A DNA stretch of 64,000 bases from Enterococcus sp. DIV0660C (GTDB lineage Bacteria; Bacillota; Bacilli; Lactobacillales; Enterococcaceae). The translations under genes and the position numbers were made by a program. Where the stretch lies: positions 1-64,000 of the forward strand of contig NZ_JAFLWA010000031.1 of assembly GCF_017316125.1 (NCBI RefSeq), in the 5' to 3' direction. The notes below the pieces were generated by a model. It made no database searches, was not told the DNA's origin, and worked only from the letters and a program-made list of their open reading frames with translations. Within the stretch, counting starts at the first letter, position 1. Each line of letters opens with the position of its first letter. Shown here in pieces: positions 1 through 64,000 of this stretch.

Positions 1-5
1 AGGCG

Positions 6-77
6 GGCCCGTTGGTCAAGCGGTTAAGACACCGCCCTTTCACGGCGGTAACACGGGTTCGAATCCCGTACGGGTCA
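6..77 (+). tRNA. tRNA-Glu (TTC)
   Basis: A complete 72-nt cloverleaf is visible. The acceptor GGCCCGT pairs with ACGGGTC and the discriminator is A. The anticodon loop is CTTTCAC, giving TTC. No CCA is encoded. It is the first of a 13-gene array, and the window edge cuts off whatever lies upstream. Confidence 0.95.
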
Positions 78-92
78 TAACAATTGAATTTT

Positions 93-165
93 GGAGGTTT
101 AGCTCAGCTGGGAGAGCATCTGCCTTACAAGCAGAGGGTCAGCGGTTCGAACCCGTTAACCTCCA
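93..165 (+). tRNA. tRNA-Val (TAC)
   Basis: A 73-nt cloverleaf with acceptor GGAGGTT paired to AACCTCC and discriminator A. The loop CTTACAA gives anticodon TAC. The D-arm core AGCTCAGCTGGGAGAGC is canonical. CCA is not encoded. Confidence 0.95.
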
Positions 166-174
166 TAATGAGTT

Positions 175-247
175 GGTTCCGTGGTGTAGGGGTTAACATG
201 CCTGCCTGTCACGCAGGAGATCGCGGGTTCGATTCCCGTCGGAACCG
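175..247 (+). tRNA. tRNA-Asp (GTC)
   Basis: Acceptor GGTTCCG pairs with CGGAACC and is followed by discriminator G, as expected for tRNA-Asp. The anticodon loop CTGTCAC gives GTC. Length is 73 nt and CCA is not encoded. Confidence 0.95.
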
Positions 248-279
248 TCATTATTTATTCGATTGATTTAATTTCATTT

Positions 280-355
280 GGCGCGGTAGCTCAGTTGGTA
301 GAGCAACGGATTGAAGCTCCGTGTGTCGGCAGTTCGATTCTGTCCCGCGCCACCA
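280..355 (+). tRNA. tRNA-Phe (GAA), CCA encoded
   Basis: Acceptor GGCGCGG pairs with CCGCGCC, with discriminator A at 352. The anticodon loop TTGAAGC gives GAA. The bases CCA at 353-355 are encoded, unlike most neighbours in the array. The Tyr gene starts two bases later. Confidence 0.95.
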
Positions 356-356
356 T

Positions 357-437
357 GGAGGAGTAGCGAAGTGGCTAAACGCGACGGACTGTAAATCCGT
401 TCCTTAGGGTTCAGTGGTTCGAATCCACTCTCCTCCA
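357..437 (+). tRNA. tRNA-Tyr (GTA)
   Basis: An 81-nt class II tRNA with a long variable arm. Acceptor GGAGGAG pairs with CTCCTCC and the discriminator is A. The loop CTGTAAA gives GTA. CCA is not encoded. Confidence 0.95.
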
Positions 438-447
438 TTTTATTAAT

Positions 448-521
448 AGGGGTATAGTTTAAAGGTAGAACAGCGGTCTCCAAAACCGTTAGTGTGGGTT
501 CAATTCCTGCTACCCCTGCCA
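448..521 (+). tRNA. tRNA-Trp (CCA), CCA encoded
   Basis: Acceptor AGGGGTA pairs with TACCCCT, discriminator G at 518, followed by encoded CCA at 519-521. The anticodon stem CGGT/ACCG encloses the loop CTCCAAA, giving anticodon CCA (Trp). Confidence 0.93.
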
Positions 522-522
522 T

Positions 523-596
523 GGCGGATGTGGCGAAGTGGTTAACGCACCGGATTGTGGCTCCGGCACTCGTGGGTTCGATTCCCATCATTCGCC
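523..596 (+). tRNA. tRNA-His (GTG), copy 1
   Basis: The anticodon loop TTGTGGC gives GTG. The extra 5' G (G-1, position 523) faces discriminator C at 596, the identity feature of tRNA-His. A second copy lies at 946-1019 and differs at two positions (A528 versus G951 in the acceptor, T588 versus C1011 in the T stem). Both changes keep pairing. Confidence 0.95.
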
Positions 597-606
597 CTTT
601 TTTTAT

Positions 607-678
607 TGGGGTATAGCCAAGCGGTAAGGCAAGGGACTTTGACTCCCTCATGCGTTGGTTCGAATCCAGCTACCCCAG
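607..678 (+). tRNA. tRNA-Gln (TTG), copy 1
   Basis: Acceptor TGGGGTA pairs with TACCCCA and the discriminator is G. The anticodon loop CTTTGAC gives TTG. The second copy at 1030-1101 looks identical, and the ten-base spacer between His and Gln is also the same in both blocks. Confidence 0.95.
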
Positions 679-712
679 TTCTATAAAATTTATAGATTGA
701 TAATCGTATAAT

Positions 713-783
<71 letters not shown>

Positions 784-802
784 TAGTACAATTTATCGAC
801 AT

Positions 803-887
803 GCCGGCGTGGCGGAATTGGCAGACGCGCTGGACTCAAAATCCAGTGCCCGTTAAGGGCGTGCCGGTTCGACCCCGGCCGCCGGTA
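803..887 (+). tRNA. tRNA-Leu (CAA), copy 1
   Basis: An 85-nt class II tRNA with a long variable arm (TGCCCGTTAAGGGCG). Acceptor GCCGGCG pairs with CGCCGGT through a terminal G-U, and the discriminator is A. The loop CTCAAAA gives CAA. A rho-independent terminator follows at once. Confidence 0.95.
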
Positions 888-890
888 TTA

Positions 891-916
891 CTAAGGTGTT
901 TTCATCTTAGTTTTTT
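891..916 (+). terminator. Terminator of the first tRNA array
   Basis: The hairpin CTAAGGTG / CATCTTAG has a TTTT loop and is followed by six T residues. It lies four bases after tRNA-Leu copy 1 and probably ends the ten-gene transcript. Confidence 0.85.
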
Positions 917-945
917 ATTGGGTAATTAAATAACATATGTATGAT

Positions 946-1019
946 GGCGGGTGTGGCGAAGTGGTTAACGCACCGGATTGTGGCTCCGGCACTCGTGGGT
1001 TCGATTCCCACCATTCGCC
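946..1019 (+). tRNA. tRNA-His (GTG), copy 2
   Basis: Same anticodon loop and G-1:C73 feature as copy 1, with two compatible substitutions. It sits downstream of the terminator at 891-916. It therefore either has its own promoter, for which I see no strong candidate, or depends on read-through. Confidence 0.94.
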
Positions 1020-1029
1020 CTTTTTTTAT

Positions 1030-1101
1030 TGGGGTATAGCCAAGCGGTAAGGCAAGGGACTTTGACTCCCTCATGCGTTGGTTCGAATCCAGCTACCCCA
1101 G
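1030..1101 (+). tRNA. tRNA-Gln (TTG), copy 2
   Basis: A second, apparently identical copy of the 607-678 gene with acceptor TGGGGTA/TACCCCA and anticodon TTG. It is preceded by the same CTTTTTTTAT spacer. Confidence 0.95.
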
Positions 1102-1125
1102 TTGATTTAAAGTAAGTTTTACTAT

Positions 1126-1210
1126 GCCGGCGTGGCGGAATTGGCAGACGCGCTGGACTCAAAATCCAGTGCCCGTTAAGGGCGTGCCGGTTCGACCCCG
1201 GCCGCCGGTA
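1126..1210 (+). tRNA. tRNA-Leu (CAA), copy 2
   Basis: A second copy of the 803-887 gene with the same acceptor, variable arm and CAA anticodon. It is the last tRNA gene before the decayed integrase island. Confidence 0.95.
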
Positions 1211-1220
1211 TACATCAATG

Positions 1221-1260
1221 AACCCCTAGTGTAAGTCTATCTTACATTAGGGGTTTTCTT
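1221..1260 (+). terminator. Terminator of the second tRNA block
   Basis: The stem ACCCCTAGTGTAAG / CTTACATTAGGGGT is about 14 bp with a TCTAT loop and a T-rich tail. It sits just after tRNA-Leu copy 2. Confidence 0.9.
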
Positions 1261-1607
1261 TTTATATTATGTGAAAACAGTAGTACCTATGCTGTAATAT
1301 CATATCTAACTTTTCTCTTTATTTTAGGAGAAAAAAGGAGAACTCCATTTTGTACCATTATTTTTTTACATTTTTCTTTTTAATTTGTCTCTTATAGTTT
1401 TTCAAATAAAAAGGATTGGTCATTATGTAAAAAGAAAGATAGCTAATACTATGTTCAAACTTGAATTACAACTCATTTTTTGAACTATTTAATTAAATTG
1501 ATTCTGGTAACTATTTTTTACTCCATATTATGTTCTGTATGAGTGTACCTGCTGACTAGAAAGAATAGTAAACTTCATTCTACTTGAAGTTCTACTATTT
1601 TCTATAT
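1261..1607. other. AT-rich stretch without a gene
   Basis: I find no convincing coding region, RNA or repeat between the tRNA terminator and the 3' end of the integrase pseudogene. An element inserted at the tRNA array would have an attachment-site copy near here, but no tRNA 3'-end repeat was recognised by eye. Confidence 0.5.
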
Positions 1608-2868
1608 CTATACAATTGCATTATTCAATTTATCGGCTAAGTTTTGTTGCTTATTTGGGTAGAGGTGTCCGTAAATATCATAGGTCGTATTAATTGAGGC
1701 GTATCCTATGTGTTCTTTAATGATGAATGGATCTTCCTCATTATCAATTAAAAATGCTACGTGGGAATGTCTGAGATCGTGAATTCAGATTCTTTTGAGA
1801 GTAGAGCTACGTTCTACTATGTCATCATATTTCTTTGATACCTTGAAACGTGTCATGATTTCGCGGACGAATTGAAAGACTTGGAGTTTCCCTGTATCTG
1901 GTACAAAAGGTGAGAGAAGCTCTTTTTGCTTGTTCTTCCACTGATACAGTTCATCAACTAATTTGTGATTCAGTGTGATTTGGCGGCTTCCTGCGACTGT
2001 GTTTGGTGAGTTAATGACCATACGACTTGTTAAATGAATCAACGTCTTACTTACTTCTAAAGAGTCACCTCTCAAATCAATATCTTCCCACGTCAGTCTT
2101 AAAAGTTCTCTCCATACGCATACCCGTCAGATAGGCTACTTTGAAGAAGAGTTGAAAAGGGTACTCTTCTGGGGTAAAAAGCGTCATGAATTCTTGAAAT
2201 TCCGTTGGTGTCCAGTAGTCCATCTTTTTCTTTTTGACTGGTAACTTTTTCAGTTGTTGGCATGGATTTTCTTTTAGTATCCCATGTTTCACTGCAACAT
2301 CAAGTAATTTCTTCATCTGAATCATGAGTTTATTGATTGTGTTATTAGACAAGCCCTTGTCTGAAAGGGAAGAACGAAAAGTTTTTAGCTCTTTGTGCGT
2401 CAGTTTTTTCTATCTTTGCTTTTGCAAAATAGGTTTTGATGTGTCGATTGTAGTTATACTCTTGTGTCGCCATGTAGCTTTCTTTTCTTTGTTCCTCTGT
2501 GTCTATTTCTACCACCAATGCATATAACATATCCATTGACATGATACTTGAGGCAAAAGAGGTATCGCCTAATTGAGTAACTCTTAGATGATTTTCTAGC
2601 TCGATTGCTTCTTTGCGAGTAGGGATATTTCGTTTGATGATACGATTAGCTTGCCTGTGATAGGGTATTTGACGTTTGATAAATCGATTACGCTTGCCAG
2701 TAACAGGGTTAAAACCATCTGAAATATCTACAATCCATGTCCTTGTTGCTTTGCCAAGCTTGAAAAGATGGTGTAGTTTCTACGTCCAGCTTTGAAGCTG
2801 TCTAAGAGGGTATCCTGTACCTGTCTGAGTACGTTTGAATGTACGTTAGTCGTTTGTCTTTTTGCCAT
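1608..2868 (-). pseudogene. Phage-type tyrosine recombinase (integrase), decayed
   Basis: Read from an ATG at 2868 with an AAAGGAG site upstream, the pieces join into one integrase of about 400 residues. The N-terminal part ends with KLGKATRTWIVDISDG followed by GKRNRFIKRQIPYH. A SAM-like domain spans about 2545-2350, then the catalytic domain with TGMR and the late block IHDLRHSHVAFL and IYGHLYPNK. It is broken several times. A frameshift lies near 2760. A six-A run at 2405-2410 (minus strand) shifts the frame before LTHKELKTFRSSL. A further shift near 2106-2112 follows TGMRM. An in-frame TGA at 1785-1787 cuts off the HxxR and tyrosine blocks. The gene points toward the tRNA genes, as expected for an element integrated there. 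It cannot be functional as written. Confidence 0.85.
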
Positions 2869-3003
2869 AATAATGGTCTCCTTTATTCGTTATATTTGGA
2901 GGAACTAGAAAAATAGCTCCTATTCTATTGCAACAAAGAAGCCAAGCATTGTCAGTAAAGGATTTCCGAGGTGCCAAAATCTTAAAAGGACTCCTGTTTA
3001 CTT

Positions 3004-3099
3004 TTATTCCACCACTGACTCATCGTTATTTAACTTCTCTAAGTATTCTACTAGGCAAGATACCCCCATGCTAGATAGAAACAAGTACAGGGAGTTCAT
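3004..3099 (-). CDS. Possible 31-residue ORF in the decayed island
   Basis: A short open frame starting MNSLYLFLSSMGVSC and ending NNDESVVE lies between the integrase start and a hairpin. The first half is hydrophobic and the second acidic. No ribosome binding site is evident and I do not recognise a family. It may be a remnant of a longer gene rather than a real small protein. Confidence 0.2.
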   Translation of the reverse strand: MNSLYLFLSSMGVSCLVEYLEKLNNDESVVE

Positions 3100-3117
3100 A
3101 TAGCTATCATTCAAATT

Positions 3118-3165
3118 AAAAAGCACTAGGAATAGCTCTATATAGCCATTCTTAGTGCTTTTATA
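3118..3165. terminator. Long inverted repeat, probable terminator
   Basis: A 17-bp stem pairs 3121-3137 with 3144-3160 (one mismatch, one G-T) around the loop CTATAT. It is flanked by A's on the left and T's on the right, so it could terminate on either strand. It lies at the 3' end of the fragmented minus-strand gene at 3174-3660. Confidence 0.6.
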
Positions 3166-3173
3166 TTAGTTTT

Positions 3174-3660
3174 TCATTCAATTCTCTTTGTACTACTAGA
3201 ATCACTTGTGCTAGTATCAGTCGTATTGGTTGAATCATCTGTACTATCCTGTGGTACTACGGGGTGTGCTTTCACAGCAGCTAAGGCAGTATTGATTGCC
3301 TCAATATGTGGTTGAAAGATTGTTTCAGTAGAAGTGTTTGTAAATAAAGGACGAAGACTGTACTTGCGGATTATCAGCTAACGCTTGTTCACCTGCTTTG
3401 ATTGCTTGGTCAAGAGCGTCCACATAGTGTGATTGATACTTGTCTTTATTCAAGTAAGGTTTGGCATCAGTAATGGTTTGTTCAAGTAAAGCTCTGTTGT
3501 CTTCATCTACAGTTGGTGTATCAGTGTACCAGTTAACCGCAAAGCTCAATTCATTAAGAAATGTTTTCTTGTGTAAAGGACTACTAAATATTTATTAATA
3601 TAAGTAGCTAGTAAGTACCCCAAGTATGACTAATAGCGTGATAGAAGTAGGAAAGGTGGA
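3174..3660 (-). pseudogene. Fragmented membrane-anchored FIVAR-like protein
   Basis: The minus strand can be read as a hydrophobic segment (SITLLVILGVLTSYLY, near 3605-3655). A soluble part follows (AVNWYTDTPTVDEDNRALLE and DALDQAIKAGEQALADNPQV), then a Ser/Thr-rich tail ending SDSSSTKRIE at 3174. The pieces are in different frames: one shift lies near 3590 and another near 3355-3370 just after QVQS. The helical repeat with regular Leu/Ala spacing resembles FIVAR-type modules of Gram-positive surface proteins, but that assignment is tentative. No intact start was found. Confidence 0.5.
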
Positions 3661-3945
3661 TACTACGCTTCCCAGTAATACGTTATTCAGTGATCAAAAT
3701 AGCTGAAAGCCAAGTGTACCAAGAAATTTGGTCTTTTAGTAGGTGAAAAGTCGGTCGTACCAATGGATTGCAGTGGTAGTGGTGAGAGCAGAAGCTGCCT
3801 CATTGCTGATACCCGAGGATAAGCAACTTACCTTTGGTCTGGTACGATTGCCAGCTATGATTTATACCTTTCAAATTTGGGGTATCTGCTATACATGGTA
3901 ACTTTAAGTGTCTTACTCGTTGGGTGGTGTGGATTTAGTATCTAA
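3661..3945. other. Coding remnants, no intact gene
   Basis: No frame stays open on either strand. On the plus strand one frame near 3823-3945 reads ATYLWSGTIASYDLYLSNLG followed by a hydrophobic stretch LLYMVTLSVLLVGWCG. This looks like the C-terminal end of a lost membrane protein. Nothing can be assigned. Confidence 0.35.
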
Positions 3946-4060
3946 CCTTGAGCTATGAAAAATACCTTTGGTTTTCTAGTGGTTTGATTTCTTTGTCTTT
4001 ATTTATCATAATTGAAAATCTAAGAGTCTCATTGGTTGAAACCATTCTTTTCGTATCTAT

Positions 4061-4099
4061 AAAAGTCCCTTCAATATTTATAATTGGAGGGACTTTTTT
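4061..4099. terminator. Terminator of the kinase gene (minus strand)
   Basis: The stem AAAAGTCCCTTCAAT / ATTGGAGGGACTTTT has a short A/T loop and symmetrical A and T tracts. It lies 16 bases downstream of the minus-strand gene at 4116-4643 and can work in both directions. Confidence 0.8.
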
Positions 4100-4115
4100 A
4101 ATAAGAACTAGCTGG

Positions 4116-4643
4116 TTAGAATTGGATTTTATCAACAATTTTTTGGATGTTATAGGTGGTGTCAATTAGAATATAGTTACATTTAAATTTTTTGCACATC
4201 TCTAGGTTAAATATGTTATCTTCTAAGGTTGAACTACTTGTACAATAAGAATCATCAATTCTTTGCTCAATTGTACTTGCATATTTTTTGATTTCCGAAA
4301 AATTCTTTTTTATATAATCTTGACTTAATATCAAACAATAATGTTTAATGGATGATAAATATGAATCATCAAATGAATCTTTCCAATTGAAAGGTATATA
4401 GACGCCTTCAATTATTAGGTTTTGTTTATTTTCAATTGCTGTCTTAATTATCTCTTTCGTTATATTCCATAGGTATTCAGTCATAACTTTATCATCTTCT
4501 ACGGTAAGCTTCGTACTATCGCTCCGAATTAATCCCATTTTTAAGTGGTCTAACGATAAGTATGGATAGTTGACTTTTTCAAGTAGCTTTTGAGAAAGTA
4601 ATGTTTTTCCGGTATGGGAAGCACCTGATATTAAAATAATCAT
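4116..4643 (-). CDS. P-loop nucleotide/small-molecule kinase-like protein
   Basis: A 175-residue protein with a textbook Walker A motif at the N-terminus, GASHTGKT at residues 7-14. A second conserved segment LIIEGVYIP follows near residue 76, as in adenylate-kinase-like and AAA-type small kinases that phosphorylate metabolites. No membrane segment or extra domain is visible, so it should be cytoplasmic. It begins at an ATG preceded by an AGGAGG-type site and ends before a strong hairpin. It is the only clearly intact gene in the island between the tRNA array and 5.0 kb, and its Lys/Asn/Ile-rich composition fits recent acquisition. The substrate cannot be predicted. A zeta-toxin-like role is not supported because no antitoxin gene is adjacent. 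Confidence 0.7.
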   Translation of the reverse strand: MIILISGASHTGKTLLSQKLLEKVNYPYLSLDHLKMGLIRSDSTKLTVEDDKVMTEYLWNITKEIIKTAIENKQNLIIEGVYIPFNWKDSFDDSYLSSIKHYCLILSQDYIKKNFSEIKKYASTIEQRIDDSYCTSSSTLEDNIFNLEMCKKFKCNYILIDTTYNIQKIVDKIQF

Positions 4644-5009
4644 TATTTATCCTCCTAGTGAAATTTAATGTTAACTCTATTTTACCATGTTTATGTTTAT
4701 ACACTTCTTTTGTTTATATGTTTACAAAAATACCCCCACTATCTATGGCATGAAATAGTAGGCAAGAAGTAGGACAACTTATCAAAGGTGATTGAAAGCT
4801 AAAAGGAGGAAATACCTATTTTTTCATACTAGGCAGATTTCCTCCTTACATTAAATTAGCCATAATCTACTGAAATTACATTTGTCATACTGTCAGTATA
4901 TTTATCAAGCGTTTGATTGCTAATAAAAACTTAAAACGGACAACAGCGATGAAAACTTAGAGACAAGACTCTTGATATTCTTTAATCGTTAATGCCCAAA
5001 GTACCAAAA
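4644..5009. other. Intergenic, with an inverted repeat and a short coding remnant
   Basis: An 11-bp perfect stem AAGGAGGAAAT / ATTTCCTCCTT (4803-4813 with 4837-4847) forms a large hairpin. On the minus strand, just right of it (about 4858-4930), an open frame without a start reads NQTLDKYTDSMTNVISVDYG and then stops. It looks like the C-terminal tail of a deleted gene. No complete gene is present. Confidence 0.4.
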
Positions 5010-5630
5010 TCAATCTTTTTGTATTCTATGTCTTAAATTGTTCAACCATGTTTTTGCTGATTTTATCTCTGCCATTGTCAACTCGTGACCTTGATTGAAA
5101 GAATAGACCGAAGAATGACTACCACTACTTTCAAATGCGTTCACTAGTTCATCAAAAGATTCTTTCGAAACAATGGGGTCCTCCTTTCCATACGAAAGCC
5201 AGACCATTTGTTTTTTTCCATCAGTCGAGTGATTGTTTGCGCCAAGTGACATTGGGTGAAAAAAGATTCCCTTCGATAGCTCATGTTCTCTTTCTAGTAA
5301 TAGATGGGCAGCGATGTTTGCTCCGTTAGAATAACCAAGTAGTATCCAGTCTTCTAAAGGAATGTTTTCTTCCGTACTAATCTCTTTAATTTGCTTTAGT
5401 AAGCTATCTGTTTCATTTTCTAAATTATTGAGATCGAATTGATTGAGACCATGTCGCTTAAAGAAACGATTCATTCCATTTTCTTGGATGTTTCCACGAA
5501 AAGATAAAATTGTGCTGTCTGGATCAATATACCTCGCAAGTTCAAGTAAAGAATATTCATCTCCACCTGTACCATGTAATAGAATAAATTTTGCTGCATT
5601 TTTTGTTCCTTGCTCAAAAATGTAGTTCAT
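5010..5630 (-). CDS. MhqD-like alpha/beta hydrolase (carboxylesterase)
   Basis: A 206-residue serine hydrolase of the carboxylesterase/phospholipase type. The oxyanion segment HGTGG is at residues 19-23 and the nucleophile elbow GYSNG has Ser at about 101. An Asp follows in GKEDPIV, and a late His sits in GHELT. The ATG at 5630 is preferred over an in-frame GTG at 5639 because the GAGG site lies eight bases before it. It follows the dioxygenase gene by 29 bases on the same strand. In Bacillus subtilis the pair mhqO/mhqD belongs to a quinone/catechol stress regulon. By analogy this enzyme may hydrolyse ring-cleavage products, but the real substrate is unknown. Confidence 0.8.
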   Translation of the reverse strand: MNYIFEQGTKNAAKFILLHGTGGDEYSLLELARYIDPDSTILSFRGNIQENGMNRFFKRHGLNQFDLNNLENETDSLLKQIKEISTEENIPLEDWILLGYSNGANIAAHLLLEREHELSKGIFFHPMSLGANNHSTDGKKQMVWLSYGKEDPIVSKESFDELVNAFESSGSHSSVYSFNQGHELTMAEIKSAKTWLNNLRHRIQKD

Positions 5631-5659
5631 ATTGCTCACCTCGAGTTATTGTTATTCTG

Positions 5660-6631
5660 TTAACGTTGTATATTCGCATCGCTTGTATCAAAAGGTCGAA
5701 CTATTTCTTCGATAGCTAGCCGTTTTTCTTCAAAAGCGGGTGGTAAAGATAGCTTTTCTCCCGCATGTTCTTTTCTTTCATCTTCAAAAAAACCAGGACC
5801 ATCTGTTGCCAATTCAAAAAGTACATGTGAAGAGGCTAAAAAGTATTCAGATTGAAAATAAAAACGATCAACAAAACCAGAATCAGGTAATTCTACTTGT
5901 TGAATTTTTTGAATCCAGTGGCGTAAAGCTTGTTTATCAGCAACTCGAAGTGCAAGGTGATGAATATTCCCAAAACCTTCGATTGCATTGGGTAAATCAT
6001 TGCGGACCTCAACAACAATAGTGGCACCATTTCCACCTTCACCAACTTCAAATTGATGGAAATTTCCTTCTTTAGCAGTTTCATGAAATCCAAGTAATGT
6101 TTTGAGAATGTGTTCAATACTTTGTAATTGGCTGACTCGAACAAAAACTGGACCAAGTCCGATCAGTGCAAATTGAGTAGGGACATTACTTTTTTTCCAA
6201 GGCGTGCCAGCAGCAACTCCATGATTTTGTTGATCTGAAATCAATTGATAGGATTGGTTATCGAAGTCTTCAAATTCCAGGTATTTTTTACCAAAGCGTT
6301 CCTTGATATTTGAGTGAGTGATTTGATACTTTGATAAACGTTCATGCCAAAAATTTAGTGCAGAGTCGTTGGGAACACGGAAAGAGACACGAGAAATACT
6401 GTTTGTTCCTTTAGAGCCTTTAGATTGATAAGGAAAGTCAAAAAAAGTCATATCTGTTCCAGGTGCACCATTTTCATCGGTAAAATATAAATGATAAGTT
6501 TCGATGTCATCTTGATTAACGGTTTTCTTTGCCAGTCGTAGTCCCAAAATATCAGTAAAAAAACGATAAATTTTGGTAGCATTGGAAGTCATAGCAGTAA
6601 CGTGATGTAGACCTTTAATCTGTGTATCCAT
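5660..6631 (-). CDS. MhqO-like ring-cleaving dioxygenase (VOC family)
   Basis: A 323-residue protein made of two vicinal-oxygen-chelate domains. The first starts with GLHHVTAMTSNA and the second carries FGNIHHLALRV and the late FELATDG. These supply the two His and one Glu expected for Fe(II) in type I extradiol dioxygenases. Length matches MhqO/MhqA proteins. It is the first gene of a two-gene unit with the hydrolase at 5010-5630, behind a good promoter and a palindromic operator at 6651-6667. The likely role is defence against quinones or catechols. The specific substrate is inferred from the family only. Confidence 0.85.
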   Translation of the reverse strand: MDTQIKGLHHVTAMTSNATKIYRFFTDILGLRLAKKTVNQDDIETYHLYFTDENGAPGTDMTFFDFPYQSKGSKGTNSISRVSFRVPNDSALNFWHERLSKYQITHSNIKERFGKKYLEFEDFDNQSYQLISDQQNHGVAAGTPWKKSNVPTQFALIGLGPVFVRVSQLQSIEHILKTLLGFHETAKEGNFHQFEVGEGGNGATIVVEVRNDLPNAIEGFGNIHHLALRVADKQALRHWIQKIQQVELPDSGFVDRFYFQSEYFLASSHVLFELATDGPGFFEDERKEHAGEKLSLPPAFEEKRLAIEEIVRPFDTSDANIQR

Positions 6632-6650
6632 AATTATTCCTCCGAAATAT

Positions 6651-6708
6651 ACTTACAAAAAGTAAGTTTTATTTTTACAAGTATAGTAAGAATCCACAGA
6701 TAATGCAA
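6651..6708 (-). promoter_or_regulatory. Promoter and palindromic operator of the mhqO-like gene
   Basis: On the minus strand TTGCAT (6703-6708), a 17-base spacer and TATACT (6680-6685) form a good sigma-A promoter. The perfect palindrome ACTTAC-AAAAA-GTAAGT (6651-6667) lies just downstream, about +6 to +22, where a repressor would block transcription. The known regulators of such genes are MarR- or HxlR-type thiol/quinone sensors. None is encoded nearby. Confidence 0.7.
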
Positions 6709-6728
6709 TTATTCTGTCCTTTTAACAA

Positions 6729-6763
6729 AATAAAAAACGGTACCCATGTTGGGTCCGTTTTTA
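6729..6763 (-). terminator. Terminator of the gntR-type gene
   Basis: On the minus strand AAAAACGG.CCCA / TGGG..CCGTTTTTT forms a compact hairpin with a U tract, overlapping the end of the regulator gene. Confidence 0.85.
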
Positions 6764-7480
6764 ATTTGATTGAACATCTAAAATAGAATAGCTACGTACA
6801 TCAAAACGATTGCGACTTGTTGAATATTCAATTGGTTGGCCATCTTTTAAATAAACGATTTGTTGAACTTCTAAAATAGGATCAGTTGCAGAACAATTTA
6901 AGTATTCTTGATCGAACTCTGTGCTTTTATCTGCAGAAATTGTTCGGTAAGCACCAGCAAAAAAAATATTTAAAGACTGATGTAAATAATCATAGATAGA
7001 AGATAACAAGTGCTCTCGTTTTAAACCGGGAACTAGATGGACAGGCATATAGGTATGCTCTAAAATATATGGTTCATTTTCTAAAATTCGTAATCGTTGA
7101 ATATTATAAACAGGTTGTTCAGGTTGAATCATTAAATGCTCTTGTATTTGTTCATTTGGAAATTCAACATCAAACTGGATAATTTGACTAGCCAAAGACT
7201 GTTGACGTCGCGCCATTTGATGACTAAGCCCTTCATATTCATTTGCTGGGGAAGTATCTTTTTTGAAAAAAGGATGGTTCAAAACTTTTGTTCCAGAACC
7301 TCTTTGAGAATAGACAAGTCCTTCCATTGCGAGAATATTGATTGCTTTTTTGATTGTCATTCGGCTAGCGTCAAATTCTTTTACTAGGTCAGTTTGATTT
7401 GGTAAAAAACTATCTGGTGGGTATTTTTTTGAGCGAATACGATCTCTTAACGTGTTCGCTATGTCTTCATATTTTGGCAC
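6761..7480 (-). CDS. GntR-family regulator with UTRA domain
   Basis: A 239-residue regulator of the HutC/GntR type. Residues 5-70 form the winged helix-turn-helix (TDLVKEFDASRMTIKKAINI, GLVYSQRGSGTKV). The rest is a UTRA effector domain with the typical ...YILEHTYMPVHLVPG... segment. The GTG at 7480 is chosen because AGAGAGG lies about eight bases before it; a GTG at 7489 has no room for a ribosome site. It lies downstream of the EIIC gene on the same strand, separated by a terminator. It most likely senses a phosphorylated beta-glucoside and binds the perfect palindrome at 8928-8957 between EIIC and the GH1 gene. Confidence 0.88.
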   Translation of the reverse strand: MPKYEDIANTLRDRIRSKKYPPDSFLPNQTDLVKEFDASRMTIKKAINILAMEGLVYSQRGSGTKVLNHPFFKKDTSPANEYEGLSHQMARRQQSLASQIIQFDVEFPNEQIQEHLMIQPEQPVYNIQRLRILENEPYILEHTYMPVHLVPGLKREHLLSSIYDYLHQSLNIFFAGAYRTISADKSTEFDQEYLNCSATDPILEVQQIVYLKDGQPIEYSTSRNRFDVRSYSILDVQSN

Positions 7481-7550
7481 AACATTCACCTCTCTTTGAG
7501 TATAGCGAAAGTTGGAACAACGGACAACTGCTAGAAGAGAGAAGTAAAAA

Positions 7551-7594
7551 GAAAAAGACCAAACTCATTAGAAACTATCCAATGTTTTGGTCTT
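7551..7594 (-). terminator. Terminator between EIIC and the regulator gene
   Basis: On the minus strand AAGACCAAA / TTTGGTCTT brackets a long loop and is followed by TTTTTC. It lies 12 bases after the EIIC stop. It could be partial, letting some read-through into the regulator gene. Confidence 0.75.
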
Positions 7595-7605
7595 CATGTT
7601 GTTTT

Positions 7606-8874
7606 TTAAATGTCAGTCACTGGTTGTTTATCTAAAACTTTCAGGAATGGATACCAAATGAGTCCAACAACAATGAAATCAATCACTTGTAAAAGACCAC
7701 CTAGCCATGAATTAGTTGCAAGAATACCACTAGCGACAATGGGAACAGTCCATGGTACAGAAACACCTGTTGGAGGAGGAACAATCCCAGCTGCCATTAC
7801 TAAATAATTCAATGTAGTAACCACAAGTGGTGCAATTACCCATGGTATCAAAATCGTTGCGTTTAAAACAATTGGTAAGCCGAAAATAGCAGGTTCGTTG
7901 ACATTAAAAATACCAGGTGCAAGGGCAAGCCGACCAACGTCACGATATTGCTTTTTCTTTAAGAAGAACGCCATAATCAAAACCACGGCTAATGTCATTC
8001 CAGATCCGCCGAGACCAACAGTAAATGTTTCCATGAAAGGTTTTGTGATAATGTGAGGAAGTTCTTTACCAGCTTGATAGGCTTCCAAGTTATCTAACAT
8101 TAAAGTATTCCAAATTGGATCCATTACAGAATTGACAATAATTTGTCCATGAAGTCCGAAGAACCATAGAAATTGAACAAAAAATAAAGCAAGTAGGGTT
8201 GCAGGTAAGCTACTACCAAGTCCTGTTAAAGGTTTTTGGATTACTTCGTAAATAACATCGTGTAAGTTAGTGTTAAATATACCAGTCACAAGTGCATTGA
8301 CAAATAAGAAGACTGTTAATGTTACAACAGCAGGAATCAAAGCAGCGAAAGACTTCGTCACTGCAGGTGGCACGCCGTCAGGCATTTTGATTTGCCAACC
8401 ACGTTTTGTAATCCGGCAATAGATTTCCGCTGCTAAGAAGGCAGCAATCATTCCAATAAACATTCCTTTTGCACCTAGGCGATCAAGTGTAAGTACACCG
8501 GAAACTTCTTCACCATTTGTTGTAGTCATAACAAATGGGGTAAGAATCAAGAAGCTAGCAAACGAAACAGCACCACCAAAAATGCCTTCGACGTCATAAG
8601 ATTTAGATAAATAATAGCCAATACCAAATGTAACAAATACGGACATGATACTCATTGTCGCATTCTGTCCATTTCCAAAGAGAGTCGATAGCGTTCCTTT
8701 AGTCGCGTCATTGAAAAAAGGAAGATTATTGATCACCACGACTATTGAACCAAACATTGTTAATGGAAAAGAAAGCATAAAGGCATCACGTAAAACGGTC
8801 AAGTAACGATTTTGCCCTAAAATATTGGCTAAGGGCATGATTTTTTCGGAAAGTTTGTCCATAAATCCATTCAT
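7606..8874 (-). CDS. PTS EIIC, lactose/cellobiose family
   Basis: A 422-residue integral membrane protein of the lactose/cellobiose (Lac) EIIC family, which moves a beta-glucoside across the membrane while it is phosphorylated. Family signatures include the FGLHGQIIVNSVMDPIWNT segment, the FNVNEPAIFGLPIVLN loop with the substrate-binding Asn-Glu, and about eight to ten hydrophobic spans. The ATG at 8874 has AGAGG eight bases upstream; the GTG at 8883 is less likely. No EIIA or EIIB gene is adjacent, so those subunits must be encoded elsewhere. It is divergent from the GH1 enzyme, with the shared control region between them. Confidence 0.9.
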   Translation of the reverse strand: MNGFMDKLSEKIMPLANILGQNRYLTVLRDAFMLSFPLTMFGSIVVVINNLPFFNDATKGTLSTLFGNGQNATMSIMSVFVTFGIGYYLSKSYDVEGIFGGAVSFASFLILTPFVMTTTNGEEVSGVLTLDRLGAKGMFIGMIAAFLAAEIYCRITKRGWQIKMPDGVPPAVTKSFAALIPAVVTLTVFLFVNALVTGIFNTNLHDVIYEVIQKPLTGLGSSLPATLLALFFVQFLWFFGLHGQIIVNSVMDPIWNTLMLDNLEAYQAGKELPHIITKPFMETFTVGLGGSGMTLAVVLIMAFFLKKKQYRDVGRLALAPGIFNVNEPAIFGLPIVLNATILIPWVIAPLVVTTLNYLVMAAGIVPPPTGVSVPWTVPIVASGILATNSWLGGLLQVIDFIVVGLIWYPFLKVLDKQPVTDI

Positions 8875-8895
8875 ATTTTTCACCTCTAATTTTTT

Positions 8896-8909
8896 TGCAA
8901 TCGATTACA
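8896..8909. promoter_or_regulatory. cre-like site (CcpA)
   Basis: TGCAATCGATTACA matches the catabolite-responsive element pattern at all but one of the fixed positions. It sits 21 bases upstream of the EIIC start, in the divergent sugar-gene control region. Glucose repression of EIIC is the natural inference. Confidence 0.6.
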
Positions 8910-8927
8910 AACAAAATATAGCACCGA

Positions 8928-8957
8928 TTTATACAAATGTCTAGTCATTTGTATAAA
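8928..8957. promoter_or_regulatory. Perfect operator palindrome, probably GntR-type
   Basis: TTTATACAAATG (8928-8939) and CATTTGTATAAA (8946-8957) are perfect inverted arms around the six-base spacer TCTAGT. The core resembles half sites seen for HutC/GntR-UTRA regulators, and the palindrome lies between two divergent sugar genes whose regulator is next door. Confidence 0.75.
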
Positions 8958-8962
8958 AAGTA

Positions 8963-8991
8963 TTGATTTTTATTTGATTGTCGGATAAGAT
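8963..8991 (+). promoter_or_regulatory. Promoter of the GH1 gene
   Basis: TTGATT (8963-8968), a 17-base spacer and TAAGAT (8986-8991) form a sigma-A-type promoter that starts just beyond the operator palindrome. Repressor bound at 8928-8957 would lie immediately upstream of and next to the -35. Confidence 0.6.
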
Positions 8992-9024
8992 AGCGTTATC
9001 AATTGAAAAGTGAGGACCTTTAAC

Positions 9025-10419
9025 ATGAAAAAATATAACTTTCCAGCTAATTTTTGGTGGGGATCTGCTGCCAGTGGCCCACAAACAGAAGGACGCATTG
9101 CTGGAGACGGTAAAGGTGAAAATATTTGGGATTACTGGTATGCAAAAGAACCTGAAAAATTTTTTAATGAGGTTGGACCAGATAAAACATCGCAGGTTTA
9201 CACAAAATACAAAGAAGACATTCAGTTAATGAAAGAAACAGGCCATAATTCATTTAGAACATCTATTCAATGGAGTCGATTATTTCCAAATGGAACGGGT
9301 AATATCAATCAAACGGCGGTTGCTTTTTATCGAGAATATTTTCAAGAATTACGAGAAAACGGAATAGAACCATTTGTAAATTTATATCATTTTGATATGC
9401 CTTTAGCTTTACAGAAAAATGGAGGGTGGTTGAATCGTGAAACAGTAGATGCCTATGTGAGCTATGCGAAAAACTGTTTTGAGTTGTTTGGAGATCTTGT
9501 TCAAACTTGGTTCACGCATAATGAACCGATCGTCCCTGTTGAGGGCGGGTATTTGTATCAGTTCCATTTTCCAAATCACATTAGTTTAAAGGAAGCAGTC
9601 CAAGTTGGTTATCATGAAAATATTGCAAGTGCTAAGGCAATTCAAGCTTACCATCAAATGGGACTGGCAGGAGAAATTGGAATTATTTTAAATTTGACGC
9701 CAAGTTACCCAAGAGATAATGGTAATCCAGAAGATGTCAAAGCAGCAAAAATTGCGGATGCTTTTTTTAATCGTTCATTTTTGGATCCAGCTGTCAAAGG
9801 AGAATTTCCAGAAGATCTAGTTAAAATTATTCGAAATTTAAACTTGCTTCCTGAGATTGTTCCGGGAGATTTAACTTTGATAAAGGAGAACACTGTTGAC
9901 TTATTAGGAATCAATTACTATCAACCACGTCGAATCAAAGCAAAAGAATCAACACCGGATAAGCTATCCTCACCAATGCCAGATGATTTCTTTGACAATT
10001 ATGAAATGCCAGGTAGAAAAATGAATCCTTATCGTGGTTGGGAAATTTATGAAAAGGGAATCTATGATATTTTAACGAATACACGAAAAAACTATGGGAA
10101 TATCAAATGTTTTATCTCGGAAAATGGTATGGGCGTCGAAGGAGAAGAACGATTTGTGAATGAGTTTGGTATGATCGAAGATGATTACCGTATCGAATTC
10201 GTTAAAGATCATTTGAAATATGTTCATCAAGCAATTGAGGAAGGAAGCAATTGTGTTGGTTATCATATGTGGACGTGCATGGATAATTGGTCTTGGACAA
10301 ATGCGTATAAGAATCGTTACGGCTTCATCGCTGTCGATTTAGAGAAAGAAGGAGCGCGTACAATTAAGAAATCTGGTCATTGGTTTAAACAAGTAGCTGA
10401 TGAGCATGGATTTGATTGA
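9025..10419 (+). CDS. 6-phospho-beta-glucosidase (GH1)
   Basis: A 464-residue glycoside hydrolase family 1 enzyme. It opens with FPANFWWGSAASGPQTEG. The acid/base Glu is in THNEP at about residue 167 and the nucleophile Glu in ISENGMG at about residue 366. The late GYHMWTCMDNWSW segment is the usual aglycone region. Length is normal. The ATG at 9025 has TGAGG upstream; a GTG at 9010 would add five residues and lacks a site. It should cleave the 6-phospho-beta-glucoside delivered by a PTS, consistent with the divergent EIIC gene. Whether cellobiose or an aryl-glucoside is preferred cannot be told. Confidence 0.9.
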   Translation: MKKYNFPANFWWGSAASGPQTEGRIAGDGKGENIWDYWYAKEPEKFFNEVGPDKTSQVYTKYKEDIQLMKETGHNSFRTSIQWSRLFPNGTGNINQTAVAFYREYFQELRENGIEPFVNLYHFDMPLALQKNGGWLNRETVDAYVSYAKNCFELFGDLVQTWFTHNEPIVPVEGGYLYQFHFPNHISLKEAVQVGYHENIASAKAIQAYHQMGLAGEIGIILNLTPSYPRDNGNPEDVKAAKIADAFFNRSFLDPAVKGEFPEDLVKIIRNLNLLPEIVPGDLTLIKENTVDLLGINYYQPRRIKAKESTPDKLSSPMPDDFFDNYEMPGRKMNPYRGWEIYEKGIYDILTNTRKNYGNIKCFISENGMGVEGEERFVNEFGMIEDDYRIEFVKDHLKYVHQAIEEGSNCVGYHMWTCMDNWSWTNAYKNRYGFIAVDLEKEGARTIKKSGHWFKQVADEHGFD

Positions 10420-10449
10420 GCAATTGACTGGATAAGTTAGACATGTGAG

Positions 10450-10492
10450 AAACTGGAGAAACGCTCAAAGATTTTCTCCAGTTTTAGTTTTT
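10450..10492 (+). terminator. Terminator after the GH1 gene
   Basis: AAACTGGAGAAA / TTTCTCCAGTTT forms a 12-bp stem with a short loop, followed by a T-rich run. Confidence 0.85.
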
Positions 10493-10567
10493 GCTAGGCT
10501 ATCATTTCACTTCTGAGATTATTCGCAGTAGACTAATACTAGAGCAAATGAGAAAGAAGTGAAAAAT

Positions 10568-11974
10568 ATGCGAAACAAAGTAAAAAGTTCGTGTACAACG
10601 ATTTTAGTTGGGAAAAAAGCGAGCATCGATGGGTCAACAATGATTGCTCGAAATGAAGATAGTGAGAAAGCAATCGAACCCAAACGTTTTATTGTTGTCC
10701 AACCAGAAGCTCAACCTAAAGTCTATGAGTCCAAGATTAGTCATGTATCAATTCCTCTGCCTGATAATCCTTTACGATACACAGCCACACCGAATGCCGA
10801 TGATTCAATCGGAATTTGGGGCGAAGCAGGAATCAATCAAGTGAATGTGGCGATGACAGCAACGGAAACTATTACCTCAAATTCACGAATTTTGGGTGTA
10901 GATCCTTATGTCGAAAATGGTATCGGGGAAGAAGATTTGTTAACAATTGTTTTACCTTATATTACTAGCGCGCGCGAAGGAGTTATACGACTAGGACGGT
11001 TATTAGAAGAGTATGGAACCTATGAACCAAATGCTCTCGCTTTTTCAGATAATGACGAAATCTGGTATTTTGAAACAATCGGTGGTCATCATTGGGCAGC
11101 AATCAAGATTCCTGATGAAGCGTATGTGATTGCACCAAATCGAATGAATATCGATAGTTTTGAGGTTGATTCAGAAAATACCATGTGCTCTGAAGATTTA
11201 GTCGAGTTAATTGAAAGCTATCACTTGAATCCTAATCCAGAAGAAACACTTAATTTACGTCATATTTTTGGGAGTACCACAATCAAAGATCATCATTATA
11301 ATAATCCACGTGCTTGGTATGGTCAAAAGTATTTCACGCCAGAAATCGTACAAGATCCAATGGATGACAATCTGCCGTTCATTTGCTATGCAAATCGAAA
11401 AATATCAGTTGAAGAGATCAAATTTGTTTTGAGTTCACATTATCAAGATACCGTGTTTGATGCGTATGGCACAGGAACAGAGCAACAAAGGAAAAGCTTC
11501 CGACCAATTGGCATCAATCGTAATATCCAATGCCATATTTTGCAATTGCGAAATGATGTTCCTAAATCAATTTCTGGTATTCAATGGTTGGCATTTGGAC
11601 CGAATACATTTAACGTGTTGGTTCCTTTTTATACCAATGTTGAACAAACACCTGCACGTTATTCAGAAACGTCGACTAGCTTCGATTTTAATCATCCTTA
11701 TTGGTTATTCTGTATGGCAGCATTGATTGGTGACTATGATTACGACCGATTTACCGATATTTATGCGGACTATGAACAAGAAAGTATGGCTTCTTTTAGA
11801 AATAAACAGTTGCTAGCTGATGCACAAGCAACAAAGAATTTTAGTACTGGCTATTTAGAAGAAATCAACCAACAGCTTGCAGAAGAATGCTATGATCGAA
11901 CAGTTGCCTTATTAGGCAAAATGCTTGAAAAGGGAGCTACACACATGACTTTGCGTTTTGATCTTGGTGATTAA
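10568..11974 (+). CDS. Dipeptidase, peptidase family C69 (PepD-like)
   Basis: A 468-residue N-terminal-nucleophile cysteine dipeptidase. The sequence SSCTTILVGKKASIDGSTM matches lactic-acid-bacterial PepD. The catalytic Cys is residue 9, so a short propeptide may be removed. The motif ARNED and a later WYFETIGGHHW segment also fit the family. The ATG at 10568 is preferred to the GTG at 10559 because AAAGAAG lies at a better distance. The enzyme would hydrolyse dipeptides in the cytoplasm. It has its own upstream space after a terminator, and the Usp gene follows 67 bases later, possibly on the same transcript. Confidence 0.85.
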   Translation: MRNKVKSSCTTILVGKKASIDGSTMIARNEDSEKAIEPKRFIVVQPEAQPKVYESKISHVSIPLPDNPLRYTATPNADDSIGIWGEAGINQVNVAMTATETITSNSRILGVDPYVENGIGEEDLLTIVLPYITSAREGVIRLGRLLEEYGTYEPNALAFSDNDEIWYFETIGGHHWAAIKIPDEAYVIAPNRMNIDSFEVDSENTMCSEDLVELIESYHLNPNPEETLNLRHIFGSTTIKDHHYNNPRAWYGQKYFTPEIVQDPMDDNLPFICYANRKISVEEIKFVLSSHYQDTVFDAYGTGTEQQRKSFRPIGINRNIQCHILQLRNDVPKSISGIQWLAFGPNTFNVLVPFYTNVEQTPARYSETSTSFDFNHPYWLFCMAALIGDYDYDRFTDIYADYEQESMASFRNKQLLADAQATKNFSTGYLEEINQQLAEECYDRTVALLGKMLEKGATHMTLRFDLGD

Positions 11975-12041
11975 ATCGTGACCACATTGGTTGTCCCAAG
12001 AAAAGAACAGTGATAAACTTAAGAAAAGGGAGGCGTTTACA

Positions 12042-12482
12042 ATGACGGACACATATCAAAATATTTTGGTTGCAATTGATGGCTCAGAAAAAGCAGAAAA
12101 GGCATTTCTTGAAGCAATTGCGATTGCGAAACGAAACCAAGCAACTTTGCACATCTTATATGTTAATGAAGTAACAGGAAATTATTTTGGTGATTTTGCG
12201 TTTGTAACAACTAATTTACAAGCAGAGCTCGATGAAGTAGCAGAAAATCAAATGAAAGCTCATCGGAATTTAGCAATTGAAAAAGGGTGGACAGATATTG
12301 AAACGTATATCCTCTATGGTTATCCTAAAACACTTATTGCTAACTTCAATGAGTCAAAAGAACCAATTGACTTGATTATTATGGGATCAACTGGGTTAAA
12401 CGCAGTGGAACGTGTCTTAGTAGGATCAACTACCGCATATGTCGTGAACCATGCACCATGCAATGTGTTAGTAGTAAAATAA
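12042..12482 (+). CDS. Universal stress protein (UspA family)
   Basis: A 146-residue single-domain Usp. It begins with YQNILVAIDGSEKAEKAF and ends with the nucleotide-binding signature GSTGLNAVERVLVGS, then VNHAPCNVLVVK. That G-x2-G-x9-G-S pattern is typical of ATP-binding members. The ATG at 12042 follows GGGAGG; an upstream in-frame start at 11991 is unlikely. It faces cardiolipin synthase across a large shared hairpin. Confidence 0.9.
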   Translation: MTDTYQNILVAIDGSEKAEKAFLEAIAIAKRNQATLHILYVNEVTGNYFGDFAFVTTNLQAELDEVAENQMKAHRNLAIEKGWTDIETYILYGYPKTLIANFNESKEPIDLIIMGSTGLNAVERVLVGSTTAYVVNHAPCNVLVVK

Positions 12483-12491
12483 AATAGAAAA

Positions 12492-12577
12492 TAAAAAAGC
12501 AATCAACAACAATTGACGAAGGGTGAACCAATCAATGGCTTCACGATAAGATACGTCGATTTGTTGGATTGCTTTTT
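12492..12577. terminator. Long nested hairpin between convergent usp and cls
   Basis: Outer arms AAAAAAGCAATC / GATTGCTTTTTT enclose AACAACAATTGACG paired imperfectly with CGTCGATTTGTTG. An inner GTGAA / TTCAC stem lies within. The symmetrical A and T tracts let it terminate both genes. At about 86 nt it is much longer than an ordinary terminator. Confidence 0.8.
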
Positions 12578-12591
12578 TTATTTTGTCTTTT

Positions 12592-14043
12592 TTATAAAAT
12601 AGGTGATAGTAGTCGGGAAATTTGTTGTTTGAATAACAGCCAGGTAGACATTTCTTTGACTGTTTCTGTTGTCATAGTAGAACAGTTTTCTTCATCTTCA
12701 AGAAATTTATCAGAAAGTTGTTCTAAAAATTCATGGTCATAAATGACTGCACTGGTTTCAAAGTTTAGACGATAACTGCGGATATCTTGATTGGCGGAAC
12801 CCACCATACAGATTTCATCATCCATGATCAATGTTTTCGCGTGTAAAAAACCAGCTTCATAAACTAAAATCTCAATGTTTTCTTTAATCAATTGGCGTGC
12901 ATAATATTGTGTAGCACGGTAAATGAATGGATGATCGGGTTTATTTGGAATCATGATTTTGACATGGACACCTGAAGCAGAAGCAATTTTTAATGCAGCA
13001 ATCACGCTCTCGTCAAGAACCAAATAAGGTGTCTGAATCCAAATTCGTTTTTTTGCTGAAGTAATTAGTTTGATAAAGGCTAACTTGATTTGTTCACGCT
13101 CATTATTTGGACCACTTGAAACTAATTGAATATCAACATTGCCATTTTGCTCGTTATTTTCGTCCACTTTCTTGAAAAAATAATCCAAATGATAGCCAAC
13201 CTTTTTTTCTTCTGAAACGGAAACGTTCCAATCCATTAAAAATCGAAGTTGCAACAACGACGCAGCAGCACCGAAAATTCGAATGTGAGTATCACGCCAG
13301 TAACCGAACTTTTTGGTCGTATAGACGTATTGATCGGCAATGTTAAAGCCGCCAGTATACCCAATTTTTCCATCAATCACAACGATTTTTCGATGATCAT
13401 GATAGTTTAAACGAAAACGAAGTAATGCTTCTTGAGAAGTTAAAAAGGTTTGCGCTTCTCCACCATTGGCGATGAGTTGATTAAAATCTTTTGCTTTTGT
13501 ACCATGTGAACCAAATGCATCATATAGTAGGCGAACTTGAACTCCTTGGGCAGCTTTCTTTTCTAATAAACGTAAAACCTGATTGCCGATCTCGTCAGTT
13601 ACAAATGCGTAATACTCAATATGGATAGAGTGCTTAGCCTCTTCAATATCGTTTAACAAAGAAGTTAACTTTTCTTGTCCATCAGTTAATAATGTAAGTC
13701 CATTTTTGCGAGTTAAAGGCATCTGATTCAAGGATGAGAAGAAGTCAACGAAGGCTTGTTTTTCGACTTCATTTGTTTGAGAATCGTAGAGCTCGATGGT
13801 ACCATCTCGAAAATTCTGGAAATTTTCTAGCTCCTTTAAATCACTTTGTCGTAAGTAGAATTTTTTCTTGTCCGTTAAACCACGTCCAAAAAATAAATAT
13901 AGAACAAAACCAACAACAGGTAGCGCAAATAGCACGAGTAACCACGCCCAAATGGCTGCAACATCGCGTGGCTTGATTAAAATAGTTATCAATGCAAAAA
14001 CAGCATTAATTAAATAAATTGCTGAAACAATAAATCCTACCAA
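12592..14043 (-). CDS. cls: Cardiolipin synthase (two-HKD phospholipase D family)
   Basis: A 483-residue membrane enzyme that joins two phosphatidylglycerols into cardiolipin and glycerol. Two N-terminal membrane spans (IVSAIYLINAVFALITILI and WAWLLVLFALPVVGFVLYLF) precede two HKD active-site motifs, HDHRKIVVIDG and HAKTLIMDD. This is the full bacterial Cls architecture and length. The start is a TTG at 14043 with AAGGAGG nine bases upstream. Transcription converges with usp. Cardiolipin affects division-site membranes and daptomycin response in enterococci, but nothing in the sequence shows a resistance allele. Confidence 0.92.
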   Translation of the reverse strand: MVGFIVSAIYLINAVFALITILIKPRDVAAIWAWLLVLFALPVVGFVLYLFFGRGLTDKKKFYLRQSDLKELENFQNFRDGTIELYDSQTNEVEKQAFVDFFSSLNQMPLTRKNGLTLLTDGQEKLTSLLNDIEEAKHSIHIEYYAFVTDEIGNQVLRLLEKKAAQGVQVRLLYDAFGSHGTKAKDFNQLIANGGEAQTFLTSQEALLRFRLNYHDHRKIVVIDGKIGYTGGFNIADQYVYTTKKFGYWRDTHIRIFGAAASLLQLRFLMDWNVSVSEEKKVGYHLDYFFKKVDENNEQNGNVDIQLVSSGPNNEREQIKLAFIKLITSAKKRIWIQTPYLVLDESVIAALKIASASGVHVKIMIPNKPDHPFIYRATQYYARQLIKENIEILVYEAGFLHAKTLIMDDEICMVGSANQDIRSYRLNFETSAVIYDHEFLEQLSDKFLEDEENCSTMTTETVKEMSTWLLFKQQISRLLSPIL

Positions 14044-14204
14044 ATAATTTTCCTCCTTTATTTCAATAGTGATAGTATAACATGAGTCGAAAAATAAACC
14101 TACGCGTGACCACTGGTTTCAATTACGGAAAATCTAGCAAATTGGCTGAACAAACGGAATAAAATAGTTGCTTTTTGTCATTTAATACGATAGGATAATA
14201 ATAC

Positions 14205-14349
14205 AGTTGAATATCTCCTTAGGGGAGTAACCGGCAACAAATTGTTGCGATAATATCAACAGTAAGTTAACCGATGGTTTTCTGGTATTGTATGAAATGG
14301 TGAGACCTAAGACAAATGTTGATTTGTCTTGGGTCTCTTTTTTTTCAGG
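14205..14349 (+). ncRNA. yybP-ykoY (Mn2+) riboswitch with terminator platform
   Basis: The leader contains CTTAGGGGAGTAACCGG (14218 onward) and, about 80 bases later, GGTGAGACCTAAG. The first and last parts can pair (CTTAGG / CCTAAG) as helix P1 of the yybP-ykoY class, and the GGGGAGTA loop is its signature. The 3' strand of P1 is also the left arm of a strong terminator, GAGACCTAAGACAAA / TTTGTCTTGGGTCTC plus eight T's. Ligand binding should hold P1 closed and prevent termination, an ON switch for the ATPase gene that follows. The assignment rests on motif and context, with no covariance search done. Confidence 0.85.
14303..14346 (+). terminator. Riboswitch terminator
   Basis: The 15-bp stem starting GAGACCTAAG is followed by eight T's. 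It overlaps the P1 3' strand of the riboswitch, so it is conditional. Confidence 0.85.
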
Positions 14350-14391
14350 CAAATGATGCCAGAAGCAAAAAGATTAAATGGGGGATGAAAT

Positions 14392-33003: not shown

Positions 33004-35331
33004 ATGGAAAATAAAAAAATGATGGGTCTAACACAGGAAGAAGTTAGACAAAAGCTGGCTTTAGGTCAGCAAAATGACTATCAAGAAGATGCTTCAAAAA
33101 CAACTAGACAAATTTTCAGCGATAACATTCTGACATTATTCAATTTTCTGAACTTTGGGATTGGTGTCTGCTTACTTTTAGTTGGTGCTTACTCCAATAT
33201 GGCTTATATCGCCATCATTGTCATGAATATCGTTATCGGAATCTATCAAGAGATTCATGCACGAAATCTTGTTAGAAAATTGTCGATCGTTTCTCAATCT
33301 GAAGTAACGGTTGTGCGTGAGGGAAAAGAGCAAGCAATTTCAACAAAAGAGCTTGTGCTGGATGATTTAGTAAAAATTGGTGCGGGAGAACAGATTCCTG
33401 CAGATCTGCAAGTGCTGAGTGGTCGAGCAGAAGCAAATGAGGCTTTATTGACGGGCGAATCGGATCTTATCGTTAAGGAAGCTGGAGCAGAATTACTCTC
33501 TGGGAGTTTCTTAACAAGTGGTTCAGTTTTTGCGAAAGTGATTCGGGTTGGAGCAGACAACTATGCTGTTCGTTTAACGAGCGAAGCTAAAAAACATAAA
33601 AAAATTCAATCTGAATTAGTTGACTCAATCAGAAAAGTATCGAAATTTACCAGTTTTGTCATTATTCCATTAGGGATTATTTTATTCTTGCAAGCATTAT
33701 TTATTAGAGATGCGTCAATCAAACTATCAGTTGTTGCTTCAGCTGCTGCGTTACTAGGAATGTTGCCAAAAGGATTGGTATTATTAATCAGTATTGCTTT
33801 GACAACTGGAGTTACAAAGTTAGCAAAAAAACGGATACTTGTTCAAGACATGTATGCAATTGAAACCTTAGCTCACGTCGACACACTGTGTTTGGATAAA
33901 ACAGGAACAATCACGGAAGGGAAAATGAGTATCCAGCATGTAGAAGCATTAGATAAACGTTACGAAAAAGCAATTCCAGAAATTATTGGGACTTATTTAG
34001 CAGAAAGTAATGACAATAATGTGACGATGCAGGCTTTACGTAATTATTTTGCGGTTTCCAATCGCTATCAAGTAGAAGAGGTCTTAGCGTTTTCTTCTGA
34101 TCGAAAATGGGGAGCAATGGAATTCCCTGAATTAGGTGTAGTGTATGTTGGGGCACCAGAACGATTAGTTCCACAAAGTCAGTTACCAGAACGATTGATG
34201 TCTGCACAGGCAAATGGTTATCGTGTCTTGATGTTAGGCGTTGCGCCTCATCAAAAATTATCTGAGGATAAACCAACCGGTGTTGAACCCATTGCTTTAT
34301 TTGAAATTGACGACCCTATTCGGAAAAATGCACCAGAAACATTAGCTTATTTACATGAAGAAGGTGTGGATCTAAAAGTTATTTCTGGTGATAATCCTTT
34401 TACTGTTTCTAATATTGCGAGACGTGCAGGCTTGCCTAATTATGATGCATATATTGATCTTTCAGATTTAATGAACGAGGAAGATGTTCGAAAAGCTGCG
34501 CATGACTATACAGTTTTTGGTCGGGTAAGTCCTCAGCAAAAGAAAACTCTTGTCAATGAGTTAAAAGAGAGTGGTCGGACAGTTGCGATGACAGGGGATG
34601 GCGTAAATGATGTATTAGCACTTCGTGAAGCTGATTGTAGTATTGCCATGGCGGAAGGCGATGGGGCAACTCGCCAGATTGCTAATTTAGTTTTACTTGA
34701 TTCAGATTTCACGACATTGCCAGAAGTTTTGTTTGAAGGCCGCCGAGTGGTTAACAATGTGACTAAAGTTTCGGGAATTTTCTTTATCAAAACAATTTAC
34801 TCCTTCATTTTGTCTATCATATGTGCGATTACAGCAGTTGGGTTCCCGTTTATTCCAATTCAAATCACATTAATTGATCTAGCTATTGAAGGGTATCCGT
34901 CATTCTTCTTGTCTTTTGAGCAAGATAAACGAAAAATAAATTATCGCTACTTGCCGACAGCGCTGATCAATGCTTTACCAAATGCAATTTTGGTTGTCTT
35001 AAACGTTGTGACGGTTTATCTGTTGGGACAACGATTGGACTGGTCAAATGGTGAAACGACAACATTGATGTATTATTTATTGATTGGCATTAGTTGTTTA
35101 GCTGTAATCAAAGCATGTTATCCTTTCAATCCACTACGAATTTTCTTAGCTGTAACGACAATTGTTGGGATCTATGTAGCAGCGATGCTTTTCCATGGCA
35201 TTTTAGAAGTAAACTTAGGCGTGGGAAATCAACTTGGTTTATTCGTTGGGTTCATGGCAATAAATATTGTTCTTCGTCTAGCGTATTGGCGTGCGAATAT
35301 TCAAGAAAAGCTATTGAATAAGTTTGCTTAA
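33004..35331 (+). CDS. P-type cation ATPase, substrate unassigned
   Basis: A 775-residue P-type ATPase with TGES near residue 149, DKTGTITEGKM with the phosphorylated Asp at about 298 and MTGDGVNDVLALREADC near 530. Ten membrane segments are expected. The M4 motif is GMLPKGLVLL and M6 reads LIDLAIEGYPSFFLSFE, unlike the AIPEAL/NLVND pair of the other ATPase in this window. It resembles the streptococcal-enterococcal group annotated as MgtA/CaxP-like, for which Ca2+ or Mg2+ is proposed. No heavy-metal domain is present. The ATG at 33004 has only a weak ribosome site; a TTG at 32941 in frame is possible. Confidence 0.82.
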   Translation: MENKKMMGLTQEEVRQKLALGQQNDYQEDASKTTRQIFSDNILTLFNFLNFGIGVCLLLVGAYSNMAYIAIIVMNIVIGIYQEIHARNLVRKLSIVSQSEVTVVREGKEQAISTKELVLDDLVKIGAGEQIPADLQVLSGRAEANEALLTGESDLIVKEAGAELLSGSFLTSGSVFAKVIRVGADNYAVRLTSEAKKHKKIQSELVDSIRKVSKFTSFVIIPLGIILFLQALFIRDASIKLSVVASAAALLGMLPKGLVLLISIALTTGVTKLAKKRILVQDMYAIETLAHVDTLCLDKTGTITEGKMSIQHVEALDKRYEKAIPEIIGTYLAESNDNNVTMQALRNYFAVSNRYQVEEVLAFSSDRKWGAMEFPELGVVYVGAPERLVPQSQLPERLMSAQANGYRVLMLGVAPHQKLSEDKPTGVEPIALFEIDDPIRKNAPETLAYLHEEGVDLKVISGDNPFTVSNIARRAGLPNYDAYIDLSDLMNEEDVRKAAHDYTVFGRVSPQQKKTLVNELKESGRTVAMTGDGVNDVLALREADCSIAMAEGDGATRQIANLVLLDSDFTTLPEVLFEGRRVVNNVTKVSGIFFIKTIYSFILSIICAITAVGFPFIPIQITLIDLAIEGYPSFFLSFEQDKRKINYRYLPTALINALPNAILVVLNVVTVYLLGQRLDWSNGETTTLMYYLLIGISCLAVIKACYPFNPLRIFLAVTTIVGIYVAAMLFHGILEVNLGVGNQLGLFVGFMAINIVLRLAYWRANIQEKLLNKFA

Positions 35332-35361
35332 ATGATTCATTAATTTGTTAGAACGTTATAC

Positions 35362-35389
35362 TTGAAAAAGAACAGGAATATGATACAAT
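35362..35389 (+). promoter_or_regulatory. Promoter of the dnaG-rpoD operon
   Basis: TTGAAA (35362-35367), a 16-base spacer and TACAAT (35384-35389), upstream of the leader hairpin and dnaG. Confidence 0.65.
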
Positions 35390-35413
35390 CAAACATGTAT
35401 AATTGTGTCCTTT

Positions 35414-35448
35414 AAAATCGCGCTGATTTCGGTTGGTGCGATTTTTTA
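35414..35448 (+). terminator. Leader hairpin with T tract upstream of dnaG
   Basis: AAAATCGC / GCGATTTT stem around a 16-17 base loop, followed by six T's, lies between the promoter and dnaG. It could attenuate operon expression. It may instead simply insulate the operon from upstream transcription. Confidence 0.55.
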
Positions 35449-35512
35449 CCGGTTATTCTCCTGATAGATTTACTCGATTTTTATGGAGTATACAAATGAG
35501 GGGGTGGAAACA

Positions 35513-37351
35513 ATGGTTCAGCGAATTCCTCAGGAAGTGATTGAAAATATTCGAAGTCAAACGAATATTGTTGAGGTGATTGGACAATATGTTCAATTAA
35601 AGAAATCTGGGAAAAATTATTTAGGACTTTGTCCCTTTCACGAAGAAAAAACACCTTCGTTTTCCGTAGCTGAAGATAAACAGATCTTTCATTGCTTTGG
35701 CTGTGGAAAGGGTGGAAACGTCTTTACTTTTCTTCAGGAACTTGAAGGATTGACTTTTCCAGAATCAGTTGTAAAGGTCGCAGAATTTGAACAAATTCCC
35801 TTAGCAGATCAATGGAAACAACAAACATATGTTGTTAATGAAACAGATTCAGCTACTGGCAAACTACTCGTGGCACATGAAAAAGCTGTAGAAGTTTATC
35901 ACCATATGTTGTTACACACGAAAGCCGGACAGCCTGCACTTGATTATTTACTGAAGCGTGGTTTGACAATGGAACTGATTGAAACGTTTAAGATTGGTTT
36001 CGCACCAAATGAACGTTCCTTTTTAGTTCAAGTGTTCAATAATGAGTCATTATCGAGTGATGTCTTTGAACGTTCAGGATTGTTTATCAAGCATGATGAT
36101 GGTAATTTCTCTGATCGATTTTATCAGCGTATTATGTTTCCAATCAATAATCCACAAGGACGAACGATTGGTTTTTCTGGTCGATGGTTAGCACCAGAGA
36201 AAGGGCAAGAAAAAGATCAACCTAAGTATTTAAATAGTCCAGAAACAGAACTATTTAATAAGCGCCAAGTTTTATTTAACTTGGATAAAGCAAGAAGTGA
36301 AATCCGAAAAAGTAATGAAATACTACTGTTTGAAGGATTCATGGATGTGATTGCAGCCTGGCAAGCTGGAATCAAGAATGGCTTAGCTTCAATGGGAACC
36401 AGTTTGACTGCTCAACAAATCCAGCAAATGGAGCGCTTAACAAAAGAGCTTGTATTTTGTTATGACGGTGATCAAGCAGGGTTTGAGGCTACCAATCGTG
36501 GAATCGAACTTCTACGTGAAAATAGTCGATTGCAGTTATCTATCGTGGTTGTGCCAGAAAAACTGGATCCCGATGAATATTTACGAAAATATGGTGAAGC
36601 ATCCTTTCAGGAATTGATTCAACATGGTCGTGAAACAGTCTTTACATTTAAAACACGTTATCTGAAACAAAATAAGAATTTAGATAACGAAAAAGATAAG
36701 TTAGATTATCTCCAAGAAGTGTTGATTGAATTAAGTAAAGTAGTCTCACCAATTGAGCAAGATATGTATCTATCACAGCTAACAAGTGAATTTCAAGTTA
36801 GTCGTGAAACGATTCAAAAACAATTGCGTGAGTTGAAACGAACAAACCGACAAGAACGGCAACGAGCTGCCGAACCGAACATGCCAGTGGTAAAGCAGGA
36901 GTTACCGCAACAAAAACAACCGCTGACACAAGTTGAAAAAGCGGAGCAAATGCTGTTGTATCGTGCGTTCAAAGAAATCTCAGTTCGGAATCTTCTAAAA
37001 GAACAAGAGTTTCAATTTATCCATGATGAATATGCAGAAATCTATTTTTTATTTGATGCTTATTTATCACAATATGAAGAGTTTAACCTTGCAGACTTTT
37101 TAAACTTTTTGCAAGATGAAAAAATTAGGCGTTTAGTGGTTGAGATTGCTTATTTGCGAGTGGCCGAAGAAAGCTCTACGCGCGAGATTCAAGATTTACT
37201 GGCTGTTATCAGTAAATCTGGCTTAGCTGATAAAATAATCGAAAAAAAACAATTGCAGCAAGAAGCCAGGCGTACAGGTAACAAACAGTTAGAATTAGAA
37301 TTGACAATTGAGATCATTAATTTAACGAGACAGTTAAAACAAGCCAAATAG
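35513..37351 (+). CDS. dnaG: DNA primase
   Basis: A 612-residue primase that makes RNA primers for replication. The N-terminal CHC2 zinc finger (CPFHEEKTPSF and FHCFGCGKGG) is followed by the TOPRIM core (LLFEGFMDVIAA, CYDGDQAGFEA). A C-terminal helicase-binding region begins after a Gln-rich linker near residue 460. The ATG at 35513 follows GAGGGGGTGG, far better than an upstream ATG at 35483. It is cotranscribed with rpoD, 23 bases downstream, the classical macromolecular-synthesis operon; rpsU is not part of it here. Confidence 0.96.
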   Translation: MVQRIPQEVIENIRSQTNIVEVIGQYVQLKKSGKNYLGLCPFHEEKTPSFSVAEDKQIFHCFGCGKGGNVFTFLQELEGLTFPESVVKVAEFEQIPLADQWKQQTYVVNETDSATGKLLVAHEKAVEVYHHMLLHTKAGQPALDYLLKRGLTMELIETFKIGFAPNERSFLVQVFNNESLSSDVFERSGLFIKHDDGNFSDRFYQRIMFPINNPQGRTIGFSGRWLAPEKGQEKDQPKYLNSPETELFNKRQVLFNLDKARSEIRKSNEILLFEGFMDVIAAWQAGIKNGLASMGTSLTAQQIQQMERLTKELVFCYDGDQAGFEATNRGIELLRENSRLQLSIVVVPEKLDPDEYLRKYGEASFQELIQHGRETVFTFKTRYLKQNKNLDNEKDKLDYLQEVLIELSKVVSPIEQDMYLSQLTSEFQVSRETIQKQLRELKRTNRQERQRAAEPNMPVVKQELPQQKQPLTQVEKAEQMLLYRAFKEISVRNLLKEQEFQFIHDEYAEIYFLFDAYLSQYEEFNLADFLNFLQDEKIRRLVVEIAYLRVAEESSTREIQDLLAVISKSGLADKIIEKKQLQQEARRTGNKQLELELTIEIINLTRQLKQAK

Positions 37352-37374
37352 CTACTTGAAGGGGGCCTTCTTTT

Positions 37375-38484
37375 ATGGCAAATGTAACGGATAAGAAAAA
37401 ATATGAAGCAGCAGTAACAGCTTTCATCAAAGAACACAAACCTAAAAGACAAGTTGTTTATGACGATTTATCAAACCAACTTGCTACACCATTCACATTG
37501 AATGCTGAGGAAATGGACAAATTGATCCAAAAAGTTGAAGATGCTGGAATCAGTGTTGTTGACGAAAATGGTGAACCATCAATCCACAGTTTAAAAAGTG
37601 GTGAGAAAAAAGCTGAAAAAGCAAAAACAGAGGATCTATCTGCACCAACTGGTGTAAAAATCAATGATCCAGTTCGTATGTATTTAAAAGAAATCGGCCG
37701 AGTTTCCCTTTTAACAGCTGAAGAAGAAGTAGCACTTGCCTTAAAAATCGAAGAAGGCGACCAAGAAGCTAAACAACGTTTAGCTGAAGCAAACTTACGT
37801 CTAGTTGTAAGTATTGCGAAACGCTATGTGGGTCGTGGTATGCAGTTCTTAGATTTGATCCAAGAAGGAAATATGGGTTTAATGAAAGCCGTTGAAAAGT
37901 TTGATTACCGTAAAGGATTCAAATTCTCAACTTATGCAACTTGGTGGATTCGTCAAGCAATCACACGCGCGATTGCTGACCAAGCACGTACGATCCGTAT
38001 TCCAGTTCATATGGTCGAAACAATTAATAAATTGATTCGTATCCAACGTCAACTACTCCAAGATTTAGGTAGAGAACCAACACCTGAAGAAATTGGAGCA
38101 GAAATGGACCTACCTACAGAAAAGGTACGCGAAATCTTAAAAATTGCTCAAGAACCTGTCTCATTGGAAACACCAATTGGTGAAGAAGATGATTCACATC
38201 TTGGAGACTTCATTGAAGACCAAGAAGCTACAAGTCCTGCTGAACATGCAGCTTACGAATTGTTAAAAGAACAATTAGAAGATGTGTTGGATACACTGAC
38301 TGACCGGGAAGAAAACGTGTTGCGTTTACGTTTCGGTTTAGATGATGGTCGAACAAGAACCTTAGAAGAAGTAGGGAAAGTTTTCGGCGTAACACGTGAG
38401 CGTATTCGTCAGATTGAAGCAAAAGCCCTAAGAAAATTACGCCATCCTTCACGTTCAAAACAATTAAAAGATTTCTTAGAATAA
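37375..38484 (+). CDS. rpoD: Primary sigma factor (sigma A)
   Basis: A 369-residue group 1 sigma factor. A short region 1.1 precedes region 1.2 ([16 protein letters not shown]). Region 2 has [20 protein letters not shown] and [17 protein letters not shown], which bind core enzyme and the -10. Region 4.2 ([20 protein letters not shown]) binds the -35. A GGGGG-rich ribosome site precedes the ATG. The TTGACA/TATAAT-like promoters listed elsewhere in this window are its expected targets. The operon ends at the strong hairpin 38489-38533. Confidence 0.97.
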
Positions 38485-38488
38485 AAAA

Positions 38489-38533
38489 CAAAAAGCTGAC
38501 ACAAAACAAATCAACGTTTTGTGTCAGCTTTTT
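38489..38533 (+). terminator. Terminator after rpoD
   Basis: AAAAAGCTGACACAAAAC / GTTTTGTGTCAGCTTTTT, an 18-bp perfect stem. Its core is shared with the inverted repeat at 62225-62262. Confidence 0.92.
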
Positions 38534-38750
38534 AGTTGATCAAATAAAAAAATTACGTAATATCTATTTTCTAATACTTATGATGGAATTTAAAAATATT
38601 TTTTAATACAAAAAAAATTTTTAGTCCTTATTTTTAACGTTCGATTTACTTATTTGTTAGAAAATCGTAAAGATAAACTATTGGCTGATAGGTCAGAATG
38701 TGATAGATTAAATGTTAGCGTTAAACTTAGTTAAAGGAGCCGATCACTAA

Positions 38751-40964
38751 GTGAAAAAAAAATGTCCAAAATGTGGATCGAAAAAGATTAAAGGTCAAAA
38801 AGTTTGCCCAGATTGTGGCTTTAGCCTTGAAGAAAAAGATCAGCACATTCAAAATAAACGAGATGTTATCGAATCGAAAGACCAATCTCTTGAACAACTT
38901 CCTGAAGAGAATAACCAACCAGATTTTCCAGATACAGAGTTAAATGACCCAATTGAATGGTCAGAACTAAAAGATTTACCACTTGAATCAGTTATGGAAT
39001 TGTTTGATGCCTCGGAAAAGTCAGAAGCAGCACCGGAAAAAGAAACTGCGGGTGAACGATTGGAAGAAAAGAAAGAGAAAGCTGTCAAGCCTATGAAAAA
39101 AAATCGAGATAAGCAACCAAAGGATCAAAATGAAATCAACACTGAAAAAGGACTTTCAGTTGATGAAGTAGTTGAAAAAGAAAAACAAGAACGTATTACA
39201 CAACTAAAAGAAAATGTAAAAAAAGAAGATGATCAATCAATTCTTGCAGCCTATATCCAAGCACATCGTGAAGACGTGGATGAAGAACAATCAAAAGAAT
39301 TGATGCAAATGATCCATGAAAAGATTGCTGCTAATCAGACATCTGAGATTGCAGAAGGTGCAGCAGATAACAAAGAAGAAAACAGTGCTGACACGGAAGC
39401 TGTCGTGTCTACTTCTGCTAAAAGCGACGACGAAAAAGGAGAAAAAATAGAACGTTCAGAAGAGTTGGTCACGAAAGAAAAATCTGCTGTGCCAGCTGTT
39501 GAAGGGCGGGAATCTAAAGTTGACGAAGCGGAAAAAACAGCAGAAGAACCAATAGCTGTTTCTCAGAAACAATCAGCAAAGGATGAATCTTTAAAGCTTG
39601 CTAAAGTAGGTTCAAATGAGCATTTAAAAAAAGCTTCAAAAAAAGAAGAAGTGAATTCTCCCGAATATGATGCTACTGTGAATCAACCAGTAGAAGCGGA
39701 CGAACCAACTGAACAAATGACTAAAAAGCCTGCTGTAGCGTCTGTTAAAGCAAATCAAGAAGCTGGAAAAGAACCAGCAATGATAACTCCAAACCCAGAA
39801 CAACCAACTGGAAAATCCAAAAAAGTTAAAAAAGGACCTTACCTACTGTTAGCTGCAGTTATTTTACTAGGTGTTGGTGGTTGGGCATACTATGACAATC
39901 AACAAAAAGTCGAAGCTGAACGAATTGCTGAGGTAGCCAGACAAGAAAAAAAAGTCTCTGAAATCAAAAAGGAACTAGCTAGTTTTTACTTTGGTGATAA
40001 AAATGAATTCATTCGTACAGACCACTTGAATCAAGATTTGTCGAAAATCAAACAAGAGTTAAACGAAGTTGATTCTACAAAAGATTATCAAGAATTGAAT
40101 GAGACGTATGATGATATTCAAGCAAAGATAATCAATATCAAAAAAGTAAATGATTTGTTTATTGACCCAGTAATTGAAGATGATCATTTAGCCGAAAAAC
40201 CAGTGCTAAGAAATACTGATAAAATCGAAGCAATTGAAACCGATGATTCAGATTTTGGTGAACTTATTCAAAAGGCCCAGCAAGAAGCGCAGAAACAACT
40301 CGAACAAATTGAAACAGCTGAAGAAAAGACAAAAGTTGTTTACCAAGATGAAAAAGTTGTTGAATCAGCTACGCGGGATCAATACAAAACAGCGAAAGAA
40401 GCTGTTGATAAAATTGTAAACAAAGAACTTGCCGATTCTTTCAAGCAACAATTAACAAAAGTAGATCATCAATTATCGGAGAAAGAAAAACAAGCAGCTG
40501 AGAAAAAAGCTGCAGAAGAAAAAGAAAAACAAGAAGCAGAGCAAAAAGCAAAAGCAGAACAAGTTGCTGCGGCTCAAGCAGCTCAAGCAGAAAAAGCAGC
40601 TCAGGAAGCTGCAAAAGCAAACACAGCTTCTAGTAACACAACTGTTGGCTCAGGCTCAACAGCGAATCAACCGATCATGGGAACAAATGCAAGTGATGTT
40701 GCAGATAGTTCCAACGCAGCGTGGAACTGGGCATCTGGAGTAAGAGAAAGTGTCATCGCTACTTGTATTCAACGAGGCTATATTGTTGACGGCGGCTATA
40801 AGTTAGAAAAGGCACAAATCAGAAATGGTGAAGGCTACTACAATCTTTACGCAACTTCAACTAAATCTTCGCTAATGAACGGTATCGGTGAAAGTGCTTT
40901 ACCATTTTATATCGTAACAATCAACTGTAAAACAGGTTGGTTTGGTGGAAATGGAAGTAACTAA
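38751..40964 (+). CDS. MapZ-like division-site protein with N-terminal zinc ribbon
   Basis: A 737-residue bitopic membrane protein. Residues 5-23 form a zinc ribbon (CPKCGSKKIKGQKVCPDCG). A long acidic, low-complexity cytoplasmic region follows, then one transmembrane helix near 362-381 (GPYLLLAAVILLGVGGWAYY). The extracellular part has coiled-coil segments with AEEKEKQEAEQKAKAEQ repeats, a Ser/Thr/Gly linker and a C-terminal domain (AWNWASGVRESVIATCIQRG, then NLYATSTKSSLM and FYIVTINCKTGWF). The C-terminal block matches the second extracellular domain of streptococcal/enterococcal MapZ, which marks midcell and positions FtsZ. Start is GTG at 38751 with AAAGGAG upstream. The zinc ribbon is not part of the pneumococcal protein. 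Confidence 0.72.
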   Translation: MKKKCPKCGSKKIKGQKVCPDCGFSLEEKDQHIQNKRDVIESKDQSLEQLPEENNQPDFPDTELNDPIEWSELKDLPLESVMELFDASEKSEAAPEKETAGERLEEKKEKAVKPMKKNRDKQPKDQNEINTEKGLSVDEVVEKEKQERITQLKENVKKEDDQSILAAYIQAHREDVDEEQSKELMQMIHEKIAANQTSEIAEGAADNKEENSADTEAVVSTSAKSDDEKGEKIERSEELVTKEKSAVPAVEGRESKVDEAEKTAEEPIAVSQKQSAKDESLKLAKVGSNEHLKKASKKEEVNSPEYDATVNQPVEADEPTEQMTKKPAVASVKANQEAGKEPAMITPNPEQPTGKSKKVKKGPYLLLAAVILLGVGGWAYYDNQQKVEAERIAEVARQEKKVSEIKKELASFYFGDKNEFIRTDHLNQDLSKIKQELNEVDSTKDYQELNETYDDIQAKIINIKKVNDLFIDPVIEDDHLAEKPVLRNTDKIEAIETDDSDFGELIQKAQQEAQKQLEQIETAEEKTKVVYQDEKVVESATRDQYKTAKEAVDKIVNKELADSFKQQLTKVDHQLSEKEKQAAEKKAAEEKEKQEAEQKAKAEQVAAAQAAQAEKAAQEAAKANTASSNTTVGSGSTANQPIMGTNASDVADSSNAAWNWASGVRESVIATCIQRGYIVDGGYKLEKAQIRNGEGYYNLYATSTKSSLMNGIGESALPFYIVTINCKTGWFGGNGSN

Positions 40965-40990
40965 AAAATTACTAATTAAACAAGCGAATG

Positions 40991-41030
40991 GCTTAGGCGA
41001 ATCTAGATAGATGATCGCCTAAGTTTTTTT
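40991..41030 (+). terminator. Terminator after the MapZ-like gene
   Basis: CTTAGGCGA / TCGCCTAAG stem with a run of seven T's. Confidence 0.9.
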
Positions 41031-41132
41031 ATGCCTTACTGCTTGGAACATTGTTCTTGGTGAAAGCTGTATGTTATGATAGCAGAGAAAAGTGATGGGA
41101 AAACAAAGCCTTTCAATTAAAAGGAGATCGAA

Positions 41133-41996
41133 ATGAATAATTTATTAGCAAATATATTTACAGGAATTATTATTGATGAAAATGAAAAAAATTATTTTGT
41201 CCAAAAGAATGGACAAACTTTTGGTTTAAGCAAATCAGAAGGCGAGCATAAAATTGGTGAAGCGGTTGAAGGATTTGGCTATCAAAATCAAAAACATGAA
41301 AACCGTTTAACAACGTTGATTCCTAAAAGTCGCATTGGTCATTATGCTTTTGGAACAGTAACAGCAACTAGAAGAGATCTAGGTGCTTTTGTGGATATTG
41401 GCTTACCAGATAAAGATTTTGTTGTTTCTTTAGATGAATTACCAACAATGACGGAATTGTGGCCTAAAAAAGGAGATCGATTAATGATTGCCTTGAAGGT
41501 AGATGCAAAAAATCGTATTTGGGGTGAGCTTGCGGACGAAAAAATCTTTAAATCATTGAGTAAGCAGGGGAATGAAGAACTAAAAAATAAAGATATTTCG
41601 GGAACGACTTATCGCTTGAAATTAGCAGGAACGTATGTCTTGACCGATGATTTTTATGTGGCGTTTATTCATCCGTCTGAACGTTACCAAGAGCCGCGCT
41701 TAGGTGAACATGTAAGTGGTCGTGTTGTTGGTGTTCGACCAGATGGTGTTTTAAACATCTCTCTGAAACCACGCGCCCATGAAGCAATTAGTGATGATGC
41801 ACAAATGATTTTGACGATTTTAGAACGTTCGGCAGAAAAACAATTACAATTTACGGACAAATCAGATCCAGAAGATATTATGAAAACTTTTGGAATCAGT
41901 AAAGGTGCTTTCAAACGTGCAATGGGAAATCTGATGAAGCAAGGATTGATTAAGCAAGAAGACGGTGTGACGAAATTAATCGAAAAATCTAATTGA
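41133..41996 (+). CDS. cvfB: CvfB-family S1 RNA-binding protein
   Basis: A 287-residue protein with S1-type OB folds. One (GTVTATRRDLGAFVDIGLPDK) lies near residues 74-95 and another (GRVVGVRPDGVLNISLKP) near 190-215. A C-terminal winged-helix (DIMKTFGISKGAFKRAMGNL) follows. This arrangement is CvfB of staphylococci and lactic acid bacteria, an RNA-binding regulator first found as a virulence factor. AAAGGAG precedes the ATG. It is cytoplasmic and apparently monocistronic, followed by the fur control region. Confidence 0.9.
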   Translation: MNNLLANIFTGIIIDENEKNYFVQKNGQTFGLSKSEGEHKIGEAVEGFGYQNQKHENRLTTLIPKSRIGHYAFGTVTATRRDLGAFVDIGLPDKDFVVSLDELPTMTELWPKKGDRLMIALKVDAKNRIWGELADEKIFKSLSKQGNEELKNKDISGTTYRLKLAGTYVLTDDFYVAFIHPSERYQEPRLGEHVSGRVVGVRPDGVLNISLKPRAHEAISDDAQMILTILERSAEKQLQFTDKSDPEDIMKTFGISKGAFKRAMGNLMKQGLIKQEDGVTKLIEKSN

Positions 41997-42003
41997 GAAT
42001 ATC

Positions 42004-42082
42004 TTGCATGTTTTTCTTAACTAGCTTATAATTATTATAATTTAACAGAGTATTATTATTTACTTATTTATAATTATTATAA
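42004..42082 (+). promoter_or_regulatory. fur promoter with two perfect PerR/Fur-type boxes
   Basis: TTGCAT (42004-42009), a 17-base spacer and TATAAT (42027-42032) form the promoter. The palindrome TTATAATTATTATAA occurs twice, at 42026-42040 over the -10 and at 42068-42082, exactly 42 bases (about four helical turns) apart. The sequence is a perfect match to the Bacillus PerR box TTATAAT-N-ATTATAA and differs from the Fur box at the outer positions. Confidence 0.8.
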
Positions 42083-42104
42083 ATTGTTGGAGTTGAATTA
42101 ATGA

Positions 42105-42563
42105 ATGAATGCTATATTAGCAATGAAGAAAACGAAACAACAATTACATGAATCAGGTTTTAAATTGACTCCGCAGCGAGAGGCGACGCTACTTGTGCTC
42201 TTAGAAAATGAAAAGGAGCATCTGTCTGCCGAAGAGATTTTCTTTTTAGTTAAGAAAAAAAGTCCAGAAATTGGTCTTGCAACGGTTTACCGCACGTTAG
42301 AAATTTTGACTGATTTAAAAATTGTCGATAAAGTAAGCTTCAATGACGGATTAGCTCGTTATGATTTACGAAAAGATGGTGCGAAGCATTTTCACCACCA
42401 TTTACTATGCCTTAATTGCGGTGCTATTGAGGAAGTCGAAGAAGACCTTTTGGGAGAAGTTGAAGAAGTTGTTGAAAAAAGATATCATTTTTTAGTGAAA
42501 GATCATCGTTTGACCTTTCATGGAATTTGTCATAACTGTCAAGAAAACGAAAAGAGAAAGTAG
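42105..42563 (+). CDS. fur: Ferric uptake regulator Fur
   Basis: A 152-residue Fur-family repressor. The winged helix-turn-helix is visible as LHESGFKLTPQREATLLVLL and SPEIGLATVYRTLEIL. The dimer/metal domain has HFHHHLLCLNCGAIEEVEED and a second Cys pair CHNC for structural zinc. The overall sequence follows Bacillus Fur more closely than PerR or Zur. The ATG at 42105 is 12 bases after GGAG; a later ATG at 42123 is possible. It represses iron-uptake genes when Fe2+ is plentiful. The PerR-type boxes upstream suggest control by PerR, as in B. subtilis, or autoregulation. Confidence 0.9.
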   Translation: MNAILAMKKTKQQLHESGFKLTPQREATLLVLLENEKEHLSAEEIFFLVKKKSPEIGLATVYRTLEILTDLKIVDKVSFNDGLARYDLRKDGAKHFHHHLLCLNCGAIEEVEEDLLGEVEEVVEKRYHFLVKDHRLTFHGICHNCQENEKRK

Positions 42564-42590
42564 CCCGTCTGTTGAAAGACGGCTTTTTCT
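42562..42590 (+). terminator. Terminator after fur
   Basis: GCC.GTCT / AGACGGC stem with a GTTGA loop and TTTTT tail, beginning in the stop codon region. Confidence 0.8.
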
Positions 42591-42668
42591 TTGTGCAGAT
42601 AACGTAAATGGACTATCGAAATAAAGGTGTATCTGATATGATAGAGAAAGCATGAGGTGGGTTATAGT

Positions 42669-43556
42669 ATGAAAGAAGAATTAAGTGAGTACCTTCATTA
42701 TTTGAATATTGAACGTGGACTTTCTGCCAATACGCGTAAAAGTTATGAACGCGATTTGGAACAATATTTGCATTTTATGGAAGAAAAGAAGATTACCTCT
42801 TGGCAAATGGTCGATCGTTATTTAGTCATTCAGTATTTAGAAAAATTACATGAAGAACAAAAAGCGACTGCAACAATTACTCGAATGATTTCTAGCTTAA
42901 GAAGATTTCATCAATTTTTGCGACAAGAACGCTATACGGACCATGATCCTATGCAACATATTGATACACCAAAAAAAGCACAAAAATTGCCAAGTACATT
43001 GACGCTTAAAGAAGTCGAAATATTGATTGAAACCCCGGATACTTCAAAAACATTAGGAATTAGAGATCGGGCAATTTTGGAAGTAATGTATGCAACTGGC
43101 ATGCGGGTTAGTGAATTGATCAATCTAAAACTTGGGGATCTTCATCTTTCTCTTGGCTTACTACAAACAATTGGTAAGGGAGATAAAGAACGGATCATCC
43201 CTTTGGGAGATTATGCAATCCAATGGCTAGAACGTTATTTGGATGAGGCACGTCCATTGTTGGTGAAAGATACTTCTGAACTACATGTATTTGTAAATAA
43301 CCATGGAAAAGGACTTTCTCGACAAGGAATTTGGAAGAACTTAAAGCAATTAGTACAGCAAGCAGGTATTCGTAAAGACGTCACACCACATACTTTACGT
43401 CATAGTTTTGCTACGCATTTGTTGGAAAATGGAGCTGACTTACGGACGGTACAAGAATTATTGGGACATGCAGACATCTCAACAACACAAATCTATACAC
43501 ATATCACGAAAAAAAGAATGACAGATGTTTACAAGCAGCATTTTCCAAGGGCTTAA
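42669..43556 (+). CDS. xerD: Tyrosine recombinase XerD
   Basis: A 295-residue site-specific recombinase that resolves chromosome dimers at dif together with XerC. The SAM-like N domain (YLHYLNIERGLSANTRKSYE) is followed by the catalytic domain with Arg in TGMRVSE, Lys in GKGDKERIIP, HTLRHSFATHLL, LGHADISTTQIY and the nucleophile Tyr in QIYTHITKK. All catalytic residues are present, in contrast to the ruined integrase at 1.6-2.9 kb. The ATG at 42669 follows GAGGTGGG. It starts a cluster that continues with the GNAT gene and scpA-scpB-rluB. Confidence 0.94.
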   Translation: MKEELSEYLHYLNIERGLSANTRKSYERDLEQYLHFMEEKKITSWQMVDRYLVIQYLEKLHEEQKATATITRMISSLRRFHQFLRQERYTDHDPMQHIDTPKKAQKLPSTLTLKEVEILIETPDTSKTLGIRDRAILEVMYATGMRVSELINLKLGDLHLSLGLLQTIGKGDKERIIPLGDYAIQWLERYLDEARPLLVKDTSELHVFVNNHGKGLSRQGIWKNLKQLVQQAGIRKDVTPHTLRHSFATHLLENGADLRTVQELLGHADISTTQIYTHITKKRMTDVYKQHFPRA

Positions 43557-43574
43557 TTAGAGGAAGGTGAAATA

Positions 43575-43925
43575 ATGTTAACACATTACCGAAAAGAGAA
43601 CCGAAAAATTGCAATGGGCTTGTTAAGCTTTCATAAAAAATTATCGGATCAAGCAGATTTGTTAAAAGAAATCGATGTTTATGAAGCAGAAAATAAGTAT
43701 GAACTATTTTTCTTCACTCCAGAAGACTCGACGAACATCCAAGGGATCATCGGTATTGAATGGATAGGTAAGGATCAATTGATCATTCATGATATTTCGT
43801 TGAATCCTTCTTACCGAGGAGAAAATATGGGCTTTCTGATGCTAAATGAGCTTCAGGAAAAATACCCCGAAGTGACCTTTTTAGCAACTGAAGTTACGAA
43901 ACCTTACTTATCTAAATGGCAATGA
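43575..43925 (+). CDS. RibT-like GNAT acetyltransferase
   Basis: A 116-residue protein with a small GNAT fold. The central IIGIEWIGKDQLIIHDISLNPSYRGENMGFLMLNEL carries the acetyl-CoA-binding Arg-Gly segment (YRGENMG). It resembles RibT, found beside scpA/scpB or riboflavin genes in Bacillus. It sits 18 bases after xerD and 26 bases before scpA, so it is part of the same transcript. The acceptor substrate is unknown. Confidence 0.7.
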   Translation: MLTHYRKENRKIAMGLLSFHKKLSDQADLLKEIDVYEAENKYELFFFTPEDSTNIQGIIGIEWIGKDQLIIHDISLNPSYRGENMGFLMLNELQEKYPEVTFLATEVTKPYLSKWQ

Positions 43926-43951
43926 AGCATAACTAAGAAAGAGTGAAACAT

Positions 43952-44713
43952 TTGACTGAAATCAATATTAAACTAGATATTTTTGAAGGGCCATTGGATT
44001 TATTGCTTCATTTGATTCAGCAAATGGAAATTGATATTTACGATATTCCAATTGCGACGATTACGGAGCAGTACATGAACTATATTCACACGATGAAAAC
44101 GATGGAGCTAGCGTTAGCTGGAGAATATTTGGTAATGGCAGCCACACTAATGGCAATCAAAAGTAAAACATTACTGCCCGTTCAGGAGTTAGCAATTGAA
44201 GATGATCTGATATGGGAAGAAGATCCACGTGACGAATTGGTCACACAACTTTTAGAATATCGAAAATATAAGTACGCAGCGGAAAAGTTGATTGAAAAAG
44301 CTGAGGAACGCAGTTTATATTATTCGAAAGAACCAACTATGGTAGAAGACTTGGCAGAAAAAGAATTGCCTCTCAAACGTGGGCAAGTAAAAAAAGTCGA
44401 TTTATTTCGAGCCATGCAGGCTATTTTAGAACGAAAAAAATTTTCACAAAAAGTGGAAAAAACGATTGCCCCAGATGATACGACAATCGAAGAACGTATG
44501 AGTTTTATTAAGGAAAAGTTAGTAAACAGTCAATCAGGCTGTACATTTGAATCATTTTTTGAAGCCCCAACAAAAGCAGAAGTTGTGACGACCTTCATGG
44601 CATTACTTGAACTGATGAAAAATGGGCAGATTTTTGCTGAACAGGCAGAAAATTATGATTCAATCATGCTTTATCCAGTAGTAGGAGATACAACGAATGA
44701 CAAAATTAAGTGA
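43952..44713 (+). CDS. scpA: Segregation and condensation protein A (kleisin)
   Basis: A kleisin of about 253 residues that bridges SMC heads and binds ScpB in chromosome condensation. It begins INIKLDIFEGPLDLLLHLIQ, the family hallmark, and ends with the winged-helix that contacts the SMC head (CTFESFFEAPTKAEVVTTFM). The TTG at 43952 fits the ribosome site AAAGAG better than the GTG at 43943, which would add three residues. Its end overlaps scpB by 17 bases, so translation is coupled. Confidence 0.95.
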   Translation: MTEINIKLDIFEGPLDLLLHLIQQMEIDIYDIPIATITEQYMNYIHTMKTMELALAGEYLVMAATLMAIKSKTLLPVQELAIEDDLIWEEDPRDELVTQLLEYRKYKYAAEKLIEKAEERSLYYSKEPTMVEDLAEKELPLKRGQVKKVDLFRAMQAILERKKFSQKVEKTIAPDDTTIEERMSFIKEKLVNSQSGCTFESFFEAPTKAEVVTTFMALLELMKNGQIFAEQAENYDSIMLYPVVGDTTNDKIK

Positions 44714-45272
44714 ACTAGAAGCTATCCTTTTCGTTGCCGGTGAAGCAGGAATTGGCAGTGATGAGTTAAGTTATTTATTGAATATTGATAAACAGGAATT
44801 ATCTGAACTGATTGTGGCCTTAGAAAAAAAATATCAGGCGACTCTTGATTCAGCGTTACACATTTTCGAAACAGAAGACCATTTCGTCTTAACAACAAAA
44901 AAAGAATTAGCACCACTTTTAAAAAAATATGCACAAGGTTCATCAAATACGTTATCACAAGCAGCAGTAGAAACGTTAGCAATTATTGCTTACAAACAAC
45001 CAATTACACGTACAGAAATCGAACAAATCAGAGGTGTCCAAGCTTCTGGTCCCGTTCAGCGATTGGTTGCTCATAAATTAATTGAAGAAAAAGGACGCGT
45101 GGAAGGACCAGGTCGTCCAATTTTGTATGGAACGACAGGTTATTTCCTTGATTATTTTGGTTTAAAAGACTTAACAGAGTTACCAGACACACAAGAACTA
45201 GAAAACGCGTTAAAAGATGATGCATCATTGGATTTGTTTTTTGATGGAGTGAGCGAAGGAGAACAAAAGTAA
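44697..45272 (+). CDS. scpB: Segregation and condensation protein B
   Basis: A 191-residue protein with two winged-helix domains. Family marks are LEAILFVAGEAGIGSDELSY at the start and ETLAIIAYKQPITRTEIEQI, then GRPILYGTTGYFLDYFGLKD. It pairs with ScpA on SMC. It overlaps scpA by 17 bases and rluB by one base, a tightly coupled order seen across Firmicutes. Confidence 0.96.
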   Translation: MTKLSELEAILFVAGEAGIGSDELSYLLNIDKQELSELIVALEKKYQATLDSALHIFETEDHFVLTTKKELAPLLKKYAQGSSNTLSQAAVETLAIIAYKQPITRTEIEQIRGVQASGPVQRLVAHKLIEEKGRVEGPGRPILYGTTGYFLDYFGLKDLTELPDTQELENALKDDASLDLFFDGVSEGEQK

Positions 45273-45988
45273 TGGAAAGATTGCAAAAAGTAATTGCACA
45301 CGCCGGAATTACTTCTCGAAGAAAAGCAGAAGAATTTATTTTGGCTGGTCGGGTAAAAGTCAATGGCACAGTTGTGAGAGAATTAGGTGTAAAAGTGGGT
45401 AAACACGATGTTGTCGAAGTAGACGAAGTACCTATTTATCAAGAAGAATATGGGTATTATTTACTTTATAAGCCTAAAGGAGTTATTTCTGCAGTATCAG
45501 ATGATAAAAACCGAAAAGTGGTTACAGATTTATTGCCGATGGTAAAAGAACGAATTTACCCTGTCGGGCGCTTAGATTATGATACATCTGGTATTTTACT
45601 ATTAACAAATGACGGCGAATTTGCACAACGTTTGACGCATCCAAAGCATGAGGTTGATAAAATGTATGTGGCAAAAGTAAAAGGGATTGCTACAAAATCA
45701 GTATTATCTCCTTTAACGAAAGGTATTAAATTAGAAGGACGAAAAACGGCACCTGCTAAAGTTCAAATCTTATCAGTGGACCCTAAAACGAACCATAGTA
45801 TTGTTGAGTTAACAATTCATGAAGGGCGTAATCACCAAGTAAAAAACATGTTACAGGCAGTTGGTTTACCCGTGCAAAAACTAAAACGAGAAAGATATGG
45901 GGATTTGACTCTTCAAGGGTTACGTCCGGGAGAATATCGTGAGCTAAATAAAAAAGAAATCAGTACGTTACTAAATCATTCAAAATGA
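45272..45988 (+). CDS. rluB: 23S rRNA pseudouridine synthase RluB
   Basis: A 238-residue RsuA-family pseudouridine synthase. An S4 RNA-binding domain (LQKVIAHAGITSRRKAEEFI) precedes the catalytic domain with the Asp in GRLDYDTSGILLLTNDGE and the late EGRNHQVKNMLQAVG. It should modify the position near U2605 of 23S rRNA. Its ATG overlaps the scpB stop by one base. After the stop, CTTAC-TTTTT-GTAAG (45992-46006) could act as a weak hairpin. Confidence 0.94.
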   Translation: MERLQKVIAHAGITSRRKAEEFILAGRVKVNGTVVRELGVKVGKHDVVEVDEVPIYQEEYGYYLLYKPKGVISAVSDDKNRKVVTDLLPMVKERIYPVGRLDYDTSGILLLTNDGEFAQRLTHPKHEVDKMYVAKVKGIATKSVLSPLTKGIKLEGRKTAPAKVQILSVDPKTNHSIVELTIHEGRNHQVKNMLQAVGLPVQKLKRERYGDLTLQGLRPGEYRELNKKEISTLLNHSK

Positions 45989-46015
45989 TAGCTTACTTTT
46001 TGTAAGAGATAAATG

Positions 46016-46043
46016 TTGCATTTTTTTCAAGGCTATGTATAAT
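46016..46043 (+). promoter_or_regulatory. Promoter of the ribU leader
   Basis: TTGCAT (46016-46021), a 16-base spacer and TATAAT (46038-46043), about 31 bases before the FMN riboswitch. Confidence 0.75.
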
Positions 46044-46073
46044 GTAAGTGTAAACAAAATAATATAAAAGGTT

Positions 46074-46193
46074 CGTCTTCAGGGGCAGGGTGCAATTCCC
46101 GACCGGTGGTTATAGTCCACGACCTATTTCTTTAGGAAATAGCTGAATCGGTGAAATTCCGGTACCGACAGTATAGTCTGGATAAAGAAGATA
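46074..46193 (+). ncRNA. FMN riboswitch (RFN element)
   Basis: The conserved RFN blocks are all present in order: CTTCAGGGGCAGGGTG, AATTCCCGACCGGTGGT, AGTCCACGAC, GAATCGGTGAAATTCCGGTA, CCGACAGTATAGTCTGGAT and AAAGAAG closing the outer helix. It precedes ribU. FMN binding should favour the terminator at 46229-46264 and switch uptake off when flavin is sufficient. Confidence 0.97.
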
Positions 46194-46228
46194 GAGCTTA
46201 TTTGACTAATCATTTATCAGATAACTCT

Positions 46229-46264
46229 AACTCTATTTTCCCTGCGAAAGTAGAGTTTTTTTGT
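46229..46264 (+). terminator. Riboswitch-controlled terminator
   Basis: AACTCTATTTTC / GAAAGTAGAGTT stem followed by seven or more T's, between the FMN riboswitch and ribU. The preceding TTATCAGATAACTC stretch may form the alternative antiterminator. Confidence 0.85.
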
Positions 46265-46319
46265 TTGAAAAATTAGTTGGATAGTTCGCTGAAGAGGAGT
46301 CCTAACAGGAGGATTTCAA

Positions 46320-46925
46320 ATGAAGAACACACGGGTACAAAAAATGGTTATGGTAGCGATGTTCGCTGCAATCGGGTTAGTTTTGCAATTTATTGCTTTC
46401 CCAATTATGCCGGCATTTAGTTTTTTAAAAATTGATTTTAGTGATATACCTGTCTTGATTAGTATGTTTTTATTTGGCCCTGTAGCTGGTGTAGCTACGG
46501 CTTTCTTACGCTCGCTGTTACATCTGGTGACAACAGGATTTTCACCAGACAATCTGGTTGGGGATGCTGCAAGTTTCTTGGCAACGACTATTTTCACGTT
46601 ACCAATTTTCTACTTCTTCAAAAAAAATAAAAAACATGCAAATAGAAATAAAATTCTGGGCGTTGTTTCCGGAACTTTAGCAATGACGCTTTTTATGAGT
46701 GTCGCAAACTATTTTGTTATTACACCATTATATCTGATGTTCTTTGGATTGAATGCAAATCAAATGCTAGGTATGCCACTAGTAAATTATGTGTTGATCG
46801 GGATTGTTCCATTTAATTTAATCAAAGGATTCATCGTTAGTGCTGCTTTCTTAGTTTTACATGCTAAGCTATTACCTTGGTTGAGTCGTAAACAACATGC
46901 TTTAGAACAAAGACATACGATTTAA
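46320..46925 (+). CDS. ribU: Riboflavin ECF transporter S component
   Basis: A 201-residue membrane protein with six hydrophobic spans. It binds riboflavin and works with the shared ECF ATPases and EcfT encoded elsewhere. The N-terminal MVAMFAAIGLVLQFIAFP and the segment FLKIDFSDIPVLISMFLFGP are typical of RibU. GGAGG precedes the ATG. No riboflavin synthesis genes are visible next to it. Strict control by the FMN riboswitch supports the substrate assignment. Confidence 0.95.
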   Translation: MKNTRVQKMVMVAMFAAIGLVLQFIAFPIMPAFSFLKIDFSDIPVLISMFLFGPVAGVATAFLRSLLHLVTTGFSPDNLVGDAASFLATTIFTLPIFYFFKKNKKHANRNKILGVVSGTLAMTLFMSVANYFVITPLYLMFFGLNANQMLGMPLVNYVLIGIVPFNLIKGFIVSAAFLVLHAKLLPWLSRKQHALEQRHTI

Positions 46926-46937
46926 AAATGAATATTC

Positions 46938-46971
46938 AAAAGGGCCAGTAATTTTTTGGTCCTTTTTTTTT
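46938..46971 (+). terminator. Terminator after ribU
   Basis: AAAAGGGCCA / TGGTCCTTTT stem with a long T tract. Confidence 0.85.
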
Positions 46972-47315
46972 GAAAAAAAATGCAATAAAACCGCAAATGT
47001 AAACGTTTTATTAGTTGTTATTGAGTATTTTATTTTTTTATGTATAAACATGAATTTGTAATAAATGAATGTGAGATTCTTCTCTTTTTGAATGACGAAT
47101 AGGTTTGTTTACAAAACAAAGAGACAGGCTACAATTACTTTGAAAGAAGTATCTTAGATGAAAGGAGGCAATGAGTCGTCACTATTAATGGATTTTTGAA
47201 CAAAAAGTATCATTTATTTGAGATATTATTTTTGTTCTGCCGCTCTTTTTGATAAAATAACAATGGAACCAATATTACTTGATTCTAAAAATGAAAAAGG
47301 GAAAGGAAGAAGAAA
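46972..47315 (+). promoter_or_regulatory. Promoter and long leader of the YfcC-type carrier gene
   Basis: TTTACA (47108-47113), a 16-base spacer and TACAAT (47130-47135) give a promoter overlapping the palindrome TGTTTACAAAACA. The leader of about 180 bases contains a strong AAAGGAGG (47161-47168) that is not followed by a long frame, only ATG and four codons (MSRHY). The true ribosome site of the carrier, GGAAGAAG, lies near 47304. No known riboswitch was recognised. Confidence 0.45.
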
Positions 47316-48836
47316 ATGGAACAAAAAAAGAAAAAATTTCAGATGCCGTCAGCGTATACGGTCTTATTCATTATCATTGCAATTATCGCTGTCCTTACTT
47401 GGTTCATTCCAGCTGGTCACTATAGTGTAGATGATGCAGGCAATATCATCGCTGGATCGTATCAACGAGTAAAACAAAATCCACAAGGTCTTTGGGATAT
47501 TTTTATGGCACCAATCAATGGGATGTTGGGGGTTGAAGCGGGTGAGTTAACAAGTGCGACACCAGCAGCTATTCCGATTTCATTCTTTATCTTGATCGTG
47601 GGTGGATTTTTAGGAATTATCAATAAAACGGGTGCATTAGATGCCGGAATCGCTTCTGTCGTTAAGAAATTTAAAGGCAAAGAAAAAATGTTGATTCCTG
47701 TTTTAATGATTTTATTCGCTTTAGGTGGTTCAACTTACGGAATGGCCGAAGAAACAATTCCTTTCTATGCGTTACTAATTCCAGTTATGATGGCTGTTGG
47801 TTTTGATACTGTAGTAGCCGTTGCAATCGTTTTAGTTGGTTCGCAAGTAGGTTGTTTGGCTTCAACAGTTAATCCGTTTGCCACTGGGGTAGCATCACAA
47901 GCTGTTGGTATCTCTATGGGTGAAGGAATTGGCTTACGTTTCTTAATGTTTGTGATCTTATTAGGTATTTCAATCATTTATGTTTATCGTTATGCTTCAA
48001 AAATCGAAAAAGATCCAACCAAGTCTTTGGTTTATAACCAACGACAAGAAGACATGAAACACTTCGATATCGAATCGATTGGCCGTCAAGAAACAATTAC
48101 AAGCAAACAAAAATCTGTTAACATTTTATTCTTTATTACTTTTGGTATCATGATCATCAGCTTGATTCCTTGGACAACATTGAATGAAAACTTTACTATT
48201 TTTGAATCATTAACAAACTGGCTAACAGGTCTTCCTGTAATTGGTACAGTATTAGGGATTGATATGTTACCACTTGGTGACTGGTACTTCCCAGAAATCA
48301 CTATGTTATTCCTAGTTATGGCGATCGTTGTTGCATTCACATACGGTATGAAAGAATCTGAATTCATTTCAGAATTCTTAGCTGGTGCATCAGACTTGAT
48401 TGGTGTAGCAATCGTTGTTGCTGTTGCTCGTGGTATTCAAGTTGTTATGAACAATGGTTTGATTACAGATACTATTTTACACTGGGGAGAACAAGGGTTG
48501 AGCACATTATCTTCAAGTGTGTTCATCATTATCACGTTCATCTTCTATATCCCAATGTCATTCTTGATTCCATCAACATCAGGCTTGGCTGCGGCTACAA
48601 TGGGGATTATGGGACCTATGGGTGAATTTGCTGGTGTAGGTAAAGACTTAGTTATCACTGCTTATCAATCTGCTTCTGGATTGGTTAACTTGATTACTCC
48701 AACTTCTGCTATTGTTATGGGGGCTGTTGCGATTGCTCGTTTTGACATCTCAGTTTGGTGGAAATTTACTGGTAAACTAATTGCTATTTTATTCGTAGCT
48801 ATCTGTGTGATTCTCGGCGTTGCAGCAATGATTTAG
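47316..48836 (+). CDS. YfcC/DcuC-family anaerobic carrier
   Basis: A 506-residue polytopic membrane protein with about 12 spans. The start QMPSAYTVLFIIIAIIAVLT and the motifs GGSTYGMAEETIPFYALLIP and LIPSTSGLAAATMGIMGP are those of the YfcC family (C4-dicarboxylate/arginine-type anaerobic carriers, related to ArcD). Members are often paired with M20 peptidases, as here, with the PepV-like gene 130 bases downstream. Uptake of a peptide or amino acid is therefore likely, but the substrate is not defined by sequence. Confidence 0.8.
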   Translation: MEQKKKKFQMPSAYTVLFIIIAIIAVLTWFIPAGHYSVDDAGNIIAGSYQRVKQNPQGLWDIFMAPINGMLGVEAGELTSATPAAIPISFFILIVGGFLGIINKTGALDAGIASVVKKFKGKEKMLIPVLMILFALGGSTYGMAEETIPFYALLIPVMMAVGFDTVVAVAIVLVGSQVGCLASTVNPFATGVASQAVGISMGEGIGLRFLMFVILLGISIIYVYRYASKIEKDPTKSLVYNQRQEDMKHFDIESIGRQETITSKQKSVNILFFITFGIMIISLIPWTTLNENFTIFESLTNWLTGLPVIGTVLGIDMLPLGDWYFPEITMLFLVMAIVVAFTYGMKESEFISEFLAGASDLIGVAIVVAVARGIQVVMNNGLITDTILHWGEQGLSTLSSSVFIIITFIFYIPMSFLIPSTSGLAAATMGIMGPMGEFAGVGKDLVITAYQSASGLVNLITPTSAIVMGAVAIARFDISVWWKFTGKLIAILFVAICVILGVAAMI

Positions 48837-48913
48837 TTTTGCCTAGACAAAATGATTGGAAACATCTATCATTGAATAATAAAGTAAACAAAGCTAACTG
48901 AGTTGGCTTTAAG

Positions 48914-48946
48914 AAGACTCGGTAGGCAAACTATCGGGTCTTTTAT
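48914..48946 (+). terminator. Hairpin between carrier and peptidase genes
   Basis: GACTCGGTAG / CTATCGGGTC stem with loop GCAAA and a T-rich tail, ending just before the pepV ribosome site. It may partly uncouple the two genes. Confidence 0.7.
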
Positions 48947-48966
48947 CTTATTAGGAGGTAAGTGTA

Positions 48967-50307
48967 ATGAAACAATTTGTTACAAAAGAACATCATGAAC
49001 AAGCGTTACAATCACTTAATGAACTAATCAGAATCCCTTCTGTATTAGATGAAGAGGATACTGGGAAAGGACATCCTTTCGGGACAAAAGTTGTTGAAGC
49101 ATTAGACAAAGTGTTAGCAATCAGCGAAGAATTAGGATTCCGCACATTCAAAGACCCAGAAGGCTATTATGGTTATTCAGAAGTTGGTTCTGGTGATGAA
49201 TTGTTTGGTATTTTGTGTCACATGGATGTTGTTCCTGCTGGTGATGAAAAAAATTGGGATACAAAACCGTTTGATCCAACTGTAAAAGATGGTTGGTTGA
49301 TTGGACGTGGATCACAAGATGATAAAGGACCATCAATCGCTGCAATGTATGCTGTCAAATCATTGATGGATGCTGGTATTGAATTTAAAACACGAATTCG
49401 TTTTATTTTTGGGACAGATGAAGAAAACTTATGGCGCTGTTTAGATAAATACAACGAAAAAGAAGAAGGAATCACACAAGGTTTTGCACCAGATGCTGAA
49501 TTCCCATTGATTTACGCTGAAAAAGGATTATTACAAGCTTATCTAACTGGTCCTGGCACTACTGATTTTTCTGTGAAAGCAGGTGGCGCATTAAACGTAG
49601 TTCCTGATGCGGCTCCATATTCTGGTGAAAAATTAGAAGAAGTGAAAGAAGCATTGAATAAACTTGGTTTTGATTTTGAAGATCATGGTGATTCAATTAT
49701 TGTTCTTGGAAAAAGTATCCATGCGAAGGACGCACCAGAAGGCGTGAATGCAATTTCACGTTTGTCTATGGCTTTAGCTGAAGTCTTCGATTTTGCACCA
49801 ATTGATTTCTTAGGCAAATTGGTGAAAGAAAATGCAACCGGTGAACATGTTGTTGGAAAAACGAAAGATGAGCAATCTGGCGAATTAACAATGAACTTTG
49901 CTAGCTTAGAAATCACACCAGAACAAACAAAAATTGGTGTGGATATGCGTATTCCTGTAACATTCAAAAAAGATGATCTGGTAGCAAAATTAGCTGAAAC
50001 AGTGAAGAAATATGAATTAACTTATGAAGATTTTGATTTCTTAGATTCGTTATACGTGCCACTAGATAGCGAATTAGTAAAAAATCTTTTGCAAACTTAC
50101 CGTGATATCACTGGTGACATGACTGAACCATTTGTATCAGGTGGAGCAACTTTTGCTCGTACAATGAATCAATGTGTGGCATTTGGCGCAATGTTCCCAG
50201 ATACACCAGATTTCATGCATCAAGCAAATGAACGTTGGGAATTAAGTAGTATGTATAAAGCTATGGAAATTTATGCTGAAGCTGTTTATCGCTTGTGTGC
50301 GAAATAA
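48967..50307 (+). CDS. pepV: PepV-like dipeptidase (peptidase M20)
   Basis: A 446-residue zinc dipeptidase. Metal and catalytic positions are seen in GILCHMDVVPAGDE (His and Asp), GRGSQDDKGPSIAAMYAV, the Glu-Glu pair in FGTDEENLWRC, the Asp in APDAEFPLIYAEKG and the late His in TPDFMHQANERW. It matches PepV/Sapep-type enzymes, which release amino acids from dipeptides in the cytoplasm and accept beta-Ala and D-residues. AGGAGG precedes the ATG. Confidence 0.9.
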   Translation: MKQFVTKEHHEQALQSLNELIRIPSVLDEEDTGKGHPFGTKVVEALDKVLAISEELGFRTFKDPEGYYGYSEVGSGDELFGILCHMDVVPAGDEKNWDTKPFDPTVKDGWLIGRGSQDDKGPSIAAMYAVKSLMDAGIEFKTRIRFIFGTDEENLWRCLDKYNEKEEGITQGFAPDAEFPLIYAEKGLLQAYLTGPGTTDFSVKAGGALNVVPDAAPYSGEKLEEVKEALNKLGFDFEDHGDSIIVLGKSIHAKDAPEGVNAISRLSMALAEVFDFAPIDFLGKLVKENATGEHVVGKTKDEQSGELTMNFASLEITPEQTKIGVDMRIPVTFKKDDLVAKLAETVKKYELTYEDFDFLDSLYVPLDSELVKNLLQTYRDITGDMTEPFVSGGATFARTMNQCVAFGAMFPDTPDFMHQANERWELSSMYKAMEIYAEAVYRLCAK

Positions 50308-50426
50308 GCTATTTGTGAGAGAAGCATTTTACTCAAAAAATAAGAAAAATGATTAGAAATTATTTTTGAATTTTTGAGTGATTTGTGCTTATTTTAAAGG
50401 AATGACTTATTGAACACTAGTTATTC

Positions 50427-50468
50427 AAAAAGGAGATGTGATAAGATCTTATCACATCTCCTTTTTTA
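50427..50468 (+). terminator. Terminator after pepV
   Basis: AAAAAGGAGATGTGATAAG / CTTATCACATCTCCTTTTT, a perfect palindrome with a central AT pair and T's beyond. Confidence 0.88.
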
Positions 50469-50557
50469 TTTGTTTGGAATAATTAAGAAATTATTTTCGT
50501 CATTTTTTTGAAATACACGTATAATAAGCTAAAAGAGGATTAAAGGAGGATGGTAGC

Positions 50558-51298
50558 TTGAAAAAATTAGGAAAAATATTCTTAGGTATACTGATTGTTT
50601 TAAGTTTGATTGGTGTTGGAAGCTATTATTATTTAAAAGAAAATACTTATGAACCAAGCCAAACTGCATTAACATCCAGTAAAAAAGCAATTGATAACAA
50701 GGAATACCTTTTATTTGAAAGTCCAAAAAAGAAACTTGCAAAACAACACCCAATCATTATTTTTTACCCAGGTGCTTTAGTTGAGCCAACAAGTTACAGC
50801 GTTTGGGCAAGAAAACTTTCTGAAACTGGCTATGACGTGGCAATCGTCAAAATGCCACTTAATCTAGCGGTACTAGATAAAAATCGCGCAGAAAAAGTGA
50901 TTAAAGATTTTCCAGATCGTACCTTTGTTTTTGGCGGTCATTCGCTTGGTGGAGTAATGAGTAGTCGGTATGTTTCTCAAAATGTGACAGATAAGAATAA
51001 AGGTATCTTTTTCTTAGCGAGTTATCCTGACAAAAATGGGACATTATCTCAGTCAAAAATTCCGGTACTTTCAATTACTGCATCAAAAGATCAAGTATTA
51101 AATCAGGAAGCATATGAAGATGCTAAACAATATTTGCCTACGCAAACAAAGTACGTGGTGATTAATGGCGGAAATCATAGTGGGTTTGGTTCGTATGGTG
51201 AACAGAAAAAGGATGGACAAGCCGAAATTACGAATGAAGACCAGCAGATCGTCCTTGTGAATACGATTGAAAACTGGTTAAAGCAAAATGGTTGGTAG
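50558..51298 (+). CDS. Membrane-anchored alpha/beta hydrolase
   Basis: A 246-residue protein with an N-terminal anchor (LGKIFLGILIVLSLIGVGSY) and an extracellular alpha/beta hydrolase domain. The strand PIIIFYPGALVEPTSYSVWA is followed by the nucleophile elbow GGHSLGG (Ser about residue 130), an Asp in TASKDQVLN and a His in GGNHSGFGSYG. The pattern fits hydrolase fold family 5. Start is TTG at 50558 with AAAGGAGG eight bases upstream. It probably acts on an ester outside the membrane; the substrate is unknown. Confidence 0.8.
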   Translation: MKKLGKIFLGILIVLSLIGVGSYYYLKENTYEPSQTALTSSKKAIDNKEYLLFESPKKKLAKQHPIIIFYPGALVEPTSYSVWARKLSETGYDVAIVKMPLNLAVLDKNRAEKVIKDFPDRTFVFGGHSLGGVMSSRYVSQNVTDKNKGIFFLASYPDKNGTLSQSKIPVLSITASKDQVLNQEAYEDAKQYLPTQTKYVVINGGNHSGFGSYGEQKKDGQAEITNEDQQIVLVNTIENWLKQNGW

Positions 51299-51326
51299 TT
51301 CGTTACTTTCAATCATTAGTAAATAA

Positions 51327-51412
51327 AAACGTGAGCCTAGCGAAACAGTTTGAAAAAGTAGCAACTGAGCTAACTTTTTTGAGAAGTTTCTGACTGGACT
51401 CACGTTTATTTT
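51327..51412. terminator. Very long bidirectional hairpin
   Basis: Outer stem AAACGTGAG / CTCACGTTT, then GAAAC / GTTTC and AAAAAGT / ACTTTTT segments form a rod of about 86 nt between the hydrolase and the converging ferredoxin gene. Outer A/T tracts allow termination on both strands. Confidence 0.8.
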
Positions 51413-51494
51413 TGAGCAAAATTTTTGCTCGTTCTATCTTGATAGACAAATTCGTCTATAAAATTCATAATTGATTTGTCGAAGGAATGATAAA

Positions 51495-51716
51495 TTATTT
51501 TTGTTCTTCCAAGAGTATTGCTCGAACGGGACACTTCTGATAGGCTTTCTTTACATACTCAGTTTCTGCTTTGGTGACGAATTGTTGATGTGCTTCTGGT
51601 TCTTGTGCAAAGAGCACGATTCCTTCTTCATCGTAATCAAAAATATCAGGAGCCTCAATTTGACACAGGCCGCAAGCGATACAACGTTCGGGTACAAGTT
51701 TACATAATAATGACAT
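51495..51716 (-). CDS. 4Fe-4S ferredoxin
   Basis: A 73-residue single-cluster ferredoxin. Three cysteines are in ERCIACGLCQIEAPDIFDYD and the fourth in AYQKCPVRAI, the CxxCxxC...CP pattern of a [4Fe-4S] electron carrier. The ATG at 51716 follows AGGATGG; longer in-frame starts lack a ribosome site. It is divergent from the ypbB-like gene with only 31 bases between start codons, so the two share a very short control region. The partner enzyme is unknown. Confidence 0.9.
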   Translation of the reverse strand: MSLLCKLVPERCIACGLCQIEAPDIFDYDEEGIVLFAQEPEAHQQFVTKAETEYVKKAYQKCPVRAILLEEQK

Positions 51717-51747
51717 GTTTAACCATCCTAACTTAAGGAGAATTGCT

Positions 51748-52782
51748 ATGCTTTTATTTATTCTATCTTTATTTCCCTCAAGAAACAAGTTGAGGATCAG
51801 TTCTTTTTATCAATTATTGACAGGTAAAAAAACAACTTCCGTATTGATTTTTGGATTCTTAAACCAATTGTTGCCGGCACACAATAGTTTACCAGAACTA
51901 ACTCAGAAAACCTATCAAGAACGATTAACTGAGTTAGAAAAATCAGGTTTGATTCAGATTGAAGAAAATGAAGTTTTCTTGACGTCAAAAGGGAGAGAAC
52001 GTCAAAAAAAATTGAATGTCTTATATCCTGATTTACATTTTGATCTCTATGGTAGAAATTGGGAAGAGGCATGGCGATTGGTAAAATTCGCTATTCAAGT
52101 CGTTTCTTATTTAAATGCGCATCAGTCAGAATATTTACCAGCAGAAACCAGCCCATTTTATACTACTAAAATCAAAACGTGGTTAGTCCATAGTGGCTAT
52201 TCAAAAGAACAGCTAGCTGATACAATTTATCACGAATTATCGACTTGTTTAGGCAAATTAACGAAGGAACAAGCTAATTTATTAGCCAATCAGTTTTCTG
52301 GTTATGAACAAATCGGGTTACTGCCCTATCAACTAATTGAGACGAGTGAGGATGAAACGACAGTCTATTTGCAACAGGCACAAGCTGTTCACGCTTTTTT
52401 CAACCAATTGCAACGGTTTCCAGATTTTTTATTCAGTCAGTTGTTGTTACCTATTTTGGAACAAAATTATAATCAAAGTATGCTAGTCACGCGACAACTT
52501 TTTCTTCAAGGGCATTCTCTCTCTGAAATCATGACATACCGTCATTTAAAAAAAGGGACAATAACGGATCACTTAGTTGAATGGGCATTGTTTTTAGACG
52601 ATTTTCCATTTGATCAGCTGATTTCGAAAGAGACCAACCAATTATTAGCGAGTCAAGCGACACCTGTCCAAACTTGGCGTTATCAAGAATTAAACAAAAC
52701 GGGTACACTTGATTATGGTGAATTTCGTTTTTACCAAATACGAGCTTTAAAAGGAGGACGAAAAGATGAATTTAACAGCTGA
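51748..52782 (+). CDS. YpbB-like helix-turn-helix protein, RecQ partner
   Basis: A 344-residue protein with an N-terminal winged helix (SFYQLLTGKKTTSVLIFGFL, RLTELEKSGLIQIEENEV) and a C-terminal helix-turn-helix of the YpbB type (LFLQGHSLSEIMTYRHLKKG). In Bacillus and lactic acid bacteria this gene lies directly before a recQ-type helicase, as here, with a 17-base overlap. It likely steers or regulates the helicase, though its biochemical role is not established. The ATG at 51748 has AAGGAG seven bases upstream. Confidence 0.82.
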   Translation: MLLFILSLFPSRNKLRISSFYQLLTGKKTTSVLIFGFLNQLLPAHNSLPELTQKTYQERLTELEKSGLIQIEENEVFLTSKGRERQKKLNVLYPDLHFDLYGRNWEEAWRLVKFAIQVVSYLNAHQSEYLPAETSPFYTTKIKTWLVHSGYSKEQLADTIYHELSTCLGKLTKEQANLLANQFSGYEQIGLLPYQLIETSEDETTVYLQQAQAVHAFFNQLQRFPDFLFSQLLLPILEQNYNQSMLVTRQLFLQGHSLSEIMTYRHLKKGTITDHLVEWALFLDDFPFDQLISKETNQLLASQATPVQTWRYQELNKTGTLDYGEFRFYQIRALKGGRKDEFNS

Positions 52783-54175
52783 GTTAAAACGTTATTTTGG
52801 TTTTTCAACTTTTCGCCCAGGTCAAGAGGAAATTATTCAAACATTGCTGAACAAAGACAACGTATTAGCTGTGCTGCCAACGGGAAATGGTAAAAGTTTA
52901 TGTTATCAGTTAACAGGTTATCTATCAGAAGGGTTGGTCGTTGTGGTTTCACCATTGCTATCACTAATGGAAGATCAGGTTATGCAGTTACAAAAAATGG
53001 GCGAAAAAAGAGTTGTTGCCTTTAATAGTTTATTGACCTTTCCAGAACGTAAATATGTTATGGAGCATTTATCTCAATATAAATTTTTATTCTTAAGTCC
53101 GGAAATGTTATTGCAATCAGAAATGTTAACCCAATTAAAAAAGCAAAAAATCGGACTTTTCGTAGTTGATGAGGCACATTGTGTTTCACAATGGGGTGTC
53201 GATTTTCGCCCAGAATATCAACGTTTGGGCGAAGTAAGAACCCAATTGGCGATTCCAGTGACCTTGGCACTTACAGCTACAGCAACAAATGCAGTCCAAC
53301 GAGATATCGAGACCGTGTTATTTACAAACAAACCAAAAATCGTTAAGCATTCAGTGAATCGAGAAAATATTGCTTTATTTGTAAGAGAAACGACTCAAAA
53401 GACGGAAGAGCTAGAAGCGATTATGAAAGAAATAAAGGGTGCGACCATCATTTACTGTGCAACAAAAAAAGAGGTGGAGCGTTTATATGCAGAATTACGT
53501 GGTCGCTTCGCTATTGGCTATTATCATGGTGGTCTAGATGCGAGCCAAAGACGCCAATTACAGCAACAATTTTCTCAAAATCAATTGCAATTTTTAATTG
53601 CAACAAACGCATTTGGCATGGGGGTAGACAAAGCGGATATTCGTTATGTTATCCATTATGATTTACCAGATAGTCTGGAAAATTATGTGCAGGAAATCGG
53701 ACGTGCCGGACGTGATCAGAAGCCAAGTACGGCCATTTTGTTGTACCAAACAGGAGATGAAGTGATACATCATTTTTTTAATCAATTAGCGAAAGAGCAA
53801 CGTCAGGGATTTGAAGTTTACTTAGCACATGCGCAGGAGCTAGAACGTCCCTTTGATGAACTCCAACAAAAATGGTTAGAAATTGTCAAAAAAACAAATC
53901 AACCGGATCGATGGATGGAAAAATTAAAGCTTCAAGAAAAAGAGAAACAGTTTCGTTTATATCAAATGTTACGATATATCCATGCAACTACTTGTCGCAG
54001 AGAATTTATTCTGAATTATTTTGGCGAAAAATTAACAGCAAAACCCAAAAATTGTTGTGATTTTGACGAAGCAACATGGTTTCTTCCAGCAGAAACAAAA
54101 GTAAGAACAAGTCATTTTGAGAATAACTGGGAAGAGATTTTACTAAATTTATTTAAAAAAAACGTAGAGGGATAA
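52766..54175 (+). CDS. recQ: RecQ-family ATP-dependent DNA helicase (short form)
   Basis: A 469-residue superfamily 2 helicase. Motif 0/I is FRPGQEEIIQTLLNKDNVLA and LPTGNGKSLCYQ, motif II VVDEAHCVSQWG, motif III LTATAT, motif V ATNAFGMGVDKADIRYVIHY and motif VI QEIGRAGRD. A C-terminal Cys cluster (TTCRREFILNYFGE, KNCCDFD) fits the RecQ zinc module. No HRDC domain follows, so it is the short RecQ/RecS class. Replication fork repair is the general role. It is translationally coupled to the YpbB-like gene. Confidence 0.92.
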   Translation: MNLTAELKRYFGFSTFRPGQEEIIQTLLNKDNVLAVLPTGNGKSLCYQLTGYLSEGLVVVVSPLLSLMEDQVMQLQKMGEKRVVAFNSLLTFPERKYVMEHLSQYKFLFLSPEMLLQSEMLTQLKKQKIGLFVVDEAHCVSQWGVDFRPEYQRLGEVRTQLAIPVTLALTATATNAVQRDIETVLFTNKPKIVKHSVNRENIALFVRETTQKTEELEAIMKEIKGATIIYCATKKEVERLYAELRGRFAIGYYHGGLDASQRRQLQQQFSQNQLQFLIATNAFGMGVDKADIRYVIHYDLPDSLENYVQEIGRAGRDQKPSTAILLYQTGDEVIHHFFNQLAKEQRQGFEVYLAHAQELERPFDELQQKWLEIVKKTNQPDRWMEKLKLQEKEKQFRLYQMLRYIHATTCRREFILNYFGEKLTAKPKNCCDFDEATWFLPAETKVRTSHFENNWEEILLNLFKKNVEG

Positions 54176-54241
54176 TTTTTTTCGGCATGGCCCATTTTCC
54201 TATGGTATAATACTCACGAAAGAAATTAGGAGGTAGCAAAG

Positions 54242-54859
54242 GTGAGCAGAAAAGATAGACATCAATCATCAGAAAATAACGAAACACAAGAACCGTGGGA
54301 GCAACCGATTTATGATACTGAAGATGAAAATTCTTCAAGAAGCTCTCAAAGACAACAAAAGAAAGGAAACACTGTTTTCTTATCAATCTTTTTGTTTTTA
54401 TTAGTACTTTGTATCGCAATCCCTGCAGGAGCTTACTTCTGGATTAGAAATGGTTCAAGTAATAATGCAGCAAGTTCGACTTCAACATCGACAACTTCAT
54501 CAATCGTGGAAAGTTCAACCATGAGTTCAAAAGAAGAGTCAACAACTGTCTCTTCAACTACTGCAACAGTTCAAAGTTCTGAAACTGTAGAATCAAGTAT
54601 TATTGAACCAGAAACTTCAAGTTCAGTTGCACCAGTTACACCACCAGCTTCAAGTGAAACAGTCACACAAGAAACAGAAACAACACCTTCTTCATCAACA
54701 GAAGCAGTGGCTGGTTCAACGACAGTTGTTCAAGCGGGTGAAGGACCAAAACAAGTAGCTGAGCGTGCTGGAATCACGATTGATCAATTGTTCCAATTAA
54801 ATGGAATGGACCCCAACAGTTATATGTTATATCCTGGACAGGAATTACGAGTGAAATAA
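54242..54859 (+). CDS. LysM-domain membrane protein
   Basis: A 205-residue bitopic protein. The N-terminal 40 residues are cytoplasmic, charged and Gln/Glu-rich. One membrane span (TVFLSIFLFLLVLCIAIPAG) is followed by a long Ser/Thr linker, and the C-terminal LysM domain (about 160-205, VVQAGEGPKQVAERAGIT, YMLYPGQELRVK) binds peptidoglycan. The GTG at 54242 has AGGAGG upstream. It is the type commonly found upstream of cmk in enterococci and streptococci. The Ser/Thr linker could be glycosylated, which is speculation. Confidence 0.85.
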   Translation: MSRKDRHQSSENNETQEPWEQPIYDTEDENSSRSSQRQQKKGNTVFLSIFLFLLVLCIAIPAGAYFWIRNGSSNNAASSTSTSTTSSIVESSTMSSKEESTTVSSTTATVQSSETVESSIIEPETSSSVAPVTPPASSETVTQETETTPSSSTEAVAGSTTVVQAGEGPKQVAERAGITIDQLFQLNGMDPNSYMLYPGQELRVK

Positions 54860-54862
54860 TGT

Positions 54863-54888
54863 GAGCCGCATTTTGCGGCTTTTTTTTG
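54863..54888 (+). terminator. Terminator between the LysM gene and cmk
   Basis: AGCCGCA / TGCGGCT stem with a short loop and eight T's. It ends just before the cmk ribosome site. Confidence 0.88.
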
Positions 54889-54900
54889 AGGAGCGTTTTT

Positions 54901-55578
54901 ATGACAAAGATTAGTATTGCAATTGATGGGCCGGCTTCTTCTGGCAAAAGTACTGTAGCAAAAATTTTAGCGAAAGATTTTCAGTATATTTACACCGACA
55001 CAGGAGCTATGTATCGAGCAGTGACCTATCTGGCAATCAAGCATCAAATTTCTTTTGCTGACGAAGTTGGGTTAGTTACTTTGATTAAAGAAAATCCAAT
55101 TTCTTTCCAACAAAAAGCAGATGGCCAGCATGTGTTTGTTTCAGGACAAGATGTGACAGCTGAAATTCGTCAGCCTGATGTGACAAAAGCTGTTTCAGAA
55201 GTTTCAGCACATGGAAAAGTCCGAGAAGAGCTTGTTGCTATTCAACAACAAATTGGTGAAGATGGTGGCGTGGTAATGGATGGACGTGATATTGGAACAG
55301 CCGTTCTACCGCATGCAGAGATCAAAATATTTTTAGTAGCAAGTGTTTCTGAACGGGCACAACGCCGTTACAAAGAAAACCAAGAAAAAGGGATCCCAAC
55401 TGATTTAGAAACCCTAACAAAAGAAATTCAAGAACGTGATCATTATGATTCGACACGTGAAATTTCTCCGTTGAAACAAGCAGAAGATGCCGTACGAATT
55501 GATACAACGGGAAAATCTATTTTAGAAGTGGTAGCAATGATTAAAGAAGTTGTTTCCGAAAAAGGCTATCAATTATAA
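54901..55578 (+). CDS. cmk: Cytidylate kinase
   Basis: A 225-residue (d)CMP kinase. It starts [20 protein letters not shown] (P-loop), then [20 protein letters not shown], the CMP-binding [20 protein letters not shown] and the lid segment [18 protein letters not shown]. The ATG at 54901 follows GAGGAG; the upstream in-frame start at 54886 lies inside the terminator tail. It is followed by rpsA, the usual order in Firmicutes. Confidence 0.95.
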
Positions 55579-55628
55579 GGCTTGGTTGAAAAAAAAACGA
55601 TGAAATAAGCGGAAAGTTGAGAATTTTC

Positions 55629-55662
55629 AAATAAACCGGGCGAAATCGCTTTATTTTTTTTT
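55629..55662 (+). terminator. Weak hairpin between cmk and rpsA
   Basis: AAATAAA / TTTATTT arms enclose GCGAAATCGC and are followed by eight T's. It may act as a partial terminator. Confidence 0.45.
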
Positions 55663-55728
55663 AAGAATCAATTAAACTTAAATTAATACCGTACTTACGG
55701 CATAATGTTGGTTAGGAGGACAAGTGTT

Positions 55729-56961
55729 ATGACAGAATTTGATCAAAATCAAGCAGATAGCAATCAGTCAATGGAAGATGCAATGAAGAGCGTCCAAGAA
55801 GTTAGTGTTGGCGATGTAGTTAAAGGTGAAGTTTTAGCTATTGAAGACAAACAAGTAATTGTTGGAATTGAAGGTGCTGGCGTTGAAGGTGTCGTTCCAG
55901 CAAAAGAATTATCGACATTACCTGTAGATGACATTGATGAGCTTGTTCATGTTGGCGATCTTTTAGACTTAGTTGTTATTAGTACAATTGGTAAAGATAA
56001 AGAAAACGGAAGTTATTTATTATCCAAACGCCGTTTAGATGCAAAAAAAGTTTGGGAAGATATCGAAAAAGATTTCCAAGCTGGTAAAATTATCGAAGCA
56101 CCAGTAACAAACGTAGTTAAAGGTGGTTTAGTTGTTGATGTTGGCGTACGTGGATTTGTACCTGCATCAATGGTTGAAGATCACTTTGTAGCTGATTTTT
56201 CAGAGTATAAAGGGCAAACGTTGAGCTTCAAGATTATTGAAATCGAACCATCAGAAAATCGTTTGATTCTTTCTCATAAAGCAGTGGTTGAATCTGAAAA
56301 AGAAGAAAAGAAAAAAGAAGTATTAACTGCTATTCATGAAGGTGATGTCATTGAAGGACGTGTTGCACGTTTGACTGACTTTGGTGCTTTTGTTGACTTA
56401 GGTGGAATTGACGGACTTGTTCATGTTTCAGAAATTTCTCATGGTCACGTAGCAAAACCAAGTGATGCATTAGCTGTTGGGGATGAAGTAAACGTAAAAG
56501 TTTTATCAATCAACCCTGAGCAAGAACGTGTTTCACTATCAATCAAAGATACATTACCTGGACCTTGGACAGACATTGAATCAAAAGCACCAGTTGGAGC
56601 TGTTTTAGAAGGCACAGTTAAACGATTAACAAGCTTTGGCGCTTTCGTAGAAGTTTTCCCTGGGGTAGAAGGTCTTGTTCATATTTCTCAAATTTCACAT
56701 AAACATATTGCGACACCTCATGAAGTACTTCAAGAAGGTCAAACAGTTGATGTGAAAGTATTAGAAGTTAATCCAGATGAACATCGAATTGCTTTAAGTA
56801 TCAAAGCTTTAGAAGAAAAACCTGCTTCTGAAGAAGAACCAAAAAATATTGAATCCTATGAATTGCCAGAAGAAAATACTGGATTCACAATGGGTGATAT
56901 TTTAGGTGATGCGTTAAAAGAAGAAGTGGAAGAAACGACGGGCGACGAATCAGATAAATAA
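55729..56961 (+). CDS. rpsA: Ribosomal protein S1 homologue (four S1 domains)
   Basis: A 410-residue protein with four S1 RNA-binding domains at roughly residues 25-95, 110-178, 195-265 and 280-350. Examples are VEGVVPAKELS, VRGFVPASMVEDH, GRVARLTDFGAFVDLGGIDG and GTVKRLTSFGAFVEVFPGVE. Firmicute S1 is shorter than the six-domain proteobacterial form, and this length is normal. The ATG at 55729 follows TAGGAGGA. It binds mRNA at the ribosome or in decay. The strong hairpin 56977-57022 follows. Confidence 0.92.
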   Translation: MTEFDQNQADSNQSMEDAMKSVQEVSVGDVVKGEVLAIEDKQVIVGIEGAGVEGVVPAKELSTLPVDDIDELVHVGDLLDLVVISTIGKDKENGSYLLSKRRLDAKKVWEDIEKDFQAGKIIEAPVTNVVKGGLVVDVGVRGFVPASMVEDHFVADFSEYKGQTLSFKIIEIEPSENRLILSHKAVVESEKEEKKKEVLTAIHEGDVIEGRVARLTDFGAFVDLGGIDGLVHVSEISHGHVAKPSDALAVGDEVNVKVLSINPEQERVSLSIKDTLPGPWTDIESKAPVGAVLEGTVKRLTSFGAFVEVFPGVEGLVHISQISHKHIATPHEVLQEGQTVDVKVLEVNPDEHRIALSIKALEEKPASEEEPKNIESYELPEENTGFTMGDILGDALKEEVEETTGDESDK

Positions 56962-56976
56962 TTAAGTCATGTAATT

Positions 56977-57022
56977 TAAGACCAAGACGAAAGTGACAGC
57001 TTTTGTCTTGGTCTTATTTTTT
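56977..57022 (+). terminator. Terminator after rpsA
   Basis: TAAGACCAAGAC / GTCTTGGTCTTA stem with internal AAAG / CTTT pairing and a T tract. Confidence 0.88.
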
Positions 57023-57147
57023 CGTTATTGATTAGTGATAATCAAGAAAAATCTAAAATAGTTGGAGGAATTGATTAACTAAGCTTGAAAGTTTGGGGTT
57101 CATTCGTTAAACTAAGTAGGATTGGAAACTTGTGAGGAGGAAAAAAT

Positions 57148-58458
57148 ATGGCAAATCCAACAATTGCAATCGTTGGCCGTCCGAACGTCGGTAAGTCTAC
57201 GATTTTTAACCGCATCGCTGGCGAGCGTATCTCGATTGTCGAAGATACTCCAGGAGTGACTCGTGATCGTATTTACGCAAAAGGCGAATGGTTAGGTCGT
57301 GAATTCAGCGTGATCGATACAGGCGGGATTGATTTAGGTGACGAACCATTTATGGAACAAATTAAGCATCAAGCAGAAATCGCGATTGATGAAGCAGATG
57401 TGATTATTTGTGTAGTTAGTGGACGAGAAGGTATCACTGACGCGGATGAAATGGTTGCAAAGATTTTATATCGTAGTAATAAACCTGTTATCTTAGCAGT
57501 TAACAAAGTAGATAATCCTGAAATGCGTAATGATATTTATGAATTTTACGCATTAGGACTAGGTGATCCATACCCTGTTTCTGGGAGTCATGGTCTAGGA
57601 ATTGGTGATATTTTAGATGAGGCAGTCAAATATTTTGCCACTGACACGGAAGAAGAAGACGATGATACCATCAAATTTAGTTTAATTGGTCGTCCAAATG
57701 TCGGCAAATCTTCTTTGATCAATGCAATTTTAGGTGAAGATCGCGTAATCGTTTCAGACATTGAAGGAACGACTCGTGATGCAATCGATACCCATTTTGT
57801 ATCAGAAAGTGGTCAAAAATTCTTGATGATTGATACAGCGGGGATGAGAAAACGTGGGAAAGTGTACGAAAATACTGAAAAATACAGTGTTATGCGTGCT
57901 ATGCGTGCCATTGACCGTTCAGATATCGTTTTGATGGTCTTAAATGCTGAAGAAGGAATTCGTGAACAAGATAAACGTGTTGCGGGATATGCACACGAAG
58001 CAGGTCGCGGAGTCATCATCGTGGTGAATAAATGGGACTTAGTGAAGAAAGAAACGAACACCATGCGTGATTTTGAACAAGAAATCCGTGATGAATTCCG
58101 TTATCTTGATTATGCACCGATTATTTTTGTTTCTGCAGTGACGAAACAACGTTTGAATCGTCTGCCAGAAATGATTGAAGATGTTAGCATGAATCAAAAT
58201 CTACGCGTTTCATCCGCAGTATTGAACGATATCATCATGGACGCTGTAGCAATTAATCCAACACCAACAGACAAAGGCAAACGTTTGAAGATTTTTTATG
58301 CAACGCAAGTGGCTGTTAAGCCACCAACCTTTGTGGTATTTGTTAATGAAGAAGAACTAATGCATTTTTCTTATGAACGATTTTTAGAAAATCAAATTCG
58401 TAAGGCATTCACTTTTGAGGGAACTTCGATTCGAATCATTCCAAGAAGAAGAAAATAG
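57148..58458 (+). CDS. der: Ribosome-assembly GTPase Der (EngA)
   Basis: A 436-residue protein with two tandem GTPase domains and a C-terminal KH-like domain. Both P-loops read GRPNVGKS (about residues 9 and 181), with the G3 motifs DTGG and DTAG and G4 NKVD and NKWD. The C-terminal [20 protein letters not shown] is the KH part. It is required for 50S assembly. GAGGAGG precedes the ATG. It lies between rpsA and hup, a common order in Firmicutes. Confidence 0.97.
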
Positions 58459-58701
58459 GCATTTTACCATAGTCATTCTTTTTTTTCAAAGGATAAAGGT
58501 ACTTTCTTTTATTACGTTTTAATGACCAAAAAAAGCACGTTAAAATCAGTAAAAACCTTGCCATTAAGCGGTTTATATGATATCGTGATAACAGAATATT
58601 GAAGTAAGTCAATATTTCTATTAAACTTTCTGGACCACTCAGATTGTATAATTGGTTGATGTTTTACATCATATCTCTTGTTGAGGAGGTGAATCTAATC
58701 C

Positions 58702-58977
58702 ATGGCAAACAAAGCAGAATTAATCGAAAAAGTTGCTTCAGCTACTGATTTAACTAAAAAAGACGCAACTGCAGCTGTAGACGCTGTATTTTCAACTATT
58801 CAAGATGCTTTAGCTAACGGCGAAAAAGTTCAATTAATCGGTTTTGGTAATTTCGAAGTTCGCGAACGCGCAGCTCGCAAAGGTCGTAACCCACAAACTG
58901 GTGAAGAAATCGAAATCCCAGCTAGCAAAGTACCTGCATTCAAACCAGGTAAAGCATTGAAAGACGCAGTTAAATAA
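58702..58977 (+). CDS. hup: DNA-binding protein HU
   Basis: A 91-residue histone-like protein. [20 protein letters not shown] at the start and the beta-arm [19 protein letters not shown] are characteristic, as is the end [16 protein letters not shown]. It bends and compacts DNA as a homodimer. GAGGAGGTG precedes the ATG. The gene is in its own transcript: about 240 bases of leader/intergenic sequence before it with a TATAAT near 58648, and a strong terminator after. Confidence 0.97.
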
Positions 58978-58985
58978 TTGTGTAA

Positions 58986-59026
58986 TAAAAAGCGCTTGTA
59001 GCCTTATGGCTACAAGCGCTTTTTAT
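58986..59026 (+). terminator. Terminator after hup
   Basis: AAAAAGCGCTTGTAGCC / GGCTACAAGCGCTTTTT, a perfect 17-bp stem with loop TTAT. Confidence 0.95.
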
Positions 59027-59113
59027 GTAGAGTACAATTACATTATTGATTAGTAAAAATAAAGAGGCATAAAAAATATTCAATTAATGTAATGTTTCTC
59101 CAAAACGTATTGT

Positions 59114-59458
59114 TTATTTCAGATGACACTCCCACCCTAATCCCAAATTAAATTCTTCCAATACACTTGTGTAGTTGAATTGCCCATCATTTTCTTGAAT
59201 CAGATAATTGATCATCGAAGTATTCGCTTCGTTTTCCATTTTTGAGTGGAAGACAGGATTGCTATATAATGCATTGAATTCTGAATGGTTTAGTGCATGA
59301 TAAAGTTCATGAAGGATCACTTGTTTTTGCTTTTCTTCTGATTGATTTTGATTGATGACCATTAGATTCAAGTCATCAAAATAATAGCCTCTTTTTTCTA
59401 ATTCCATCACGACTAGCTCAATTCCATGACTAGCGAGTAGCTCCTTTATTTTTTCCAT
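59114..59458 (-). CDS. ImmA/IrrE-type metallopeptidase, phage-like
   Basis: A 114-residue protein with the zinc-peptidase motif HELYHALNH (HExxH) near residue 50 and a later Glu-containing segment MENEANTSMINYL, the pattern of ImmA. In phages and ICEBs1, ImmA-type proteases cut a neighbouring repressor to induce the element. It starts 12 bases after the repressor stop, with AAGGAG upstream, so the two form a unit. It is short for the family but has the essential motif. Confidence 0.82.
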   Translation of the reverse strand: MEKIKELLASHGIELVVMELEKRGYYFDDLNLMVINQNQSEEKQKQVILHELYHALNHSEFNALYSNPVFHSKMENEANTSMINYLIQENDGQFNYTSVLEEFNLGLGWECHLK

Positions 59459-59470
59459 AAAAAAGACTCC

Positions 59471-59806
59471 TTACTTACTCATTCGTCCTTCTAAAAATGC
59501 GCGAATGGCCTCTCTGTCATTGTCCGTCATCGGTTTTCCATCAAAGCTTTTCACATTGTCTAAGATTTTATTGAGATCCTCTGGTATCGTTGATTTGGTG
59601 CCCAAAGAAGGTGTATCTGTTCGTCCAAGTAAATAATCTGTTGAAACGTGAAAGTATTCTGCGACTTTTTCAAGAGTTTCCGCTTTTGGACTACTTGTCC
59701 GCCACTGATAGATCACATTTTTTGACAGCCCAATATCTTCTGCAAGCTTATTTAAGCTGATTCCTTGTTTTTTTGAAAGATTCGAAACTCTTTCGTATAA
59801 ACTCAT
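59471..59806 (-). CDS. Cro/CI-type phage repressor
   Basis: A 111-residue regulator. An HTH_3 domain occupies residues 3-62 (ISLNKLAEDIGLSKNVIYQW, then STDYLLGRTDTP). A short C-terminal tail NDREAIRAFLEGRMSK may be the oligomerisation or ImmA-sensitive part. The ATG at 59806 follows AAAGGAG. Divergent transcription from the ArpU-like gene across 266 bases is the classic immunity-region arrangement. Confidence 0.85.
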   Translation of the reverse strand: MSLYERVSNLSKKQGISLNKLAEDIGLSKNVIYQWRTSSPKAETLEKVAEYFHVSTDYLLGRTDTPSLGTKSTIPEDLNKILDNVKSFDGKPMTDNDREAIRAFLEGRMSK

Positions 59807-60072
59807 TATAAAAACTCCTTTTTATATTTTTTTATAAAAATGTTGAAAATTATAAAATAATGGGATAATATTATTTATAGATTACTCATGCAAAAACAAA
59901 GTGAATAAGAAATGTTGTTTTTGTTACTTTTATTTTATAAAACTTTATGATGTAAGTCAATGTAAGTTTAGATTTTCAAGATAATTATATTTTTTTATGA
60001 AGATAGTAATAGTAAGAGAATGACGTCAATAAAATATTTTACCTATATAAAATTAGTTAGGAGTGGAGCATT
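59807..60072. promoter_or_regulatory. Divergent control region of the phage-like module
   Basis: Very AT-rich. It contains TTTTTATAAAAA-like palindromes near 59817-59835 and a direct repeat TGTAAGT (59951-59957 and 59961-59967) spaced exactly 10 bp. These are plausible repressor contacts. I do not see a single dominant operator, and promoters on both strands cannot be placed with confidence. Confidence 0.45.
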
Positions 60073-60480
60073 TTGCGAAAATCAACATTTAATTATATTA
60101 AGGATATTTTATCTGATTATTATCAAACAGATGCGTATATTAAACAAAGAGAAGAAGAATTACGCCATCCATTTATAGAAGCCGATTTGAATAGCTCTAT
60201 TCGTGGTCAAGGAAACCATAACGTAGCAACTGAAAGGATGGCTATCACGATTGCAATGGATCGCCGACTTTGGAATTTAGAAAGAAACCGTGATGTGGTG
60301 AAAGACTGTTTGGCGCGCGCGGATGAAAATACAAAAGAAATCATCGAGAAACTCTATTTACAAAAAAATGCAACAGTCAATTTATTGGGAATGAGTCAAC
60401 GCTTGTTTATTAGTAAAAGTAAAGCTTACGAACTAAGAAATGATTTTTTTGAAGCTGTTGCAGATGAGTTAGGTTTGTAA
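60073..60480 (+). CDS. ArpU/RinA-like phage transcriptional regulator
   Basis: A 135-residue protein. Its N-terminal half has FNYIKDILSDYYQTDAYIKQ and a charged helical stretch. The C-terminal half (NATVNLLGMSQRLFISKSKA, YELRNDFFEAVADELGL) has the helix-turn-helix and LGL ending common in ArpU/RinA late regulators of enterococcal and staphylococcal phages. ArpU was named in E. hirae as a regulator of autolysin. Start is TTG at 60073 after GGAGTGG. It faces the repressor and precedes the holin leader, so control of the lysis genes is the natural inference. Confidence 0.6.
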   Translation: MRKSTFNYIKDILSDYYQTDAYIKQREEELRHPFIEADLNSSIRGQGNHNVATERMAITIAMDRRLWNLERNRDVVKDCLARADENTKEIIEKLYLQKNATVNLLGMSQRLFISKSKAYELRNDFFEAVADELGL

Positions 60481-60599
60481 CTTTGGAAAAACTCAGGAAT
60501 TTTTTTCGTAGTCAACAGGCTAAAATAATATCATCAAGAAAATAAACATTTCAGAATTAATTAACTTGCTTCTTAAAAATGAAGAAAACTAATTTAGAA

Positions 60600-60775
60600 T
60601 TGAAAAATTTTCTTGAAGTTATTATAAGGTGGTGATTTCTACTTAGATCAACGTTTTTCGTTTCAAAAAACGTTGATCTAAGATGGCTGAAAAAATTAGA
60701 ATAGGGTAAAAATTTGATTTTGATTATATGTTTTAAATTAGAGATAGGCATGTTAAATAGGCATGTCTATTTTTT
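60600..60775 (+). promoter_or_regulatory. Promoter, 17-bp hairpin and terminator ahead of the holin
   Basis: TTGAAA (60600-60605), a 17-base spacer and TATAAG (60623-60628) predict transcription from about 60635. The leader at once forms a perfect 17-bp hairpin, CTTAGATCAACGTTTTT with its complement (60642-60681). It then meets an intrinsic terminator (ATAGGCATG / CATGTCTAT plus T's, 60744-60775). The holin ribosome site lies beyond. This layout looks like a gated late operon in which read-through must be licensed. Confidence 0.55.
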
Positions 60776-60810
60776 AGGACAAATAATAAAAATTGAAAGG
60801 TGGTAACAGA

Positions 60811-61212
60811 TTGATTATCGATAATTTATTATTATGGAATGAATTCCGAGGATTACTAAATAATATTTACATCCAAATTTTTGTTTGGATTGTGATTGCA
60901 GATATTGTAACAGGTATTTGCAAAGGAATTTTAATTAAAGAAACGAATAGTACAAAAGGTTTAATGGGGATTGTAAAACACCTACTAGTTATTGGCTTGG
61001 TTTTGATTTCATATCCGTATCTAAAAATTATGGGATTTGAAGGAGTAGCAACAGCGTTTGTCTTTTCTTACATTGCTGTTTATGGTATTTCCGTAATTGA
61101 AAATCTAGGACAGTTAGGCATTCCTGTACCAGAATTTGTCAAAAATCGTTTTAGTAAATTAAAAAACACATCAGAAAAACAAGGTGAAGAAGAAAATGGA
61201 GGGGAAAAATAA
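60811..61212 (+). CDS. Phage-type holin (holin 4 family)
   Basis: A 133-residue membrane protein with about three spans: IYIQIFVWIVIADIVTGICK, GIVKHLLVIGLVLISYPYLK and VATAFVFSYIAVYGISVIEN. A charged tail ends NGGEK. The WIVIADIVTGICKG start of the first span is typical of the family that includes TcdE-like holins. The TTG at 60811 is chosen because AAAGGTGG lies seven bases before it. Its stop overlaps the amidase ATG by one base, so the pair is translationally coupled as holin and endolysin. Confidence 0.85.
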   Translation: MIIDNLLLWNEFRGLLNNIYIQIFVWIVIADIVTGICKGILIKETNSTKGLMGIVKHLLVIGLVLISYPYLKIMGFEGVATAFVFSYIAVYGISVIENLGQLGIPVPEFVKNRFSKLKNTSEKQGEEENGGEK

Positions 61213-62201
61213 TGGTCAAAATTATCAATAATTCCGTTTGTCGTGGCGTAGCAGATAAGCGGGTGGGAAGTGTAAAAGGTGTTGTCATTCACAATACTTG
61301 GACAAATACAACTGCTGAACAAGAAATGAATCGTTTGGAAAATATGACACCTAAACAATTAGAAGCTGGATTTGCCCATTATTATGTGGACGAAAAGACA
61401 ATTATTCGCACAGAAGATACTTACAATCGGGCTTGGCACGTGGCGAATTCAGAAGGTAATAATAGTTACCTTGGTTATGAAGTACGTGGTAATCGCGAAA
61501 CGTCCAAAGTAGTATTCTTACAAGCAGAACAAAATGTTTTCTGGCAGGCTGCAATTGATCTACATTATTATGGTTTATCAGTCAATCGTGACACTGTTAA
61601 ATGTCATCATCAGTTTTCAGCAACTGAATGTCCGAAGCGCTCATTGATGGAACATTGTGGATTTGATTCGACGTTTGCTATACCAACAGAGGTTACTGCC
61701 AAAATGCAAGATTATTTTATTTCTCAAATCAAGAAATATTATGATGATCCAACTTTGCAGCCAGATGGAAGTAGCGAAGGAGATAATGAACATGATGAAA
61801 TTATTGCAGGAAGTCCAGCAAAAACGATTAATGGAATGACTGCAAAACTAGATATTTATAATGAAAATCCGATTGGTTCTTTCCGTGGAGCAGGCTGGGC
61901 ACATGCTGGGAAACAGACCTTTAATTATTGTTTTATCTTCTTGATGGACGCTGAGACTGGTAACGAAATTGAACGACAACAATCAAAAAATATTGCACGC
62001 CCAGATGTAAATGCAATTTACGGATTAGCTAATGATAACAAGCCAGGCTTTGATGGAAGCATCAATATTACGAAACAAGCTGGTAAGAAAGCTTATATCA
62101 AAATTCGGTTAACTAATGATAGTAGTGGAAATACAGTAGGTGGTGCAAAAGATGTAGACTTTAATGAATATGTATTAACAATCCCAAAACGGTCACACTA
62201 A
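61212..62201 (+). CDS. N-acetylmuramoyl-L-alanine amidase (phage endolysin type)
   Basis: A 329-residue amidase. Residues 1 to about 165 are an Amidase_2 domain with zinc ligands His27 (VVIHNTW), His132/133 (CHHQFSATECP) and Cys140. A linker of acidic and Gly/Ser residues (about 180-195) leads to a C-terminal beta-rich module (NGMTAKLDIYNENP, AGWAHAG, INITKQAGKKAYIKIRLTND), probably for cell-wall binding. No signal peptide is present, so release depends on the holin encoded just before it. It cleaves the bond between muramic acid and the stem peptide. Confidence 0.88.
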   Translation: MVKIINNSVCRGVADKRVGSVKGVVIHNTWTNTTAEQEMNRLENMTPKQLEAGFAHYYVDEKTIIRTEDTYNRAWHVANSEGNNSYLGYEVRGNRETSKVVFLQAEQNVFWQAAIDLHYYGLSVNRDTVKCHHQFSATECPKRSLMEHCGFDSTFAIPTEVTAKMQDYFISQIKKYYDDPTLQPDGSSEGDNEHDEIIAGSPAKTINGMTAKLDIYNENPIGSFRGAGWAHAGKQTFNYCFIFLMDAETGNEIERQQSKNIARPDVNAIYGLANDNKPGFDGSINITKQAGKKAYIKIRLTNDSSGNTVGGAKDVDFNEYVLTIPKRSH

Positions 62202-62224
62202 CATAAAATGATTAGGATTAACAA

Positions 62225-62262
62225 AAGTTGGCACAAAACATAATTGTGTTTTGTGTCAACTT
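62225..62262. terminator. Inverted repeat after the amidase
   Basis: AAGTTGGCACAAAACA / TGTTTTGTGTCAACTT, a 16-bp stem with one G-T pair. On the plus strand no T run follows. On the minus strand a TTTTGTT tail does, so it may serve the degraded gene to its right. Its core matches the rpoD terminator. Confidence 0.6.
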
Positions 62263-62296
62263 GGTACATAAAATAAAAAAAGATCAACTAAGGTTA

Positions 62297-62756
62297 TCAA
62301 CTGATATACCCATTATTTTTTAACGCTTTTTGATGTTCACAGGGTTCCCCAACAATTGTGAAGTTAGTGATTCTAGTGCTTTCTTGTTGATTTGACCAAT
62401 CGTAAGTGCAGTTTTTGCCAGTCCAAATGCTATCACAAGCAAAGCAATGATATTCCACTCCAATTAGTCCAGCTGGATTTTCACCTTGAATCTACCCAAT
62501 ACATTTACCTGTGCCATTGTCATCGTGGTTTGATCTAAGTCGAAATCATAAGGATTATAAGTAAATTCTGTTAGCGGTATCGCTTTAGTAACTAGTGCTT
62601 TTGCTAATACAGGATCGACGCTAGTTTTTTCTTCGGATTTTTTCTGTTTTTTCTGATGTTTGTTCTTCTGATAGTTGTTTTTCTGGTTGTGTCTGTATCG
62701 TTTGTTGACTTGTTTCAGTTGAAATAGTTGAAGAAGCTATATCAGTTTTCTTTTCT
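62297..62756 (-). pseudogene. Degraded lipoprotein-like gene
   Basis: On the minus strand the pieces are a Ser/Thr/Gln/Glu-rich linker (SSTISTETSQQTIQTQPEKQ), then SEEKTSVDPVLAKALVTKAI and FTYNPYDFDLDQTTMTMA. Further in come DNGTGKCIG, stop, GENPAGLIGVEYHCFACDSI and the end EHQKALKNNGYIS. They lie in different frames: one shift is near 62645, another near 62525, and an in-frame TAG is near 62494. The signal peptide and start are missing. The order suggests a lost secreted protein; no family is recognised. Confidence 0.6.
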
Positions 62757-62777
62757 TTTCAGGATTTTCCTGAATAA

Positions 62778-62786
62778 TGGTAAAAT
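62778..62786 (+). promoter_or_regulatory. Extended -10 for the AroB-like gene
   Basis: TGGTAAAAT (62778-62786) is an extended -10 (TGnTAAAAT) about 20 bases ahead of the GTG/TTG start, so the leader is short. The small palindrome TTCAGGA / TCCTGAA lies just upstream. Confidence 0.45.
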
Positions 62787-62807
62787 AAAGAAAAGGGGGG
62801 ATGCGTG

Positions 62808-63857
62808 TTGGAACTTAAGTTTTCCATGGTTGAACAAACCACAACGATTTCTTACGGTGAAACGTTAAGCAGTCTACTAAAACCATTGGCTATCAGAGAA
62901 CCAATCTTGTTCTTAACTAATCAGCGTTATTATGATTTGTTTTCAGAAAAAATAAATCATTTTTTTGCAAATCAGGCAAATGTTGATTGGTATATTTGTA
63001 CGAATAGTGCGCAATGCAATAACTTAACAGAACTTGCGCATCTCTTAGACTATGTCAAACGTTTTCCGGAAAATCAGCAGCTGGTTGTGATTGGATTTGG
63101 AAATGAAGGAATGATGGAATTAGCTAGTTTTTTTCAAAAACACACGATTCTTACAACGAAGCTTTGGTTGATTCCTGTATCTGCTCGTTCATTCGGTGGG
63201 GCATTAACAAACAAACGCAGTATTTTACAGTTACCTTATCAGGCTGTTTTAGAAACAGAGAATTTGCCTGAACGAATTTTCTATGACCAAACGATTAGTG
63301 ATCGCCAAGTTGAAGGCAAACAAATCGACTTTTTGACGTTTATCGTTTGTGGATTGGTTTGTGATTATGGTTTCTTACAGAGCTTATACAAAAATTACTC
63401 AACACAGCAAAAATTACACAACGTTCCTTTTTCAGGAATGCTTGAAGAATTGGTCTATTTTTACCAAGAAGAGGCGGAAAATCTTGCAACTTATGGTAAA
63501 CTATTTGAGCAAGCTTTTTATCTAACAGAAAACGGACATTTATTATCAGCAAGTATGAAAAAATTTTTAGGATTGATTTTTCAATTAGTTTGGAATGTCG
63601 AGCGTAATGCAATCTCTTTTCAATTGAAAAATTTTTTTATTTGGTTGCAACATCTTGGTTATCCAATTGACTGGTTGGAGCAGCTATTTGAAGCTGAATA
63701 CTTAGAAAATGTCTTGAGTTTAGCAGAAAAAAGCAAAAAGATTCTTGTTTTAGAAAAAATTGGTATAATAGAAGGATACCATTCACCAAGCGAGAATGAA
63801 TTGTTGAAAATGATGACAAGATATCAACAAATTGTCAATGAGATTAGAGGGAATTGA
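62808..63857 (+). CDS. Degenerate 3-dehydroquinate synthase-like protein
   Basis: A protein of about 349 residues that follows the AroB fold order. A strand/turn LVVIGFGNEGMMELASFFQK stands where AroB has its GGGVIGDLAGF motif. LIPVSARSFGGALTNKRSIL stands where AroB has PTTLLAQVDSSIGGK, and LPERIFYDQTISD where AroB has the Asp and Leu-Pro segment. The Lys, Glu and His residues that bind substrate and zinc in true AroB are not apparent, so it is probably not an active synthase. The TTG at 62808 fits AAGGGGGG better than GTG 62805. It is directly followed by a TPR gene, forming a unit. Confidence 0.55.
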   Translation: MELKFSMVEQTTTISYGETLSSLLKPLAIREPILFLTNQRYYDLFSEKINHFFANQANVDWYICTNSAQCNNLTELAHLLDYVKRFPENQQLVVIGFGNEGMMELASFFQKHTILTTKLWLIPVSARSFGGALTNKRSILQLPYQAVLETENLPERIFYDQTISDRQVEGKQIDFLTFIVCGLVCDYGFLQSLYKNYSTQQKLHNVPFSGMLEELVYFYQEEAENLATYGKLFEQAFYLTENGHLLSASMKKFLGLIFQLVWNVERNAISFQLKNFFIWLQHLGYPIDWLEQLFEAEYLENVLSLAEKSKKILVLEKIGIIEGYHSPSENELLKMMTRYQQIVNEIRGN

Positions 63858-64000
63858 ATGAAAACGTATAGTGAAAAAATGTTACAAGCCTTGTCTGAAG
63901 AAGATTTAGCACAGGCGCAACTATTACTTGTACAGGCTTTAAAGGAAGACCCAGCGGATGTTTTAGCTGAATTAGGCGAAGAGCTATTAGCAATTGGCTT
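63858..64000 (+). CDS. TPR-repeat protein, 5' part (cut by window end)
   Basis: An ATG immediately follows the stop of the AroB-like gene with AGAGGG upstream. The visible 47 codons read MKTYSEKMLQALSEEDLAQA and LLLVQALKEDPADVLAELGE, a helical pair with TPR-like spacing as in YpiA-type proteins of Firmicutes. The frame is open to the window edge. Function is not shown beyond a protein-protein contact role. Confidence 0.7.
   Translation, partial: MKTYSEKMLQALSEEDLAQAQLLLVQALKEDPADVLAELGEELLAIG

Follow-up and report, generated by a model that had tools for sequence, protein, structure and literature searches.

A five-gene switch and lysis cassette at the hup site of an Enterococcus genome is very probably the remainder of a tailocin-like island

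Introduction

Bacteria can put phage lysis genes to their own use, and TcdE-like holins are host-used phage lysis genes that serve in release. Phage lysis genes are also host-used for release in type 10 secretion by Y. entomophaga (available text of PMC10847048), and the lysis genes kept by the defective prophage DLP12 of E. coli K-12 are called domesticated in the accessible part of PMC7918800. In S. maltophilia, the endolysin of the tailocin maltocin causes explosive lysis and vesicle formation after DNA damage, as outlined in the excerpt of PMC13393414. Other elements combine regulators, tails and lysis genes. In E. faecalis V583, pp2 (EF1276-EF1293) carries repressor, tail and lysis genes and, according to the available sections of PMC3675006, no integrase, portal, head or packaging genes; the same sections place it in all E. 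faecalis and report that it was never seen excised. The Listeria monocin joins a divergent switch, i.e. a CI-like repressor and an M78/DUF955 protease, to bacteriocin and lysis modules under stress induction (PMC6872733, in whose available text the name ArpU does not occur).

Here, we analyse a locus in the genome of Enterococcus sp. DIV0660C that possesses such a switch and a lysis module without tail genes. It lies in the window, i.e. the whole stretch of 64,000 nucleotides under study, from whose letters the original prediction had proposed a stand-alone, domesticated lysis system.

Results

The cassette consists of five genes at 59114-62201, all with intact frames according to the open reading frames and domain searches of the window. 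On the minus strand, an ImmA-like M78 metallopeptidase of 114 aa (59114-59458; Peptidase_M78, 6.2e-10), which has the motif HELYH, a form of HExxH, and no match in a PDB search at E 0.1, adjoins a CI/ImmR-like repressor of 111 aa (59471-59806; HTH_3/HTH_19), in which the domain search found no peptidase domain. An HTH repressor next to an M78 protease with HExxH, divergent from the early genes, is the ImmR/ImmA-type arrangement, as in the monocin pair cI/mpaR. On the plus strand follow a RinA/ArpU-family activator of 135 aa with a TTG start (60073-60480; RinA family TIGR01636 at 8.3e-50 in a profile search, no match in a Pfam search), a holin of about 133 aa (60811-61212; Phage_holin_4_1 at 1.5e-21, TIGR01593) and an N-acetylmuramoyl-L-alanine amidase of 329 aa (61212-62201; Amidase_2, 8.5e-13), whose nearest solved structure is PDB 8c4d (4.1e-130). 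For the holin, TTG 60811 is a more likely start than 60793, because the latter is part of the ribosome-binding region and, as judged by eye, both close relatives have their ATG in line with 60811. A scan of defence families (PADLOC) matched the repressor to CapH (1.1e-9) and several RmrA models and the ImmA-like protein to CapP (0.0043), with no match for ArpU, holin or amidase; we rejected an assignment to anti-phage defence families.

The cassette is flanked by hup, encoding HU (58702-58977, plus strand), which is found beside the site in 15 of 15 genomes of the genus, and by an AroB-like gene (62805-63857, plus strand), also present in all 15, whose product matches no Pfam family at 1e-3. 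Between these flanks, no further open reading frame of at least 50 aa resembles a tail, head, packaging, integrase or replication gene, and the tail proteins used as queries gave no match at the locus. Genes, coordinates, frames, flanks and the lack of other phage genes thus stand as in the original prediction. Intact lysis genes without virion genes are a feature that the locus shares with a domesticated lysis module; it lacks the tail tube, chaperone, tape measure, Dit and Tal/receptor-binding genes that define an F-type tailocin.

Several non-coding features accompany these genes. The divergent control region (59807-60072) contains inverted repeats of the TTTTATAAAA type, which are putative CI operators and may also be due to chance, because this region is AT-rich. 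Directly 3' of arpU, a block on the plus strand (60484-60530; TGGAAAAA...GGAATTTTT) is intact and common to both close relatives, a pp2-like locus of E. faecalis and one further genome (G031); it is a candidate ArpU-dependent late promoter. A 17-bp inverted repeat at 60642-60682 is perfect here and imperfect in both relatives. Immediately upstream of the holin, a terminator- or attenuator-like hairpin with a T-run end (60740-60774, plus strand; -15.4 kcal/mol, z -6.1), which is absent from the list of a consensus terminator-type scan, could halt transcription. Allowing at most one mismatch, there is no LexA-type box (GAAC-N4-GTTC) in 59000-62210. Of the SOS- or protease-based triggering that had been proposed, a direct SOS promoter is therefore not seen, and the ImmA route alone remains as a conceivable one.

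In Enterococcus sp. MSG2901 (G001) and E. thailandicus DSM 21767 (G012), the two nearest relatives, the site likewise holds these five genes, and tail genes spanning about 12 kb separate arpU from the holin gene there. Among ten MSG2901 island proteins compared with PHROGs were a major tail protein, two chaperones, a tape measure, Dit and a Tal-like protein, together with minor-tail/baseplate-like and phosphodiesterase-type proteins of the tip region; none matched terminase, portal or capsid, and some tip proteins matched PHROGs classed as 'head and packaging'. The E. thailandicus island is collinear with that of MSG2901 across most of its length. Both have their own regulators and lysis genes, and neither the lists of open reading frames nor the PHROGs matches of the ten MSG2901 proteins revealed a head, packaging or integrase gene. 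Judged from its genes alone, this island appears to be a siphophage-type (F-type) tailocin-like element. As no head, terminase, portal or integrase gene was seen in these islands, we rejected a full prophage at this locus. E. thailandicus has a further holin-amidase copy (G012:C1), which was ruled out as another cassette, since it follows a tape-measure reading frame of more than 1400 aa and other tail genes.

The element occupies the hup site in three of the 15 genomes, i.e. the window genome and these two relatives, and is tail-less in one of the three. The cassette genes are absent from the site in the other 12. Two of these 12 carry other genes there. The same five genes free of phage genes, which the original prediction had suggested looking for at the hup locus of relatives, were not found, and the full prophage that it had named as counter-evidence is replaced by a fuller element of another kind, a headless tail island.

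Collinearity of the window with MSG2901 runs to 60694 and resumes at 60841, and that with E. thailandicus resumes at 60770, which shows that the tail module is absent. The joint (60695-60769) has no match in the compared loci, including prophages; this speaks against a clean deletion. A 30-mer across the joint gave no match in viral_contigs, a database that may omit near relatives of the window genome, and plasmids and phages yielded only partial matches to the cassette, with no record covering 80% of it. The tape measure has no match anywhere in the window genome.

All five genes show low dN/dS. On the window branch, the regulators have accumulated 5 non-synonymous and 19 synonymous changes, against a neutral expectation of about 75 non-synonymous ones, so that the frame decay that would have spoken for a dying element is not seen here; holin and amidase, with 42 synonymous and 34 non-synonymous changes (ratio 0.22), are still constrained. 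This constraint was observed across the whole branch of one genome, in which the tail loss is undated; it fits recent loss as well as continued use, which one genome cannot separate. The lysis module may have come in by exchange, because holin and amidase diverge more from MSG2901 (dS 0.30 and 0.69) than the regulators do (0.06-0.23), although against E. thailandicus holin (0.56) and regulators (0.51-0.68) are alike. Since the regulator dS between E. thailandicus and the other two (0.42-0.68) exceeds that of flanking genes (0.12-0.34), the element either evolves faster or has undergone recombinational exchange, and vertical descent from a single insertion is not established.

Tail-less cassettes also exist elsewhere. 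In another genus of the Enterococcaceae (g11), eight of 20 genomes share a syntenic, tail-less ImmA-CI-ArpU-holin cassette under purifying selection; this type I cassette, with intact ImmA, CI and ArpU and a holin of 69-71 aa, occurs at one site in eight species and is near synonymous saturation. At a second g11 locus, two species have a tailocin (G092, G099) and two a tail-less form (G088, G084), which suggests that tail loss with retention of switch and lysis genes arose at least once more. The g11 loci have a LexA-type box 3' of arpU, unlike the window locus. Three genomes of another family (G394, G391, G426) have tail-less ArpU-holin loci, one of them with ImmA, CI and a GH25 endolysin.

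Our family survey yielded 45 RinA/ArpU matches in 98 genomes. Eleven were judged to lack tails and seven to have tails with no evident head module (G001, G012, G016, G028, G027, G031, G092), for G028 and G027 on the pattern of reading frames only. The other 27 are prophage-like or unclassifiable by reading-frame lengths and BLAST labels, L137 and L138 being too short and L120 having a broken arpU; G099 was added by a later search. The arpU of G027 has an internal stop, and a 718-aa reading frame of no known kind lies upstream of its tail tube gene. In the ArpU tree, G028 was assigned to the 'other' group; the placement of the g11 group calls for caution, because long branches join there. In the order, 32 of 395 genomes gave 39 matches, 18 of which were already part of the family survey or the window; leaving out a second match in G200, we examined 20 loci, of which three are tail-less and 17 have a reading frame of at least 820 aa within 18 kb and were taken, on its size, as tape-measure-bearing prophages.

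Discussion

Overall, our data indicate that the cassette between hup and the AroB-like gene is very probably the remainder of an F-type tailocin-like island, reduced to its switch and lysis module. Because the two nearest relatives have the same genes around a tail module at the same spot, the window genome is most likely a tail-deletion derivative, loss of about 12 kb here being more parsimonious than later gain. From the protein families and the Listeria monocin switch we infer how the cassette may operate. CI would keep the divergent promoters closed until stress activates ImmA and, as expected from its family, CI is cleaved; ArpU would then be produced and switch on the late promoter just 3' of its own gene, which would now run via two hairpins directly into holin and amidase, so that the cell would be permeabilised and lyse with no weapon released. 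Any benefit of the cassette to the cell is putative, as is its function here.

The cassette has, in our judgement, an even chance of being a functionless relic of a recent deletion, whose genes would have had no time to decay and whose CI would be kept because prior loss of CI was lethal, as is deletion of monocin cI in the available text of PMC6872733. The tail-less form at this site is confined to one genome, the neighbouring membrane/lipoprotein-like gene, intact in both relatives (198-200 aa), is already broken (62300-62737, minus strand), and a second holin/amidase remnant, beside lepA (G000:C10:85780-86296), is truncated. By the regulator counts, the unconstrained part of the branch is about 14% at most, a limit compatible with a recent loss. 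In g11, too, the endolysin is broken in one tail-less copy (G084) and missing from three of the eight type I copies. What a relic accounts for less readily is that all five frames are intact, with holin and amidase under constraint, and that a similarly reduced architecture has long been kept in g11.

These latter points are where a domesticated device finds its support, i.e. a selected or tolerated tail loss that left regulated lysis useful in itself, for release of vesicles, DNA or protein or as an abortive stress response, which appears possible rather than probable. Low dN/dS in all five genes agrees with it, as do the g11 cassettes (median dN/dS 0.04-0.06), the ArpU-holin loci of another family and, as precedents in the available texts, the DLP12 lysis module (PMC7918800) and maltocin endolysin vesicles (PMC13393414). 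It is weakened by the single genome and the putative function, by the missing LexA-type box and by the broken neighbour gene. Thus, gene content, frames and coding constraint bear out the domesticated device of the original prediction, a free-standing cassette conserved among relatives does not emerge, and the general idea finds its support at other loci, this one being known from one genome.

Service to another element seems unlikely, be it lysis for another resident phage or ImmA/CI control of other elements, as exerted by Listeria MpaR on a second L. monocytogenes prophage (PMC6872733, available text). The repressor and, weakly, the ImmA-like protein do resemble CapH and CapP, i.e. switch pairs of defence systems, but the genome lacks matches to portal PF04860 and TerL PF03354, two families that do not cover all phages, as well as a tape-measure homologue. 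An assembly artefact fusing two distant phage fragments is highly improbable, since, despite a draft of 65 contigs with a related lysis remnant on contig 10, a single contig of 125,808 bases spans both flanks, synteny on either side matches relatives, and that remnant is truncated and differs (85% over 474 bases).

For an island that probably lost its tail, the hup site offers a natural before-and-after series (no element, tailocin, tail-less), in which removing the genes is a simple test of what regulated lysis alone is worth. Conserved and equipped with a LexA-type box, the g11 cassettes are a better place to seek a host-owned lysis programme of Gram-positive bacteria. More generally, and tentatively, repeated loss of structural genes in lactic acid bacteria might turn tailocin and prophage loci into self-contained lysis switches, of which the window would show a young case and g11 a DNA-damage-triggered one. 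If so, these would be host-owned devices of permeabilisation or lysis for release of DNA, vesicles or protein or for self-sacrifice, and an undescribed end point of tailocin evolution.

Among known systems, type 10 secretion and TcdE-like release have their lysis genes in or next to a cargo operon, whereas the immediate neighbours here are hup and the AroB-like/TPR genes, with no cargo gene evident among them. DLP12, which affects vesicle number, is Gram-negative and has spanins and no ImmA/CI/ArpU switch (PMC7918800, accessible part), and maltocin, also Gram-negative, has its gene cluster present in the account of PMC13393414, in contrast to the tail-less window locus. Closer is a stretch of putative E. 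faecalis chromosome, in the infB/rbfA neighbourhood by eye, with an ArpU 73% identical to that of the window; the tail tube and chaperone genes that come next show 25-43% identity. This stretch is presumably pp2, which lies at a different site and keeps its tail and, by eye, DnaD/DnaC-like genes, whereas the window copy has no tail. The Listeria monocin, likened here by gene content and not by sequence, has the early genes lmaD/lmaC and has kept the tail module that the window lacks, but both share the divergent switch of a CI-like repressor and an M78 protease together with a lysis module.

Results

All five genes that the original prediction had placed at 59114–62201 are there with intact frames. 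Domain searches identify, on the minus strand, an ImmA-like M78 peptidase with the motif HELYH (59114–59458) and a small HTH repressor, CI (59471–59806), and, on the plus strand, a RinA/ArpU activator (60073–60480; TIGR01636, 8.3e-50), a holin (60811–61212; Phage_holin_4_1) and an Amidase_2 endolysin (61212–62201). The preferable holin start is the TTG at 60811, which by eye aligns with the ATG of the relatives' holins. On the left the cassette is flanked by hup, on the right by an AroB-like gene (62805–63857), which has no Pfam match at 1e-3 and is found in 15 of 15 genomes of the genus (in G003 as two pieces). Elsewhere in the window, 524–1211 hold a tRNA cluster in which a His-Gln-(Cys)-Leu(caa) block is repeated.

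The idea that relatives carry a stand-alone cassette at the hup site was not borne out by the 15 genomes of the genus compared there. In 12 of them none of the five genes is matched in the hup–AroB interval (two of these 12 hold other genes instead), and in Enterococcus sp. MSG2901 (G001) and E. thailandicus DSM 21767 (G012) the identical set, in the same order and orientation, comes with about 12 kb separating arpU from the holin gene. A PHROGs scan of ten proteins of the G001 island yielded a major tail protein and two tail chaperones, a tape measure that is short at 541 aa, Dit, a Tal-like protein in which parts resemble lysozymes and peptidases, minor-tail/baseplate-like and phosphodiesterase-type tip proteins, and, 3' of the amidase, another lysin-like protein. 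Although PHROGs with the label 'head and packaging' turn up among the matches of some tip proteins, no terminase, portal, capsid or integrase genes were found in either island. Judged by gene content, this layout is that of a siphophage-type tailocin, i.e. a headless phage-tail weapon. A second E. thailandicus-like tailocin is found on IMG/VR contig 2806310747 (L092), 99.5% identical to the G012 island as far as a position within the Tal gene, after which the two diverge, as would be expected if the tip were under diversifying pressure.

Collinearity of the window with G001 runs to 60694 and resumes at 60841; with G012 it resumes at 60770. The stretch 60695–60769 has no match among the loci compared, and the tape measure has none anywhere in the window genome. 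The left deletion edge closely follows a 17-bp inverted repeat (60642–60682) that is perfect here and imperfect in G001 and G012. Since flank divergence (rpsA dS of 0.09 between the window genome and G001 versus 0.18 to G012) makes G012 the outgroup, parsimony puts the tails in the common ancestor and their loss in the window genome, whose copy most likely represents a reduced tailocin, seen in this one genome. Two mismatches complicate this reading. Regulator dS between G012 and the other two is 0.42–0.68 against 0.12–0.34 for flanking genes, so that the element was exchanged or evolves faster; and between window and G001 dS is higher for the lysis genes (0.30 and 0.69) than for the regulators (0.06–0.23), which may reflect an exchange of the lysis module.

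When substitutions on the window branch were polarised with G012, ImmA, CI and ArpU together showed 19 synonymous and 5 non-synonymous changes (neutral expectation 75), holin and amidase 42 and 34; on the G001 branch, where the tails were kept, the corresponding counts are 9/3 and 45/70. The frames were therefore constrained over the window branch as a whole and are not decaying. By our own arithmetic, in which the upper Poisson limit of 5 is set at 10.5, the share of the branch that could have been free of constraint is about 14% at most, so either the loss was recent or the genes are still in use. Against continued use stand a neighbouring gene (62300–62737, minus strand) that is broken in the window and intact in G001 and G012, the truncated state of a second holin/amidase remnant adjoining lepA, and a joint seen in no second isolate (0 matches in viral_contigs). 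The broken gene, small and membrane/lipoprotein-like, accompanies the tailocin in G001 and G012, was not found at the site in the other 12 genomes of the genus, and is possibly element cargo. The remnant (L002, L036) lies directly 3' of lepA on contig C10 of the window genome (G000), at 85780–86296; in E. thailandicus a related pair sits behind prophage tail genes on another contig.

As to how the reduced tailocin might work, a block directly 3' of arpU (60484–60530; TGGAAAAA...GGAATTTTT) is kept in G001, G012, an E. faecalis pp2-like locus and G031, from another genus, and is a candidate ArpU-dependent late promoter. After tail loss it would lead through two hairpins into holin and amidase; the second hairpin (60740–60774) is attenuator-like and absent from the consensus scan. 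Even with one mismatch allowed, no LexA-type box occurs between 59000 and 62210.

Among all 45 RinA/ArpU matches in 98 Enterococcaceae genomes, most judged by ORF lengths and BLAST labels only, 11 loci are tail-less (switch and lysis genes without a tail module): the window and ten in another genus of the family, g11, where a genus-level search found a related ArpU in 12 of 20 genomes. Type I (L121, L122, L123, L124, L126, L128, L129, L131) occupies one site in eight g11 genomes, each a species, with methyltransferase and UspA genes downstream in 8/8 and cspA upstream in 7/8; the site is empty in G024. It consists of ImmA, CI, ArpU, a LexA box and a BhlA-family holin of 69–71 aa, with all four genes intact in 8/8, and of variable endolysins. 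By Pfam for L122 and L129 and by similarity for the rest, Amidase_5- and/or Phage_lysozyme2-type endolysins are present in five of the eight; in G090 and G094 their place is taken by a second, Hol118-like holin, and G096 has neither. Mean pS of the cassette genes is 0.55–0.80 and median dN/dS 0.04–0.06, with saturation limiting finite dS values to 5–22 of the 28 pairs for each gene; the holin reaches 0.23, and the flanking methyltransferase and UspA genes stand at 0.045 and 0.012.

Type II, present in four g11 genomes, is bordered by a bPH_1 gene on one side and by monooxygenase/VOC genes on the other (named by eye, bPH_1 excepted). In G092 and G099 the tail module is complete; G088 has just ImmA-CI-ArpU-Amidase_5-holin, and in G084 these genes stand with the holin first and the endolysin broken. 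This one locus (L125, L132 versus L134, L154) occurs as an entire tailocin in two of the species and without tails in the other two. A search of the 11 tail-less loci with the G001 and G092 tail proteins found no remnants of tail genes; its hits were confined to the lysozyme domain that Tal also has and a single weak match to a regulator. On the ArpU tree, for which the tool warned of long branches meeting, Type I is a 100/100 group and the tail-less label needs at least two separate changes (starred branches; three on the tree itself).

Querying 395 genomes of the order with a g11 ArpU yielded 39 matches, spread over 32 genomes; three of 20 loci examined, all from f9, a family outside Enterococcaceae, lack a tape-measure-sized ORF. 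G394 (L213) has ImmA, CI, a Cro-like gene, ArpU, a Phage_holin_6_1 holin and a GH25 endolysin. G391 (L214) and G426 (L215) have ArpU, the same kind of holin, a phrog_1009 protein, an S24-type repressor nearby and a 350–353 aa protein without family match. None of the three loci holds a perfect LexA-type box.

In all 12 g11 loci, arpU is directly followed by a GAAC-N4-GTTC-like box, the motif of the Gram-positive LexA box, perfect in eight and with one mismatch in four; it starts at nucleotide 24 past the arpU stop in the ten tail-less loci and at 18–19 in the two tailocins. The 51.5 kb scanned around these loci contain no other perfect box and ten other one-mismatch sites, so the four imperfect boxes rest on position. 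Elsewhere, one perfect match lies inside the G012 tail genes and another at window position 55295. As a test of the motif, GAACATAYGTTYG was looked for in three genomes: it occurs at two places in G081, six in G092 and two in G000 (control pattern: 0 in all three), with one copy in each directly upstream of an ImpB/MucB-type polymerase gene. In Type I ImmA, EEIAH replaces HExxH (L122:1454–1966, minus strand; likewise the other seven), and therefore its protease activity is uncertain; by eye, the E. faecalis pp2-like ImmA has an EEIAH-type change too.

Discussion

Overall, the original prediction was right in what it observed, and of its interpretation the anatomy stands and the picture of relatives does not. 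For the bolder claim, a switch-plus-holin cassette kept by its host, the g11 loci give better support than the window does. In the titles and abstract openings of the best-matching open-access literature, tail-less cassettes of this kind are not described.

One comparison locus, L096 (OR846587.1, 142551–161603), comes from a record submitted under the name Enterococcus phage Efs 1-1-1, yet its content resembles E. faecalis chromosome, with a nusA, infB and rbfA region (by eye) and pp2-like genes, and therefore looks like host contamination of a phage record.

Among known systems, pp2, a resident element of E. faecalis V583, has a layout like the G001 and G012 islands (PMC3675006, Table 1). In the Listeria monocin, an F-type tailocin, the M78 protease MpaR acts as an anti-repressor of CI under stress and deletion of cI is lethal (PMC6872733); by analogy, the window cassette would be expected to bring about stress-triggered lysis.
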